From Zavarzinia marina (GTDB taxonomy: Bacteria; Pseudomonadota; Alphaproteobacteria; Zavarziniales; Zavarziniaceae): a stretch of 64,000 nt of DNA. The notes under the pieces were generated by a model. The model worked only from the letters and a program-made list of their open reading frames with translations, was not told the DNA's origin and did not search any database. The stretch lies in NCBI RefSeq assembly GCF_021568905.1, contig NZ_JAKGSB010000001.1:620001-684000 (forward strand), given 5' to 3'. Shown in pieces: positions 1-64,000 of the stretch (positions within the stretch are counted from its first letter, which is position 1; each line of letters opens with the position of its first letter). A program made the translations under genes and the position numbers.

Positions 1-441
1 GACTGCCACGTCGGTAACAATGTGGTCATGGCCAACAACGGCACGCTGGGCGGCCATGTCAGCCTCGGCGACTTCGTCTATGTCGGCGGCCTGTCGGCCA
101 TCCACCAGAATGTCCGCATCGGCGCCCACGCCATGATCGGCGGCATGACGGGGGTCGAGCAGGACGTCATTCCCTATGGCTCGGTCATGGGCAACCGCGC
201 GTTCCTCGCCGGGCTGAACATCATCGGCCTGAAGCGCCGGGGCTTCACCCGCGATCAGATCCACACGCTGCGCCGGGCCTATCGCATGCTTTTCGCGGAC
301 GAGGGCACGCTGGCCGAACGGCTCGCCGACGTGGTCGAGGAATTCGGCACCTCGGATGTGGTGATGGACGTCGTCGCCTTCATGCAGGCCGATTCCGCGC
401 GCTCCTTCATCCTGCCGCGCGCCGACCGTGGCGGTGCCTGA
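1..441 (+). CDS. lpxA: Acyl-ACP--UDP-N-acetylglucosamine O-acyltransferase, 3' part
   Basis: LpxA carries out the first step of lipid A synthesis in the cytoplasm, moving a 3-hydroxyacyl chain from acyl carrier protein to UDP-GlcNAc. The frame is open from base 1, so the gene begins before the window and only the last 146 codons are seen. They read as left-handed beta-helix hexapeptide repeats (VSLGDF, VYVGGL, VRIGAHAMIGG), followed by the family signature NIIGLKRRGF and a helical C-terminal domain. The stop overlaps the start of lpxI by 14 bases, which suggests a lipid A operon. The identity is clear from conserved sequence and from the lpxI and lpxB neighbours. Confidence 0.95.
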   Translation, partial: DCHVGNNVVMANNGTLGGHVSLGDFVYVGGLSAIHQNVRIGAHAMIGGMTGVEQDVIPYGSVMGNRAFLAGLNIIGLKRRGFTRDQIHTLRRAYRMLFADEGTLAERLADVVEEFGTSDVVMDVVAFMQADSARSFILPRADRGGA

Positions 442-1282
442 CCAGGCGCCGTCGGCGCCGCCGAAACTGGCCATCGTCGCCGGCGGCGGCGACCTGCCGG
501 TCCGTCTCGTCGAGGCGTGCCGGCGCCAGGGCCGGGACTTTCATGTCTTCGGCCTGGTTGGATCGGCCGAACCGCGTCCGTCGGACGGTATCGCGGACGA
601 TTGGCTCTCCATCGGCTCCGTCGGCCTGCTGCTGAGCCGGCTGCGCGCCACGGGCTGCCGCCAGGTGGTCATGGCGGGCAATGTCGCCCGGCCGGATTTC
701 GCCCGCCTGCGCCTCGACTGGAAGGGCCTGCGCGTGCTGCCCCGGGTGCTGACCGCGGCGCGGCGCGGCGACGACAGCCTGTTGCGCTGCCTCGTCACCA
801 TCTTCGAGGAGGAAGGTTTCACCGTGATCGGCGCCGATGCCGTGCTCGACGCCGGCCATCTGCTGGACGAGGGGCCACTCGGCGCGGTTCTGATGGACGA
901 GGCGGCGACGGCCGATCTCGAGCGGGCGATCGAAGTCGTCGAGGCGCTGGGCCGGGTCGACGTCGGCCAGGGGGCCGTGGTCGCCGACGGTAATGTGCTG
1001 GCGGTCGAAGCCGTCGAGGGGACGGACCGGATGCTGGCCCGGGTCGCCGATCTGCGGGCGGGCTGGAGCCGGCGGGCCGGTCTTCTCCTGAAACTGCCGA
1101 AGCCGCAGCAGGAACGCCGTGTCGACCTGCCGGTGATCGGCGTCGCCACGGTCGAGGGCGTGGCCGCCGCGGGTCTTGCCGGCATCGCCGGGGCCGCCGG
1201 CGCGACCCTGGTGATGGATCGCCAGGCGGTCGCCGCGCGGGCCGACGCTCTCGGTGTCTTCGTCGTCGGAATCGCGCGATGA
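428..1282 (+). CDS. lpxI: UDP-2,3-diacylglucosamine pyrophosphatase LpxI
   Basis: This 284-residue protein matches the LpxI (DUF1009) family, which hydrolyses UDP-2,3-diacylglucosamine to lipid X in many alphaproteobacteria in place of LpxH. The N-terminus has the family pattern LAIVAGGGDLPVRL (residues about 14-27), and the C-terminal catalytic part begins near VIGADAVLD. It starts with GTG inside the end of lpxA and overlaps lpxB by four bases (ATGA), so the three genes are probably translationally coupled. The position between lpxA and lpxB is the usual alphaproteobacterial arrangement. Confidence 0.93.
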   Translation: MAVPDQAPSAPPKLAIVAGGGDLPVRLVEACRRQGRDFHVFGLVGSAEPRPSDGIADDWLSIGSVGLLLSRLRATGCRQVVMAGNVARPDFARLRLDWKGLRVLPRVLTAARRGDDSLLRCLVTIFEEEGFTVIGADAVLDAGHLLDEGPLGAVLMDEAATADLERAIEVVEALGRVDVGQGAVVADGNVLAVEAVEGTDRMLARVADLRAGWSRRAGLLLKLPKPQQERRVDLPVIGVATVEGVAAAGLAGIAGAAGATLVMDRQAVAARADALGVFVVGIAR

Positions 1283-2481
1283 CCTCCGACCTTCCCGCTC
1301 TTGATCCGCCGGCTTCGGCGCCGCTTCACGTCTACATCATCGCGGGCGAACCGTCGGGCGATGCCCTGGGGGCCCGTCTGATGGCCGCCCTGAAACGCGA
1401 GACCGGGGGCCATGTGCGCTTCTCCGGGATCGGCGGTGCCCTGATGGCGGGGGAGGGGCTGAACAGCTCGTTCCCCATGGCCGAACTGACCCTCCTCGGC
1501 GTCATGGAAGTCCTGCCCAAGGCCGCCCATGTCCTGCGCCGTGTGCGCGAGACGGCGGCGGAGATCCTGGCGCTTCGCCCCGACGTGGTGGTGACCGTGG
1601 ATGCGCCCGCTTTCGCCTTCAGGACCGGCAAGAAGATCAGGGGCAGCGGCATTCCCCATGTCCATTACGTGGCGCCCACGGTCTGGGCCTGGCGTCCGCG
1701 CCGGGCCAAGATGGTGGCGGGCTTTCTCACCCATCTGCTGGCGCTGTTTCCCTTCGAGCCGCCCTATTTCGAGGTTCACGGCCTCGCCACCACGTTCGTC
1801 GGCCATTCCGTGGTCGAGGGCGTGGAGAATGTCGCTTCCATGCGCGCGGCGGGCGAGGCGCTGCGGCTGCGCCTCGGCATCGCGCCGGAACGCCCGATCC
1901 TGGTCGTGCTGCCCGGCAGCCGCTCCAGCGAGGTCCGGCACCTGGCGCCGGTCTTCGGCGAAACCCTGGGCCTTCTGGCCGACAAGGGCGTCGGATTCGA
2001 TGTCCTGGTGCTCACCGTGCCCAATGTCGCCGACAGGGTGAAGGAGGCCGTCGCCGCCTGGCCGGTGCCCGTGACCGTGCTCGAGGACGCGGCGGACAAG
2101 CTGCCGGCCATGGCGACGGCGCGTGCCGCATTGGCGGCCTCGGGGACCGTCGCCCTCGAACTCGCCCTGACCGAGACCCCCATGGTCATCGCCTATAAGG
2201 CCAATCCCCTGTCGGCGCTGGTCTTCCGCATGATGGCCAAGGTGCGGTTCGTCAACCTGATCAACATCATGGAAAAGGCGCCGGTGGTGCCCGAACTGCT
2301 GCAGGGCGACTGCACGGCCGAGAAGCTGGCGCCGGCCGTCGAAAGCCTGCTGGCGGACGAGGCGGCGCGCGGCGAACAGGTCGCTGCCATGCGGCGGGTG
2401 ACCGCCGCTCTCGGCCGCAACGGGCCCCCACCTTCGACCCGGGCCGCGCGGGCGATCCTGTCGCTCATCGGCCGGGGCTGA
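1279..2481 (+). CDS. lpxB: Lipid-A-disaccharide synthase
   Basis: LpxB (400 residues) joins UDP-2,3-diacylglucosamine to lipid X, forming the tetra-acylated disaccharide 1-phosphate at the inner face of the cytoplasmic membrane. It belongs to glycosyltransferase family 19. Visible motifs are IAGEPSGDALG (about residues 21-31), VDAPAFAFR, GHSVVEG, the sugar-nucleotide-binding PGSRSSEVRHL and ASGTVALELAL. Length is normal. It overlaps lpxI by four bases and closes the lipid A operon; the next gene starts about 70 bases downstream behind its own ribosome site. Confidence 0.97.
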   Translation: MTSDLPALDPPASAPLHVYIIAGEPSGDALGARLMAALKRETGGHVRFSGIGGALMAGEGLNSSFPMAELTLLGVMEVLPKAAHVLRRVRETAAEILALRPDVVVTVDAPAFAFRTGKKIRGSGIPHVHYVAPTVWAWRPRRAKMVAGFLTHLLALFPFEPPYFEVHGLATTFVGHSVVEGVENVASMRAAGEALRLRLGIAPERPILVVLPGSRSSEVRHLAPVFGETLGLLADKGVGFDVLVLTVPNVADRVKEAVAAWPVPVTVLEDAADKLPAMATARAALAASGTVALELALTETPMVIAYKANPLSALVFRMMAKVRFVNLINIMEKAPVVPELLQGDCTAEKLAPAVESLLADEAARGEQVAAMRRVTAALGRNGPPPSTRAARAILSLIGRG

Positions 2482-2549
2482 CGGCCCCCTTGTTCACAGG
2501 ACGCCGTCGCCGTGGTTTCCTGTGACGCTGGAACGGGGAGGAACGCGGG

Positions 2550-3629
2550 ATGCCCCAGGATCTGATCATGGCCGGCGCGGTTCTGCTGCTAAGGGGGGGC
2601 GCCTTCGCCGCTCTCGCCCTGGTCGGCGGCGCTCTGCTCCGCGATCGTCGGCGGACCCCCGCCGCCCGCCTGGGCGCCGCCTTCGCCTTCGGTGCCGCGC
2701 TCTATGCGCTTTGCGCCGCGCCCGGCGTCCATGCGGTGCTCGGTCCCGTCGCGGCGCCCCTGCTGGCGCTTTCGGCCGGCAACAACATCCTGCTCTGGCT
2801 CTTCGCCCGCGGCCTGTTCGAGGACGGCTTCCGGCCGCGCCGTCGCCATCTGGTGCTTTGGGGCGCCGTCTTCGCCGTCGGCCTCGTCCATGGATTCCTT
2901 CCCGCCGGGGTGACGGGGCTGATCCTCCTGGGCCAGAATCTGGGCTTTGCCGTGCTGGCCCTCGGCTGGACGATTCGGGGCTGGGGCGACGACCTCGTCC
3001 AGCGACGGCGCCTGCTCCGGGTCTTCGTGGTGCTGGCGGCCGGGCTGCATACCGCCATCGTGGTGGTGCCGGCATTCTTCGGGCTGGTGTCCGACGGTCT
3101 GCAGCTTGGCCAGTCGGCGCTGCTGTTCGTCATCGCCGGGGCGATCGCCTTTGCCGCGATGCGGGTTGCGGGGGACGATCTCTTCGCCTTGCCGTCCCCG
3201 GCCACGGCAACACCCGCGATGGTGCCGGATCCGGATCGGGCCCTGGTCGGCCGGCTTGAACGGCTGATGACGGTCGAAAGGCTCCATCGGCGGGAAAGCC
3301 TGAGCATCGCCGATCTCGCCCGGGCGATGGATCTGCCGGAATATCGCCTGCGGCGCCTGATCAACCGCGAATTGGGGCACCGAAATTTTTCGGCCTTCCT
3401 CAACGGCTACCGCCTGGCGGAGGCACGGGCGGCGCTCGCCGATCCGGCGCAGGAAGCGGTGCCGATCCTGACCGTCGCCCTCGACGCCGGCTTCAATTCC
3501 CTCGGCCCCTTCAACCGCGCCTTCAAGGCCGCGACCGGCCAGACTCCCAGTGCCTATCGCAGGGCCCATATGGGAACCGCGGCGGACCATTCTTCGCTTT
3601 CGGCTGGCCGAATTTCGAAATCGGCGTGA
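2550..3629 (+). CDS. AraC-family regulator with membrane-embedded N-terminal domain
   Basis: A 359-residue protein with two parts. Residues 1 to about 205 are a chain of hydrophobic segments (roughly seven predicted helices). The last 120 residues form an AraC-type double helix-turn-helix (SIADLARAMDLPEYRLRRLIN, then ILTVALDAGFNSLGPFNRAFKAATG and the closing TPSAYRR). This design is known for regulators that sense a signal at the membrane; the ligand cannot be told. The start is preceded by a strong GGGGAGG at 2535-2541. The neighbouring serine hydrolase is a plausible target, which is inference only. Confidence 0.85.
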   Translation: MPQDLIMAGAVLLLRGGAFAALALVGGALLRDRRRTPAARLGAAFAFGAALYALCAAPGVHAVLGPVAAPLLALSAGNNILLWLFARGLFEDGFRPRRRHLVLWGAVFAVGLVHGFLPAGVTGLILLGQNLGFAVLALGWTIRGWGDDLVQRRRLLRVFVVLAAGLHTAIVVVPAFFGLVSDGLQLGQSALLFVIAGAIAFAAMRVAGDDLFALPSPATATPAMVPDPDRALVGRLERLMTVERLHRRESLSIADLARAMDLPEYRLRRLINRELGHRNFSAFLNGYRLAEARAALADPAQEAVPILTVALDAGFNSLGPFNRAFKAATGQTPSAYRRAHMGTAADHSSLSAGRISKSA

Positions 3630-3687
3630 CCCGGACGGCGCGATCCGCAGAAATCGCCGGTGCCGCCGATCGAAGCCCGGAGCCACG

Positions 3688-5073
3688 ATGAAAGCGAAGA
3701 CGAGACGCCTGCTGATTCTGCCGTTGGTGCTGGCCGCGCTGCTCGGCGCCGGGCTCTGGGGCTGTGCCGATCTGCGCCGGGCGGTTGCCGTTCCGGTCCA
3801 TTTCACCAGCCATGGCCTCTGTTCCGCCGTCTTCATCGGCGGTGCCGATGCCCGGCGCTATTTCGAGGATGCGATCGCGCCCCAGATCGCGCCGGCCGAC
3901 GCCTTGATCGACTATGCCGTCGACCGCGAGGGGCGGGCCGTAAGCGCCGATCTGGCCGGCCTCGTCGAAAGCCGGGCGGTCTATCGCGGGGCGGCCGGCT
4001 GCATCGTGGTGCATGAGGGCATGGGCGTTCCCGCCGATACGGGGCCCCCCCCATCGTCACCGGCCGACATCGCCGCCGTCGAACCTGGGGACGCGAAATG
4101 GCAGGCGGCGCTGGCGCGTGCCTTCGCCGAAACCCCGAGGGCGCCGCACCGCCGTACCAAGGCCGTGGTGGTGATGGTGGACGGGCGGGTCGTCGCCGAA
4201 CGCTATGCCCCCGGCGTGACGCCCGGAACCCCGCTGCCGGGCTGGTCCATGACCAAATCCGTCGCCAATGCCCTGATCGGGATCCTGGTGCGGGACGGGC
4301 GCCTCGATGTCGCGGCGCCGGCGCCGGTCGCCGCCTGGCTGGGGGCGGGAGACGGGCGGCGGCGGATCAGCGTCGAGCATCTGATGCGCATGACCGGCGG
4401 TCTCGACCTCGGCGATTCCGTCGCGCCCGGCTGGACGGCGATGTTCGACCGATCGGCGCAGATGGCATTCGACATGCCCGACACGGCGGCTTTCGCCGGG
4501 GCCGCGCCGCTGGTGGCGGAGCCCGGCACGCTCTGGGGCTATGCCGACGGCAGTACCCAGATCCTGGCCGGCATCATCCGCGATGCGGTCGGGGGCGATG
4601 TCGCCGGCTTCATCCGGCGCGAATTGCTCGATCCCCTGGGCATGACCGGCGTGACGATCGAGACGGACGCCGCCGGAACGCCGCTGCTCTACGCCCAGAT
4701 GTGGGCGCCGGCGCGGGCTTGGGCGCGCTTCGGCATGCTCTTCGCCGACGACGGCATGGCGGGGGGAAGGCGCATCCTGCCGCCCGGCTGGGTCGACCTG
4801 AGCGCGCGACAGACCGAGGGCAGCGAGGATTTCGGCTATGGCGCCGGGTTCTGGACCAATCGGGGCGAGGGGCCGGCGATCCGCCATCGACTCGCCCTCG
4901 GCCTGCCGGCGGATTCCTTCATGGCGCGCGGCAATCAGGGGCAATATGTCGTCGTCGTGCCACGCCTGAAGCTGGTGATTGTGCGCATGGGCAGTGCCTT
5001 CACGCCGCGCGGCGACATCGAGACGGTTGCGCGGCTCGTCGCCGATGTGGTCGCGATCGTCGAGGGGCGTTGA
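3688..5073 (+). CDS. Exported serine hydrolase, class C beta-lactamase-like fold
   Basis: The chosen ATG at 3688 gives 462 residues with a basic N-terminus and one hydrophobic segment (LLILPLVLAALLGAGLW), so the protein is probably anchored in or exported across the inner membrane. The C-terminal domain belongs to the beta-lactamase/penicillin-binding superfamily: the nucleophile motif SxxK is SMTK (Ser187-Lys190). The second motif appears as YADGS where many class C enzymes have YSN, closer to 6-aminohexanoate-dimer hydrolase relatives. A GxWxN-type stretch (YGAGFWTN) follows. The substrate is unknown: esterase, amidase or peptidase are all possible. The open frame extends upstream to 3550 into the AraC gene, but that part lacks a signal sequence. 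Confidence 0.82.
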   Translation: MKAKTRRLLILPLVLAALLGAGLWGCADLRRAVAVPVHFTSHGLCSAVFIGGADARRYFEDAIAPQIAPADALIDYAVDREGRAVSADLAGLVESRAVYRGAAGCIVVHEGMGVPADTGPPPSSPADIAAVEPGDAKWQAALARAFAETPRAPHRRTKAVVVMVDGRVVAERYAPGVTPGTPLPGWSMTKSVANALIGILVRDGRLDVAAPAPVAAWLGAGDGRRRISVEHLMRMTGGLDLGDSVAPGWTAMFDRSAQMAFDMPDTAAFAGAAPLVAEPGTLWGYADGSTQILAGIIRDAVGGDVAGFIRRELLDPLGMTGVTIETDAAGTPLLYAQMWAPARAWARFGMLFADDGMAGGRRILPPGWVDLSARQTEGSEDFGYGAGFWTNRGEGPAIRHRLALGLPADSFMARGNQGQYVVVVPRLKLVIVRMGSAFTPRGDIETVARLVADVVAIVEGR

Positions 5074-5082
5074 CGCCCGGAT

Positions 5083-5298
5083 CTACCAGCCCTGCCAGAC
5101 GCCATAGATCAGGGCGGCGGCCAGCGCCGGGAGCAGAAGACGCCGCCCCAGGGCGACGATCCGTCGGCCCAGGGGGGCCTTGTTGTCGTTGGCCGGCCGG
5201 TCCAGCCGGACCCAGCCCTGAGGCGAGCCCGGCGGCACGAGGCCGGCGCCCGGCGAACGCCCGCGGGCCCCGGGGCGCCGCATGTGTTCGCCGGACAT
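5083..5298 (-). CDS. Small hypothetical protein with C-terminal membrane segment
   Basis: A 71-residue frame directly downstream of gltA on the same strand. It begins with a basic, Pro/Gly-rich region containing RPANDNKAP, a motif I recall from small alphaproteobacterial proteins of unknown role. It ends with one hydrophobic helix (LLLPALAAALIYGVWQGW). The ATG at 5298 is used here; a GTG at 5307 would add three residues. It lies between the convergent serine hydrolase and gltA and could be co-transcribed with gltA. No function is proposed. Confidence 0.5.
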   Translation of the reverse strand: MSGEHMRRPGARGRSPGAGLVPPGSPQGWVRLDRPANDNKAPLGRRIVALGRRLLLPALAAALIYGVWQGW

Positions 5299-5313
5299 CG
5301 CTGACACGCCCGA

Positions 5314-6609
5314 TCAGCCGCGGGCCTCGACCGGCACGAAGGTCCGGCGGTCGGCACCCGTGTAGAGCTGGCGGGGACGGCCGATCTTCTGGGAGGGATC
5401 GGCGATCATTTCGGCCCATTGGGCGATCCAGCCGACGGTCCGCGCCAGGGCGAACAGCGGCGTGAACATGGTGGTCGGGAAGCCCATGGCCCGCAGGATG
5501 ATGCCCGAATAGAAGTCCACGTTCGGGTAGAGCTTCTTCTCGATGAAATATTCGTCCGACAGGGCGATCTTCTCGAGCTCCATGGCGACCTGGAACAGCG
5601 GGTCGTTGTGCACGCCCAACTCCTCGAGGACGGCCTTGGCGGTCTGCTGCATCACCTTGGCGCGCGGGTCGTAGTTCTTGTAGACCCGGTGGCCGAAGCC
5701 CATCAGGCGGAACGGATCGTTCTTGTCCTTGGCCTTGGCGATATACTCGGGAATGCGGTCGGGGGTGCCGACCTGCTGCAGCATGTTCAGCGCCGCCTCG
5801 TTCGCGCCGCCGTGCGCCGGGCCCCACAGGCAGGCGATGCCGGCCGCGATGCAGGCGAAGGGATTGGCGCCCGACGAACCGGCGAGACGCACGGTCGAGG
5901 TCGAGGCGTTCTGCTCGTGATCCGCATGCAGGATGAAGATCTTGTCCAGCGCATTGGCCAGCGTGGGCGAGACCTTGTAGGGCTCGCACGGCACGCCGAA
6001 GGTCATGTAGAGGAAGTTCGAGCAGTAATCGAGGTCGTTGCGCGGATACATGAACGGCTGGCCCACCGAATATTTGTAGGCCATGGCGATGATCGTCGGC
6101 ATCTTGGCGATCAGGCGGTGCGAGGCGACGACGCGCTGATGCGGATCGCTGATGTCGGTCGAGTCGTGATAGAAGGCCGACAGCGCGCCGACGACGCCGC
6201 AGATCACGGCCATCGGATGCGCATCGCGGCGGAAGCCGCGGAAGAACATCGAAAGCTGCTCGTGCACCATCGTGTGATAGGTGATGTTCTTCAGGAACTG
6301 GCTCTTCTGCCCCGCCGTCGGCAGTTCGCCGTTCAGCAGCAGGTAGCAGACTTCCGGGAAGTCGCTCTGTTCCGCCAGCTCGTCGATCGAATAGCCGCGA
6401 TAGAGCAGGACGCCCTCGTCGCCGTCGATATAGGTGATCTTGGATTCGCAGGATGCCGTCGACGTGAAGCCGGGGTCATAGGTGAAATGACCGGTTTCGG
6501 CATAGAGCTTGCGGATGTCGATGACCTTCGGGCCCACGGACCCTTCCATCAAAGGCAACGATACTTTCTTGCCCGCATCCTCGAGAACCACAGAGGTCTG
6601 TTCGGCCAT
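5314..6609 (-). CDS. gltA: Citrate synthase (type II)
   Basis: GltA condenses oxaloacetate and acetyl-CoA to citrate at the entry of the TCA cycle. The 431-residue length and the extra N-terminal domain ([43 protein letters not shown]) match the hexameric, NADH-regulated bacterial type. The catalytic histidines are in [14 protein letters not shown] and [14 protein letters not shown], and the aspartate is in NVDFYSG. Its leader contains a 14-base direct repeat (6623-6652). The gene stands alone between gltX and a small downstream frame. Confidence 0.97.
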
Positions 6610-6854
6610 CTCGCTGCACTCCGTCTAACTTCGCGTGAGTCTAACTTCGCGTAAGATTGGGGATTTCGGCGCTCGGGACCGGCGTGAGGGGAGTGGTCCC
6701 GAGTCCAGGGAAGTGATGTTCCACGGTCAGTATAATGCCAAGCAATTCGGCACGAACAGGGCCGTGATGGTTGCACTGCATCTTTTCCGGACAAGGCGCC
6801 GGGGCAAGCCTGACATTGGTGCAATGCCTCGCCATGGCGCCATGTCCCACCGCG
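6610..6854. other. Non-coding stretch between gltX and gltA
   Basis: About 245 bases separate the two minus-strand genes. It contains the gltA leader repeat and presumably the gltA promoter. I see no convincing coding frame and no hairpin strong enough to call a terminator for gltX. Confidence 0.5.
6623..6652 (-). repeat. Direct repeat in the gltA leader
   Basis: Two identical 14-base copies, reading ACGCGAAGTTAGAC on the minus strand, lie at 6623-6636 and 6639-6652 with a 2-base spacer. The nearer copy ends 13 bases before the gltA start codon and runs into the presumed ribosome-binding region (GGAG). Spacing and position would suit a regulator-binding site or a translational control element; no known motif is recognised. 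Confidence 0.6.
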
Positions 6855-8270
6855 TCACCGTCCGAGCACGTCGGCGATGCGGCCGAGGGCTTCGTCCCGG
6901 CCCAGCGCCTCCGCCACCTCGAAGATCGGCGGCGAGACGGTGGAACCGCTGAGCGCGGCCCTGAGCGGCTGGGCATAGTCGCCGAGCTTGTCGCCCGTCG
7001 CCTCCGCGAGGCCACGGGCGGCACCCTCGATCTGCGGCGCCGAGAAACTGTCCAGGTCGGCGATCGCGCCGCGCAGTGCCGCCAGGCGATCGCGCCCCGG
7101 CGCACCCGCAGCCAACATCTTCTCCGCCTTGGGGTCAAGGGCGAGGGGGCGTTGCGCGGCCAGGAATTTCGACGAATCAACCAGTTGAACGAGTGTCTTC
7201 GCACGGGACTTCAGGCCGTCCATGCAAACCTCGATGCGCCTGATCACATCGTCCGACAGCGCATGGCCGAGATCCTTCACCAGTTCGGCGGCGACGAGAC
7301 CGGTCAGGCGGTGGTTGTCCGCCTCGCGCAGATAGTGGCCGTTCAGATTGTCGAGCTTGGCGAAATCGAAGCGGGCGGGGGAGCGGCCGATGCTCTCCAC
7401 CCCGAACCACTCGATCGCCTGGGCCGTCGAGATGATCTCGTCGTCGCCGTGGCTCCAGCCGAGCCGGAGCAGATAGTTGCGCATGGCTTCCGGCAGATAG
7501 CCGAGGTCGCGATAGGCATCGACGCCGAGGGCGCCGTGGCGCTTCGACAGTTTGGCACCGTCCGGCCCATGGATCAGCGGGATATGGGCGAAGGCGGGGA
7601 TCTCCCAGCCGAGGGCCATATAGAGCTGGGACTGGCGCGCCGAATTGGTCAGATGGTCGTCGCCCCGGATGACATGGGTGATCCCCATGTCGTGATCGTC
7701 CACCACCACCGACAGCATATAGGTCGGCGTGCCGTCGGAGCGCAGCAGGATCATGTCGTCCAGTTCGGTATTGGAAAAACGGACCTCGCCCTGGACCAGG
7801 TCCTGCACCACCGTCTCGCCCTCGCGCGGCGATTTCAGGCGCACGGCCGGCGAAACGCCCGGCGGCGCTTCCGCCGGATCGCGGTCGCGCCAATAGCCGT
7901 TGTAGCGCGGCGGCAGGCCCTTGGCCCGTGCCTCCTCGCGCATCGCCGTCAGTTCCTCGGGCGTGCAATAGCAGTAATAGGCCTTGCCCTCGTCGATCAG
8001 GCGGCGGGCGGCGGCGGCATGGAGTGCCGCGCGGGAGAACTGGAACACCACGTCGCCGTCCCAGTCGAGCCCCAGCCAGCGCATGCCTTCGAAGATCTTC
8101 TCGATCGCATCCTCGGTCGACCGCTGGCGGTCCGTATCCTCGATGCGGAGCCGGAAGGTGCCGCCGAAGTGGCGGGCGAACAGCCAGTTGAACAGGGCGG
8201 TGCGGGCGCCTCCGATATGCAGATAGCCGGTGGGCGAGGGGGCGAAGCGGGTGACGACGGGAGAGGACAT
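6855..8270 (-). CDS. gltX: Glutamate--tRNA ligase
   Basis: A 471-residue class I aminoacyl-tRNA synthetase that charges tRNA with glutamate. The HIGH-type signature is [19 protein letters not shown] at the N-terminus and the KMSKS-type signature is KLSKRHG. The zinc-site region has YCYCTPEE. Many alphaproteobacteria have two GltX proteins and form Gln-tRNA through GatCAB, so this copy may be either the discriminating or non-discriminating type; the sequence alone does not settle that. It is divergent from comEC. Confidence 0.95.
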
Positions 8271-8393
8271 TTGGCGCGGGCGATGCTCGGAGAATTCGGG
8301 ACGCGCCTTCTTACCATGGTGATTTGGCCGATCACACCCCCGTGAACTCTGCTAGCCTGCCGGAAATGCAACCCTTGGGCGGATATATCGTCG

Positions 8394-10460
8394 GTGTTCA
8401 CCCTGAAATATTGGCGCGACTCCCTGATCGCCGACCGGGCGCGCTGGTTTCTGTGGTTCCCGGTCGGTATCGCCTCGGGTGTCGGCGTCTATCTGTCGCT
8501 GGGCCGGGAACCAGGACTCGCGGCATCCCTGTTGCCGCTCGCCGTCGTCGCTGGGGGGCTGGCGCTGGTCTGGCGCATCGGGCCCGCGCGGGTCCTGGCG
8601 CTGGCGCTCCTGGCCGTAACGCTCGGCTTGGCGGCGGCGAAACTGGCGACGGAGCGGGCCATGGTGCCGGTGCTCGCGGCCCGGGTCGGGCCGGTCGAGG
8701 TTTCGGGCCTGGTTCTCGAATTCGAATCGGGCCCGGGGCAGCGACCGCGAGCCGTCTTCGCCGCGCCGGAAGTCGCCGGGTTGGACGATGTGAACCTCGA
8801 CCGGCTGCGCCTCAGCTTCGATCCGGACATGGACCTGTCGCCGCTCGCGCCCGGCGGCCGCGCGGCGGTGAGCGCCATCCTGCTGCCGCCCCCGGGGCCG
8901 GCGCTGCCCGGCGCCCCGGACCATGGACGGACCCTGTGGTTCGAGGGGATCGGCGCGGTCGGCTATGCCGTGAAGCCGCCCCGCGCCCTGGCACCGGCGC
9001 CCGACGGCGGCGGATTGGCGATCTGGCGCCAGCGGATCGCGGCCCGGGTCGAACGGGCTGTGGGCGGGGCCGAGGGTGCTGTCGCGGCGGCCCTGCTGGT
9101 CGGCATCAGGGGCGCCGTGCCGGAAGAGGTGGAGGAGCGCTGGCGCGCCGCCGGCATCTCCCACATCCTCTCGATCTCGGGGCTGCACATCGGGCTCGCG
9201 GCCGGGATCGTGCTCTTCGGTCTGCGCTTTCCGATGGCGCTGGTGCCGGCCTTGTCGCTGCGCCTGCCGGCGAAGAAATGGGCCGCCGCCGCCGCCCTGT
9301 TGGCGGCCGGCGGCTATACGCTGGTGGCCGGCATGGATGTGCCGGCGCTGCGCAGTTTCGTCATGACCGCCGTCGTCCTCCTCGCGGTGATGACCGACCG
9401 GCTGGCGATCACCATGCGCCTTGTTGCCATCGCCGCCGTCGCCGTATTGCTGCTTCGGCCGGAGAGCCTGGTGTCGCCCGGCTTCGGCATGTCCTTCGCC
9501 TCCGTCACCGGCCTCGTCGCCGGCTATGAGGTGCTGCGCGCGCCCTTCGGGCGCTGGCGGGCGGCGGGCGGCCCGGTGAGCCGGCTGGCGCTCGTCGTCG
9601 CCGGCATTCTGATCTCGAGCGTGATCGCGACCATCGCCACGGCGCCCTTCGCCATCGCCCATTTCGGGCGCCTGTCGGTCTATGGCCTGCTGGCCAATCT
9701 GGTGGCGGTGCCGGCGACCGCCTTCGCGATCATGCCGCTGCTGGTGCTCGGCGCCATCGCCATGCCCTTCGGGCTGGAGGCCTTGCCCTTCCATCTGCTG
9801 GGCCGGGTGATCGGTTTCGTCGACGGCATCGCGGCGGCGATCGCCGATATGCCGGGCGCCGTTCTCGCGATCCCGGCCATGGGGCAGGGGCCGCTCGTCT
9901 GTTTCGTGCTTGGTGGGCTGTGGCTCTGTCTATGGCGCCGGCCTATCCGCTTCGTCGCGGCGCCTTTGTTCCTCGCCCTCGGGTTCGGGCTCTGGTGGGC
10001 GGAGACGGCATCGCCGCCGCGTCTCCTGATCCACGAGGAAGGGCGCGCCGTCGCCGCCTTCGACGGCGGCCGGCTCGTGGTGCTGCCGCCGGCCGGGCCC
10101 GGTTTCGTGGTCGACCAATGGCGCGAACGTCTGGGGCTGCGCGAGGCGACGGTGCTGGCGCGCGCCGACGTCTGCCGAAATAGCGAATGCCGCATGGTGA
10201 TTCCGCCCGGCCCCGGACCGGCCGGCGAGATCGCGGTGGTGGGCAAGGGCTGGATCCCCTGTGTCGCCGTCGTCGTCCTGCCGCGCATGCGGCTGCGCCC
10301 GCTGAACTGCCGGGACATGCCGGCGGCCTTCGACCGTGACCGGCTTCGAGGTGCTGGCACGATCATTCTGTCGGCGGACGGCATCTGGACGGATGTCGCC
10401 GCGGCGCGGGGCCTCAGGCCCTGGACGCCCGCCTGGTGGCGGGACGAAAGGCCTCAGTGA
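8394..10460 (+). CDS. comEC: ComEC/Rec2-family DNA uptake channel protein
   Basis: A 688-residue polytopic membrane protein. The N-terminal part resembles DUF4131. The central Competence domain contains the family pattern [18 protein letters not shown] and many hydrophobic helices, and would form the channel for single-stranded DNA entry. The C-terminal 150 residues are short, without the full metallo-beta-lactamase domain of Bacillus ComEC. The start is GTG at 8394. The 3' end overlaps the convergent lexA by seven bases. Other transformation genes are not in view, so competence itself is unproven. Confidence 0.88.
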
Positions 10461-11173
10461 TAGCGGCGATAGAGCCCGACGAGACGGCCCTGCACCTTCA
10501 CCCGGTCGGGCCCGAAGATGCGCGTCTCGTAATTCGCGTTGGCGGGTTCGAGGGCGACGGTGTCGCCCTTGCGGCGCAGGCGCTTCAGGGTCGCTTCGGC
10601 ATCGTCGATCAGGGCGACGACGATGGTGCCGTTCTCCGCCGTGTCGGCGCGGCGGATGATGACGATGTCGCCGTCGTTGATGCCGGCCTCGATCATGGAA
10701 TCGCCCTGGACCTCGAGGGCGTAATGTTCGCCCCCGCGGCCGAGCATGGAGGCGGGCACGTCGACGCTGCGGGAATGATCCGCCAGCGCCTCGATCGGGG
10801 TGCCGGCGGCGATCCGTCCGTGCAGGGGCAGCGCGATCGCCGGCACCATGTCCTCGGGCAGGGCGGGCATCGGCCCGGGCGTCGGGATCGGCTTGGCGTC
10901 GGGCGCCACCACCTTGCCGTCGGAGGTCGCGATGCGCGGGCCCTTGGCCCCCTTCATCGGGTCGGGCAGGCGCACGACTTCCAGCGCGCGGGCGCGATGG
11001 GCGAGACGGCGGATGAAACCCCGTTCCTCGAGCGCGGTGATCAGGCGATGAATACCGGATTTGGACTTGAGGTTCAGGGCGTCCTTCATTTCGTCGAAAG
11101 AGGGGGAAACGCCGCGTTCGCGCAGCCGGGCGTCGATGAAGACGAGCAATTCATACTGCTTCTTGGTCAGCAC
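10454..11173 (-). CDS. lexA: LexA repressor of the SOS response
   Basis: A 239-residue repressor-protease. The N-terminal winged helix ([20 protein letters not shown], then [21 protein letters not shown]) binds operators. The self-cleavage site is the Ala-Gly in RIAAGTP; the catalytic serine is in GDSMIEAG and the lysine in EATLKRL. RecA-stimulated autocleavage releases DNA-repair genes. The start is GTG at 11173. Two GTTC-N7-GTTC type boxes lie 43-82 bases upstream, so autoregulation is expected. Confidence 0.97.
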
Positions 11174-11215
11174 GACGGGGCCCCCTTGACGTGATCACGA
11201 TCCGCGATCGGATCG

Positions 11216-11230
11216 GAACATAAATGGAAC
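11216..11230 (-). promoter_or_regulatory. SOS box 1 upstream of lexA
   Basis: GAAC at 11216-11219 and GAAC at 11227-11230 are separated by exactly seven bases. On the minus strand this is GTTC-N7-GTTC, the direct-repeat LexA operator known in alphaproteobacteria. It sits 43 bases upstream of the lexA start codon. Confidence 0.85.
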
Positions 11231-11240
11231 GTGCGGGAAT

Positions 11241-11255
11241 GTTCTATTTTGGTTC
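11241..11255 (+). promoter_or_regulatory. SOS box 2 upstream of lexA
   Basis: GTTC at 11241-11244 and GTTC at 11252-11255 are spaced by seven bases, again the alphaproteobacterial LexA operator, but facing the opposite way to box 1. Ten bases separate the two boxes, so two LexA dimers could bind side by side. Confidence 0.8.
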
Positions 11256-11291
11256 TTCGGCGCCGTCAAGAATTATGCGCCTATTGTCCCG

Positions 11292-12242
11292 TCACGCCCG
11301 CATTTTCTTGAATTTCTCGGTCGCCGCGACGAGGGCGGTGCGGATGCCCGGCTCGAAGGCGTTGTGGCCGGCGTCCGGCACGATCTGATAGCTCGCCTCG
11401 GGCCAGGCCTGGGTCAGGTCGTCGGCGGAACGGACGGGGCACACCATGTCATAGCGGCCCTGGACGATGACCGTCGGGATATGGCGGATGCGGTCGACGT
11501 CCTCGATCAATTGATCGGGGCGGAGGAAACAGTCGTTGATGAAGTAATGAGCCTCGATCCGGGCGAGGCCGAGCGCCGTGACGTCGTCGGCGAAACCGCG
11601 CACCGTGTCGGGGCTGGGCAGCAGGGTGGAGCAGGCCCCCTCATAGGTGCTCCAGGCCCGCGCCGCGGGCAGATGCACGGCCGGATCGGGATCGATCAGG
11701 CGCTTGTGGAAGGCGGCCAGGATATCGCCCCGTTCCTCGGCCGGCAGATAACCGCTGAAGCGGCGCCAGTTCTCGGGAAAGACTTCGCGCATGCCGTAGA
11801 GGAACCATTGGATCTCGCTCGGCCGGCACAGGAAGATGCCGCGCAGGATGAGCGCGAGCACGGCCGCCGGATGAGCCTCGGCATAGGCGAGGGCGAGGGT
11901 CGAGCCCCAGCTGCCGCCGAAGACCAGCCAGCGGTCGATGCGCAGATGCTCGCGCAGGCGCTCCATGTCGGCGACGATGTGCTGGGTCGTATTGGCCTCG
12001 AGCGAGCCGAGGGGCGTGGAGCGGCCGGCGCCGCGCTGGTCGAAGACGACGATGCAATAGACCTCGGGATCGAAGAAGCGGCGGTGCACCGGCTTGGCGC
12101 CCGCGCCCGGGCCGCCATGCAGGAAGACCACCGGCAGGCCCCGGACATTGCCCGAGACTTCCCAGTAGAGGGAATGGCCGTCGCCGACGTCGAGGTGGCC
12201 GGAGAGCACGGGTTCGATCTCGGGATAGAGTTCGCTGCGCAT
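11292..12242 (-). CDS. pip: Proline iminopeptidase
   Basis: A 316-residue alpha/beta-hydrolase of peptidase family S33 that removes N-terminal proline from peptides in the cytoplasm. The oxyanion motif is VVFLHGGPGAGAK and the nucleophile elbow is FGGSWGSTLAL. The histidine lies in VPDAGHNAFE. The frame is open far upstream, but the family N-terminus (MRSELYPEIEPVLSGHLDVG) places the start at 12242. It follows moeA by 14 bases on the same strand, probably in one transcript. Confidence 0.94.
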   Translation of the reverse strand: MRSELYPEIEPVLSGHLDVGDGHSLYWEVSGNVRGLPVVFLHGGPGAGAKPVHRRFFDPEVYCIVVFDQRGAGRSTPLGSLEANTTQHIVADMERLREHLRIDRWLVFGGSWGSTLALAYAEAHPAAVLALILRGIFLCRPSEIQWFLYGMREVFPENWRRFSGYLPAEERGDILAAFHKRLIDPDPAVHLPAARAWSTYEGACSTLLPSPDTVRGFADDVTALGLARIEAHYFINDCFLRPDQLIEDVDRIRHIPTVIVQGRYDMVCPVRSADDLTQAWPEASYQIVPDAGHNAFEPGIRTALVAATEKFKKMRA

Positions 12243-12256
12243 GGTTCGCTCATCGC

Positions 12257-13459
12257 TCAATAGGGATCGAGAAGGATGGCGGGGACCAGTTCGCCGGCCG
12301 CCGCCGCCTCGGCATGGGGCGGCCTGCGGATCAGGGCATGAGCCTTGGCGAGCGTGCGCAATTGCGCCGAGTCCTGAACCGGCGCCGGGGTCGCCAGTGC
12401 GATCCCGTCGCCGCCCGCGACCAGCCTGGCCCTTATGAAATCCTCGCGCCGGTCGTTGGCGCCGAGGGGCGCGGCCAGGCGCACCTCGGTCAGGGGCGGC
12501 GCCAGCGCCGGCAGGCCCGACAGGCGATCGATCGCCGGCCCGAGAAAGAGAATGGCGCAGACAAGCGCCGAGACCGGATTGCCCGGCATGCCGAGCAGCG
12601 GCACGGCGCCGTGGCGCCCGAACATCAAGGGCCTGCCCGGGCGCATGGCCACCTTCCAGAAATCGAGATCGGCGCCTTCCGCCGCCAGCACCCGCGCCGT
12701 CAGATCGTGGTCCCCGACCGAGGCGCCGCCGATGGTGACCAGCAGATCGGCGCCCGAGGCGCCCGCCGCCTTTTCCGCGATGTCGGCCGGATCGTCCCGG
12801 GCGATGCCGAGATCGACCACCTCGGCCCCGCGCGCGGCGATGAAGGCGGCGAGCGACGGGCGCGCGGCATCGACGATCTGGGCCGGGCCGCGCGGGGCGC
12901 CCGCCGCCGCCAGTTCGTCGCCGGTGGCGAGAAGGGCGATGCGGGGCCGGCGATGAACCTCGACCGTTCCGAGGTCGCCGGCCGCGATCAGGCCGATGTC
13001 CCGCGCGCCCAGTCGGCGCGGCGCTTCCAGCAGGGTCTGGCCTTCGCCGAAATCCTGGCCGGCCGGGCGGATGTGGCGGCCGGGCTGGGGGGCCGCGTTC
13101 AGGGTGACGCGGTCGCCGGCGCGGGTCGCGTTTTCCTGGATCACGATCGCATCGGCGCCGTCCGGCACCGGGGCGCCGGTGAAGATGCGGACGGCCTGGC
13201 CGGGCGGGAGCATGCCGGCAAAGCCCCGTCCGGCGGCGGACTCCCCGGCGATCGCGAGATCGGCGGGCACCGTGGACACGTCGGCGGCACGCAGCGCCCA
13301 GCCGTCCATGGCGGAAAGGGCGACGGGCGGCTGTGTGCGCCTTGCGACGACGGGGACGGCCAGCACGCGGCCGAGGGCGGCGGCAAGCGGAACGGTCTCC
13401 GCCGCGACCGGCGCCAGCGCCGCCGCGATCCGCTCCCGCGCCTCGGCAACGGGGATCAT
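12257..13459 (-). CDS. moeA: Molybdopterin molybdenumtransferase MoeA
   Basis: A 400-residue protein of the MoeA/Glp family, which inserts molybdate into adenylylated molybdopterin. Recognisable segments are [29 protein letters not shown], the MPT-binding region [17 protein letters not shown] and [12 protein letters not shown]. The domain-IV tail is present, ending near ILLDPY. It overlaps moaC by four bases, and the pair makes a small molybdenum-cofactor unit downstream of trp genes, as in several alphaproteobacteria. Confidence 0.95.
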
Positions 13460-13932
13460 GGGGCCTTCCAGTCGCCCGATTTGCCGCCGGTCTTCGACAG
13501 CAGGCGGATCCCGGAAATGACAATGCCCTTATCCGCCGCCTTGGCCATGTCGTAGACGGTGAGGGCGGCGATCGAGGCGGCGGTCAGGGCTTCCATCTCG
13601 ACACCGGTCCTTGCCGTCGTGCGGGCGGTCGCGGTGATGGTGATGGTGCCGGCATCGCGGTCGAGGGCGAAGTCCACGCCGACGAAGGCGACCGGCAGGC
13701 CATGGCACAGGGGGATCAACTGGTCGGTCCGCTTGGCCGCCATGATGCCGGCGATCCGCGCCGTGGTCAGCACGTCGCCCTTGGGCATCCGGCCCTCGGC
13801 GATCTGGTCGAGGATCGCGGGGCGCAGCGTCACCACCCCCTCGGCGACGGCGGTGCGCTCGGTCTCGGCCTTGCCGGAGACGTCCACCATGGTGGCGCGT
13901 CCCTGATCGTCGAGGTGGGAGAGGCGGGTCAC
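13456..13932 (-). CDS. moaC: Cyclic pyranopterin monophosphate synthase
   Basis: MoaC (158 residues) converts the MoaA product to cyclic pyranopterin monophosphate, an early step of molybdenum-cofactor synthesis. Family motifs are [12 protein letters not shown] near the start, LIPLCHGLP, and [20 protein letters not shown] toward the end. It overlaps trpC and moeA by four bases on either side, indicating translational coupling along trpGD-trpC-moaC-moeA. Confidence 0.97.
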
Positions 13933-14732
13933 GCCGCCGCCTCGAGCCCCAGCAGGCGCCGGGTGGCGATGGTGACGTCGGCCTCGCGCATCAGGGATTC
14001 GCCGACCAGGAAGGTCTTCACCCCGACCCGGGCGAGGCGCAGCAGGTCGTCGTGGGTGCCAAGGCCGCTCTCGCCGACGCAGATCCGGTCCGCCGGCACG
14101 CGAGGCGCCAGTTCCTCCGCCGTCGCCAGATCGACCTTCAGGGTCTTCAGGTTGCGGTTGTTGATGCCGATCAAGGCGGAAGGCAGCTTCAGGGCCCGGT
14201 CCAGCTCGGCACCGTCATGGACTTCGATCAGGGCGTCCATGCCGTAATCCCGTGCCGCCTGCACGAGGTCGAGGGCAAGCGCATCGTCGACTGCGGCCAT
14301 GATCACCAGGATGCAGTCGGCGCCCAGCATGCGCGCCTCCGGCACCTGATAGGTATCGACCATGAAGTCCTTGCGGAGCACCGGCAGCGAAACCGCATCG
14401 CGCGCCGCCGTCAGATAGGCGTCGTCGCCCTGGAACGAGGGTTTGTCGGTCAGCACCGAAAGACAGGTGGCGCCGCCCGCCTCGTAAGCCCGCGCAAGGC
14501 TCGGCGGGTCGAAATCGGCGCGGATCAGGCCCTTGGACGGGCTCGCCTTCTTCACCTCGGCGATCAGGGCGAAGCGGCCCGCCGCATGGCTGGCGGCGAT
14601 GGCGCGGGCGAAGCCGCGCGGCGGTGCGGCGGCGCGCGCCGCCGCTTCCACCTGCGCCAGGGACCGGGCGGCGCGGGCGGCCGCCACTTCGTCGCGCTTA
14701 TAGGCGCAGATCCGGGCCAGGGTGTCGCTCAT
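13929..14732 (-). CDS. trpC: Indole-3-glycerol phosphate synthase
   Basis: TrpC (267 residues) closes the indole ring in tryptophan synthesis with a TIM-barrel fold. Motifs include [61 protein letters not shown] and [14 protein letters not shown]. It is a single-function enzyme, not fused to TrpF. It overlaps trpGD and moaC by four bases each. Confidence 0.97.
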
Positions 14733-16354
14733 GACTTGCTCGACACCTTGACCAGGGTCTCGACCGCCTTCCGCGCCCGGCCGTCGTCGATGCAGGCCTG
14801 GGCGGCCTTAACGCCGTCGGAAAGGCTGGTCACCTTGTCGGCGACCATGAGGCCGGCGGCGACGTTGAGGCAGACGATATCGCGATAGGCATTCTTCACG
14901 CCGTCGAACAGGGCGCGCATGGCGAATGTATTGGCCTGCGGATCGCCGCCCTTCAATTCGGACGGATCGACCCGGGGCAGGCCCGCTTCCTCGGGCGTGA
15001 TCTGGAATTCGCGGATCGTGCCGTCGGTCGCCAGTTCGGCGACGAAGGTCGGCCCCGTGGTGGTCACCTCGTCCAGCCCGTCGGCGCCATGGACGACCCA
15101 GGCCTTCTCCGTGCCGACGGCCTTCAGCACCTCGGCCAGCGGCTTCACCCAGGTGGGGCCGAAGACGCCGAGCAACTGGCGCTTCACGCCCGCCGGGTTG
15201 GACAGGGGGCCGAGCAGGTTGAACAGGGTGCGGGTGCCGAGTTCGGTGCGCACCGGGCCGACGAAGCGCATGGCGCTGTGGTGGTTGGGCGCGAACATGA
15301 AGCCGATGCCGGCTTTCGAAATGCAGCGGCTGATGGCGGCGGGATCGAGATCCAGCTTCACGCCGAGGCCGGCCAGCACCTCGGCCGAGCCGGAGCGGGA
15401 CGAGAGCGCGCGATTGCCGTGCTTGGCGACCGGCACGCCGAGGCCGGCGAGGACGAAACTGGCGGCGGAGGAAATGTTCCAGGTGCCGGCACCGTCGCCG
15501 CCCGTGCCGCAGACGTCGATCGCGCCCGCCGGCGCCTCGACCCGCAGCATCTTGGCGCGCATGGTCTCGACGCCCGCCGCCAGTTCGTCGACCGTCTCGC
15601 CCCGGATGCGGAGCGCCATCAGGAAGGCGCCGATTTGGGCGTGGGAGGCATCTCCGGACATCATCAGCTCGAAGGCATCGCGCGCCTTCTGCCGGCCGAG
15701 CGGCTTGCCGGTGGCGACATCCGCGAGGATCGTCTTGAAGGCGGTGGTGGTCGGCGCGCGCATCTTGCGCTGGTTGCCGGGCAGGGCACCGGCCAGCACC
15801 AGGAAATTCTCCAGCAGCACCTTGCCATGCTCGCTGGCGATGCTTTCCGGGTGAAACTGCACGCCATGGACCGGATGGGTGCGATGGGCGACGCCCATGG
15901 CGATGCCGTCCTCGGTCTCGGCGGTGACGTCCAGCTCTTCCGGCATGTTCTCGCGCGCCACGATCAGGCTGTGGTAGCGCGTCGCCTTGAAGGGCGTGGG
16001 CAGGCCCTGGAACACCGACTTGTTGCGATGATGGACCGGGCTGACCTTGCCGTGCAGGGCCAGCGGCGCGCGCACCACGGTGCCGCCATAGGCCTGGCCG
16101 ATGGCCTGATGGCCGAGGCAGACGCCGAGGATCGGGATCTTGTGACCCAGCCGGCGCACGGTCTCGAGGCAGATGCCGGCACGGTCGGGGTCGCAGGGAC
16201 CGGGCGACAGCACGATGGCGCGCGGCTTCTCGTTCTCCAGTTCCTCGACCGTGATGGCGTCGTTGCGCCAGACCTGGACCTTCGCCCCCAATTCGCCGAG
16301 GAAGTGATAGAGGTTGTAGGTGAAGCTGTCGTAGTTATCGATCAGCGCGATCAT
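14729..16354 (-). CDS. trpGD: Fused anthranilate synthase glutaminase / anthranilate phosphoribosyltransferase
   Basis: One uninterrupted frame of 541 residues holds two tryptophan enzymes. Residues 1 to about 193 are the TrpG class I glutaminase, with [11 protein letters not shown] at the start, nucleophile [11 protein letters not shown] and the His/Glu pair in [14 protein letters not shown]. After a short linker, residues about 204-541 are TrpD, which attaches phosphoribose to anthranilate. TrpD motifs are [37 protein letters not shown] and NLLGPLSNP. The ATG at 16354 fits TrpG N-termini; a GTG at 16360 is possible. Fusion is familiar from enterobacteria, while alphaproteobacteria usually keep separate genes. 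Confidence 0.94.
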
Positions 16355-16578
16355 CGGCACGATCCAGAAAAAGCGGGCCAGAAAAAGCGGGTCCAGACTT
16401 GACTATGCGCCCGGGGGGCGCGGCGGCGAATGGCGATCCAACCCCCTGCGCCTGTCGTCGTCAAGGCCCGCGAGCGCCGGAAACGGGGGAGATCCCGTCG
16501 GGGCGGGCGATCCCGGTCTTGTCGACCCGGCATGAAACTGGCGCTATCACTGGATGATGCAGAGCGAATCGAAAGCCC

Positions 16579-17949
16579 ATGGCGACCAAGGCTAGAGGCA
16601 GGAAGGGCCGAGCGCCCTACGGCGCGCGCGGCACGCGGCGCGGCCGCACGGGTCCGCTCGGCCGGCCGGGGGTGCGCCGGGCGATCGTCGGGGCCTGGGC
16701 CGTTGTGGTCGCCGCCTCCGTCGGTTTTCTCGCCATGCGTGCCTTCGACGAGCGCGCCTTCGTGCCGTCGCAGCCCGTGAGCGAACCGTCGCGCCCGCCC
16801 GCCGTCGCCGCCGAGGCACCGCCCAGCGCCCAGCATCAGAGCCCGTCACGGCCCGCCGACCTGCCCCCCGCCGCCCGCGCGCCACTCGGCATCGCCGCGC
16901 CCGTCGACATGCCGGGCCAGACGGCGAGCAGCGTGCCGCCGCCGAGCGCCGTGACGGCGGACGAAATTCCCTACGACAGCCGGCCGGCGTGGGTCCGCTT
17001 CGCGGCGACGCCGCCCAAGGGGGCGAGCAAGCCGGCGATCGCCATCGTCATCGACGACGTCGGTGTCGCCAAGGGCGAATTGGGCGCCCTCCTGAAGCTG
17101 GAAGCGCCCGTCACCTTCGCCGTCATGGGCTACGCCGACAACATGCGCGACTTTTCGCGGAAGGCGCGGTCGGGCGGCCATGAATTGATGGTCCATGTGC
17201 CGATGGAGCCGATGGGCAAGGCCGATCCGGGCCCGAACGCGCTCACCGTCGGCCTGGCGCCGGAAGAGATCGTGAAGCGCCTGCGCTGGCATCTCGACCG
17301 GCAGGAGGATTACGTCGGCGTCAACAACCACATGGGCAGCCGCTTCACGGCCGACGGCGCCGGCATGGCGGTGGTCGCGGCGGAACTGAAACAGCGCGGC
17401 CTGCTGTTCCTCGATTCCCGCACCTCGGCCGACAGTGTGGGGGAGGCGGCCGCGCGGGAGGCCGGCCTGCCGACGGCGTCGCGCGACGTCTTCCTCGACA
17501 ATGAGATCGGCGCCAGCGCGATCGAGGCGCAGCTCGTGCTGGCGGAACGCAAGGCGCGGGAGAGCGGCCTCGCCATCGCCATCGGCCATCCCCATGCCCT
17601 GACCGTCGAGGCGATCGCCCGCTTCATGCCGCAGGCGAAGGCGCGCGGCATCGTCTTCATACCGCTGTCGAGCGCGGTGGCGCGTCGTTCCGGCCTGCCG
17701 CCGCCGGATCAGGTCCGGGTGCCGGAAAAAGGGCAGGGCGGGGCGGTGATGCCGTCCAGCAGCTCTCCGGCAATCCCGCCACCGCCGCCCCGGCCGACCA
17801 GGGTCGCGGTGCCGCTGCCCGGGACCAAGCCGGTGCCGGCGCCCCTGCCGCCGACCCCGGCGGCCGGCGATACGGAAGCAAATGGCGATGCCGAAGCTAC
17901 TGGCGCCGACGGGACGCGAAGCGGATCGCCTCTTCCGCCGCGCGGATGA
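16579..17949 (+). CDS. Divergent polysaccharide deacetylase family protein (YibQ/DUF610-like)
   Basis: A 456-residue protein. A basic N-terminus with one membrane helix (IVGAWAVVVAASVGFLAM) is followed by a Pro/Ala-rich linker. A deacetylase-like (beta/alpha) barrel spans about residues 150-375, with AIVIDDVGVAKGE, HELMVHVPMEP, GVNNHMGSRFT, LFLDSRTS and AIGHPHALTVEAI. A second Pro-rich tail ends the protein. It is probably periplasmic; in relatives the role is thought to be in the cell envelope, but the substrate is not known. It lies on the plus strand between trpGD and trpE, and its last 53 bases overlap the end of trpE on the other strand. Confidence 0.85.
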   Translation: MATKARGRKGRAPYGARGTRRGRTGPLGRPGVRRAIVGAWAVVVAASVGFLAMRAFDERAFVPSQPVSEPSRPPAVAAEAPPSAQHQSPSRPADLPPAARAPLGIAAPVDMPGQTASSVPPPSAVTADEIPYDSRPAWVRFAATPPKGASKPAIAIVIDDVGVAKGELGALLKLEAPVTFAVMGYADNMRDFSRKARSGGHELMVHVPMEPMGKADPGPNALTVGLAPEEIVKRLRWHLDRQEDYVGVNNHMGSRFTADGAGMAVVAAELKQRGLLFLDSRTSADSVGEAAAREAGLPTASRDVFLDNEIGASAIEAQLVLAERKARESGLAIAIGHPHALTVEAIARFMPQAKARGIVFIPLSSAVARRSGLPPPDQVRVPEKGQGGAVMPSSSSPAIPPPPPRPTRVAVPLPGTKPVPAPLPPTPAAGDTEANGDAEATGADGTRSGSPLPPRG

Positions 17950-19408
17950 GGGCCCGGGCCTTGTTGCAGCTTTCCTGATATTCGGCTTCCGGATCGCTGT
18001 CGAGGACGACGCCGCCACCGGCCTGAACCACCAGGGTGCCGTCCTTCACGACGCCGGTGCGCAGCGCGATGCAGGTATCCATCGAGCCGTTGGCCGAGAA
18101 ATAGCCGACACCGCCCGCGTAGAGATTGCGCCTCTCGGGCTCCAGCTCGTCGATGATCTCCATGGCGCGGACCTTGGGCGCGCCCGAGACGGTGCCGGCC
18201 GGGAAACCCGCCAGCAAGGCGTCGACGGCATCGAAACCCTCGGCGATGCGGCCGTCGACGTTCGAGACGATGTGCATCACATGGCTGTAGCGCTCGATCA
18301 CGTTGCGCTGGGTAACCTCGACCGTGCCGATCTCCGCGACCCGGCCGACGTCGTTCCGCCCGAGGTCGAGCAGCATCAGATGTTCCGCCAGTTCCTTCGG
18401 ATCGTTCAGCAGATCCTTCTCGAGGGCGACATCCGCCTCCTCGGTCAGGCCGCGCGGGCGGGTGCCGGCGATCGGCCGGATGGTGACCTTGCCGTCGCGC
18501 AGACGCACCAGGATCTCGGGGCTGGAGCCGATCACCGTGAAGCCGTCGAGGTCGAGATAGAACATGAAGGGCGAGGGGTTCAGCCGGCGCAGCGCGCGAT
18601 AGAGCGCGATCGGCGGCAGGCTGAAGGGCAGGCGGAAGCGCTGGCTGGGCACGACCTGGAAGATGTCGCCGGCGGCAATGTAGTCCTTCGCCCGGGTCAC
18701 CATGGCGTGATAGTCGGTCCGGCTCATGTTCGACTGGGGCTGGCCCATGGTCTGGGTCGGCGTGTCGTCGCTGCGCGTCACCGGCAGGTCGCGTTCGAAA
18801 TCGCTGACCGTGTCGGCGATCCGCTCGGCCGCGCGGTTGTAGGCGGCGCGGGCGTCGATGCCGGGATCGACCCAGACCGGCGAGACCACGGTCACCACGT
18901 CCTTCACGGAATCGAAGATCGCCATGATCGACGGGCGGATGAACAGGCTGTCGGGAATGCCGAGCTTGTCCGGATTGGCCGAGGGCAGGCGTTCGACGAG
19001 GCGCACCATCTCATAGCCGAAATAGCCGTAGAGGCCGGAGGCCATGGGCGGCAGTTCGGGCGGCAGGTCGATGCGGGATTCGGCGATCAGGGCCCGCAGC
19101 GAGGTCAGCGCGTCGCCCGGGCAGGGGCTGAAGCGGTGCCGGTCGGCGCGGGCGATGCGGTTGATCTCCGCCTTGTCGCCGGCTGCGCGCCAGATCACGT
19201 CCGGCTTCAGGCCGATGATCGAATAGCGCGCGCGCTGAGCCCCGCCCTCGACGGATTCGAAGAGGAAGCGATAGGGCTCGCCGTCGGTCAGCTTCAGGAG
19301 AGCCGAGACCGGCGTTTCCAGATCCGCGACCAGCGTGGTCCAGACGACCTGGGCCTTCCCTTCGTCATAGGCGGCGCGGAAGGTTTCGAAATCGGGCTGG
19401 ATGGTCAT
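17897..19408 (-). CDS. trpE: Anthranilate synthase component I
   Basis: TrpE (503 residues) makes anthranilate from chorismate using ammonia from the TrpG domain. The chorismate-binding domain shows FMFYLDLDGFTVIGSSPEILVR in pieces, PIAGTRPRG, LLDLGRNDVGRVAE, HVMHIVSNVDG and FPAGTVSGAPKVRAMEII. The N-terminal part carries LLKLTDGEPYRFLFESVEGG, containing the tryptophan feedback region. It is 12 bases downstream of ppiD on the same strand. It is separated from trpGD by an opposite-strand gene, so trpE and trpGDC probably have separate promoters. Confidence 0.96.
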   Translation of the reverse strand: MTIQPDFETFRAAYDEGKAQVVWTTLVADLETPVSALLKLTDGEPYRFLFESVEGGAQRARYSIIGLKPDVIWRAAGDKAEINRIARADRHRFSPCPGDALTSLRALIAESRIDLPPELPPMASGLYGYFGYEMVRLVERLPSANPDKLGIPDSLFIRPSIMAIFDSVKDVVTVVSPVWVDPGIDARAAYNRAAERIADTVSDFERDLPVTRSDDTPTQTMGQPQSNMSRTDYHAMVTRAKDYIAAGDIFQVVPSQRFRLPFSLPPIALYRALRRLNPSPFMFYLDLDGFTVIGSSPEILVRLRDGKVTIRPIAGTRPRGLTEEADVALEKDLLNDPKELAEHLMLLDLGRNDVGRVAEIGTVEVTQRNVIERYSHVMHIVSNVDGRIAEGFDAVDALLAGFPAGTVSGAPKVRAMEIIDELEPERRNLYAGGVGYFSANGSMDTCIALRTGVVKDGTLVVQAGGGVVLDSDPEAEYQESCNKARALIRAAEEAIRFASRRRQ

Positions 19409-19420
19409 GATCGCTGATCG

Positions 19421-21328
19421 TTACGGCGTGGCGCGGCCGAGAAGGCCGTTGAGGAGGGTTTCGTTGACGGTGACGCCGAAACGCTGGCGCAGGTCGGCCT
19501 CGAAGGTGGCGGCGAGATCGCCCGCCATGTCGGCGCGCAGCTTCTCGCGCACCGCCTTCACGCCTTCGCCGTCGGCGGCGGGATCGGCCGGCACTACCTC
19601 GGTGACGGTGCCGACGACGATGTCGCTGCCGTTGGTCGCGGCCATGCTGGCGGCCTTGCCCGCGGGCTTGTCGAACAGAAGAGTGATCAGGCCGGGGGGC
19701 AGGGCGGAGAACTGAGGATCGCCGGTTCGCGTGCCGGGCCCGACCGTCGCCAGTTCCGCGCCGACGCCCTTCGCCGCCTCGGCGATGGACTGGCCGCCGT
19801 CGATGGCCTCGACCAGACGGTTGGCGAGCGCCTGCTGGCGGGTGGCGCGTTCCTGCGCCGTCCAGGCGGCCGTCACCTCGGCCTTCACGGTGTCGAGCGG
19901 TTTCAGCGCAGACGGCGTGATGCCGTCGACCCGGGCGACGACATAGCCGCCCGCGTCGGTGTCCAGAATGTCGCCGTCCAGGCCGACATCGCTGGCGAAC
20001 AGGGCCGGCAGCAGTTCGGTGCTGGCATCGAGGCCGGGCACGGTTTCACCGTCCGGAGTCTTGCCCTCGGCGTCGACGGCCGGGATCCTGGTCACGGGCA
20101 CGCCCAGGCGCTCGCCCGCTTCCTCGAGGGTGGCGCCGCCGGCGATCTCGTCCTGCAGGGATTTGCCGAGATCGCTGACCCTGCCCAGCGCCTGATCGCC
20201 GGAAATCTGACGCACCAGTTCGTCGCGCACCTCGGCGAGGGGGCGGGCGCTGCCGGGAACCACGGCCTGGACCTTGAACACATGCCAGCCGAGCAGCGTC
20301 TGTACCGGGCCGCCCACGGTCCCCTCCGTCGCGGCGAAGACCGCATCGGCGAGTTCCGCCGGCAGGCCGTCGCGGGTGACGAGGCCGAGCTTGGTATCCG
20401 CCTCGTCGACGCCGGCGCGGGCCTTGGCGACGGCGGCGAAATCCTGGCCGGCGGCGAGGTCGGCGATCGCCTGCTGCCCCGTCGCCTCGTCCGACAGCAC
20501 CATCTGGGCGACGTCGCGCTTTTCCGGGATCACATAGTCGGCCTTGTGCTCCTCATAGGCGGCGGCGACCGCCTCGTCGGAAACGGGGATCGACTTGGCG
20601 ACTTCGGCCGGGTCGATGGCGAGCAGGGTCACGGCACGATATTCGGGGGCCGTGAAGGCTTCCGGGTGGGCGTCGTAATAGGCCTGGAGGGCGGCGGCGT
20701 CGGGGGTATCGATGGTGCCCGCCGCGTCCGGCGAAACCATGAAATAGTCGATCTTCCGCCGCTCGTTGCGATGGCGGTAGAGGGTTTCCGCCAGCACCGT
20801 GGGGGCCTGGGCGCCGGTCCCGGCCGGACCGTAGAGCTGGCGGCGCAGCATCTCGCCCCGGATCTGGCTGGTCAGCGCCTCTTCGGTCAGACTGGCCTGG
20901 GCGAGCACCTGGCGGAAACGGTCACCATCGAACTTGCCGGCGATGTCGTGGAAGGCCGGGATGGCCGCGATCTGCCGCGCCACCAGGCTGTCCGGCGCGC
21001 GCACGCCGAAGAGGCGCGCGGCTTCGCGAATCGTCGAATCGGAGACGAGCTGGCTGAGCACGGCGCCCTGGACGTTGAAGGCGAGCGCCTGTTCGCGGGT
21101 GAAGCTGCCGCCGAGCTGGGTCTGGAGCTGGCGCAATTCGCGATCGAAGGCCCGCTGGAAGTCCTGCACGCTCACTTCCGTTTCGCCGACCTTGGCGACG
21201 GCATCGTCGGATCCGCCCTGGAACAGGCTGTTGCCCTGCCAGATGCCGATGCCGAAGCTGACCATCAGAATGCCGAGGAAGATGCGGACGACCCAGGTCG
21301 AGGCACCCTTGCGGAGCGATTGGAGCAT
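19421..21328 (-). CDS. ppiD: PpiD-like membrane-anchored peptidyl-prolyl isomerase
   Basis: A 635-residue periplasmic folding factor tethered by one N-terminal helix (about residues 12-33, WVVRIFLGILMVSFGIGIW). A SurA-type N-terminal chaperone region follows, with AVAKVGETEVSVQDFQRAF and FNVQGAVLSQLVSDS. A parvulin-type isomerase domain sits in the middle (IPEKRDVAQMVLSDEA through LLGWHVFKVQAV). The start at 21328 begins with MLQSLRKGAS, the usual alphaproteobacterial form; an earlier ATG at 21352 is in frame but less typical. It would assist folding of outer-membrane proteins leaving the Sec translocon. Confidence 0.9.
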   Translation of the reverse strand: MLQSLRKGASTWVVRIFLGILMVSFGIGIWQGNSLFQGGSDDAVAKVGETEVSVQDFQRAFDRELRQLQTQLGGSFTREQALAFNVQGAVLSQLVSDSTIREAARLFGVRAPDSLVARQIAAIPAFHDIAGKFDGDRFRQVLAQASLTEEALTSQIRGEMLRRQLYGPAGTGAQAPTVLAETLYRHRNERRKIDYFMVSPDAAGTIDTPDAAALQAYYDAHPEAFTAPEYRAVTLLAIDPAEVAKSIPVSDEAVAAAYEEHKADYVIPEKRDVAQMVLSDEATGQQAIADLAAGQDFAAVAKARAGVDEADTKLGLVTRDGLPAELADAVFAATEGTVGGPVQTLLGWHVFKVQAVVPGSARPLAEVRDELVRQISGDQALGRVSDLGKSLQDEIAGGATLEEAGERLGVPVTRIPAVDAEGKTPDGETVPGLDASTELLPALFASDVGLDGDILDTDAGGYVVARVDGITPSALKPLDTVKAEVTAAWTAQERATRQQALANRLVEAIDGGQSIAEAAKGVGAELATVGPGTRTGDPQFSALPPGLITLLFDKPAGKAASMAATNGSDIVVGTVTEVVPADPAADGEGVKAVREKLRADMAGDLAATFEADLRQRFGVTVNETLLNGLLGRATP

Positions 21329-21451
21329 GATGAAACGAGGTCCTTGAGGCATGTACCGCCCTCGGGGCGGGCGGCGCATGATAGGGGGAGGCCTTGACTG
21401 TCGCAAGTTTTGGCGGCTGCCTGTGCCGGCAAACGGACGCGGGATTCTGTC

Positions 21452-22456
21452 ATGCGCTTTCTGATCACCGGTACGGCCGGCTTCATCGGCTTCCACCTGG
21501 CCCGGCGGCTCCTGGCCGACGGTCACGAGGTCTTCGGCCTCGACGGCATGACGCCCTATTACGACCCGAAGCTGAAGGAGGCGCGGAACGCCATTCTGGC
21601 CGAAAGCCCGAACTATCACTTCGAGCAGATGATGCTGGAGGAGGGAGAGCGCCTGATCGCCCACGCCAAGGGCGTGCTGCCGGACGTGATCTGCCATTTC
21701 GCCGCCCAGGCGGGCGTGCGCTACAGCCTGGAGAACCCGGGCTCCTACGTCCGCTCCAACCTCGTCGGCTCGTTCAACGTGCTCGAGGCGGCGCGGGAGA
21801 CGACGCCCGGGCATCTGATCATGGCATCGACCAGCTCGGTCTACGGCGGCAACCGCGAGATGCCGTTCCGCGAGAGCCATGCCGCCGACCATCCCCTGAC
21901 GCTCTATGCCGCGACCAAGAAATCGTCGGAGGCGATGGCCCATTCCTATGCCCATCTCTGGAAGATCCCGACCACCATGCTGCGCTTCTTCACGGTCTAT
22001 GGGCCCTGGGGACGGCCGGACATGGCGCTGTTCAAATTCGTCGACGGCATCATGAAGGGCAGGGCGATCGACATCTTCGGCGAGGGTCGCATGTCTCGCG
22101 ACTTCACCTATGTCGACGATCTGGTCGAAGCGATCGCCCGCCTCGTGCCCTGCATCCCGCGCGAGGGCGAGCCCTGCGGCGACCATGATTCCCTGAGCCC
22201 GGTCGCGCCCTTCCGGGCCGTGAACATCGGCGGCGGCCAGCCCGTGCCGCTGCTCGAATTCGTCGACGCGATCGAGACGGCGCTGGGCCTTGCCGCCGAA
22301 CGCAACATGCTGCCGATGCAGAAGGGCGACGTGACCGATACGTTCGCCAGCGCCGACCTGCTGCGCGACCTGACGGGCTATGTGCCCTCGACCCCGGTCG
22401 GGGTGGGGGTCAGCGAATTCGTCTCCTGGTATCGGGCCTATCACGGCAATCAGTAG
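21452..22456 (+). CDS. NAD-dependent nucleotide-sugar epimerase, UDP-glucuronate 4-epimerase-like
   Basis: A 334-residue extended short-chain dehydrogenase. The Rossmann motif [14 protein letters not shown] is at the N-terminus, and the catalytic Tyr-Lys pair is in [11 protein letters not shown] with the preceding serine in [34 protein letters not shown] and [15 protein letters not shown] are typical of UDP-glucuronate 4-epimerases such as LpsL, supplying UDP-galacturonate for surface polysaccharide. The exact substrate is inferred. The ATG at 21452 gives the correct N-terminus. It is divergent from ppiD and about 105 bases before tpiA. Confidence 0.88.
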
Positions 22457-22561
22457 GCCAATGTTCCCCAAGCGAGCCTTTCCCGAAGCCGGCCTTTCCC
22501 TGAACCGCAGCTTTTGCTAGACGAGCCGGACGTTTCAGAAACAAGCGCAGGAAAGATCGCC

Positions 22562-23308
22562 ATGGCCCGTCGTCCTCTCGTTGCCGGTAACTGGAAGATG
22601 AACGGCGTCACCGTCGCGCTCGGCGAGTTGGAGGCGATCGGGGCCGGCGCGCCGCGCGCCGCCGGCGCCGAAGTGGCGATCTGCCCGCCCGCGACCCTGA
22701 TCGCCCTTGCCGTCGCGACGGCGCGGGGCCGGATCGCCATCGGCGGCCAGGACTGCCATGCCGAGGAAAAGGGCGCGCATACCGGCGACATTTCGGCCGA
22801 GATGCTGGCCGATGCCGGCGCCGCCATGGTCATCGTCGGCCACAGCGAGCGCCGCACCGACCACGGCGAGACCGATGCCGTGGTGAAGGCCAAGGCGGAA
22901 GCCGCCTGGCGCGCCGGCCTGATCGCCATCGTCTGCGTCGGCGAGACCGAGGCGGAGCGGGACGGCGGCCAGACCCTGGCGGTGATCGGCCGCCAGCTCG
23001 CCGGCTCCATCCCCGACGGTGCGACCCCCGGCAATACGGTCGTCGCCTATGAGCCGGTCTGGGCCATCGGCACCGGGCGGACCCCGAACAACGCCGAGAT
23101 CGTCGAAGTCCACGGCTTCATGCGCGCCGAACTGGAGAAGCGTTTCGGGGCCGAGGTCGCGGGCGGCATCCGCCTGCTCTACGGCGGTTCGGTGAAACCC
23201 TCGAATGCCGGCGAGATCCTGAAGCTGCCGGACGTCGACGGCGCCCTGGTCGGCGGTGCCAGCCTGAAGGCGGCGGATTTCCTGCCCATCGTCGCCGCCG
23301 CGGTCTGA
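22562..23308 (+). CDS. tpiA: Triosephosphate isomerase
   Basis: TpiA (248 residues) interconverts dihydroxyacetone phosphate and glyceraldehyde 3-phosphate. Signatures are VAGNWKMNG, the electrophile region VIVGHSERR, the catalytic glutamate in [15 protein letters not shown] and the phosphate-gripping [12 protein letters not shown]. The start is set by [12 protein letters not shown] at 22562. It heads the run tpiA-secG-pyrG-kdsA-eno common in alphaproteobacteria. Confidence 0.97.
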
Positions 23309-23466
23309 TCCTCACGCCGGCCCGGCCGGGCCATGAGCGCGGCGCAGGTCGTCACTGCGCCGCGAAACTGGCATTGCCGGCAACAAACGTGTAAGAACGC
23401 CCCGAATTCGTCGCCGGCCCCTGGTGTCCGGCCACGGTATCCCTTATCGCCCAACGCGGAATCGTC

Positions 23467-23865
23467 ATGGACTATCTGCTCGTCCTGCACCTCGTCATTG
23501 CCGTCGTCCTGATCGGCGTCGTGCTCATCCAGAAGTCGGAGGGCGGCGCCCTCGGCATCGGCGGCGGTGGCGGCGGCGGTGGTTTGATGTCGGCGCGCGG
23601 TGCCGCCAATTTCCTGACCCGCCTGACGGCGATCCTGGCCGGCCTGTTCATGCTGACCTCGCTGGGGCTGACCATGCTCGCCGGCAACAGCACGCCGCGT
23701 TCGATCGTCGATCAGATCGAGGGCCAGCAGGCCCCCGCCCTGGTCCCGGGCGAGGCCCCGGTCCCCGCGTCGGAGGCGGCTCCGGCACCGACCGCCACCG
23801 GCGGCGAATCGGTCCCCGCACCGGCAGCGAGCCCGGAGGCCGTTCCCCCGGCCTCCGCGAACTGA
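23467..23865 (+). CDS. secG: Preprotein translocase subunit SecG
   Basis: SecG (132 residues) is the small accessory subunit of the SecYEG channel. Two membrane helices are visible (YLLVLHLVIAVVLIGVVLIQ and LTRLTAILAGLFMLTSLGLTML), joined by the typical GGALGIGGGGGG loop and SARGAANFLTR. A long Pro/Ala-rich C-terminal tail follows, which is common in alphaproteobacterial SecG. It sits between tpiA and pyrG as expected. Confidence 0.94.
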   Translation: MDYLLVLHLVIAVVLIGVVLIQKSEGGALGIGGGGGGGGLMSARGAANFLTRLTAILAGLFMLTSLGLTMLAGNSTPRSIVDQIEGQQAPALVPGEAPVPASEAAPAPTATGGESVPAPAASPEAVPPASAN

Positions 23866-23883
23866 CGGAAACCCTTGGTCTAA

Positions 23884-25557
<1,674 letters not shown>

Positions 25558-25575
25558 CCCTTACGGAGAAGCCAG

Positions 25576-27722
<2,147 letters not shown>

Positions 27723-27740
27723 TCGACTCCCCCAGCGTCA

Positions 27741-27812
27741 CCCCGGCGAAGGCCGGGGTCTCGTGGGCGAAAGGCGCCTCTTTCGGCCAAAGGTCCCGGC
27801 CTCCGCCGGGAC
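27741..27812. repeat. Pair of CCCGGC-GCCGGG hairpin repeats between eno and the next gene
   Basis: Two small palindromes lie in the gap of convergent genes. The first is at 27741-27758 (CCCCGGC, loop GAAG, GCCGGGG) and the second at 27793-27812 (GTCCCGGC, loop CTCC, GCCGGGAC). The same unit recurs three times between coq10 and murI. They resemble the dispersed intergenic hairpins common in GC-rich alphaproteobacteria and could act as two-way transcription stops, although no T-tract follows. Confidence 0.75.
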
Positions 27813-27822
27813 GACGAGTCCT

Positions 27823-28362
27823 TCACAGGGCGCAATAGCAGCCCCGGTCCACGAAATTGAGGATCGGGGCCGTCGGCTTGCCGGCGATGGTGGCGAGGCC
27901 GAGCATGCGCTGCTCGGCCCCCGTGCAGGTACTGCCGCTGACGGCAGGCCCGACATAGAGCAGCGCATCCCCATCGGTTACAATCAGGGTCGGCGTCGCG
28001 GGAATTCCGTCAACTACGGCCGCGAATGCCGCTGAGGTCGGAGCGTCGAGATAGGCGATGCGGAGCGGCACGCGCTGTCCTTCGATCTCGTGAAGTGCCG
28101 CCTCGACTTTGGCGATGGTCGGGCGGGTGCAGGGGCAGTCGCGATCGACGATCAGGGTGACGCTTGGGCCGTCGTCTGCGCCGGCTTCGCTCCAGCGCAA
28201 GACGTCGCTGGCGAAATCACCGGCGAAGGCTATGTTTTCGGCACCTTTCGGAACGAAATACCAGGTTTCGAGCGACGCCTGCCAAGCGCCGAGCAGCACG
28301 AGGCAGAAAGGCCCCGCCCAGGCCAGGACGATCAGCAGCCGGTCGTAGAGACGTTCGATCAC
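27823..28362 (-). CDS. Membrane-anchored thioredoxin-like protein (DUF6436-like)
   Basis: The GTG at 28362 overlaps the stop of the upstream gene (GTGA) and gives 179 residues. There is one N-terminal membrane helix (LLIVLAWAGPFCLVLLGAW). A domain facing the periplasm has a thioredoxin-like pattern: VTLIVDRDCPCTRPTIAKV, with a CxC in place of CxxC, and the cis-proline-type GIPATPTLIVTD. Two further cysteines close the protein (GCYC). I assign it tentatively to the DUF6436 thioredoxin-like family; a redox role is inference. It forms an operon with the membrane gene at 28359-28859. Confidence 0.68.
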   Translation of the reverse strand: MIERLYDRLLIVLAWAGPFCLVLLGAWQASLETWYFVPKGAENIAFAGDFASDVLRWSEAGADDGPSVTLIVDRDCPCTRPTIAKVEAALHEIEGQRVPLRIAYLDAPTSAAFAAVVDGIPATPTLIVTDGDALLYVGPAVSGSTCTGAEQRMLGLATIAGKPTAPILNFVDRGCYCAL

Positions 28363-28859
28363 CAGACGTGCCACCAATCGCTGAAGCTGGACGGCCACAG
28401 GGTTTCGAGCACGGTGATCGCGACGGCATAAAGCACGAGATTCTTGGCCCAGGCCCGCCCGGTATAGCGCAGCGACTGGGGTGCGCGCCGGTATTGCAGC
28501 CAGAGCGCAAAGAGGAACAGGGCCGTCGCCAAGATGACCTGGATCGCGATGATGGCATTGATGCGGGGCAGGATCTGGTCCGGGCTGGCGAAGAGATAGT
28601 GGCCGAGCGACAGCCAACTGCCCGACACGAAACCATGAACCAGGGAATAGCTGCGATCCGCCTTGCCGACATAGATACGGTCGACCGCGCGATGGGCCAG
28701 CAGGATCAGCGGAATCAGCAGAAGAGCGACCGCCGTGGGGTTCAGCCAGGCGGGCTCCGGGTATTGGTCGAAGAAATAGACATTGTCGAAGAAATGCAGA
28801 ATCGCGCCATAGAGCGACAGCCAGATGAGGGCCTTATAGAGTTTGAGAGAGCGGTCCAT
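28359..28859 (-). CDS. Integral membrane protein of unknown function
   Basis: A 166-residue protein with about four hydrophobic helices: ALIWLSLYGAILHFFDNVYFF, AVALLLIPLILLAH, IIAIQVILATALFLFALWL and LVLYAVAITVLETLW. The start MDRSLKLYK at 28859 is next to the TetR-type operators at 28890-28939, so the gene is the likely regulated target. It is followed with overlap by the thioredoxin-like gene. I do not recognise the family. Confidence 0.7.
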   Translation of the reverse strand: MDRSLKLYKALIWLSLYGAILHFFDNVYFFDQYPEPAWLNPTAVALLLIPLILLAHRAVDRIYVGKADRSYSLVHGFVSGSWLSLGHYLFASPDQILPRINAIIAIQVILATALFLFALWLQYRRAPQSLRYTGRAWAKNLVLYAVAITVLETLWPSSFSDWWHVW

Positions 28860-28889
28860 GGGGGTCTCTGTCTTAGCGTTTTCACGACA

Positions 28890-28905
28890 TATGCCATGTG
28901 GCATA
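28890..28905. promoter_or_regulatory. Palindromic operator, copy 1
   Basis: TATGCCATGTGGCATA is a perfect 7-base inverted repeat around a 2-base centre. It lies in the divergent gap between the membrane gene (start 28859) and the TetR gene (start 28987). The same 16 bases recur 34 bases away. Size, symmetry and position fit a TetR-family dimer site. Confidence 0.85.
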
Positions 28906-28923
28906 ATCGCTCGGACGGTAGAT

Positions 28924-28939
28924 TATGCCATGTGGCATA
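28924..28939. promoter_or_regulatory. Palindromic operator, copy 2
   Basis: An identical second copy of the 16-base palindrome, 34 bases from the first (centre to centre), about three helical turns. It lies 47 bases upstream of the TetR-family start. Binding here would repress both divergent transcripts. Confidence 0.85.
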
Positions 28940-28986
28940 GTCAATGCCGATCGACGGCAATGCGAAGTTCAAGGAGACAGGCGGCG

Positions 28987-29595
28987 ATGACGGGCGGGAC
29001 CAGGGACCGAATGGTGCTGGGCGCAGTGGACCTGATCCGGCGGCGCGGCTTGAATGCGACGAGTGTCCGCGAAGTCGTGCGCCACACGGGCACACCCAGA
29101 GGATCGGTCGGCCATCATTTTCCGCGCGGCAAGCTGCAACTGGTCGAGGAAGCCCTGAATTTCGCCGGCACGGAGGTCGGTCAGCCCCTTGCCGCGCTGG
29201 TCGAGGCGCATGGTGTCGAGGCGGGCCTTCGTGCCTTCATCGCCGCTTGGCGCAAGGTTCTGGAGGCCAGTGCCTTCGAGGCCGGCTGTCCGGTCCTGGC
29301 GGTCTCGGTCGAGGAATTCGTCGCCGACGATGGTTTCCCGAACCCGGAAGCCCAAGCCCGCCTGCTCGACATTGCCGAGGCCATCTTCGCGCGATGGCGG
29401 GAGGTTCTGGTGCAGGGGCTGGAGAAGGAAGGCGTTCCGACGGCCCGCGCCGCTCGCCTCGCAACCCTCGTCATCGCCTCGGTCGAAGGAACGGTCGCCC
29501 TATGCCGCGCCTCGCGCAGCGCCGATGCCCTCGACGAGGTCGGGACGGAACTGACCGCCTTGCTGGCCGGCGCGATCGCGGCGGCGAGGGGCTGA
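28987..29595 (+). CDS. TetR/AcrR-family transcriptional regulator
   Basis: A 202-residue regulator. The N-terminal helix-turn-helix (GAVDLIRRRGLNATSVREVV, then TGTPRGSVGHHFPRGKLQLVEEAL) is typical of the family and resembles the YxaF/LmrA-type branch with the sequence GSVGHHFP. The C-terminal ligand-binding domain is alpha-helical. The ATG at 28987 follows AAGGAGA with acceptable spacing. Two perfect palindromes between it and the divergent membrane gene make autoregulation and control of that gene likely. The inducer is unknown. Confidence 0.9.
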   Translation: MTGGTRDRMVLGAVDLIRRRGLNATSVREVVRHTGTPRGSVGHHFPRGKLQLVEEALNFAGTEVGQPLAALVEAHGVEAGLRAFIAAWRKVLEASAFEAGCPVLAVSVEEFVADDGFPNPEAQARLLDIAEAIFARWREVLVQGLEKEGVPTARAARLATLVIASVEGTVALCRASRSADALDEVGTELTALLAGAIAAARG

Positions 29596-29755
29596 CGCAT
29601 CGCGATTTGCACGGCGGCATCACGCCGGATCCATGGCATCGCCGGAAGAATGAATTCCGATCACGGCAGTGCAATTTGCCGCGAAAATCTGCACGGAAAC
29701 GACATTGGCCAGGCCAAGACGGCATTCGTAGGCTTTCTCCGAAACGGAGAGAACT

Positions 29756-30235
29756 ATGATGTTACGTCTACGCCAGTCGCTGCTGTTCGGGTCCTTGCTC
29801 GGCGCTATCTTGATGGCCGTGATGTCGTGTTACGTCTTAGGTGTCATCCTGTGGAAAGGCGAAGGCAGTGTGTCATTGTCGGACGCCACCATGATCTTTC
29901 CCTGCCTTTGGTTGGGCATCTCCTACACGGTGTCGGGATTTGCCGGCTGGGCGATCTTTTCGGGCCGAACAAATGGCCTGCGTCGCCGCCTGATGGCGAG
30001 CACCTTCGCCGCCGTCCTGGGCTGTATCATCTGCACGATGTTGCCGTTGATCGTGTTGGATATCGTCTACGACGACATCGATGATCCCGTGGGCCTGGCC
30101 ATGATCGGGCGTTACACGTTTCTGATCGGCGTCGCCCTTGTTCCGATTGCCCTGATCGGCGTCGTCATCGGCTCGCAGCCGGTCTTTCGTGACCAGGGAT
30201 ATGGCCGCAGCCTGCCCGTCGATGCCGCAAAATGA
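29756..30235 (+). CDS. Four-helix membrane protein, half-size paralogue
   Basis: A 159-residue protein with about four hydrophobic helices. Its start (LRLRQSLLFGSLLGAI) closely resembles the start of the next gene (HRLRQSVVFGAVLAGI). The order of helices also matches that protein's N-terminal half, so it looks like a half-length relative. GGAGAG precedes the start. Family and function are not recognised. It begins a plus-strand run of three related membrane genes before ftsB. Confidence 0.68.
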   Translation: MMLRLRQSLLFGSLLGAILMAVMSCYVLGVILWKGEGSVSLSDATMIFPCLWLGISYTVSGFAGWAIFSGRTNGLRRRLMASTFAAVLGCIICTMLPLIVLDIVYDDIDDPVGLAMIGRYTFLIGVALVPIALIGVVIGSQPVFRDQGYGRSLPVDAAK

Positions 30236-30335
30236 CATTTTTCAACCGCTATTTCGCCCGAATGCGTTCTCAGGCTGTATCACGCTGAGGATGACGCGGC
30301 GTTGGTTGCGCCCATGACATCGAGTGGAATTCGCC

Positions 30336-31193
30336 ATGCGCCATCGCCTGCGCCAATCTGTCGTCTTCGGCGCCGTGCTCGCCGGCATTGCGGCAGTTCC
30401 ATGGGGTTTTTTCTTCCGTGCCCCCTCCGTGAATGCCATAGGCCTCTGGCTGTGGATCGTTCTGTCCTATCTGGTGACCGGAATTGCCGCCTGGTTCGTC
30501 TTCGCCAGAGATCCGATGACTTGGTCGCGGCGCCTGTTGATCGGTGTCGCCATCGCCTATCTATCAGCCGCCGTGTTTATCGAGACCGCCCCCCTTCTTC
30601 TGGAAATTCTCGGCATGGACCGAGGCGAGATCATTACCCTGGCTCTTTTTGGAATCGCGGGGTTGGGGGCGTTTGCCGTCATCCCGGTTTCGCTGGTGAC
30701 GATGGTGGTCGGCGCATTGCCCATCCTGCGGCCTTCCATGACCGAGTCCAGATTGATGCATCACGGCGCCATCGCAGGCGCCTATGCCTTGCTCGTCGGC
30801 ATCGTTATGGCGATCAGTTTTTCGTTGCCTGACGTCCATCTGCAGAGCGATCCCGAAAAGGGCAGGGCCCTGATCATGGCGCTTGGCGGCGCCTTCAGCG
30901 CAGGCTTGCTTTGGTTCGGTGCCTTTCGGCGCCAGCGCCGGATCGATTTCGGCGGCGTGGTGCTGGTGGCCCTGCTGATCGTTCCGGTCATGTGCCAAAT
31001 CTCGACACCGATCCTGACAATGTTCGACCGATTCTGGTTCGAGCACTGGAGCGATGCTTCGATCATGTCGCTTCTGGGCTCTATTCCGTACGATGGCGCA
31101 AGGAACGCTTTCATTATTGCGCCTTGGGCTATGCCCGTTCTGGGCGGGCTGACGCTTGCCTATGGGGCGTGGATTGACGGGAGGAGCGGGTGA
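30336..31193 (+). CDS. Eight-helix membrane protein of unknown family
   Basis: A 285-residue protein with about eight hydrophobic segments and short loops. Its first half resembles the preceding gene. Its second half (IMALGGAFSAGLLWF, then RRIDFGGVVLVALLIVPV) aligns with the matching part of the next gene. The start ATG at 30336 (MRHRLRQS) is preferred over an in-frame GTG at 30324. The stop overlaps the next start (GTGA), which points to co-translation. No known transporter motif was found. Confidence 0.7.
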   Translation: MRHRLRQSVVFGAVLAGIAAVPWGFFFRAPSVNAIGLWLWIVLSYLVTGIAAWFVFARDPMTWSRRLLIGVAIAYLSAAVFIETAPLLLEILGMDRGEIITLALFGIAGLGAFAVIPVSLVTMVVGALPILRPSMTESRLMHHGAIAGAYALLVGIVMAISFSLPDVHLQSDPEKGRALIMALGGAFSAGLLWFGAFRRQRRIDFGGVVLVALLIVPVMCQISTPILTMFDRFWFEHWSDASIMSLLGSIPYDGARNAFIIAPWAMPVLGGLTLAYGAWIDGRSG

Positions 31194-32110
31194 CGGCGGA
31201 AACATTGATCCGGTGGCTGCGGGGCACGGCGAACCGAAAATTGCCTGGAGCGGTTCTATTTGGCCTTTCGGTGGCTGCCGTCGTGGGATGCGCCTTCTGG
31301 CTTGTATTGGTTTTCGTCAGGAAGTCATCCGAGACCCCGCAATGGCCGATTGATTTCGCGTGGCACTATGGTGTTGCCGGCGCGGCCTGTTGGCTTGCCT
31401 TCTCGAAGGCTGCGGCGGGAATAGGACGCCGATTGGTTTTCGCCGCGCTCGTCGCTTTCGCCGCCGCAGCCGATCTATGGGTCTTCAATTGGATCACACT
31501 GGATCCGGGCTATCGCCATGGCATGGGATACGTCACACCCTTGGCGACGACCGTGCTCTCGTTCGTCGCGCTACCGATTGTCGTTCCCTGCGTATTTGTC
31601 TGCGGGCGGATGATCGGGTGGCCGACTTCGCCACGACGTGAAAGCGCCCTCACGTGGTCCTGGGGGCCAGCCGTCAGTCTTGGCGTTGCGGTCGCGCCGT
31701 TGGTCGGTGGGGCGGCCTTGATGGCCATTCCATCCGACGATGGTTATTGGCAGTCATACCCTCTGGTTGCCGGTGGCGCGTCGGCCGTTGCCGCATTCGG
31801 GCTCTGGGCCTCCGTTTTGGGCCGCGGCAAGCAGATTGACTGGCCCGGGGTGATGATGGTCGCGCTAGCCGTCTATCCCGTAACATTCTTGATTACCAAT
31901 CTGTTCTTTATGATCGACGATGGGAACCTTGCATCCGCGCTCTCCGTCTTCGACAGACGCAAGATGTTGACGTCGCATTTATTCTCGGAGGCGGTACCAA
32001 TGGCGTTTCCGGCGGTGGTGGCGCTGACCTGTCTCGTTGCTTGGCGCTGGAAAGAAATCGACAAGTCTCCGCCAGTCGTGAAATCGATTGACCCCCGAAT
32101 CCGGCCGTGA
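31190..32110 (+). CDS. Eight-helix membrane protein, paralogue of the preceding gene
   Basis: A 306-residue membrane protein beginning with GTG inside the stop of the previous gene. About eight hydrophobic segments are seen. The stretch VAGGASAVAAFGLWASVLG with KQIDWPGVMMVALAVYP matches the equivalent segment of its neighbour, so the two are paralogues. The tail is soluble and basic. No family is recognised. It ends 11 bases before ftsB, so read-through into ftsB is possible. Confidence 0.68.
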   Translation: MTAETLIRWLRGTANRKLPGAVLFGLSVAAVVGCAFWLVLVFVRKSSETPQWPIDFAWHYGVAGAACWLAFSKAAAGIGRRLVFAALVAFAAAADLWVFNWITLDPGYRHGMGYVTPLATTVLSFVALPIVVPCVFVCGRMIGWPTSPRRESALTWSWGPAVSLGVAVAPLVGGAALMAIPSDDGYWQSYPLVAGGASAVAAFGLWASVLGRGKQIDWPGVMMVALAVYPVTFLITNLFFMIDDGNLASALSVFDRRKMLTSHLFSEAVPMAFPAVVALTCLVAWRWKEIDKSPPVVKSIDPRIRP

Positions 32111-32121
32111 TTCATTGAGTC

Positions 32122-32439
32122 ATGTCGATCGCCCAAGAAATTCGCCGCCGATTCCGTCAGGCCGTGTTCCCCACGGTCTCGATCTGTGTCGCCGCCTATT
32201 TCGGTTATCACCTGGTGCAGGGTGATTACGGGCTGGTGTCCTGGCTGCGCATGACCCATGAGATCGAGCAGACAAAGGCGGAATTGGCCCGCGTCTCGGA
32301 CGAGCGGGAAGTGTTGGAGCGGCGGGTTTCGCTGCTGCGGCCGGAAAGCCTGGATCTCGATATGATCGAGGAACGCGCCCGCGTCACGCTCGGCTTCGCT
32401 GCCGAGAATGACGTCGTCATCCTGGAACCGACCCCCTGA
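32122..32439 (+). CDS. ftsB: Cell division protein FtsB (septum formation initiator)
   Basis: A 105-residue bitopic protein of the FtsB/DivIC family. There is a short cytoplasmic start and one membrane helix (VFPTVSICVAAYFGYHLV). A periplasmic coiled coil follows (HEIEQTKAELARVSDEREVLERRVSLLR), then the conserved tail DLDMIEERARVTLGFA. It joins FtsL and FtsQ in the divisome. Its position between eno and pdhA is typical of alphaproteobacteria, although here accessory genes separate it from eno. Confidence 0.93.
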   Translation: MSIAQEIRRRFRQAVFPTVSICVAAYFGYHLVQGDYGLVSWLRMTHEIEQTKAELARVSDEREVLERRVSLLRPESLDLDMIEERARVTLGFAAENDVVILEPTP

Positions 32440-32622
32440 TCCGCACTGCCCGGCGCGGGATCTGACAATAAATCTTCCGGTTGCGCATGGCGTGCCCGTT
32501 TGCGGCGCACAACGTCATGCAAAAATGCATGCATTAGCCTTTAGGCAAGTTGTCCGTCATGCGGAGGTCACTATTGTACCCCTCAATGGTCGCGTCGGTC
32601 GCGACATTGACGGAGGAATCCC

Positions 32623-33627
32623 ATGGCCAAAGCAGGGCAGAAGAAGCAGGCGGACGGCGCGGCAGGCAACGGGCCCGGGCCCGAACTGATCGACTATTAC
32701 CGCGAAATGATGCTCATCCGCCGGTTCGAGGAAAAGGCCGGCCAGATGTACGGCATGGGCCTGATCGGCGGCTTCTGTCACCTCTATATCGGCCAGGAGG
32801 CCGTGGTGGTGGGCATGCAGGCGGCGCTCAAGGAGGGCGACGCGGTCATCACCGGCTATCGCGACCACGGTCACATGCTGGCCACCGGCATGGACCCCAA
32901 GGGCGTGATGGCGGAACTGACCGGGCGCATCGGCGGCTATTCCAAGGGGAAGGGCGGCTCGATGCACATGTTCTCCAAGGAGAAGCAGTTCTACGGCGGT
33001 CACGGCATCGTCGGCGCCCAGGTGCCGCTCGGCACCGGTGTCGCCTTCTCGATGAAATACCGCAAGACCGACAATGTCTGCCTCGCCTATTTCGGCGACG
33101 GTGCCGCCAACCAGGGCCAGGTCTACGAGAGCTTCAACATGGCCGAGCTGTGGCGCCTGCCGGTCATCTATGTGATCGAGAACAATCAATACGCCATGGG
33201 CACGGCGGTCGCCCGCGCCTCCGCCCAGACCAAGCTGCACCGCCGGGGCGACAGCTTCAACATCCCGGGCAAGGAAGTCGACGGCATGGATGTGCTGGCG
33301 GTCAAGGAAGCCGCGATCGAGGCGGTGAAATGGGCCCGCGAAGGCAATGGCCCCTATCTCCTCGAAATGAAGACCTATCGCTATCGCGGCCATTCCATGT
33401 CCGACCCGGCGAAATACAGGACCAAGGAAGAGGTCCAGAAGATGCGGACCGAGCATGACCCGATCGACATGGCGCGCAGCAAGCTGCTGGCCGCCGAACT
33501 GATCGACGAAGCGGGCCTGAAGGCGATCGACGCCGAGGTGAAGAAGAAGGTCGCCGAGGCGGCGGACTTCGCCCAGACCAGCCCCGAGCCGGATCCGTCC
33601 GAACTCATGACCGACATCCTGCTCTGA
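32623..33627 (+). CDS. pdhA: Pyruvate dehydrogenase E1 component, alpha subunit
   Basis: A 334-residue thiamine-diphosphate-dependent subunit that decarboxylates pyruvate. Motifs: [46 protein letters not shown], the thiamine diphosphate motif [16 protein letters not shown] and the loop [16 protein letters not shown] with the regulatory-site serine of the eukaryotic enzyme. It is the heterotetrameric type used by alphaproteobacteria and mitochondria. It leads the operon pdhA-pdhB-pdhC-lpd. Confidence 0.97.
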
Positions 33628-33653
33628 CGCCGGGCGAAACGGGAAACAGAACC

Positions 33654-34988
33654 ATGGCCATCGATATCCTCATGCCCGCGCTTTCGCCCACCATGACCGA
33701 AGGCAAGCTCGCCAAATGGCTGGTGAAGGAGGGCGACACCATCGCCGCCGGCGACGTCATCGCCGAAATCGAGACCGACAAGGCCACCATGGAGGTGGAA
33801 GCGGTCGATGAAGGCGTTCTCGAAAAGATCCTGGTCGCCGAAGGCACCGACAATGTCGCGGTGAACACCGTGATCGCCCAGATCACGGGCGAGGGGGACA
33901 CGGCTGCCCCGGCGCCGGTGCCCGCCCCGGTCGCGGCGGCCGAGGCGCCGAAGGTCCATGCCGCGCCGATCTCGGCCCCGCCGGCAAGCGACCTGCCCGA
34001 CGGCCCGACCGTGACCATGACCGTGCGCGAGGCGCTGCGCGATGCCATGGCCGAGGAAATGCGCGCCGATCCGGACGTCTTTGTGATGGGCGAGGAAGTG
34101 GCGCAATATCAGGGCGCCTATAAGGTGACCCAGGGCCTGCTCGACGAGTTCGGGGCGGAGCGGGTGATCGACACGCCGATCACCGAATATGGCTTCGCCG
34201 GTCTCGGCGTCGGTGCCGCCTTCGCCGGGCTGAAGCCGATCGTCGAATTCATGACCTTCAACTTCGCCATGCAGGCGATCGACCACATCATCAATTCGGC
34301 GGCCAAGACGCTCTATATGTCGGGCGGTCAGCAATCCTCGCCCATCGTGTTCCGGGGACCGAACGGCGCCGCCTCGCGCGTCGGCGCGCAGCACAGCCAG
34401 TGCTATGCCTCGTGGTACGCCCATTGCCCCGGCATGAAGGTGGTCTCGCCCTATTCGGCGGCGGATGCCAAGGGCCTGTTGAAGGCCGCGATCCGCGATC
34501 CGAACCCGGTCGTCTTCCTCGAGAACGAGATCCTCTACGGCAAGAGCTTCGAAGTGCCGACGGCGGATTACGTGCTGCCCATCGGCAAGGCCCGCGTGGC
34601 GCGTCCCGGCAAGGATGTGACCCTCGTGGCCTTCTCGATCTCCGTGATGCATGCCCTGGCCGCCGCCGAGGTTCTGTCGGGCGAGGGGATCGACGCCGAG
34701 GTGATCGACCTGCGTTCCGTCCGGCCGCTCGACATCGAGACGGTGGTGCGCTCGGTCCAGAAGACCAACCGCGCGATCACGGTGGAGGAAGGCTGGGCCG
34801 CCTGCGGCATCGGCTCCGAAATCGCCGCCCAGCTCATGGAAAATGCCTTCGACTGGCTGGATGCGCCGGTCGCCCGCGTCGCCGGCAAGGATGTCCCCAT
34901 GCCCTATGCGGCGAACCTCGAGAAGCTGGCCCTGCCGAGCACGGCCGACATCGTGGCGGCGGCCAATGCCGTCCTCTACCGCGCCTGA
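33654..34988 (+). CDS. pdhB: Pyruvate dehydrogenase E1 component, beta subunit with lipoyl domain
   Basis: A 444-residue subunit in two parts. Residues 1 to about 80 are a complete lipoyl domain (lysine in [14 protein letters not shown]), an addition found in several alphaproteobacterial PdhB proteins. Residues about 120-444 are the transketolase-type beta subunit ([59 protein letters not shown]-like [15 protein letters not shown]). The lipoyl domain is nearly the same as that of the next gene, at DNA level too. It may collect acetyl groups in addition to E2. Confidence 0.97.
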
Positions 34989-35000
34989 GGGAGAGAGATC

Positions 35001-36278
35001 ATGGCCATCGAAATCCTGATGCCCGCGCTTTCGCCCACCATGACGGAGGGCAAGCTGGCCAAATGGCTGGTGAAGGAGGGCGACACCATTTCGTCCGGCG
35101 ACGTCATCGCCGAGATCGAGACCGACAAGGCGACCATGGAAGTGGAGGCGGTCGACGAAGGCACGCTCGCCAAGATCCTGATCGCCGAGGGCACCGACAA
35201 TGTCGCGGTGAACACCGTGATCGCCCTGGTGGCGGAGGAGGGGGAGGACGTTTCCGCCGCCGCCAGCGCCGCGCCGAAGGCGGCCGCACCGGCCCCGACA
35301 CCGGCTGCCGAGGAACCGGTGCCGGCCGTTGCTGCTCCCGCGCCGGCGGCCGCGCCTGCCCCGTCGCTCGCGCCCTCTACTGGCCGCATCTTCGCAAGCC
35401 CGCTGGCGAAGCGGATCGCGAAGACCGAAGGCGTCGACCTGGCGACGGTGAAGGGCTCCGGCCCCCATGGCCGTATCGTGAAGGCGGATGTGGAGGCGGC
35501 GGCCAAGGCGCCGAAGCCGGCTGCGGCCGCCGCGCCGGCGCCGGCCCCCGTCGTTGCACCGGCCCCGGCCAAGGCCCTTGTGTTCCCGTTCCCCGAAGGC
35601 TCCTTCGAGGCGATCCCGAACGACGGCATGCGGAAGACCGTGGCGAAGCGCCTGACCGAGGCGAAATCGACGATCCCGCATTTCTACCTGACCATCGACT
35701 GCGAGCTGGATGCGCTGCTGGCGCTGCGGGCCCAGTTGAATGCCAAGTCGCCGGCCAAGATCTCGGTCAACGACTTCATCCTGCGCGCCTCCGCGCTTGC
35801 TCTGAAGAAAGTGCCGGCGGCCAATGCCACCTGGACCGACGAGGCGATCCTGCGCCACAAGAACGCCGATGTGGCGGTCGCGGTCGCGATCGACGGCGGG
35901 CTGATCACCCCGATCGTCTTCGCGGCGGAGACCAAGGGCCTCGCCACCATCGCGGCCGAGACCAAGGATCTGGCGGAACGCGCACGGTCGCGCAAGCTGA
36001 AACCCACCGAGTATCAGGGCGGAACCTTCTCGATCTCCAATCTCGGCATGTTCGGGATCAAGGAGTTCGCCGCCGTGATCAACCCGCCGCATGGCGCCAT
36101 CCTGGCGATCGGCGCGGGCGAGAAGCGCCCGGTGGTGAAGGATGGCGCGCTGGCCGTCGCCACCGTGATGAGCGTCACCCTGTCCTGCGATCACCGGGTG
36201 GTCGACGGGGCCGTGGGCGCCGAATTCCTGGCCGCCTTCAAGGGTCTGATCGAAGACCCGATGACCATGATGCTGTGA
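35001..36278 (+). CDS. pdhC: Dihydrolipoamide acetyltransferase (E2 of pyruvate dehydrogenase)
   Basis: A 425-residue core enzyme passing acetyl from lipoamide to CoA. It has one N-terminal lipoyl domain (ETDKATMEV), an Ala/Pro-rich linker, and the E3-binding domain ([29 protein letters not shown], about residues 130-165). A second linker leads to the catalytic domain, with SDNDFI-like [30 protein letters not shown] and active-site [10 protein letters not shown] near the end. It follows pdhB by 12 bases. Confidence 0.97.
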
Positions 36279-36288
36279 GGATACGAAG

Positions 36289-37686
36289 ATGGCCGAGACA
36301 TTCGACATCATCGTCGTGGGCGGCGGGCCGGGCGGCTATGTCGCCGCCATCCGCGCCGCGCAACTGGGCTTCAAGACCGCCGTGGTCGAGAAGAAGCATC
36401 TGGGCGGTATCTGCCTGAACTGGGGCTGTATCCCGACCAAGGCGCTGCTGCGTTCGGCTGAGGTCTACCACTACATGCAGCACCCCGGGGATTACGGCCT
36501 GTCCGCCACCGGGGTTTCCTTCGACATCAAGAAGATCGTCGAGCGGTCCAGGGGCGTTTCCAAGCGCCTCAACGGTGGCGTCGCCTTCCTGATGAAGAAG
36601 AACAAGGTGACCGTGATCGACGGCGTGGCCAAGCTGACCGGCGCCACCTCCCTGACCGTCACCAAGGATGGCGCCAAGGTCGGCGACTATTCGGCCAAGC
36701 ATGTGATCCTGGCGACCGGTGCCCGGCCCCGTGCCCTGCCGGGGCTGGAGCCTGACGGTAAGCTGGTCTGGACCTATTTCGAGGCCATGGTGCCGGAAGC
36801 GACGCCGAAGAGCCTGCTGGTGGTCGGCTCCGGCGCCATCGGCATCGAATTCGCCAGCTTCTACCGGACGCTGGGCGTCGACGTGACGGTGGTCGAAGTG
36901 ATGCCGCAGATCCTGCCGGTCGAGGACGAGGAGATCGCCACGATCGCCCGGAAACGCCTCGAGAAGCAGGGCATGAAGATCATGACCGGCGCCAAGGTGC
37001 TGGGCCTGAAGAAGGGCGCCGACAGCGTCACGGCGACGATCGAGGACGGCAAGGGCAAGCAGTCCGAACTGACCGTCGATCGCGTCATCTCCGCCGTCGG
37101 CGTCGTCGGCAATATCGAGGATCTGGGCCTGGAGGCGCTGGGCGTCGCGACCGAGAAAGGCTGCATCAAGATCGACGGCTATGGCCGCACCAATGTCGCC
37201 GGCCTCTATGCCATCGGCGATGTCGCCGGCCCGCCCATGCTGGCCCATAAGGCGGAGCATGAGGGCGTGATCTGCGTCGAGGCGATCAAGGGCCTGCATC
37301 CGCACCCGATGAAGAAGGAACAGATCCCGGGCTGCACCTATTGCAATCCCCAGGTCGCCTCGGTCGGTTTCACCGAGAAAAAGGCCAAGGAAGCGGGGTA
37401 CGAGGTCAAGGTCGGGCGCTTCCCCTTCACCGGCAATGGCAAGGCGATCGCGCTCGGCGAGGATCAGGGCCTGGTGAAGACCGTGTTCGATGCCAAGACC
37501 GGGCAATTGCTGGGCGCCCATATGGTCGGCGCCGAGGTGACGGAGCTGATCCAGGGTTTCGTCGTCGCCATGGGCCTGGAAACCACGGAAGAGGAGCTGA
37601 TGCATACGGTATTTCCGCATCCCACCCTCTCCGAAATGATGCATGAGGCGGTGCTTGACGCATACGGGCGCGCCATTCACATCTAG
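36289..37686 (+). CDS. lpdA: Dihydrolipoamide dehydrogenase (E3)
   Basis: A 465-residue flavoprotein that re-oxidises dihydrolipoamide with NAD. The FAD-binding GGGPGGYVAAIRAAQLG is at the start. The redox disulfide is in GGICLNWGCIPTKALL, the NAD-binding site is in VVGSGAIGIEFASFY, and the C-terminal active-site His-Glu is in FPHPTLSEMMHEAV. The spacing of ten bases after pdhC and four bases before lipA indicates one operon. Confidence 0.97.
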   Translation: MAETFDIIVVGGGPGGYVAAIRAAQLGFKTAVVEKKHLGGICLNWGCIPTKALLRSAEVYHYMQHPGDYGLSATGVSFDIKKIVERSRGVSKRLNGGVAFLMKKNKVTVIDGVAKLTGATSLTVTKDGAKVGDYSAKHVILATGARPRALPGLEPDGKLVWTYFEAMVPEATPKSLLVVGSGAIGIEFASFYRTLGVDVTVVEVMPQILPVEDEEIATIARKRLEKQGMKIMTGAKVLGLKKGADSVTATIEDGKGKQSELTVDRVISAVGVVGNIEDLGLEALGVATEKGCIKIDGYGRTNVAGLYAIGDVAGPPMLAHKAEHEGVICVEAIKGLHPHPMKKEQIPGCTYCNPQVASVGFTEKKAKEAGYEVKVGRFPFTGNGKAIALGEDQGLVKTVFDAKTGQLLGAHMVGAEVTELIQGFVVAMGLETTEEELMHTVFPHPTLSEMMHEAVLDAYGRAIHI

Positions 37687-37689
37687 GGG

Positions 37690-38640
37690 ATGACGATGAA
37701 CGATCTCTCCGCCATCAAGGACGTCAGCGATCAGGTCCAGGCCCGCGTGAAGCGCCAGCCGAAGCCCGACTGGCTGCGCGTCAAGGCCCCGACCAGCCCG
37801 GAATATGCGGAAACGCGCCGGCTGATGCGGGATCTGCGCCTCAACACCGTGTGCGAGGAGGCGGCCTGCCCCAACATCGGCGAATGCTGGAAGAAGAAGC
37901 ATGCGACGGTGATGATCCTGGGCGACACCTGCACCAGGGCCTGCGCCTTCTGCAACATCAAGACCGGCATGCCGGCCCATCCCGACCCGGACGAGCCGGA
38001 GAATGTGGCGGTCGCGGTCGGCGAGATGGGGCTGGAGCATGTCGTCATCACCTCCGTCGACCGGGACGATCTGGCCGACGGTGGCGCCGATCAGTTCGTG
38101 AAGGTGATCCGGCGCCTGCGCGAGACGGCGCTGAACACCACCATCGAGATCCTGACCCCGGATTTCCTCCGCAAGGACGGCGCGATCGAGGCCGTGGTGG
38201 CGGCGCGCCCCGACGTCTACAACCACAATCTGGAAACCGTGCCGCGCCTCTATCCGACGATCCGGCCGGGGGCGCGCTATTTCCATTCGCTCCGGGTTCT
38301 CGACCGCGTGAAGCAGATCGATCCGACGGTCTTCACCAAATCCGGCATAATGGTCGGCCTGGGCGAGACCAAGGCGGAGGTCTATCAGGTGATGGACGAT
38401 CTGCGCTCCGCGGATGTCGACTTCATCACCATCGGCCAGTATCTTCAGCCCACGCCGAAGCATGCGCCGGTGGAACGTTTCGTCACGCCCGATGAATTCG
38501 CCGATTATGCCAAGATGGCGCGGGCGAAGGGGTTCCTGATGGTTTCCGCCTCGCCGCTGACGCGCTCGTCCCACCACGCGGGCGAGGATTTCGTGAAGCT
38601 GAAGGCCGCGCGGGAGGCAAAGCTCGCCGCCCGGGCGTGA
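37690..38640 (+). CDS. lipA: Lipoyl synthase
   Basis: LipA (316 residues) is a radical SAM enzyme that inserts two sulfurs into octanoyl groups on E2 and H proteins. The auxiliary cluster cysteines are in [13 protein letters not shown] and the radical SAM CxxxCxxC is in [39 protein letters not shown] is present in parts. Placement directly after the pyruvate dehydrogenase genes fits its role in lipoylating them. An ATG at 37696 is a second possible start. Confidence 0.97.
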
Positions 38641-38653
38641 TCGAGCAGGGGTT

Positions 38654-39100
38654 ATGCCGCGTTACACCGAAGTGAAGACTCTGCCCTATGACGCGGCAAA
38701 ACTTTACGACCTGGTCGCAGATATCGCCAATTACCCGGAATTCCTGCCGTGGTGCGTGGGCGCGCGCATCCGCGCCCAGTCCGACGATCTGATCATCGCC
38801 GATCTGATGATCGGCTATAAGGCGTTCCGCGAACGCTTCACCTCGGCCGTCTCCCTCAACCCGCCGGACGAGATCGACGTCAGTTTCACCGAAGGCCCGT
38901 TCTCCTATCTGAAGAACCATTGGCGCTTCCTGCCGACACCGGACGGCAGCCCCGGCTGCGTCGTCGACTTTCTGGTCGACTTCGAATTCCGCAGCAAGGT
39001 CTATACCCAGGTCATCGGCGGCGTCTTCGAGGACGCCGCCCGCCGCATGGTCGCCGCCTTCGAGGCGCGGGCGCATGATCTATACGGGGAAGCGGCGTAG
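38654..39100 (+). CDS. Coq10/RatA-type START-domain protein
   Basis: A 148-residue member of the polyketide cyclase/START family that includes mitochondrial Coq10 and bacterial RatA. Typical sequence: LPYDAAKLYDLVADIANYPEFLPWC and FSYLKNHWRFLP, with FLVDFEFRSKVYTQVIGGVFEDAARRMVAAFEARA toward the end. Coq10 proteins bind ubiquinone and aid respiration, while E. coli RatA is reported to block ribosome joining; the alphaproteobacterial proteins are closer to Coq10, by inference. It follows lipA by 13 bases. Confidence 0.88.
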   Translation: MPRYTEVKTLPYDAAKLYDLVADIANYPEFLPWCVGARIRAQSDDLIIADLMIGYKAFRERFTSAVSLNPPDEIDVSFTEGPFSYLKNHWRFLPTPDGSPGCVVDFLVDFEFRSKVYTQVIGGVFEDAARRMVAAFEARAHDLYGEAA

Positions 39101-39157
39101 CCTTCTTTCCGTCGCTGCGGCGCAGGCGGGGATGAAATGCGCCTTATTCGTCGAAAG

Positions 39158-39278
39158 ATCCCGGCCTTCGCCGGGATGACGATGGACTGGATTTTCTTTC
39201 TCGTCGTCCCGGCGAAGGCCGGGACCTTCCGCCGGAAAGGGCGCCATTCTCGTCTCGAGATCCCGCCTTCGCCGGGAT
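39158..39278. repeat. Three CCCGGC-GCCGGG hairpin repeats between coq10-like gene and murI
   Basis: Hairpins with eight-base arms lie at 39158-39177 (ATCCCGGC, CTTC, GCCGGGAT) and 39206-39225 (GTCCCGGC, GAAG, GCCGGGAC). A third at 39260-39278 lacks one base in the left arm. They fill the space between two convergent genes, the same setting as the two copies after eno, and alternate in orientation. Confidence 0.78.
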
Positions 39279-39294
39279 GACGCCCTATAGAGAA

Positions 39295-40119
39295 TCAGAG
39301 ATCCACGATTTCCACGTCGCCCGGTTCGATCGGGCGATCGAGGAAGATGGTGGCGACGCGGGCGAAGCGGGGCGCGCTGTCGGTGGCCATGAAATGGACC
39401 TTGCCGCTGGGGGTGGGGGCATCGATGCCCTGGTCGGTCAGGGCTTGCGCGACGGCTTCGGCGGTTGTCGAGGCGCTGTCGACGATGGCGATGTCGGGGC
39501 CGGCGATCTTGGCGATGGTCGGGCGCAGCAGGGGAAAATGGGTGCAGCCGAGGACCAGGGCCTCGGGCTTGGGGCGGCCGTGGTTCAGGATCGGCTCGAT
39601 ATAACGCCGGGCGGCGGATTCGACCACTTCGCCCTCGATCCAGCCTTCCTCCGCCAGGGCGACGAAGACCGAACAGGCTTGCTGGCGGACATCAGCATCG
39701 CCGCGCAAGGCATTGATCGCCTTCTGATAGGCATTTGCGGAAACGGTTGATTCGGTGGCCAACACGCCGATCCGGCCTTCCGGTGCTGCGGCGACGGCGG
39801 CCGCGGCACCCGGTTCGATCACGCCGATCACCTGGATGTCCGGAAAAGCGGCGGAGAGTGCGGGGATGGCATGGGCGGAAGCCGTGTTGCAGGCGATGAC
39901 CAGCATTTTCACGCCCCGGTCGACCAGATGCTGCGCCGCCTGGACGGCATAGCGCGCCACCGTTTCCGGGCTCTTGGTGCCATAGGGCAGGCGGGCGGTA
40001 TCGCCCAGATAGAGCAGGTCTTCGCCCGGCAGGCGCGCGGCGATGGCGTCGAGCACGGAGAGGCCGCCGATGCCGGAATCGAAGATCCCGATGGGCAGGG
40101 CCGGATTGGGTCTGGTCAT
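39295..40119 (-). CDS. murI: Glutamate racemase
   Basis: MurI (274 residues) supplies D-glutamate for peptidoglycan. Signatures: GIFDSGIGGLSVLDAI at the N-terminus, first catalytic cysteine in VIACNTASAHAIPAL, second in LGCTHFPLLRPTI, and LYLGDTARLPYGTKS. It overlaps the next minus-strand gene upstream by four bases. Confidence 0.96.
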   Translation of the reverse strand: MTRPNPALPIGIFDSGIGGLSVLDAIAARLPGEDLLYLGDTARLPYGTKSPETVARYAVQAAQHLVDRGVKMLVIACNTASAHAIPALSAAFPDIQVIGVIEPGAAAAVAAAPEGRIGVLATESTVSANAYQKAINALRGDADVRQQACSVFVALAEEGWIEGEVVESAARRYIEPILNHGRPKPEALVLGCTHFPLLRPTIAKIAGPDIAIVDSASTTAEAVAQALTDQGIDAPTPSGKVHFMATDSAPRFARVATIFLDRPIEPGDVEIVDL

Positions 40120-40634
40120 GCGAGTAGGGGGGCCGCGATCGCCTGTTCGAGGAGGGAGAGCGCCTGATCGACCGTGGCCAGGCGGACGGCGCCGCGCCCG
40201 AGGTCGCCGAAACGGCGTTCGAGGTGGAGCGTTGGCTGGCCTTCGCGGGCGAGCGCGAAATGGACGAGGCCGACGGGTTTGTCGGCGCTGCCGCCGCCGG
40301 GGCCGGCGATGCCGGTGACCGCGACCGCGACATGGGCGCGGCTACGCGACAGGGCACCTTCCGCCATGGCCCGCACCACGGGTTCGGACACGGCGCCATG
40401 CTGCAGCAATGTGTCCTTGGGCACGCCCAACAGTTCGGCCTTGGCATGATTGGAATAGGTGACGAAGCCGCGTTCGAGGACGGCGGAAGAGCCGGCGATT
40501 TCCGTCAGCAGCCCGGCGACCAGCCCGCCGGTGCAGCTTTCCGCCGTGGCGATGCGCTGGCCGCGCGCCGTGGCGGCGGCGATCAGGGCAGTGGCGCGGG
40601 TTTCGAGTTCGGGCGGAAACAACGACGTCACCAT
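40116..40634 (-). CDS. CinA C-terminal domain protein, nicotinamide-nucleotide amidase
   Basis: A 172-residue protein equal to the C-terminal domain of CinA (PncC), which deamidates nicotinamide mononucleotide in NAD recycling. Motifs are IATAESCTGGLVAGLLTE with the catalytic serine, SNHAKAELLGVP, VAVTGIAGPGGGS and PVGLVHFALA. The frame is open far upstream, but the true start at 40634 (VTSLFPPELETRA) lies in the last codons of pgpA. The pgpA-pncC pairing is common in alphaproteobacteria. Confidence 0.93.
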   Translation of the reverse strand: MVTSLFPPELETRATALIAAATARGQRIATAESCTGGLVAGLLTEIAGSSAVLERGFVTYSNHAKAELLGVPKDTLLQHGAVSEPVVRAMAEGALSRSRAHVAVAVTGIAGPGGGSADKPVGLVHFALAREGQPTLHLERRFGDLGRGAVRLATVDQALSLLEQAIAAPLLA

Positions 40635-41089
40635 AATTCGACCAATGCCCCCATCAGGACGAGACCCATGAGACCGGCGATCACGTCGTCGACGACGATG
40701 CCGAATCCACCGGGCAGGTTGCGATCCGCCCAGCTTGCCGGCCAGGGCTTCAGAATGTCGAGCACGCGAAACACGACGAAGGCGAAGGCATAGAGCGTCA
40801 GGTCGTTGGGCACCAGCACCAGGGTGAACCATTGCCCGGCGAATTCGTCGGCGACGACGCTGCCCGGATCCTTCATGTCGCGGGCGGAAGCGTAAAGATC
40901 GGCGGCCCAGATCGCGACCACGGTCATGATCGCGGCGGCGACGGCAAGGCCGGTCTCGCCCGTCCAGGCGCGGATGAACCAGGCGGGGACGAGGGCGACC
41001 AGGGACCCCCAGGTACCGGCCGGGCCGGGCAGATAGCCGACATAGCCGCCGGTCGAGATGATGCGCGCCGGATGCCAGGGAGGGAGCAT
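40628..41089 (-). CDS. pgpA: Phosphatidylglycerophosphatase A
   Basis: PgpA (153 residues) removes the phosphate from phosphatidylglycerol phosphate at the inner membrane. The conserved GTWGSLVAL is near the start, FVVFRVLDILKPWPASW lies in the middle, and the acidic motif GFGIVVDDVIAGLMGL is toward the end. About four hydrophobic segments are present. It abuts ispDF directly (stop and start within one base) and overlaps the CinA-domain gene by seven bases. Confidence 0.92.
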   Translation of the reverse strand: MLPPWHPARIISTGGYVGYLPGPAGTWGSLVALVPAWFIRAWTGETGLAVAAAIMTVVAIWAADLYASARDMKDPGSVVADEFAGQWFTLVLVPNDLTLYAFAFVVFRVLDILKPWPASWADRNLPGGFGIVVDDVIAGLMGLVLMGALVELW

Positions 41090-42286
41090 TTAGGGAAGCC
41101 TCACGGTTGCGATCGCCTGGGCGGCGATTCCCTCGCCCCGGCCGGTGAAGCCGAGGCCTTCGGTGGTGGTCGCCTTGACGCCCACGCGATCGGGCGAAAG
41201 CGACAGGATCTGGGCGATCCGGGCCGTCATCGCGGCGCGGTGCGGCCCGACCTTGGGCCGCTCGCAGATGATGGTCAGATCGACATGGGCGATCATGCCG
41301 CCGCGGTCCGACACCAGCTTGCCGGCATGGGCGAGGAAGCGGCTGCTGTCGGCGCCGCGCCATTGCGGATCGCTGGGCGGGAAATGCTGGCCGATGTCGC
41401 CGGCGGCGATGGCGCCGAGGATCGCGTCGGTCAGCGCATGAAGGGCGACATCGGCATCGGAATGGCCGATCAGGCTCTGGTCATGGGCGATGCGGACGCC
41501 GCCCAACCAGACCCCGTCGCCGGGGCCGAGGCGATGGACGTCATAGCCCATGCCCGTCCGGACGTCGCCGAGCCCCGCCAGCATCAGGCGCTCGGCACGG
41601 GCCATGTCGTCGGGCGTGGTCACCTTGAAATTCTCCTCCCGCCCGTCGACCAGGGCGACCGAATGCCCGTCCGCTTCCGCCAGGGCGGCATCGTCGGTCA
41701 GGGCGGCATCGGCGAGGCGGCGGTGGGCCGCGAGTATCGGTTCGAAGGGAAAGCCCTGGGGCGTCTGGGCCCGGAACAGGCCGTCCCGCGCCACGGTTTC
41801 GCCGGCGAGGCCGTCGGCGCCGCGCTTCAGGGTATCGACCACGGGCAGCGCCGGGATCGCCCCCCGCGCGGGCGTGATGGCGGCAAGCACCCGGTCGATC
41901 AGGGCATTGTCGACGAAAGGGCGCGCGGCATCGTGGATCAGGACCGTCTCGGGCGGGGCGGGCAGGGCGGCCAGCGCTTCGAGACCGGCGCGCACGCTGG
42001 CCTGACGTTCGGTCCCGCCGGCGACGAAGGGACCGGCCGAAAGGCCGTCCAGGGCCTCCTCCGCCCGGCTACGATACGCCGGATCGACCACAACCGCGAT
42101 CGGCCCGATGGCGGGGTGGCGGCGGAGCGCCGCGACCCCATGGCGCAACAGCGGCGCACCGGCCAGCGGCAGAAATTGCTTGGGCGTGTCGCTGCCCATT
42201 CGCTTGCCACTTCCGGCTGCGACGACAACGGCCGCGACCCGCCGACTGGAGGCCGCGACGCGCGCTATCGGGGAGGATTCGGTCAT
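41090..42286 (-). CDS. ispDF: Bifunctional IspD/IspF isoprenoid enzyme
   Basis: A 398-residue fusion for the methylerythritol phosphate pathway. Residues about 15-235 are IspD, the cytidylyltransferase ([21 protein letters not shown] split by a few residues, [11 protein letters not shown]). Residues about 240-398 are IspF, which forms the cyclic diphosphate ([67 protein letters not shown]). Fusion of these two is usual in alphaproteobacteria. It is divergent from dusB. Confidence 0.96.
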
Positions 42287-42440
42287 GGCGAGACACTATC
42301 CTTGCCTTGCAGGCGGGCCTAGTGTCACCTTCGCAACAATCCATCAATCTGATGCCGATAGTTTGGCGTGACCATTGCGGTGCCCAAGCAATGGGCTTAG
42401 ATTGCCCGTTTATCGTGCAGCTTTGAAAAGTGCCCAAGGA

Positions 42441-43445
42441 ATGAACAGCCCGATCGGCCCCATCACCGTCGGACCGGTGAAGATCGACGAGCCGGTAATC
42501 CTCGCCCCGATGTCGGGTGTCACCGACATGCCGTTCCGCCGCCTGGTGAAGCGCCATGGCGCCGGTCTCGTGGTGTCGGAAATGATCGCCTCGGAGGCGA
42601 TGATCCGCCAGACCCGCCAGACCATGAAGATGGCCAGCAATTGCGCCGAGGAATTCCCGATGGCGGTCCAGCTCGCCGGCTGCGAGGCGGGCCGCCTCGC
42701 GGAAGCGGCCAAGCTGAACGAGGACCGGGGCGCCGCCATCATCGACATCAACATGGGTTGTCCCGTCAAGAAGGTGGCGGTGAACGGCCATGCCGGCTCC
42801 GCCCTGATGCGCGACCTGAACCATGCCCGCGGCCTGATCGAGGCGACGGTGAAGGCGGTGAAACTGCCGGTCACCCTGAAGATGCGCACGGGCTGGGACC
42901 ACGACAGCCGCAATGCCCCCGAACTCGCCCGCATCGCCGAGGATTGCGGCGTGCGGATGGTGACCGTCCACGGCCGCACCCGCTGCCAGATGTACAACGG
43001 CAGGGCGGACTGGAACTTCATCGCGCGGGTGAAATCGGTGGTGAAGATACCCGTGATCGCCAATGGCGACGTGACGACGCTGGATGACGCGCGCCAGATC
43101 CTGGCCGAATCCGGCGCCGACGGCGTGATGGTCGGGCGCGGCGCCTATGGCCGGCCCTGGTTCATCCGCCAGGTCATGCATTTCCTGAAGACCGGCGAAC
43201 GCCTGCCCGATCCCTCGCTCGAGACCCAGATGGCGATGCTGCTCGAGCACTATGAGGCGATGCTGGAGCATTACGGCGACATCCCGGGCATGCGCATGGC
43301 GCGCAAGCATGTGAGCTGGTATTCGGCGGGCCTGCCGGAATCCGCCGCCTTCCGCTCGGAGATCAACCGCATGGACGATCCGGCGGCGGTCAAGGATCGT
43401 ATCCGTGCCTTCTATTCGCCGATCGTGGAGCGAAGGGCGGCCTGA
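42441..43445 (+). CDS. dusB: tRNA-dihydrouridine synthase B (NifR3)
   Basis: A 334-residue flavoenzyme that reduces uridines in the tRNA D-loop. [20 protein letters not shown] is at the N-terminus, the catalytic cysteine is in [19 protein letters not shown], and FMN contacts are in [12 protein letters not shown] and [14 protein letters not shown]. The ATG at 42441 suits the family, although AAGGA directly abuts it; the frame stays open upstream to 42375. Its last bases overlap the ntrB start, the classical nifR3-ntrB pairing. Confidence 0.95.
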
Positions 43446-44596
43446 TGGCGAGAATTTCGACGGCGACCGCGGGCAGCGGCTCGAGGGGACGCGTGACAGG
43501 GGGACGTGTGTCGGGGGGACGTGTGACGGGCGCCGGCCTCGATTTCGAGATGGTGCTGAACGCGCTGGGCAAGGCGATCCTGCTGGTCGATCAGGACGGC
43601 AACATCCGCTACGCCAATGCCACGGCGGAACAGTTCTTCGCCACCGGCGCCACGGTGCTCAGCCGCATGCGCCTCGATCAGGTGACGCCGTTCGCCCATC
43701 CGCTGCTGGCGGTGGTGGAACAGGTGCGTCAGCGCGGCATTTCGGTCTTCGAATACGAGGTCGATTTCGGCTCGCCCAAGACCGGCCACCGTTCCGTCGA
43801 CATGCAGGTGACGCCGCTCGCCGACAATACCGGCCTGATGCTGATCTCGCTGCAGGAACGCGCCATCGCCCAGCGAATCGACCGCCAGCTCACCCATCGC
43901 GGTGCCGCGCGTTCGGTTACCGGCATGGCCGCCATTCTCGCCCATGAGATCAAGAACCCGCTGTCCGGCATTCGCGGCGCGGCGCAGCTGATCGAACAGG
44001 GCATCGGCGAGGGCGACCGCGATCTCATCCGTCTCATCTGCGACGAGGCGGATCGCATATGCAGCCTGGTCGACCGCATGGAGGCCTTCAACGAAGGCCA
44101 GCCCCTGACTCGCGACCCGGTCAACATCCACGTCGTTCTCGAACACGTGAAGAAGATCGCGATGAACGGTTTCGCCAAGGGCGTGCGTTTCATCGAAACC
44201 TATGATCCCTCGCTGCCGCCGGTGCCGGGCGACCGCGACCAGTTGATTCAGGTATTCCTGAACCTGGTGAAGAACGCGTCGGAAGCGGTACCGGCCAAGG
44301 GCGGGGAGATCACCCTGACCACCGCCTATCGCCACGGCGTGCGCATGGCCGTGCCGGGCACGCGCCGGCGCCTGCGCCTGCCGCTGGAAGTGACCGTCAG
44401 GGACAATGGCGAGGGCGTGCCCCCCGACCTGAAGCCCCATCTGTTCGAGCCCTTCGTGACGACCAAGTCCAGCGGCACCGGCCTCGGCCTCGCCCTGGTG
44501 GCCAAGGTGATCGGCGATCACGGCGGCATGATCGAATGCGAGTCCGAACCGCGCCGCACCGTGTTCCGGGTGCTGCTGCCGGTCGCGACCGAGTAA
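43445..44596 (+). CDS. ntrB: Nitrogen regulation sensor kinase NtrB
   Basis: A 383-residue cytosolic histidine kinase that reads nitrogen status through PII. A PAS domain (about residues 38-130, [24 protein letters not shown] in parts) is followed by the phospho-acceptor histidine in [20 protein letters not shown]. The ATPase domain has [22 protein letters not shown] and [14 protein letters not shown]. Residues 15-29 are three copies of a GRV(T/S)G pentapeptide, encoded by a 15-base tandem repeat, absent from other NtrB proteins as far as I know. The ATG overlaps the dusB stop. Confidence 0.95.
43487..43531 (+). repeat. 15-base tandem repeat inside the start of ntrB
   Basis: Three imperfect 15-base units, each beginning GGACG(C/T)GTG, run in frame and encode [15 protein letters not shown]. 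Because each unit is a multiple of three, gain or loss of copies would keep the NtrB frame. Each unit also holds a GTG that could act as an alternative start. Confidence 0.8.
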
Positions 44597-44599
44597 TCT

Positions 44600-46081
<1,482 letters not shown>

Positions 46082-46201
46082 TGCCTTTTCGACACCCTGT
46101 GATATTCTGACAACAGGATATCGAGTCTGCGAGGGACGCCACCCTGTCCCGCGCCACACGGCTGGTCGCCGATCCGGGGGGAACGGCAACCGGCCAGAGG
46201 G

Positions 46202-48457
46202 GTGACCTTGAACGAAGCCGTCGATACGCCACGGGTCAGTCGCGCCGCGCGCCTGGAGGCCTGGATCAGTCGCAGCCACATCAGCCGGCGCCTGGTCGTC
46301 TTCCTGGTGCTGATGGCGGCGGCCTCCGGCACCGGAACCTATCTCGCGCTGCGCGATCCGGCGGTGCAGGACGGCGATACGTCCTTCATCATTCCGTTGC
46401 TGCTTGTCGATCTCGTCCTGGTGCTGGCGCTCGCCGCGCTGGTGGCGACGCGGCTCGTCCGACTTTGGTGGGCGCGGCGTTCGGGCTTGGCGGGGGCAAA
46501 GCTGCATGTCCGCATCGTCGCCCTGTTCGGTGCCATCGCCGCGGTGCCGACGATCTTTCTGGGCGTTGCCTCGGCGCTGTTCTTCAATTTTGTCATCGAT
46601 ACCTGGTTCAGCGACCGGGTGCATGGCGCGGTTTCGGATTCCGTGGTCATCGCCAAGGCCTATGTCGAGGAACACGCCAAGACCATCGAGGCCGACATCC
46701 GCGCCATGGCCAACGACATCAACCGCCGCGCCATGATGATCGAGGCCAATCCCGACCTGTTCAACTCGCTGCTGGAGAGCCAGGTGGCGGTGCGCGGCCT
46801 GGCCGAGGCGATCGTGATCAATTCGACCGGCCGGGTGCTGGCGCGGACCGCGCTCTCCTTCGGCATGGAATTCGACCGCCTGCCGCCGGGCGCCCTCGAC
46901 CGGGCGCGGGAGGGGGAGGTCGCGCTGATCACCACGGAGGACGACCGGGTACGGGCCCTGGTGCGGATCGACAGCTTCCTCGACGCCTATCTCTATGTCG
47001 GGCGTTTCGTCGATCCCCGCGTCATCGCCTATGTCGAGCGGACGGCGGCGGCGGCGGCGGCATACAACGAGCTGCAGAAACGCCGGCTCGGCATCCAGGT
47101 CACTTTCGCCTTCGTCTTCGTGCTGGTCGCCCTCCTGATCCTGCTGACCGCCATTCTCTCCGGCCTCTGGTTCGCGACCAAGCTCGTGGAGCCCGTGGCG
47201 CGCCTGTTCGGCGCGACCGAGCGGTTGCGCGAGGGCGATCTGGCGGCCCGCGTCGAAACCGGTACTTCGGACGACGAACTGGCGTCGCTGGGGCGCGCGT
47301 TCAACCGCATGGCCGGCCAGATCGAGGCCCAGCACGGCGCGCTTCGCGATGCCAACCACCAACTCGACGAGCGCCGCCGCTTCACCGAGGCGGTGCTGGC
47401 GGGCGTGTCCGCCGGCGTGCTCGGCGTCGACACCGAAGGCCGGATCTCGCTGCCCAACCGCTCCGCCCTCGAATTGCTCGATACCACGGCGGACGCCATC
47501 ATCGGCCGGCCGATCGAGGATGTCGTGCCCGAGATCGCGGCCCTGCTGGCCGAGGCGCGGGAACGGCCGGAACGCGAGATCCAGGCCCAGATCAATCTGG
47601 CCCGGGGCGGCGTCACCCGCCATTTCAGCGTGCGTGTCGTCGGCGAGCGGACGGGCAGGGAAGTGCGCGGCTTCGTCGTCACCTTCGACGATGTGACCGA
47701 TCTGGTTTCGGCCCAACGCACCGCCGCCTGGGCCGATATCGCGCGCCGCATCGCCCACGAGATCCGCAATCCCCTGACCCCGATCCAGCTTTCGGCCGAA
47801 CGCCTGAAGCGGAAATACGGCAAGGAGATCGCGACCGATCCCGAGGTCTTCGCCCAATGCACCGACACGATCATCCGCCAGGTCGGCGACATCGGCCGCA
47901 TGGTGGACGAATTCTCGGCCTTCGCGCGGATGCCGACGGCGGTCTTTCGCATGGAGGACCTGTCGGAGCAGGTGCGTCAGGCGGTATTCCTGCGCCACGT
48001 CGCGGCGCCCGCCATCATCTTCGAGACCGAGGCGCCGCCCGAAGCGGTGATCGCCCTGTTCGATACGCGGCAGATCGGCCAGGCCCTGGCCAATGTCCTG
48101 AAGAACGCGGCGGAGGCGATCGACGGCCGTCCGGCGCGCGCCGACCTGCCGCCCGGGCGCATCGTCACCCGGCTGTCGGCCGAGGACGGCACCATCCGGA
48201 TCGAGGTCATGGACAACGGTCGCGGCCTGCCGGCCAACGAACGCGACCGGCTGACGGAACCCTATGTCACCACGCGGACAAAGGGGACCGGCCTCGGTCT
48301 CGCCATCGTCCGCAAAATTCTGGAGGAACACGGCGGCACCATCCATCTGGGCGACAATCCGGACGGCGGCGCGGTCGTGACGTTGAGTTTCCCCTGGCGG
48401 CGCGAAAGCACCGATGCCGCGGCGGAAACCGAGGCGAGGAAAGCGCATGGCTCGTGA
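46202..48457 (+). CDS. ntrY: Nitrogen regulation sensor kinase NtrY
   Basis: A 751-residue membrane histidine kinase. Several hydrophobic segments lie at the N-terminus (LVVFLVLMAAASGTGTYLAL, IIPLLLVDLVLVLALAALVA, LFGAIAAVPTIFLGVASALF), followed by a periplasmic sensor region of about 150 residues and another helix. A HAMP domain and a PAS domain follow (VLAGVSAGVLGVDTEG). The kinase core carries its histidine in IARRIAHEIRNPLTPIQLSA, with VMDNGRGLP and TKGTGLGLAIVRKILEEHGG. It starts with GTG. It overlaps ntrX by 11 bases. Confidence 0.94.
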   Translation: MTLNEAVDTPRVSRAARLEAWISRSHISRRLVVFLVLMAAASGTGTYLALRDPAVQDGDTSFIIPLLLVDLVLVLALAALVATRLVRLWWARRSGLAGAKLHVRIVALFGAIAAVPTIFLGVASALFFNFVIDTWFSDRVHGAVSDSVVIAKAYVEEHAKTIEADIRAMANDINRRAMMIEANPDLFNSLLESQVAVRGLAEAIVINSTGRVLARTALSFGMEFDRLPPGALDRAREGEVALITTEDDRVRALVRIDSFLDAYLYVGRFVDPRVIAYVERTAAAAAAYNELQKRRLGIQVTFAFVFVLVALLILLTAILSGLWFATKLVEPVARLFGATERLREGDLAARVETGTSDDELASLGRAFNRMAGQIEAQHGALRDANHQLDERRRFTEAVLAGVSAGVLGVDTEGRISLPNRSALELLDTTADAIIGRPIEDVVPEIAALLAEARERPEREIQAQINLARGGVTRHFSVRVVGERTGREVRGFVVTFDDVTDLVSAQRTAAWADIARRIAHEIRNPLTPIQLSAERLKRKYGKEIATDPEVFAQCTDTIIRQVGDIGRMVDEFSAFARMPTAVFRMEDLSEQVRQAVFLRHVAAPAIIFETEAPPEAVIALFDTRQIGQALANVLKNAAEAIDGRPARADLPPGRIVTRLSAEDGTIRIEVMDNGRGLPANERDRLTEPYVTTRTKGTGLGLAIVRKILEEHGGTIHLGDNPDGGAVVTLSFPWRRESTDAAAETEARKAHGS

Positions 48458-49841
48458 AGTATTGATCGTCGACGACGAGGCGGACATCCGTGAACTCGTC
48501 GCCGGCATTCTCGAGGACGAAGGCTACGAGACGCGGACCGCCGGCAGCGCGGACGAAGCCTTCGCCGCCATCGAGGCACGCCTGCCGTCACTCGTCATTC
48601 TCGACATATGGCTGCAGGGCAGCCGTCTCGACGGACTCGAGATCCTGGAGGCGGTGAAGCGCGCGCACCCCGAGATGCCGGTGGTCATGATCTCCGGCCA
48701 CGGCACGATCGAGACCGCCGTCGGCGCCCTGAAGCGCGGCGCCTACGACTTCATCGAGAAACCCTTCAAGGCGGACCGCCTGCTGCTCCTCGTCCAGCGC
48801 GCCATCGAGGCGGCGGAGCTGAAGCGCGAGAACAAGGCGCTGAAGGTCCGTTCCAACATCGAGGACGAGATGATCGGCCGTTCCTCGGCCATGAACACCG
48901 TGCGTGCCATGGTCGAGAAGGCGGCCCCCATGGGCAGCCGGGTCATGATCATGGGCCCGCCGGGCGCCGGCAAGGAAGTGGTGGCGCGCCAGCTGCACCG
49001 CCTGTCCAAGCGCGCCGAAGGGCCCTTTTCGGTGGTCAATGCCGCGACCATGGCGCCGGAACGCATGGAAGCGGAACTGTTCGGCGTCGAAGCCTCGGCC
49101 AGCGCCGACGGCATGCCCCGCATCGGCCTCTTCGAGAAATCCCACGGCGGCACCCTGTTCCTCGACGAAGTGGCGGACATGCCGCCCGAGACCCAGGCCA
49201 AGATCCTGCGCGTCCTCGTCGACCAGACCTTCGAACGCGTCGGCGGCCGCAACCGGGTGCAGGTCGACGTGCGCGTGGTCAGCGCGTCGTCGCGCGACCT
49301 CCATGCCGAGATCGCCGCCGGCCGCTTCCGCGAGGATCTGTTCCACCGCCTGTCGGTGGTGCCGATCCGGGTGCCGCGGCTGGCCGACCGGCGCGAGGAC
49401 ATTCCCGAACTCGCGACCCATTTCATCCAGCGCATCAGCCGCGCCAACGGCGTTCCGCCGCGCAACATCTCCAACGAGGCGATGGCGGTGATGCAGGCCT
49501 ATGACTGGCCGGGCAACGTGCGGCAATTGCGTAATGTCTGCGAACGCCTGCTGATTCTGGCGACCGACGACGCGGAGGGGGCGATCGGCGCCGACATGCT
49601 GCCGGCCGAAGTGGGCGGGGCAGGGCCCAACACGCTGCGCGGCGACGGCGGCGAGGTGATCATGGCCCTGCCGCTGCGCGAGGCCCGCGAAGCCTTCGAG
49701 CGGGACTATCTGCTGGCCCAGGTGGCGCGTTTCGGCAACAACATCAGCCGAACCGCCAATTTCATCGGCATGGAACGGTCCGCGCTCCATCGGAAATTGA
49801 AGTCGCTGGGCATCAGCATCAGCGATCGGGGCCAGATCTAG
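48447..49841 (+). CDS. ntrX: Nitrogen regulation response regulator NtrX
   Basis: A 464-residue regulator paired with NtrY. The receiver is REVLIVDDEADIREL, with the phospho-aspartate in LVILDIWLQGSRLDG. The AAA+ domain has Walker A GPPGAGKEVVARQLH and Walker [16 protein letters not shown]. The GAFTGA loop used to contact sigma-54 is missing; the same place reads FGVEASASADGMPRIG, as known for alphaproteobacterial NtrX, so it probably acts without sigma-54. A Fis-type helix-turn-helix closes the protein. The start at 48447 has GAGGAAAG before it. Confidence 0.94.
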   Translation: MAREVLIVDDEADIRELVAGILEDEGYETRTAGSADEAFAAIEARLPSLVILDIWLQGSRLDGLEILEAVKRAHPEMPVVMISGHGTIETAVGALKRGAYDFIEKPFKADRLLLLVQRAIEAAELKRENKALKVRSNIEDEMIGRSSAMNTVRAMVEKAAPMGSRVMIMGPPGAGKEVVARQLHRLSKRAEGPFSVVNAATMAPERMEAELFGVEASASADGMPRIGLFEKSHGGTLFLDEVADMPPETQAKILRVLVDQTFERVGGRNRVQVDVRVVSASSRDLHAEIAAGRFREDLFHRLSVVPIRVPRLADRREDIPELATHFIQRISRANGVPPRNISNEAMAVMQAYDWPGNVRQLRNVCERLLILATDDAEGAIGADMLPAEVGGAGPNTLRGDGGEVIMALPLREAREAFERDYLLAQVARFGNNISRTANFIGMERSALHRKLKSLGISISDRGQI

Positions 49842-50164
49842 ACCCCGTTTCCGCCGCGTCCGCGACCATTTTGAGGCCACACCCCCCGAATGCGCTATTG
49901 AGCCCGGCGGGCAATCGCTTTATCCCGGTGCCGTGATCGGAATCGGTGCGGACCATCGCACCATTCGCCGGAAGGTCGCGGATTTCGCTTGCGAAGAGCC
50001 GAGAAGCTTGCGATATTTGTGCAGTGCAGCAATTTGTGTGTGTCGCTGCCTTCTGTTCCGGAATCACCGCTTGATCCGGTGGTCGTCGGGGGTGGCGCTG
50101 CCTCCCCCGGGCGAGAACGGGGTTGGGTTGAGAGTAAGACGCAACAAGAAAAAAAGGTTCCAAA
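49842..50164. other. Non-coding stretch before hfq
   Basis: About 320 bases between ntrX and hfq. In relatives a trkA gene can occupy this place; none is present. No gene, tRNA or strong hairpin is seen. The base composition becomes more AT-rich toward 50000-50160, which suits an hfq promoter region. Confidence 0.5.
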
Positions 50165-50419
50165 ATGTCGGAACGATCCCAAAACGTTCAGGACGTCTTC
50201 CTGAACTACGTCCGCAAGAACAAGACCCCTGTGACCGTGTTCCTGGTGAATGGCGTGAAGTTGCAGGGCGTGATCACCTGGTTCGACAATTTCTGCGTGC
50301 TGCTGCGGCGTGACGGGCACATTCAGCTCGTCTACAAGCATGCGATTTCGACCGTCATGCCGGCGGCGCCCATCCAATTGTTCGATCCGCAGGCGGCCGA
50401 GGCGTCCCGCGACCATTGA
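50165..50419 (+). CDS. hfq: RNA chaperone Hfq
   Basis: Hfq (84 residues) forms a hexameric ring that pairs small RNAs with mRNAs. Sm1 motif: [20 protein letters not shown] and [20 protein letters not shown]. Sm2 motif: [10 protein letters not shown] with the RNA-binding YKH. The short C-terminal tail is acidic. In nitrogen-fixing relatives it (as NrfA) influences nifA expression; its place after ntrYX is usual. Confidence 0.98.
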
Positions 50420-51747
50420 GCGACCCATCCGGGCCCGTCGCGGCGGCGGGCAGAGCGATCGTCGTCCATCCCTACGTCAGGGGGGCGTCGCCTGCCGATG
50501 AGGTGGGCGGCGCCGCCCTGCGCCTGCCCGAGGCACGCCTCGCGGAAGCGGTCGGCCTGACAGCGGCCATCGAGCTCGACGTCGTCGAGGCGATCGAGGC
50601 CCCGGTCGACCGCATCCGCCCGGCCACCTGGCTCGGCACCGGCAAGGTCGCCGAACTGCGCGGCGTGGTGGCCGAATACGCGGTCGACGTCGTGGTCATG
50701 AACTGCGCGCTTTCGCCGGTCCAGCAGCGCAACCTGGAACGGGAGCTGAAGACCAAGGTCATCGACCGCACCGGCCTGATCCTCGAGATCTTCGGGGCGC
50801 GGGCGGCGACGCGCGAAGGCCGGCTGCAGGTCGAACTGGCCCATCTGTCCTATCAGAAGAGCCGGCTGGTGCGGTCCTGGACCCATCTGGAACGTCAGCG
50901 CGGCGGCGTCGGCTTCCTGGGCGGTCCCGGCGAAACCCAGATCGAGGCCGATCGGCGCATCCTTTCCGAAAAGATCACCCGCCTGAAGCGCGAGCTGGAG
51001 ACGGTGACGCGAACGCGCGAGCTGCACCGGCGCAACCGGCGCAAGGTGCCGCATCCGATCGTCGCCCTGGTCGGCTATACCAATGCCGGCAAATCCTCGC
51101 TGTTCAACCGCATGACGCGGGCCAAGGTGCTGGCGGCGGACCTGCTGTTCGCCACCCTCGACCCCACCATGCGCGGCATCGAACTGCCTTCCGGGCGTCA
51201 GATCATCCTGTCCGACACGGTGGGCTTCGTCTCCGACCTGCCGACCCATCTGGTCGCCGCCTTCCGCGCCACCCTGGAAGAGGTGCTGGAGGCGGACGTC
51301 ATCGTCCATGTCCGCGACGTCGCCCATCCCGAGACCGAAGCCCAGAAGGCCGACGTGCTCGCCGTGCTCGACGATCTCGGCGTCGACGAGGCGGAACAGG
51401 ACGCGCGCATGATCGAGGTCCTGAACAAGGTCGACCTGCTGCCGGACGACGAGCGCGCGGCCCTGTTCAACCGCGCGGCGCGTCTTCATACCGTGCTGCC
51501 GGTCTCGGCCCTGACCGGGGAGGGGGTGGACGGCCTGCTCGCCACCCTCGACGAGAAGCTGGGCGCCGCGCGGCGTTTCGTCGAACTGTCGGTGCCGCTG
51601 TCGGACGGCGCCGCGCTCGCCTTCCTCTACCAGCATGGCGAGGTGGTGGAGCGGCGCGACGGCGACGACGGACTGGCCCATCTGACCGTCGGCCTCGACC
51701 CCGCCGATCTCGGCCGCTTCGAGAAGCGCTTCGGCAGCGCGGCCTGA
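50416..51747 (+). CDS. hflX: GTPase HflX
   Basis: HflX (443 residues) is a ribosome-associated GTPase that rescues stalled or split ribosomes in stress. The N-terminal domain has [10 protein letters not shown] and [16 protein letters not shown]. The glycine-rich linker [19 protein letters not shown] follows, then the G domain with G1 [17 protein letters not shown]3 [10 protein letters not shown] and G4 NKVD. The frame starts with TTG overlapping the hfq stop (TTGA), suggesting coupling to hfq. Confidence 0.96.
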
Positions 51748-51769
51748 TCGTCGGTCGGATGTTTCGCCG

Positions 51770-52591
51770 TCAGGTCCGTTTTTCGGCCGCCTTGGCTTCG
51801 TCCCAGAGCGCGTCGAGAAGATCGAGCGGCTGACGCCCGCCAAGGCCGCGTGCCGCCAGCCGCGCCTCGATATGGCGGAAGCGGCGCTCGAATTTGGCGT
51901 TGGTGGAACGGAGCGCGGTTTCCGCCTCCACCCCCAGATGGCGGCCGATGTTGGCGATGACGAAGAGCACGTCGCCCAATTCGTCCTCCAGCCGCGCCTT
52001 GGGACTGCCGGCGGCGATTTCCGCCTTCAACTCGCCGATCTCCTCCTCGAGCTTGTCGAGCACGGGCATCAGGTCCGGCCAGTCGAAGCCGATGCGGGCG
52101 GCGCGTTTCTGCAGCTTGGCGGCGCGCAGCAGGGCGGGTAGGGCGAGGGGGACATCGTCCAGCACGCCGCCCTTGGCCTTGGCTGCACGTTCGCCGGCCT
52201 TCATGTCTTCCCAGCGCGCGGCGTCATGGGCCGTGGCATCGCCGAAGACATGGGGGTGTCGCGCCACCATCTTTCGGGTGATCGAATCGGCGATGTCGGC
52301 GAAGGCGAAGGCGCCTTCCTCTTCCGCGATCCTGGCGTGGAACACGACCTGGAACAGGAGATCGCCCAGTTCCTCGCGAAGGTCGGCCCGATCGCCCCGG
52401 GCGATGGCGTCCGCCACCTCATAGGCTTCCTCGATCGTATAGGGCGCGATCGTGTCGAAGGTCTGTTCCACGTCCCAGGGACAGCCGTCGGCCTTGCTGC
52501 GCAGGCGCGCCATCAGGGCGAGCAGCGCGGCGAGAGCGGCCTCGGGCGTCGGTGGAGAAGGGGGGGCGGGGGCATTTTCAGGGTCGGACAT
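51770..52591 (-). CDS. mazG: Nucleoside triphosphate pyrophosphohydrolase MazG
   Basis: MazG (273 residues) hydrolyses NTPs to NMP and pyrophosphate, cleaning the nucleotide pool. It has the expected tandem MazG domains: LRSKADGCPWDVEQTFDTIAPY and EEAYEVADAIARGDRADLREELGDLLFQVVFHA in the first, and LEEEIGELKAEI with LEDELGDVLFVIANIGRHLG in the second. It converges on hflX with 22 bases between stops. Confidence 0.96.
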   Translation of the reverse strand: MSDPENAPAPPSPPTPEAALAALLALMARLRSKADGCPWDVEQTFDTIAPYTIEEAYEVADAIARGDRADLREELGDLLFQVVFHARIAEEEGAFAFADIADSITRKMVARHPHVFGDATAHDAARWEDMKAGERAAKAKGGVLDDVPLALPALLRAAKLQKRAARIGFDWPDLMPVLDKLEEEIGELKAEIAAGSPKARLEDELGDVLFVIANIGRHLGVEAETALRSTNAKFERRFRHIEARLAARGLGGRQPLDLLDALWDEAKAAEKRT

Positions 52592-52655
52592 GGGCGGAGC
52601 ATATCGGCGCGCTCCAGGGATGTCAGCGCCCCATTGCCGGCGCTATGATGTTGGC

Positions 52656-52715
52656 CTGATGGGGTTGGGCCGGATGACATTGGATCAGATGGCATTGGAC
52701 CAGATGACATTGGAC
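52656..52715. repeat. 15-base minisatellite before the methyltransferase gene
   Basis: Four 15-base units in a row, the last three reading CGGATGACATTGGAT, CAGATGGCATTGGAC and CAGATGACATTGGAC, with a degenerate fifth partial unit just before. It lies in the gap between mazG and the gene at 52739. A similar 15-base unit recurs at 54608-54637 and a 12-base variant at 53626-53649. Confidence 0.85.
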
Positions 52716-52738
52716 CAGACCGGCTCCGGAGATCGGCG

Positions 52739-53548
52739 ATGGATACGTCCACCTTCAGCTTCACCGCGCTCTACACCGGCGAGACCTGGGTCGCCAACGG
52801 TCTCTCCATGCCCGAATTGCGGACGCCGGCCGGCGATCTGATGTACAAGCTGGCGGCGCCGGCGGAATGGGCCGGCAAGGCGATCTTCGGCACCAATCTG
52901 CGCCACATGCTGGTGGCGCGCCATGCCCTGATCGACCGCCTGCTGGCGAGCCTGATCCAGGAGATGCCGGGGCTCCAGATCCTCGAGATCGCCTGCGGCC
53001 TGTCGGCCCGGGGCTGCCGCTTCACCCGGCAATATCCGGATCTGCGCTATGTCGAGGCCGACCTGCCGGCGATGGCGGCCCTGAAGGTGCAGGCGCTGGC
53101 GCGCGTGCCCGGCCTGTCGAGCCGCCACGCCGTGGTGCCCATCGACATCCTGGCCGCCGACGGCCCGAATGCCATTGCCAGCGTGCTTGCCAATGCCTTC
53201 GATGCCGAGCGGCCGATCGCCGTGGTGACGGAAGGCCTGATGAATTACTTCACCCTCGATACGGCGACCGATGTCTGGTGCCGCCTGGCGAATGCGCTAC
53301 GCCGTTTCCCGGCCGCCGCCTATCTGACCGAAACCTATCCGCGCCCGAAGACGCGCCTGCTGCGCGCGGCGGCCATGGCCGGTGCCGCCGGCCTGCGCCT
53401 GATTTCGCGTTCCGACGCCGGCATCCACTTCAGGACCGCGGATGAAGGCGCCGACCATCTGCAACGCTGCGGCTTCGACGTCGCGGAAGTCGCTTGGCCG
53501 CCGGACGACAGGACGATCGCCGTGCTGACCGGGCGGGTGGCGCGATAG
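52739..53548 (+). CDS. Class I SAM-dependent methyltransferase, leucine carboxyl methyltransferase-like
   Basis: A 269-residue protein. The SAM-binding pattern is LQILEIACGLSARGCRF, followed by YVEADLPAMAALK and IAVVTEGLMNYF. These resemble the LCMT/PPM branch of methyltransferases seen in secondary metabolism and in many uncharacterised bacterial proteins. The N-terminus (FTALYTGETWVANGLS) is characteristic of a bacterial subgroup I cannot name. The substrate is unknown. The 15-base repeat array sits just upstream of the start. Confidence 0.72.
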   Translation: MDTSTFSFTALYTGETWVANGLSMPELRTPAGDLMYKLAAPAEWAGKAIFGTNLRHMLVARHALIDRLLASLIQEMPGLQILEIACGLSARGCRFTRQYPDLRYVEADLPAMAALKVQALARVPGLSSRHAVVPIDILAADGPNAIASVLANAFDAERPIAVVTEGLMNYFTLDTATDVWCRLANALRRFPAAAYLTETYPRPKTRLLRAAAMAGAAGLRLISRSDAGIHFRTADEGADHLQRCGFDVAEVAWPPDDRTIAVLTGRVAR

Positions 53549-53600
53549 GGCCGGAGTTTCGGGCGGTCGGGTTCGTCCCGGTAGCGATATCAGATAGTCG

Positions 53601-53616
53601 CATAATATATATTATG
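53601..53616. promoter_or_regulatory. AT-rich perfect palindrome
   Basis: CATAATATATATTATG is a perfect 16-base palindrome in an otherwise GC-rich region, followed by another AT-rich patch and two 12-base repeats (53626-53649). It lies about 175 bases before the racemase gene. It may be an operator or part of a promoter; no regulator is known. Confidence 0.4.
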
Positions 53617-53625
53617 GAAAATAAT

Positions 53626-53649
53626 ATGGCATTGAACATGGCGTTGGAC
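53626..53649. repeat. 12-base repeat pair upstream of the racemase gene
   Basis: ATGGCATTGAAC and ATGGCGTTGGAC stand head to tail. Both share the core of the 15-base unit found at 52656-52715 (ATGGCATTGGAC), so the two arrays seem related. Confidence 0.6.
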
Positions 53650-53788
53650 AGATCCGCTCGAGATTGATGGAGCGAGGAAGTGCGCGGAATTTCAATCTCT
53701 TGCGGGGTTTTTCTGCTACAAGGCGCGCGTCCGGGCCGCTCCCTTCTCGGGCGATAATGCCGGACCTGTCTGGGCGACGATCGGAGGG

Positions 53789-54532
53789 ATGATGAGACCG
53801 AAGGTGATCGGGCTGATCGGCGGCATGAGCTGGGAGAGCTCGGCCGAATATTATCGGATCATCAACCGCGCCGCGCGGGAGCGTCTGGGCGGTGTCCATT
53901 CGGCGCGCAGCCTGATGTGGTCCGTCGACTTCGGCGAGATCGAGCGCCTGCAACATGCCGGCGAATGGGCGGCGCTGGAGGCCGAGATGGTGGTTGCCGC
54001 GCGGAGGCTCGAGGCCGGCGGCGCCGATGTCGTGGTGATCTGCACCAATACGATGCATCGCATGGCGGATGCGGTGGCGGCAGCGGTATCGATCCCCCTG
54101 CTCCACATCGCCGATCCGACGGCGGCGGCGGTCAAGGCGGCTGGCCTGTCGCGGATCGGGCTCCTCGGCACCGTTTTCACCATGGAACAGGATTTCTACA
54201 AGGGCCGGCTTGCCGCGCGGCACGGGCTGGAGGTTCTGGTGCCCGACGCCGAGGATCGGCGGGTGATCCACGACGTCATCTATCGCGAGCTCGTGGCCGG
54301 CGTGGTGCGGGACGAGTCCCGCGCCGCCTATCGCGCCGTGATCGCGCGTCTGGCTGAGCGCGGCGCGGAGGCGGTGATCCTCGGCTGTACCGAGATCATG
54401 CTGCTGATCGGCCCGGCCGACAGTGCCCTGCCGCTGTTCGACACGACGGCGTTGCATGCGCTCGCCGCCGTCGATTTCTCGCTGGGCGGCGTCGACGCGG
54501 CGGGAAATAGTTTCGACAAGCCAATAAGTTGA
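53789..54532 (+). CDS. Aspartate/glutamate racemase-family protein
   Basis: A 247-residue member of the cofactor-independent racemase family (YgeA-like). The N-terminus VIGLIGGMSWESSAEYYRIIN is diagnostic. The two catalytic cysteines are in VVICTNTMHRM and VILGCTEIMLL. Such enzymes racemise aspartate, glutamate or other amino acids; the substrate cannot be read from sequence. It stands alone with repeats on both sides. Confidence 0.9.
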   Translation: MMRPKVIGLIGGMSWESSAEYYRIINRAARERLGGVHSARSLMWSVDFGEIERLQHAGEWAALEAEMVVAARRLEAGGADVVVICTNTMHRMADAVAAAVSIPLLHIADPTAAAVKAAGLSRIGLLGTVFTMEQDFYKGRLAARHGLEVLVPDAEDRRVIHDVIYRELVAGVVRDESRAAYRAVIARLAERGAEAVILGCTEIMLLIGPADSALPLFDTTALHALAAVDFSLGGVDAAGNSFDKPIS

Positions 54533-54607
54533 TGGATGTTCTTCAGGCGTTGATTTCAATCGATGAGCGCCGCGATCTCGCTTTCGTGACGATTGCTCAT
54601 ATTATGG

Positions 54608-54637
54608 CGGATGATATGGTTTCAGGTGATATGGTTC
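54608..54637. repeat. 15-base repeat pair before the haloalkane dehalogenase gene
   Basis: CGGATGATATGGTTT and CAGGTGATATGGTTC, followed by the start of a third unit (CAGGG), lie 31 bases before the gene start. Length and the CRGATGAYATKG pattern match the array at 52656-52715. Confidence 0.7.
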
Positions 54638-54667
54638 CAGGGCCGCACGAAAGCTGAGGAGACGGGC

Positions 54668-55564
54668 ATGAAGATCCTTCGCACGCCCGAGGCGCGTTTC
54701 GCCGATCTGCCTGACTATCCCTTCGCGCCCCATCACGTGGAGTTGGGCCCCGTTCGGATGCATTACGTCGACGAGGGACCGCGCGACGGTCCCGTCGTCC
54801 TGCTGCTGCACGGAGAGCCGACCTGGTCCTATCTCTACCGCAAGATGATCCCGCCGCTGGCGGCCGGCGGGTGCCGCGTGCTGGCGCCGGACCTCATCGG
54901 TTTCGGCAAGTCGGACAAGCCGGCGGCCGCCTCCGCCTACAGCTACCAGGCTCATGTCGACTGGGTGCGCGAATGGCTGCTGGCGCTGGATCTTCGCGAT
55001 GTGACGCTGTTCTGCCAGGACTGGGGCTCGTTGATCGGTCTGCGGGTGGCTGCCGAAATGGAAGACCGCTTCGCCCGCATCTGCGTGTCGAACGGCTTCC
55101 TGCCGACGGGCGAAGTGGCGGCCCCCCCGGCGTTCAGGCTGTGGCGGGCGTTCGCGCGCTTCACGCCGGTGTTCCCGGCGGGGCGCATCGTCGACTTCGG
55201 CAGCCTGACGAAACTGTCGCGGGCCGAGATCGCGGCCTATGACGCCCCCTTCCCCAGTGCCGGCTACAAGGTCTGCGCCCGCCTTTTCCCGAGCCTGGTG
55301 CCGACCGAGGCCGGCGATCCCGCCCTGCCCGCCAATCGCCGTGCGTGGCAGATCCTCGGCAAGTGGACGAAGCCGTTCCTCTGCATCTTCGGGGCCGACG
55401 ATCCGATCCTGGGCAAGGCGGATTCCCTGCTGATCCCTCATGTACCGGGCGCCGCCGGCCAGCCCCACGACCGCATCCGCGGCGGTCATTTCATCCAGGA
55501 GGACCGGGGCGACGAGCTAGCGGCCCGTCTCCTGGACTGGCTGGGTCTGACGAGCGCGCCCTAG
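54668..55564 (+). CDS. Haloalkane dehalogenase
   Basis: A 298-residue alpha/beta-hydrolase. The halide-pocket motif is [16 protein letters not shown] and the nucleophilic aspartate with its flanking tryptophan is in [13 protein letters not shown], both characteristic of subfamily I dehalogenases (DhlA/DhmA type). A probable catalytic acid is in [12 protein letters not shown] and the histidine is in GGHFIQED. It hydrolyses carbon-halogen bonds in short haloalkanes; substrate range is unknown. The ATG at 54668 is preferred; the frame stays open to 54593 through the 15-base repeats. Confidence 0.9.
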
Positions 55565-55573
55565 GGCGCCGGG

Positions 55574-55906
55574 TCAGGCCGCGCGATTGTCGACGGAGAC
55601 GCCGGCGGACGGCAGCGCCCCGGGCCGGGTCCATTCGGGCGGCGCCCAGATGTGCTTCAGGCGCAGCCACAGGGGGCCCGGGCGGAGCACGTCGCGCATC
55701 ATGTCCGCGAATTCATGCAGGTTCAGGGTCAGGATGTTGTGGCTGCGCACTTGGCGCACGATGCCGTAGTCCACCTTCTCCCCCTCGGGCTCGAAGGTGC
55801 CGAACAGACGGTCGAACAGGATCAGCACGCCGCCGTAGTTCTTGTCGATATATTGGGGATTGCGGCCGTGATGGGCCCGGTGATGCGACGGCGTGACGAA
55901 GATGGG
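55574..55906 (-). pseudogene. Fatty acid hydroxylase / sterol desaturase family, C-terminal fragment
   Basis: The last 110 codons of a di-iron membrane hydroxylase. The histidine cluster PSHHRAHHGRNP is followed by QYIDKNYGGVLILFDRLFGTFEPE and a normal C-terminal region (RPGPLWLRLKHIW). The reading frame runs straight into the left inverted repeat of the Tn3-family element at 55908, so the 5' part and its membrane helices are gone. A short GTG-started frame of 84 residues remains but would lack the metal site. Confidence 0.85.
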
Positions 55907-55907
55907 G

Positions 55908-55946
55908 TGACGACACGAAAGTGATCAGATTGTCCGGTTCGTGAGA
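55908..55946 (+). repeat. Left terminal inverted repeat of the Tn3-family element
   Basis: It begins TGACGACACGAAAGTGATCA and lies 12 bases outside the end of tnpA. It interrupts the hydroxylase fragment. It is preceded by GGGG, the usual Tn3 terminal bases, which are not present at the other end. Confidence 0.85.
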
Positions 55947-55958
55947 ACGGACCAGCAA

Positions 55959-58931
55959 CTATGCTGCCAGCAGCGACTGCGGCCGACGGAGAGGTCGCAA
56001 TCCATCCATCGGAATTGAATCGTCGCCCCAGACGTAGTCCCCGGTCAGGCCGACATGCTCCCAGCCGAGCGGCGCGACGTGGCGCGCGAGTTCCGGCCGC
56101 ACGTCGGCGCCGCGGCCGCCGAGATCTTCCATGGCAGCCTGAAGGTACCGGGTGTTCCACAGGATGACCGCCGACACGAGCAGATTCAATCCCGAGGCCC
56201 GGTAGGCTTGGTTCTCGAAACTGCGGTCGCGCATCTCGCCGAGCCGGTTGAAAAAGATGGCCCGCGCCAGTGCATTGCGCGCCTCGCCCTTGTTGAGCCC
56301 GGCGTTGGCTCGTCGGCGCAGCACCGGATCGCGCAGCCAGTCCAAGGTGAACATCGTGCGCTCGAGGCGGCCGAACTCGCGCAGTGCCAGAGCCAGGCCG
56401 TTTTGCCGGGGATAGGCAGCTAAGCGCCTCAACATGGCAGAAGCGGTCACCGTGCCGACGCGGATCGAGGTGGCCAGCCGCAGCAACTCTTCCCAGTGGG
56501 CAGCCAAGTGATCGAGATCGATCACACCGCCGATCAGGGGCCGGAGAGCCGGAGGCGCCTCGTCTCCCGGAAACAGATACAGGCGGCGGTCCTTGAGGTC
56601 CCGGATGCGTGGGGCGAAGCGGAAGCCCAGCAGATGGCACAGCCCGAACACATGGTCGGAGACGCCGCCGGTGTCAGTATAGTGCTCCTCGATGGACAGG
56701 CCGGTCTGGTGGTAAAGCAGGCCATCGAGAACGTGCGGCGCCTCGCTTGCCGTCGCCGCGATCACCTTGGTGTGGAACGGACCGTACTGGTCTGAGACAT
56801 GGGTGTAGAAGGCGACGCCCGGCTCGTTGCCGTGCCGGGCGTTGACGTCACCGACCGCCTCGCCGCGGCCGCCGGCACGATAGAACTGGCCGTCCGAGGA
56901 AGAGGTGCTGCCGTCGCCCCAGATGGCGGCCAGCGGCAGGGCTCGATGGACGTCGATGATTTTGGCGAGTGCGGCAGCGTAGGTCTCTTCACGCACGTGC
57001 CAGTCATGCATCCAGGCAAGCTGCCGCATCGAAACGCCGCGGCAGGCCTCCGCCATCCGCGTCAGCCCAAGATTGATGCCGTCGGCGAGAATGGCCGTGA
57101 GCAGCGCCGCCCGATCCTCCGGCGGCCTGCCGCTCCGCTGGTGGGTAAAGCACGCGCTGAAGCCGACCCAGCTATCGACCTCCAGCAACAGGTCGGTGAT
57201 CTTGACCCGGGGCAGCGTCTGGTAGGCGCTGTGGCCGAGCTCATCAGCCGCCTCGGGAGTACGGTCGCGGATGGGGGAGACCTTCAGTTCGCCCGTTGAC
57301 AGATCGACGCTCTCCAGCTTTCCGGCCGCGGCCAGGCCGGCAACCTCCGCAATCCGCTCGCGCAGGGCCTGCCGCCGCGCGGGCAGGTAGACGGTTCTTT
57401 CCCTGCTGACCGCGACCGGCAGGGCGTTCTCGTCGCGCAGCGCGTCGAAAGTCGGCCTCGGCACCAGGCAGGACTCGAAGTCGCGAAATTGGCGACTTCC
57501 ATCAACCCATATGTCGCCGGCGCGTAGCCGGTCGCGCAGCTCCGAAAGGGCGCAAATTTCGTAAGCCTTCCTATCGATCACGCCGCCAGGCATGACGAGC
57601 CGACGCCAGGAGCGACGGACGAACCCAATCGGCGCCTTGGGCGGCAGGCTGCGCTTGCCCGAGTCGTGCATGGCCCGGAGCACCTCGAGCGCCCGCAGTA
57701 GCGACGCAATGGCGGGGCCACCCTTGAAAACGAATGCGCCCAGCAAAGTCGGGGCAAAGGCACGGACAGTGGCGTACCGCCCCACCAGTTCGACCCGAGG
57801 GTCCATCGCGTCCGGCCGCGCCAAAGCCTCAACATCGGCGACGCTGGCGACGAACTTGTACCATCCAACACCCTTGTCCAGCGCCTCGAAAGGATTCCGG
57901 CCGGCCTCGCGTGCGTCGATCACAGCGCGGCAAGCAGCGATGATTGTCTGAAGCTGGCTCCTGGTCTCCTTCATCGTTTTGAGTGTCTTCTCCGACGTGC
58001 GGTTTTCTGCTCGGCGGCCGAGCGAGACCATGAGCTTATCGAACATGGCGAGTGCTGCGTCGGTCAACGCTGTCTCCATGCGGATCGCCACCGCGGCCAG
58101 CAGCGCATCCCGGCGTACAGGGGAGAGATCGCGGAGGTGCTGCACCGTCATCCGCACGCCCTCGGCGGCAAGCCGCTCGAACGCGGCATCAGGGACCTGG
58201 TCTTGGACGACGCGGTCGACGGCAAGGCCGCGCAGCGCTTCGAGGCGGTCAACGACCGCGACGAGATTGCGCGGTGCCGGTGCCTTTGGTGCTGAACGGA
58301 GCCAAGCCAGCATGGCAACGCCGGCATCGGCCCACGGCTCGAGTAGCGCCGCGACCCGGCCACCGCCGTCCCGTCCGAGCGCTTGCACGACAATGCGATA
58401 AATGATCCGCTCGGCCCGGCCTCGCGCCTGGTGCAGGATCAGCTCCAACACGGCCGCGGACGGCAGCAGGATGCGTCGCTGCCGCAGTTCGTTGACCAGC
58501 GCGGTCGCAAGCGCCATTGGATCCCGGTTCACCTGGGCGATGGACAACAGCCACGATGCCAGCGCCCCGAACGCCGCGCGATCGAAGCTCCGGTAGCCTG
58601 TCTGCTCCATGAGATCGGCCATCTGCTCGCGCCGGGTCTGGCCCCGGCGTCGATAGTCGGCATAATCATCGGCTTCGGCGCCAACCTGGCGAGCAACAAA
58701 GGCCAGCAAGGCCGACGGCGGGATTTCGTCAGGGTCGGGCATGCGACCGGGATAGCGCAGGTAGCAGAGCAGGACAGCATAACCAAGACGGTTGCGCGCG
58801 GTGCGCTTGACCGCGACAATGTCCAAATCGTCACGGTCGAACGTATAGTGGCGGATCAGTTCGCGCTCATCAGACGGAACAGCCAGGAAGTGTGCCCACT
58901 GGCCTTCGGTCAGGAGTCGCCGTCGCGCCAT
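55959..58931 (-). CDS. tnpA: Tn3-family transposase
   Basis: A 990-residue transposase, complete. The N-terminal DUF4158 region starts MARRRLLTEGQWAHFLAVPS. The catalytic DDE domain shows aspartates in WGDGSTSSSDGQFY and HVSDQYGPFHTKVI, with a glutamate in LREFGRLERTMFTLDW. GGAGAGG precedes the ATG at 58931; an ATG ten codons upstream is possible. No frameshift or stop is present, so it may still be active. It lies at the left end of the element and points toward it. Confidence 0.95.
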   Translation of the reverse strand: MARRRLLTEGQWAHFLAVPSDERELIRHYTFDRDDLDIVAVKRTARNRLGYAVLLCYLRYPGRMPDPDEIPPSALLAFVARQVGAEADDYADYRRRGQTRREQMADLMEQTGYRSFDRAAFGALASWLLSIAQVNRDPMALATALVNELRQRRILLPSAAVLELILHQARGRAERIIYRIVVQALGRDGGGRVAALLEPWADAGVAMLAWLRSAPKAPAPRNLVAVVDRLEALRGLAVDRVVQDQVPDAAFERLAAEGVRMTVQHLRDLSPVRRDALLAAVAIRMETALTDAALAMFDKLMVSLGRRAENRTSEKTLKTMKETRSQLQTIIAACRAVIDAREAGRNPFEALDKGVGWYKFVASVADVEALARPDAMDPRVELVGRYATVRAFAPTLLGAFVFKGGPAIASLLRALEVLRAMHDSGKRSLPPKAPIGFVRRSWRRLVMPGGVIDRKAYEICALSELRDRLRAGDIWVDGSRQFRDFESCLVPRPTFDALRDENALPVAVSRERTVYLPARRQALRERIAEVAGLAAAGKLESVDLSTGELKVSPIRDRTPEAADELGHSAYQTLPRVKITDLLLEVDSWVGFSACFTHQRSGRPPEDRAALLTAILADGINLGLTRMAEACRGVSMRQLAWMHDWHVREETYAAALAKIIDVHRALPLAAIWGDGSTSSSDGQFYRAGGRGEAVGDVNARHGNEPGVAFYTHVSDQYGPFHTKVIAATASEAPHVLDGLLYHQTGLSIEEHYTDTGGVSDHVFGLCHLLGFRFAPRIRDLKDRRLYLFPGDEAPPALRPLIGGVIDLDHLAAHWEELLRLATSIRVGTVTASAMLRRLAAYPRQNGLALALREFGRLERTMFTLDWLRDPVLRRRANAGLNKGEARNALARAIFFNRLGEMRDRSFENQAYRASGLNLLVSAVILWNTRYLQAAMEDLGGRGADVRPELARHVAPLGWEHVGLTGDYVWGDDSIPMDGLRPLRRPQSLLAA

Positions 58932-59028
58932 CGCCCTCTCCAATCCCGTCAAGGAAATCATAGCGAAAGTGGCGGGTGGCGGCGGGGCAGATCGCTACAT
59001 GTTCGCGTATAGTCGAAATTCAGGCTAA

Positions 59029-59058
59029 AGCTCACCCGCGCTGCCAGCGCGGTGAGCT
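59029..59058 (-). terminator. Strong hairpin between the peptide gene and tnpA
   Basis: AGCTCACC and GTGAGCT arms with CGCGCT/AGCGCG extension form about 13 paired bases with one bulged C around a 3-base loop. It lies just 15 bases past the stop of the small minus-strand gene and is followed on that strand by TTT. It would serve as a terminator or attenuator before tnpA. Confidence 0.6.
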
Positions 59059-59073
59059 ATTCCCGAATCAGTT

Positions 59074-59178
59074 TCACCGGTCGCCGAGCGACCGCCAAGC
59101 AAACCAAACAACAAAGAGTACGATGAGAGTGAGAGGCCAGCCCGGGCCACTCTCTATGAAATGGATCGTGATATCCAT
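59074..59178 (-). CDS. Tiny single-helix membrane peptide, copy 1
   Basis: A 34-residue frame starting at 59178 behind an AGGA site. The peptide has a short amphipathic start (MDITIHFIESGPG), one hydrophobic helix (WPLTLIVLFVVWFAW) and a basic/polar end (RSLGDR). Longer in-frame starts exist at 59220 and 59337. A second gene at 62280-62420 encodes nearly the same helix (GPGWPLTLIVL, VVW, AW), so the frame is conserved at protein level and probably real. Size and layout recall type I toxins, but this is only a resemblance. Confidence 0.6.
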   Translation of the reverse strand: MDITIHFIESGPGWPLTLIVLFVVWFAWRSLGDR

Positions 59179-59337
59179 TAGATCCTGCAGCGTTAGCGCA
59201 CCTGCAACTACGGTGGTCATCGAGAAACGTCCGTTGGTAAGCACGGCGCCGCCGCTTATGTGCCAAATTGGCGGCATTTTCATCCAATTTGGCATGATTT
59301 TCAAGGCTGACGTTATGCGACTGTTGAGGTCGCGCAT

Positions 59338-59592
59338 AGGCCGAAAATTGCTCCCATAAATGTCGGCGGGGTCAGCGCCACCCGCCGGGCGGATGAACTG
59401 ATGCGGTCCATGCGCGTGACCCGCACCTCTTAGTGTCTTTAGTGTCTGATCCGAAATTAAGTTGAGTGATATCAGCCGGTTAGCTTGACAGCGTTGGCCT
59501 GTCGCTGATTCTGGGGTTTCGCCAAAACCGACCAGGAATCAGCGACGTGGGCCGATACTGCCCGCGCCATTCATGCGCGAACCGAACTGGCT
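59338..59592. other. Gap with the left end of an IS remnant
   Basis: No gene is seen. It holds the IS-type terminal sequence TGTCTGATCCGAAA at 59443-59456 and an 11-base inverted repeat at 59501-59511 and 59535-59545 (GTCGCTGATTC / GAATCAGCGAC) just before the transposase. Confidence 0.55.
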
Positions 59593-60345
59593 TTGCCAAG
59601 CGATTTGACCGATGCGGAATGGGCGGTGCTCGAACCACTTCTGCCGCCCGCTTCGCCAGTGGGACGTCCTCGCAAATGGTCGATGCGGCGGATTGTCGAG
59701 GCGATCCTGTTCTTGCTGCGGGGTGGTTTGCCATGGCGGATGCTGCCACCCTGCTTTCCGCCGGTCTCGACCGTCCGGCGTTGGTTCTACCTGTGGCGCG
59801 ACAGCGGCCTGTGGCTGACGCTCAACCGCACCCTGCTCATGGCCTCGCGCGAGGCGCGGCCGGGAAGCCTTCCCCAGCGCCGGGGTGATCGACAAGCAGA
59901 CCGTGGAAACCACCGAATCCGGCGGCCCTCGGGGTTATGACGCGGGCAAGAAGATCAAGGGACGCAAACGCCATATCCTCACTGACACGCAAGGAAATCT
60001 CGTCCACGCCGTGATCCACACCGCCGACATCCAGGATCGCGATGGCGCGCCGCTGGTTTTGGGCAAGATCGCCAAGCGCTTCCCCTGGCTCCGGCACATC
60101 TTCGCCGACGGCGGCTATGCTGGTGACAAGCTCAGGGACGCGCTGCGCCCTATCGGAAAATGGACCGTCGAGATCAACAAGCGTTCAGATGCCGTCAAAG
60201 GCTTCAAGGTCCTGCCTCGCCACTGGTGGTCGAGCGCACCCTAGCATGGCTCAACCGAAACCGGCGAAATCGGGCGCCACCCTGGACCGCAAAGGCACTA
60301 GGTCGACGGAGAAACGGCCGGCCACAAGCTCTCTACACGCTCTAA
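59443..60345 (+). mobile_element. IS5-family insertion sequence remnant
   Basis: The left end is taken at TGTCTGATCCGAAA; the two-frame transposase follows. No matching right end occurs before the Tn3-type inverted repeat at 60341, so the right end has been lost. The family is judged from the transposase sequence (IS427/IS1031-like). Confidence 0.7.
59593..60345 (+). pseudogene. IS5-family transposase, frameshifted
   Basis: The first frame from 59593 reads LPSDLTDAEWAVLEPLLPP, GRPRKWSMRRIVEAILFLLRGG and LPWRMLPP, the usual N-terminal half. Near 59860 the coding sense moves to the frame ending at 60244 (SAGVIDKQTVETTESGG, GYDAGKKIKGRKRHILTDT, ADGGYAG). Such a two-frame layout can be programmed in this group. 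A further one-base loss near 60226 moves the conserved VVERTLAWLNRNRR into a third frame that ends at 60345. That last change and the altered C-terminus make it non-functional. Confidence 0.82.
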
Positions 60346-60379
60346 CGAACCGGACGATCTGATCACTTCCGTGTCGTCA
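60341..60379 (-). repeat. Right terminal inverted repeat of the Tn3-family element
   Basis: Reads TGACGACACGGAAGTGATCA on the minus strand and matches the left end at 36 of 39 positions. It abuts the last codons of the IS5-family remnant. Confidence 0.85.
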
Positions 60380-60614
60380 TAAGCACGAACCACCCAAACC
60401 GCGTGACGGGTGGGATCAGATGGAGCCAATTGTAGATCCATGCTGCGTCGCCACAGGTGACAACAATGTCAGTTTCAAATACCGTACCAAAACGGTGCAA
60501 ACTGTAGCCGATTTGGCAATTCGTGCGCCAGCCCGCTCACTCACGGGCGGTCGCCCTGAAGAGGGTGTCAGACGAGAGTGTTCTATTTTAAGTTTTGCAT
60601 GAGGAACTTGCAAT
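60380..60614. other. Upstream region of the barrel-protein gene
   Basis: About 235 bases with no supported gene. An inverted repeat ACCGT-N6-ACGGT near 60480-60496 and AT-rich patches near 60580 could belong to the promoter of the gene at 60615, whose ribosome site GAGGAA is at 60601-60606. Confidence 0.4.
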
Positions 60615-62153
60615 ATGCGAAAAAGACCAACCGTTAAGGCCGTTATCTTCGGCACAACAGCGGTCGCCACTCTCGCGGCGGCGGCAAGCGCCACCGCGCA
60701 GGACGCCATTCAGGTTTCTGCATCGCAGTTTGGTTATACCAACCGCGCGGTTGCTGAAACCAACGTCAAGCTCGATATATTCGGCGGTGGCGATGAAAGT
60801 GGCGGTACTTATGGTGGCGCCCCCAGCCTGACGGTACCCCTCGGCGACAAGCTCGGCCTGCAGATCGACGGCGTGGCCGGCGTGACTGGGGACGAGACCG
60901 GCTTCGCCGGCGGCGCCGCCCAGCTATTCTACCGTGACCCACAGAAGTTCCTGATCGGCGTCGCCGGTGGCGGCGTCTATGTCGACAGCGTGGCGCAATA
61001 TGGCGTCGCAGCGATCGCCGAATATTATCTCGACAATGTCACCCTCGAAGGCTTGGTCGGCTACGAGACCGGCGACGTGATCGATGGAGTCTACGGTCGT
61101 GCGGGCCTGTCGGTCTATGCCAATCCCAATCTCCGCCTCGGCGGTGGCGTCAGCTACTCGCGCAGCAACGATCTGGGTGGCGACATCCAGGTCGAAGCAC
61201 TGCTGACCGACGTCCCAGGCATGGCCCTGTTTGCCACCGGCATCTTCGACCAGCAGGGCGCCATGGGCCTAGGTGGTGTTCGCTTCTACATGAATTCCGG
61301 CACCAATCTACTGACCACCGACCGCACCAAGCAGCAGTCGGCGCCAACCCTAATCGACATGCAGCGCCACATGAACAGGCCGAACTTCCTGTTCGCCGCC
61401 GGGTCTGGCTTCGGTATCCGCCAGATCAGCCTGACAGGCGACGCCACGTCGAATCCGCCGCCGCCGCCGCCGCCGCCCGAGCAGTGCAAGGATCACTCCC
61501 TGAAATGCAAGCTTCACGGCCTAGTCGACCGCCTGGTCGCTCACGAATATCGCGAGCATAGCGCCCTGACGACGCTGACGGGGTGGGTCGACGACCAGGT
61601 CAACGCCCGGGTCGACAAAGAGAATAGCGCCTTGGAGGCGCGGGCAGATCGGCTCCACGGCCTGATCGATGGCCTGGGCAACAAGTATCCCATCCTGGCG
61701 CCGCTGACGGGTCCGCTCGACGCTCTGATCAACGCCCGGGTCACTCATGAGTATCGCGAAAACAGTGCTCTGACAGCCCTGTCAGGGCGAATCGACGAAC
61801 GGGTCAACACCCGGGTCGACAAAGAGAATAGTGCCTTGGCGGCGCTGGCAAATCGGCTCCACAGCCTGATCGATGGCTTGGGCAATCGCAAGCATCGCCC
61901 CCTGGTGGCGCTGACGGGGTGGATCGACGACCAGGTCAACGCCCGGGTCGACAAAGAGAATAGCGCCTTGGAGGCGCGGGCAGATCGGCTCCACGGCCTG
62001 ATCGATGGCCTGGGCAACAAGTATCCCATCCTGACGCCGCTGACGGGTCCGCTCGACGCCCTGATCGACGCCCGGGTCACTCATGAGTATCGCGAAAACA
62101 GTGCTCTGACAGCCCTGTCAGGGCGAATCGACGAACGGGTCAACACTCGATAG
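60615..62153 (+). CDS. Predicted outer-membrane beta-barrel protein with C-terminal repeat domain
   Basis: A 512-residue protein. Residues 1 to about 29 form a signal peptide (KAVIFGTTAVATLAAAASATA). Residues about 30-275 are Gly-rich with alternating hydrophobic strands (GVAGGGVYVDSVAQYGVAAI, LRLGGGVSYSRSN, MGLGGVRFYMNSG), suggesting an outer-membrane barrel. Eight prolines (281-288) and a Cys pair (291, 298) lead to a charged, helical repeat domain. There a 112-residue unit starting LTGW(V/I)DDQVNARVDKE occurs at 321-432 and again, cut short, at 433-512. Each unit contains three related sub-motifs. No family is recognised. It sits between IS remnants, so recent arrival is likely. Confidence 0.75.
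   Translation: MRKRPTVKAVIFGTTAVATLAAAASATAQDAIQVSASQFGYTNRAVAETNVKLDIFGGGDESGGTYGGAPSLTVPLGDKLGLQIDGVAGVTGDETGFAGGAAQLFYRDPQKFLIGVAGGGVYVDSVAQYGVAAIAEYYLDNVTLEGLVGYETGDVIDGVYGRAGLSVYANPNLRLGGGVSYSRSNDLGGDIQVEALLTDVPGMALFATGIFDQQGAMGLGGVRFYMNSGTNLLTTDRTKQQSAPTLIDMQRHMNRPNFLFAAGSGFGIRQISLTGDATSNPPPPPPPPEQCKDHSLKCKLHGLVDRLVAHEYREHSALTTLTGWVDDQVNARVDKENSALEARADRLHGLIDGLGNKYPILAPLTGPLDALINARVTHEYRENSALTALSGRIDERVNTRVDKENSALAALANRLHSLIDGLGNRKHRPLVALTGWIDDQVNARVDKENSALEARADRLHGLIDGLGNKYPILTPLTGPLDALIDARVTHEYRENSALTALSGRIDERVNTR
61575..62150 (+). repeat. 336-base direct repeat inside the barrel-protein gene
   Basis: Copy 1 spans about 61575-61910 and copy 2 spans 61911-62150 (240 bases, ended by the stop). 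Long stretches are identical at DNA level, showing recent duplication. The period is exactly 112 codons, so expansion keeps the frame. Confidence 0.85.
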
Positions 62154-62279
62154 GGCCTTCGTACCTAGGTGATATATTCTTGGGTGAGGTATGCCACACC
62201 CAAGAATATTCAAGATCTGACAGGCGTGATATCCGCTTTAGAATCTTTAAAGCGGCATTGTTACCGATGGATCTTCATT

Positions 62280-62420
62280 ATGCTTTTCTTAACTTCATTC
62301 CCAATAACCATACAATATACTATAGATACAATAATTTATTTCATAGAAATCGGTCCTGGCTGGCCCCTCACTCTCATCGTACTATACGTTGTTTGGCTTG
62401 CTTGGGTATCATTCCGCTGA
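62280..62420 (+). CDS. Tiny single-helix membrane peptide, copy 2
   Basis: A 46-residue frame ending with IIYFIEIGPG, WPLTLIVLYVVWLAW and SFR. The last 30 residues match copy 1 (59074-59178, minus strand). The shared DNA is roughly 80 percent identical over about 75 bases. The ATG used by copy 1 is ATA here, so the start must differ; the frame is open back to 62169. The region is AT-rich compared with its surroundings, suggesting foreign origin. Confidence 0.5.
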   Translation: MLFLTSFPITIQYTIDTIIYFIEIGPGWPLTLIVLYVVWLAWVSFR

Positions 62421-62529
62421 AATCTCCCTATCCAACTAATACCAGTTCCACGAATGGCTGACTCGTGAGGGATTGAACGAACCCACTGTGGCGGGATTTT
62501 GGAGAAGCTCCCCGTGACCTGACCCCCCC

Positions 62530-62885
62530 GTGCTTCATCCAGCGGGAAGCGGAGACCCGGCCCCGGCATCGCGAGGACGATCCCGCCGCCCAGAAGGCCC
62601 TCAAAAAAAGCTCCGCGCCCGGGTGAAAAGCATCGCCCGGCGCAAGGCTGCCGGTCGCAAGGTCGAGATCTGGTTCCAGGATGAAGCCCGCGCCGGCCGG
62701 GTATGGTTCGAGCGAGGGCAACGGCCGAGGGGGGCCCGCGACATGCGCCACAAGGCAGCCTGGATCTTCGGCGCCGTCTGCCCGGCCCGGGATACCGGCG
62801 TCGCCCTCGTCCTGCCGGTGGCGACGACCGAGGCGATGTAGGCCTTCCTCGACGAACTGGCCCTGGCCGTTCCCGCAGACCGATC
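62530..62885 (+). pseudogene. IS630-family transposase fragment
   Basis: The middle of an IS630 transposase is readable: KVEIWFQDEARAG, RPRGARDMRHKAAWIFGAVCPARD and VALVLPVATTEAM. Upstream, the frame changes at a run of seven A (near 62604-62610), with AAQKALKK in the preceding frame. An in-frame TAG at 62838 interrupts the continuation AFLDELALAV. Both ends of the gene are missing, so it is inactive. Confidence 0.8.
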
Positions 62886-62909
62886 ACTCACTTTATTTCG
62901 GATCAGACA
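62882..62909 (-). repeat. IS-type terminal sequence in inverse orientation to 59443
   Basis: GATCACTCA followed by CTTTATTTCGGATCAGACA matches, on the other strand, the sequence at 59443-59475 apart from small indels. It seems to be the orphan right end of an IS of the same kind. Confidence 0.6.
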
Positions 62910-63292
62910 TTAAGTTGTCGGAGCCAGAGTTGAGCGAAGACATCGACTGGCGCATAATTGCCTTCTATTAATAGTCGATAGAATTAAACGGATAGAACCA
63001 GCACGACTTAAAAAATGGGCGGATTATCGCCATTTCTTCCAGACGCTTTGGTTTGATTTTTATCGCTGTGCGCGCGCGGCCGGAATCACCCCGCCCTGGC
63101 GTCAGACCGCAATGACACGCAGCGACTTGCGGAACCATGCGTCGACCCCGCGGCAATCTCTGGCCGAGCTTCGACATGATCTGCTTACAAGATGTGTTGA
63201 TAGCGTTGCGTTGAGTGCATAGTGTAGCTATGCGCAAAGCATCACTACACATTGCCCCCTGAGCCTTTCCTGCCCTCACGAGAGACCCCATC
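62910..63292. other. Gap before the oxidoreductase gene
   Basis: About 380 bases in which no gene is supported. The base composition changes from AT-rich on the left to GC-rich near 63080. Presumably the promoter of the gene at 63293 lies in 63180-63280, but no clear elements are called. Confidence 0.4.
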
Positions 63293-64000
63293 ATGACAGC
63301 CCGCACGGCAACCCTGCATCCTGTATTGATTTCCTCAGGGCCTCGGCCGAGCGCTAGGCGTTGGTCCTTAATCGTTCGGCCTGATCAGCTTCACCACCGA
63401 GCCCAGGTGAAGCGCATCGTTAAGGAAACCGACGAGGCGGTGTCGGTCGTGCTCGCACCGGTCGACGGGATACCCAAAGACCTGCGGGCCGGTCAGTTTC
63501 TCACCCTGATCGCGCAGATCGATGGCCAGGCCGTGAAGCGGGCGTATTCCCTCAGCGAGCTTCCCAACGAAGGGACGATGACGATCACCAGCAAGCGGGT
63601 CGAGGGTGGGGTGATGTCCACCTATCTGAACACGCGCCTAAGAGAGGGTGCTTGGCTTCAGTTCGCCGGCCCCAGCGGCGACTTCGTTTTGCCGGCACGG
63701 GTACCGACACACTATGTGTTCGCCGCAGCGGGCTCGGGCATCACCCCGATCATGGCCATGGTTGAGCAATTGCTGGAGCATGAAAACAACCACGTACCCA
63801 TTGCTGTTTTTTATGGCAATCGTCGCGAGCAAGACATCCTTTTCCGCGAGCGACTGGATGCATGGGCGAACCGACATGAAAACCTGACCATCCACTATGT
63901 ACTCAGCCAACCAGCACAGGACTGGAACGGTCGCCGAGGCCGCATCAGCGCTGAAGAATTGCGTGGTGCTGCGCCCGGAACCGGAGCCATCTATTTTCTC
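63293..64000 (+). CDS. Ferredoxin-NAD(P) reductase-type oxidoreductase, 5' part
   Basis: From the ATG at 63293 the frame is open for 236 codons to the window edge. The FAD-binding domain shows RAGQFLTLIA and VKRAYSLSELP (RxYS motif). The NAD-binding domain shows FAAAGSGITPIMAMVEQLL and VFYGNRREQDILFRERL. This is the reductase module of PaaE, KshB and ring-hydroxylating oxygenase reductases; a C-terminal 2Fe-2S domain would be expected beyond the window. The partner oxygenase is unknown. Codon choice is less GC-biased than in the housekeeping genes. Confidence 0.85.
   Translation, partial: MTARTATLHPVLISSGPRPSARRWSLIVRPDQLHHRAQVKRIVKETDEAVSVVLAPVDGIPKDLRAGQFLTLIAQIDGQAVKRAYSLSELPNEGTMTITSKRVEGGVMSTYLNTRLREGAWLQFAGPSGDFVLPARVPTHYVFAAAGSGITPIMAMVEQLLEHENNHVPIAVFYGNRREQDILFRERLDAWANRHENLTIHYVLSQPAQDWNGRRGRISAEELRGAAPGTGAIYFL

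Follow-up and report, generated by a model that had tools for sequence, protein, structure and literature searches.

In the window, the 64,000-nucleotide stretch of Zavarzinia marina DNA analysed here, an intact reading frame on the forward strand (60615-62153, 512 codons) codes for a 512-residue protein that is best read, with a probability of about one half, as a surface stalk similar to those of the inverse autotransporters and lying outside the known IAT_beta family. BAM would insert the N-terminal 12-stranded barrel into the outer membrane, the conserved linker that follows strand 12 may run back up through the barrel pore, and the C-terminal repeat domain would be displayed outside the cell as a stalk, whose length would change through the gain or loss of helical repeats of about 22 residues. 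The barrel, the linker, the paralogue family, the homology of the repeats and the variation in tail length come out of the computation itself; surface exposure of the tail is an inference. In favour of this reading we count the type Ve domain order, the alignment of intimin and invasin over the linker, the conservation of the linker followed by a hypervariable tail, the variation in tail length among syntenic orthologues, the lack of a peptidoglycan-binding domain, the collagen-tailed relatives, the synteny with a Tad locus in five Zavarzinia species and a barrel dN/dS of 0.17. Against it we count the lack of an IAT_beta match and of an Ig-like or lectin-like passenger, and the best fold match, KdgM, which is a plain porin.

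The signal peptide, the eight prolines, the two cysteines and the charged repeat domain described in the first-pass annotation are all found in this frame (Table 1). The signal sequence reads MRKRPTVK...AAASATAQ^D, and its final AQ is kept in most paralogues. The prolines occupy residues 281-288, followed by cysteines at 291 and 298; the type of hinge differs across the family (Gly, Thr-Pro, Asp or Pro), and the close cysteine pair is retained in the nearest paralogues.

Table 1. Features of the gene and of its upstream flank, in window coordinates.
Feature	Position	Strand	Basis
Tn3-family element, 42-bp inverted ends 55908-55949 / 60338-60379	55908..60379		inverted match; context, outside the protein
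Sec-type signal peptide, residues 1-28	60615..60698	+	sequence: n-region MRKRP, hydrophobic core, ATAQ^D
12-stranded outer-membrane beta barrel (predicted), residues 50-226	60762..61292	+	AF2 models
Post-barrel linker, conserved, residues 244-279, PTLIDMQRHMNRPNF..GFGIRQISL	61344..61451	+	conservation, intimin/invasin alignment
Pro8 hinge and Cys291/Cys298 pair	61455..61508	+	sequence
Charged repeat domain, nine sub-repeats of 19-25 aa	61554..62150	+	paralogue alignment, homology to paralogue repeats
336-base unit copy 1, 112 aa, from one LTGW to the following one	61575..61910	+	lag-336 DNA match, protein motif positions
336-base unit copy 2, incomplete, 80 aa, closed by TAG	61911..62150	+	lag-336 DNA match

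The 336-base unit is present 1.7 times in the gene, the second copy ending after 80 of 112 residues, at the point where its DNA departs from that of copy 1. At lag 336, 255 of 274 bases are identical, including uninterrupted identity over 110 and over 79 bases (far above chance), in agreement with the earlier description of a duplication with long identical stretches that is cut off by the stop codon. Autocorrelation of the protein peaks at lags 112 and 68. The LTGW, LTGP and LSGR sub-motifs reported before are all present, at residues 321, 364 and 389 and again at 433, 476 and 501 (unit positions 1, 44 and 69), each followed by D-x-x-(I/V)-(N/D)-(A/T)-R-V and then, where the sequence continues, by ENSAL, although that description overlooked two more sub-repeats, of the ENSALEARADRLHGLIDGLGN type. 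Aligned to the paralogues, the 112-residue unit consists of five sub-repeats of 22, 21, 25, 22 and 22 residues with a pattern of roughly x-x-[SGTP]-A-L-x-x-L-[TA]-x-x-[LIV]-[DN]-x-[LV], and the basic repeat is one of about 22 residues, five to the unit; in the window protein the sub-repeats start at residues 314, 336, 357, 382, 404, 426, 448, 469 and 494. The helical character first assigned to this domain is also predicted by the full-length AF2 model, which retains the barrel and runs helices through the repeats, but with low confidence (pLDDT about 40-57).

The Gly-rich strand-forming region, proposed earlier as an outer-membrane barrel, is predicted by AF2 from the barrel alignment as 12 beta strands (mean pLDDT 87.5), with turns of 2-6 residues, acidic top turns and an aromatic girdle at the bottom, and in 11 of the 12 strands the inward face is more conserved than the outward one. 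After the barrel, helices are predicted at 219-225, 231-234 and 241-252 of the mature chain, and the linker that contains them (217-252) is conserved like the strands (2.61 vs 2.59 bits, with 1.81 for the stretch 200-216); the hypervariable tail comes only after this conserved segment. No solved relative was found by sequence in a profile search of PDB chains. By structure, the best match is KdgM (Z 19.9 over 168 residues, rmsd 1.9, residues 24-200), and intimin (Z 17.9 and 17.3) and invasin (Z 17.1 and 17.0) follow in two models. In either model the alignments of intimin and invasin cover 194-202 residues and reach model residue 242-255, whereas those of KdgM, NanC and NalP cover 166-169 residues and end at 198-200; among the matches listed, all but intimin and invasin end by 208, with a single OMPLA chain, ending at 223, as the exception. 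Because an alignment range gives end points only, we infer the threading of the linker through the pore from the models, and AF2 may place any tail inside an empty barrel.

Type Ve proteins are built of an N-terminal 12-stranded barrel and a C-terminal passenger (PMC6555100). The window protein resembles these inverse autotransporters in its N-terminal, here predicted, 12-stranded barrel, in a repetitive C-terminal domain of variable length and perhaps in a post-barrel linker that, in the models, may follow that of intimin and invasin; it differs from them in that their passenger is typically Ig-like or lectin-like and that of the present family is predicted to be helical and either Lys/Arg-free or charged, and in that turns are almost absent. 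No Ig-like or lectin-like domain was matched in Pfam, and IAT_beta (PF11924) gave no match in the window genome at E<=10, with a positive E. coli control. Filing under IAT_beta was rejected, as there is no sequence match, and, since IAT_beta is the sequence family that defines the inverse autotransporters, the proteins are not filed as such. The KdgM/NanC porins share the 12-stranded fold of the predicted model, but have neither a tail nor a conserved post-barrel linker and show about 10% identity; no porin Pfam model matched the protein, and the profile search of PDB chains found no member of their sequence family. OmpA/OprF-type anchors likewise place the barrel first and an extra domain after it, but have 8 strands instead of 12, and the window protein contains no OmpA-family domain, so that an OmpA-like identity was rejected on strand number and domain content.

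The window genome (3.95 Mb) contains seven paralogues, and Zavarzinia species have 4-8 each and the sister genus 2-3, the order being represented by seven genomes only. Outside this bacterial family the barrel is rare: it is matched in 9 of 385 genomes of the class, four of them from outside the family (one of these, at E 1e-4, resembles a FadL-type barrel), and in 6 of 299 genomes of the phylum sample. The chromosomal paralogues nearest to the window protein show 72-74% barrel identity. Across the family the barrel is conserved, and the tail behind the linker is anywhere from about 140 to 1124 residues long. At the syntenic locus next to the Tad genes the tails measure 257-538 residues, at a PPK2-adjacent locus 731-1124 residues (complete members), and at a third locus 142-148 residues, but 503 in one species. 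A barrel joined to a length-variable repeat domain, as first suggested for the window protein, is what these differences between syntenic orthologues show, from 142 to 1124 residues in the family. No Pfam or NCBIfam model matches the window protein at the curated cut-off, in line with the initial statement that no named family has this layout, and neither database assigns the barrel in any family member scanned. Weak repeat matches in Pfam, NCBIfam and PHROG (TetR_C_6, TPR_RNF123, eps_fam and others) lie below the cut-off or cover short stretches and were judged to be matches of composition; HEAT_PBS, above the cut-off in one paralogue over 18 residues only, was likewise discounted.

The tails have an unusual composition. 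After the RQIS motif, Lys and Arg account for 9 of 10,180 residues, vs about 5% of the barrel residues in these proteins, and both are wholly missing from twenty tails, which measure 80 to 1100 residues. This near-absence applies to most paralogue tails (L008-L011, L040-L061). As Arg codons are expected to be frequent in a GC-rich genome, the scarcity looks selected. The tail of the window protein contains 30 Lys and Arg residues together with 33 Asp and Glu, and this charged C-terminal domain taken alone had no match among 288 other alphaproteobacterial genomes. A profile of the repeats of the other members scores it at 39.7 bits (E 2.7e-11; best of 999 shuffles, 8.7 bits), and the charged window repeat is, judged by its sequence, a divergent form of the acidic, Lys/Arg-free repeat of the family.

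In distant barrels from alphaproteobacteria the core of the linker, L-x4-R (often LIxRHRxDDPP), is retained, and the tails are short. Two further proteins consist of an N-terminal coiled coil, a homologous barrel, the linker and a collagen-repeat tail that matches PF01391 (E 9e-22 and 2e-12): one in genome G554 (L130:7445-8995) and the other on a plasmid of Ochrobactrum quorumnocens (L129:1620-3248). They share with the window protein the homologous barrel, the linker core and a repetitive C-terminal domain, and differ in the coiled coil, in a collagen GXY tail in place of helical repeats and in an identity of about 30%. No name for such a barrel-collagen family was found, and a literature search on rhizobia and Brucella relatives gave no description of it. 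As one barrel carries different repeat tails, a role in presenting a tail is suggested.

The main rival, which we consider unlikely, keeps the tail in the periplasm: both barrel ends would be periplasmic, the linker would plug the pore on its lower side, and a periplasmic spacer or scaffold would be formed by the repeats, with a logic like that of OmpA. With an even number of strands, a periplasmic position of both ends is the default, and, since short-tailed relatives keep the linker motif, the linker may be a plug with no role in export. Yet scans of the window protein and of eight paralogues matched no peptidoglycan-binding Pfam domain, the tails vary freely in length between 142 and 1124 residues, relatives carry collagen tails, and there is no known reason why a periplasmic domain should avoid Lys and Arg. 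Envelope spacing, one of the functions first proposed, gained no evidence. The surface stalk may itself be one case of something wider: tentatively, these proteins could form an alphaproteobacterial superfamily of self-displaying barrels, unrelated in sequence to IAT_beta, that use a 12-stranded pore to thread exchangeable passengers (Lys/Arg-free helical, charged or collagen), which would make them a separate type V-like form of surface display with a no-Lys/Arg rule on most helical passengers. With the terms used, no paper on charge in autotransporter passengers was found.

The nearest chromosomal paralogues occupy one syntenic site in five Zavarzinia species, next to a Tad pilus locus, with the paralogue 0.6-0.8 kb upstream of the genes for cpaB/RcpC, the secretin, an AAA/receiver protein and a T2SSE-type ATPase, and a response regulator on its opposite side; in the sister genus (L061) the nearest flanks, RcpC and the regulator, are seen as well. 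Adhesion, another early proposal, is supported by this association, and an attachment role may be deduced from the Tad locus and the collagen-tailed relatives. For phage-receptor variation, proposed with it, no evidence was found, and a barrel with turns of only 2-6 residues has little loop surface with which to act as a receptor. A short-tailed subclade adjoins DUF1329 in nine loci (L012, L013, L057, L064, L065, L067 and L069-L071), with DUF1302 and MMPL also present in several, and these short-tailed barrels are likely an extra part of hydrophobe transport clusters. The existence of Tad-linked and DUF1329/DUF1302/MMPL-linked subclades means that the family may have more than one role, and the second of them suggests a role in transport, which counts against a stalk. 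In Castellaniella, AmeABCD (a set of DUF1302, DUF1329 and RND proteins) has been linked to monoterpene efflux (PMC6394551). With this precedent and a porin, KdgM, as top fold match, the barrel could be the outer-membrane pore of DUF1302/DUF1329/MMPL-type transport of hydrophobic compounds, with hydrophobic tails as periplasmic adaptors and the window gene as an accessory form; this is quite improbable, because the long-tailed paralogues, including those nearest to the window protein, lie outside such clusters, in which AmeA-type DUF1302 proteins already provide an outer-membrane protein.

The window gene lies between a Tn3-family element, which ends 235 bp before it and contains the transposase frame 55959-58961, and IS remnants. 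Inside the element there are also an IS5-like transposase remnant (59593-60244) and a small membrane ORF (FIExGPGWPLTLIVLxVVWxAWxS); the latter occurs on both sides of the gene in opposite orientations (59074-59337, minus strand; 62280-62420, plus strand), a relative of it is found a short way upstream of L040, the sister gene (G001:C2:43261-43356), and only two further copies were found in eight genomes, so that it is possibly a partner or a passenger of the mobile elements. L040 likewise lies in an IS-bearing region; its flanks gave no convincing synteny match to those of the window gene (tblastx scatter, not used). A phage or plasmid origin of the gene was rejected, with no match in phage records or viral contigs and no DNA match in plasmids. 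The GC3 of the window gene is 0.76, vs 0.83-0.90 in the chromosomal paralogues. With its divergent, charged repeat domain, it is an accessory copy carried by a Tn3/IS island.

The only second copy of the gene is on a contig (L122, NZ_JAOZVR010000020.1) binned as a Ferrovibrio MAG, which matches window positions 55904-64000 at 99.84% (8.1 kb) and is either misbinned or recently transferred. There the gene (5920-7458) keeps an intact frame and the same number of units, two, and differs at three bases (window 61698, 61724 and 61731), all in unit 1 and all making it equal to unit 2, through either gene conversion or an effect of short-read assembly. The idea of an expandable repeat fits the tails of syntenic orthologues, which vary in length; for the 336-base unit itself, whose number is equal in these two copies, expansion would be conjecture. 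A decaying copy, a truncated paralogue being lost from a transposon-rich island, would explain the stop codon inside a repeat unit, the lack of the hydrophobic C-terminal tail seen in complete paralogues, the IS-rich surroundings and the lower GC3 of the gene. We regard it as very improbable, given the open frame in the window gene and in L122, and a barrel dN/dS of 0.17 against L040, which indicates that the barrel has been under purifying selection.

If the surface stalk holds, these proteins would constitute a second, separate lineage in which a 12-stranded barrel serves to display a C-terminal passenger, collagen and helical repeats taking each other's place as passengers, and would provide a candidate surface factor at the Zavarzinia Tad pilus locus. 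That about 10,000 passenger residues contain almost no Lys or Arg, set against one natural charged exception, bears directly on the question of whether charge limits passage through or past the outer membrane.
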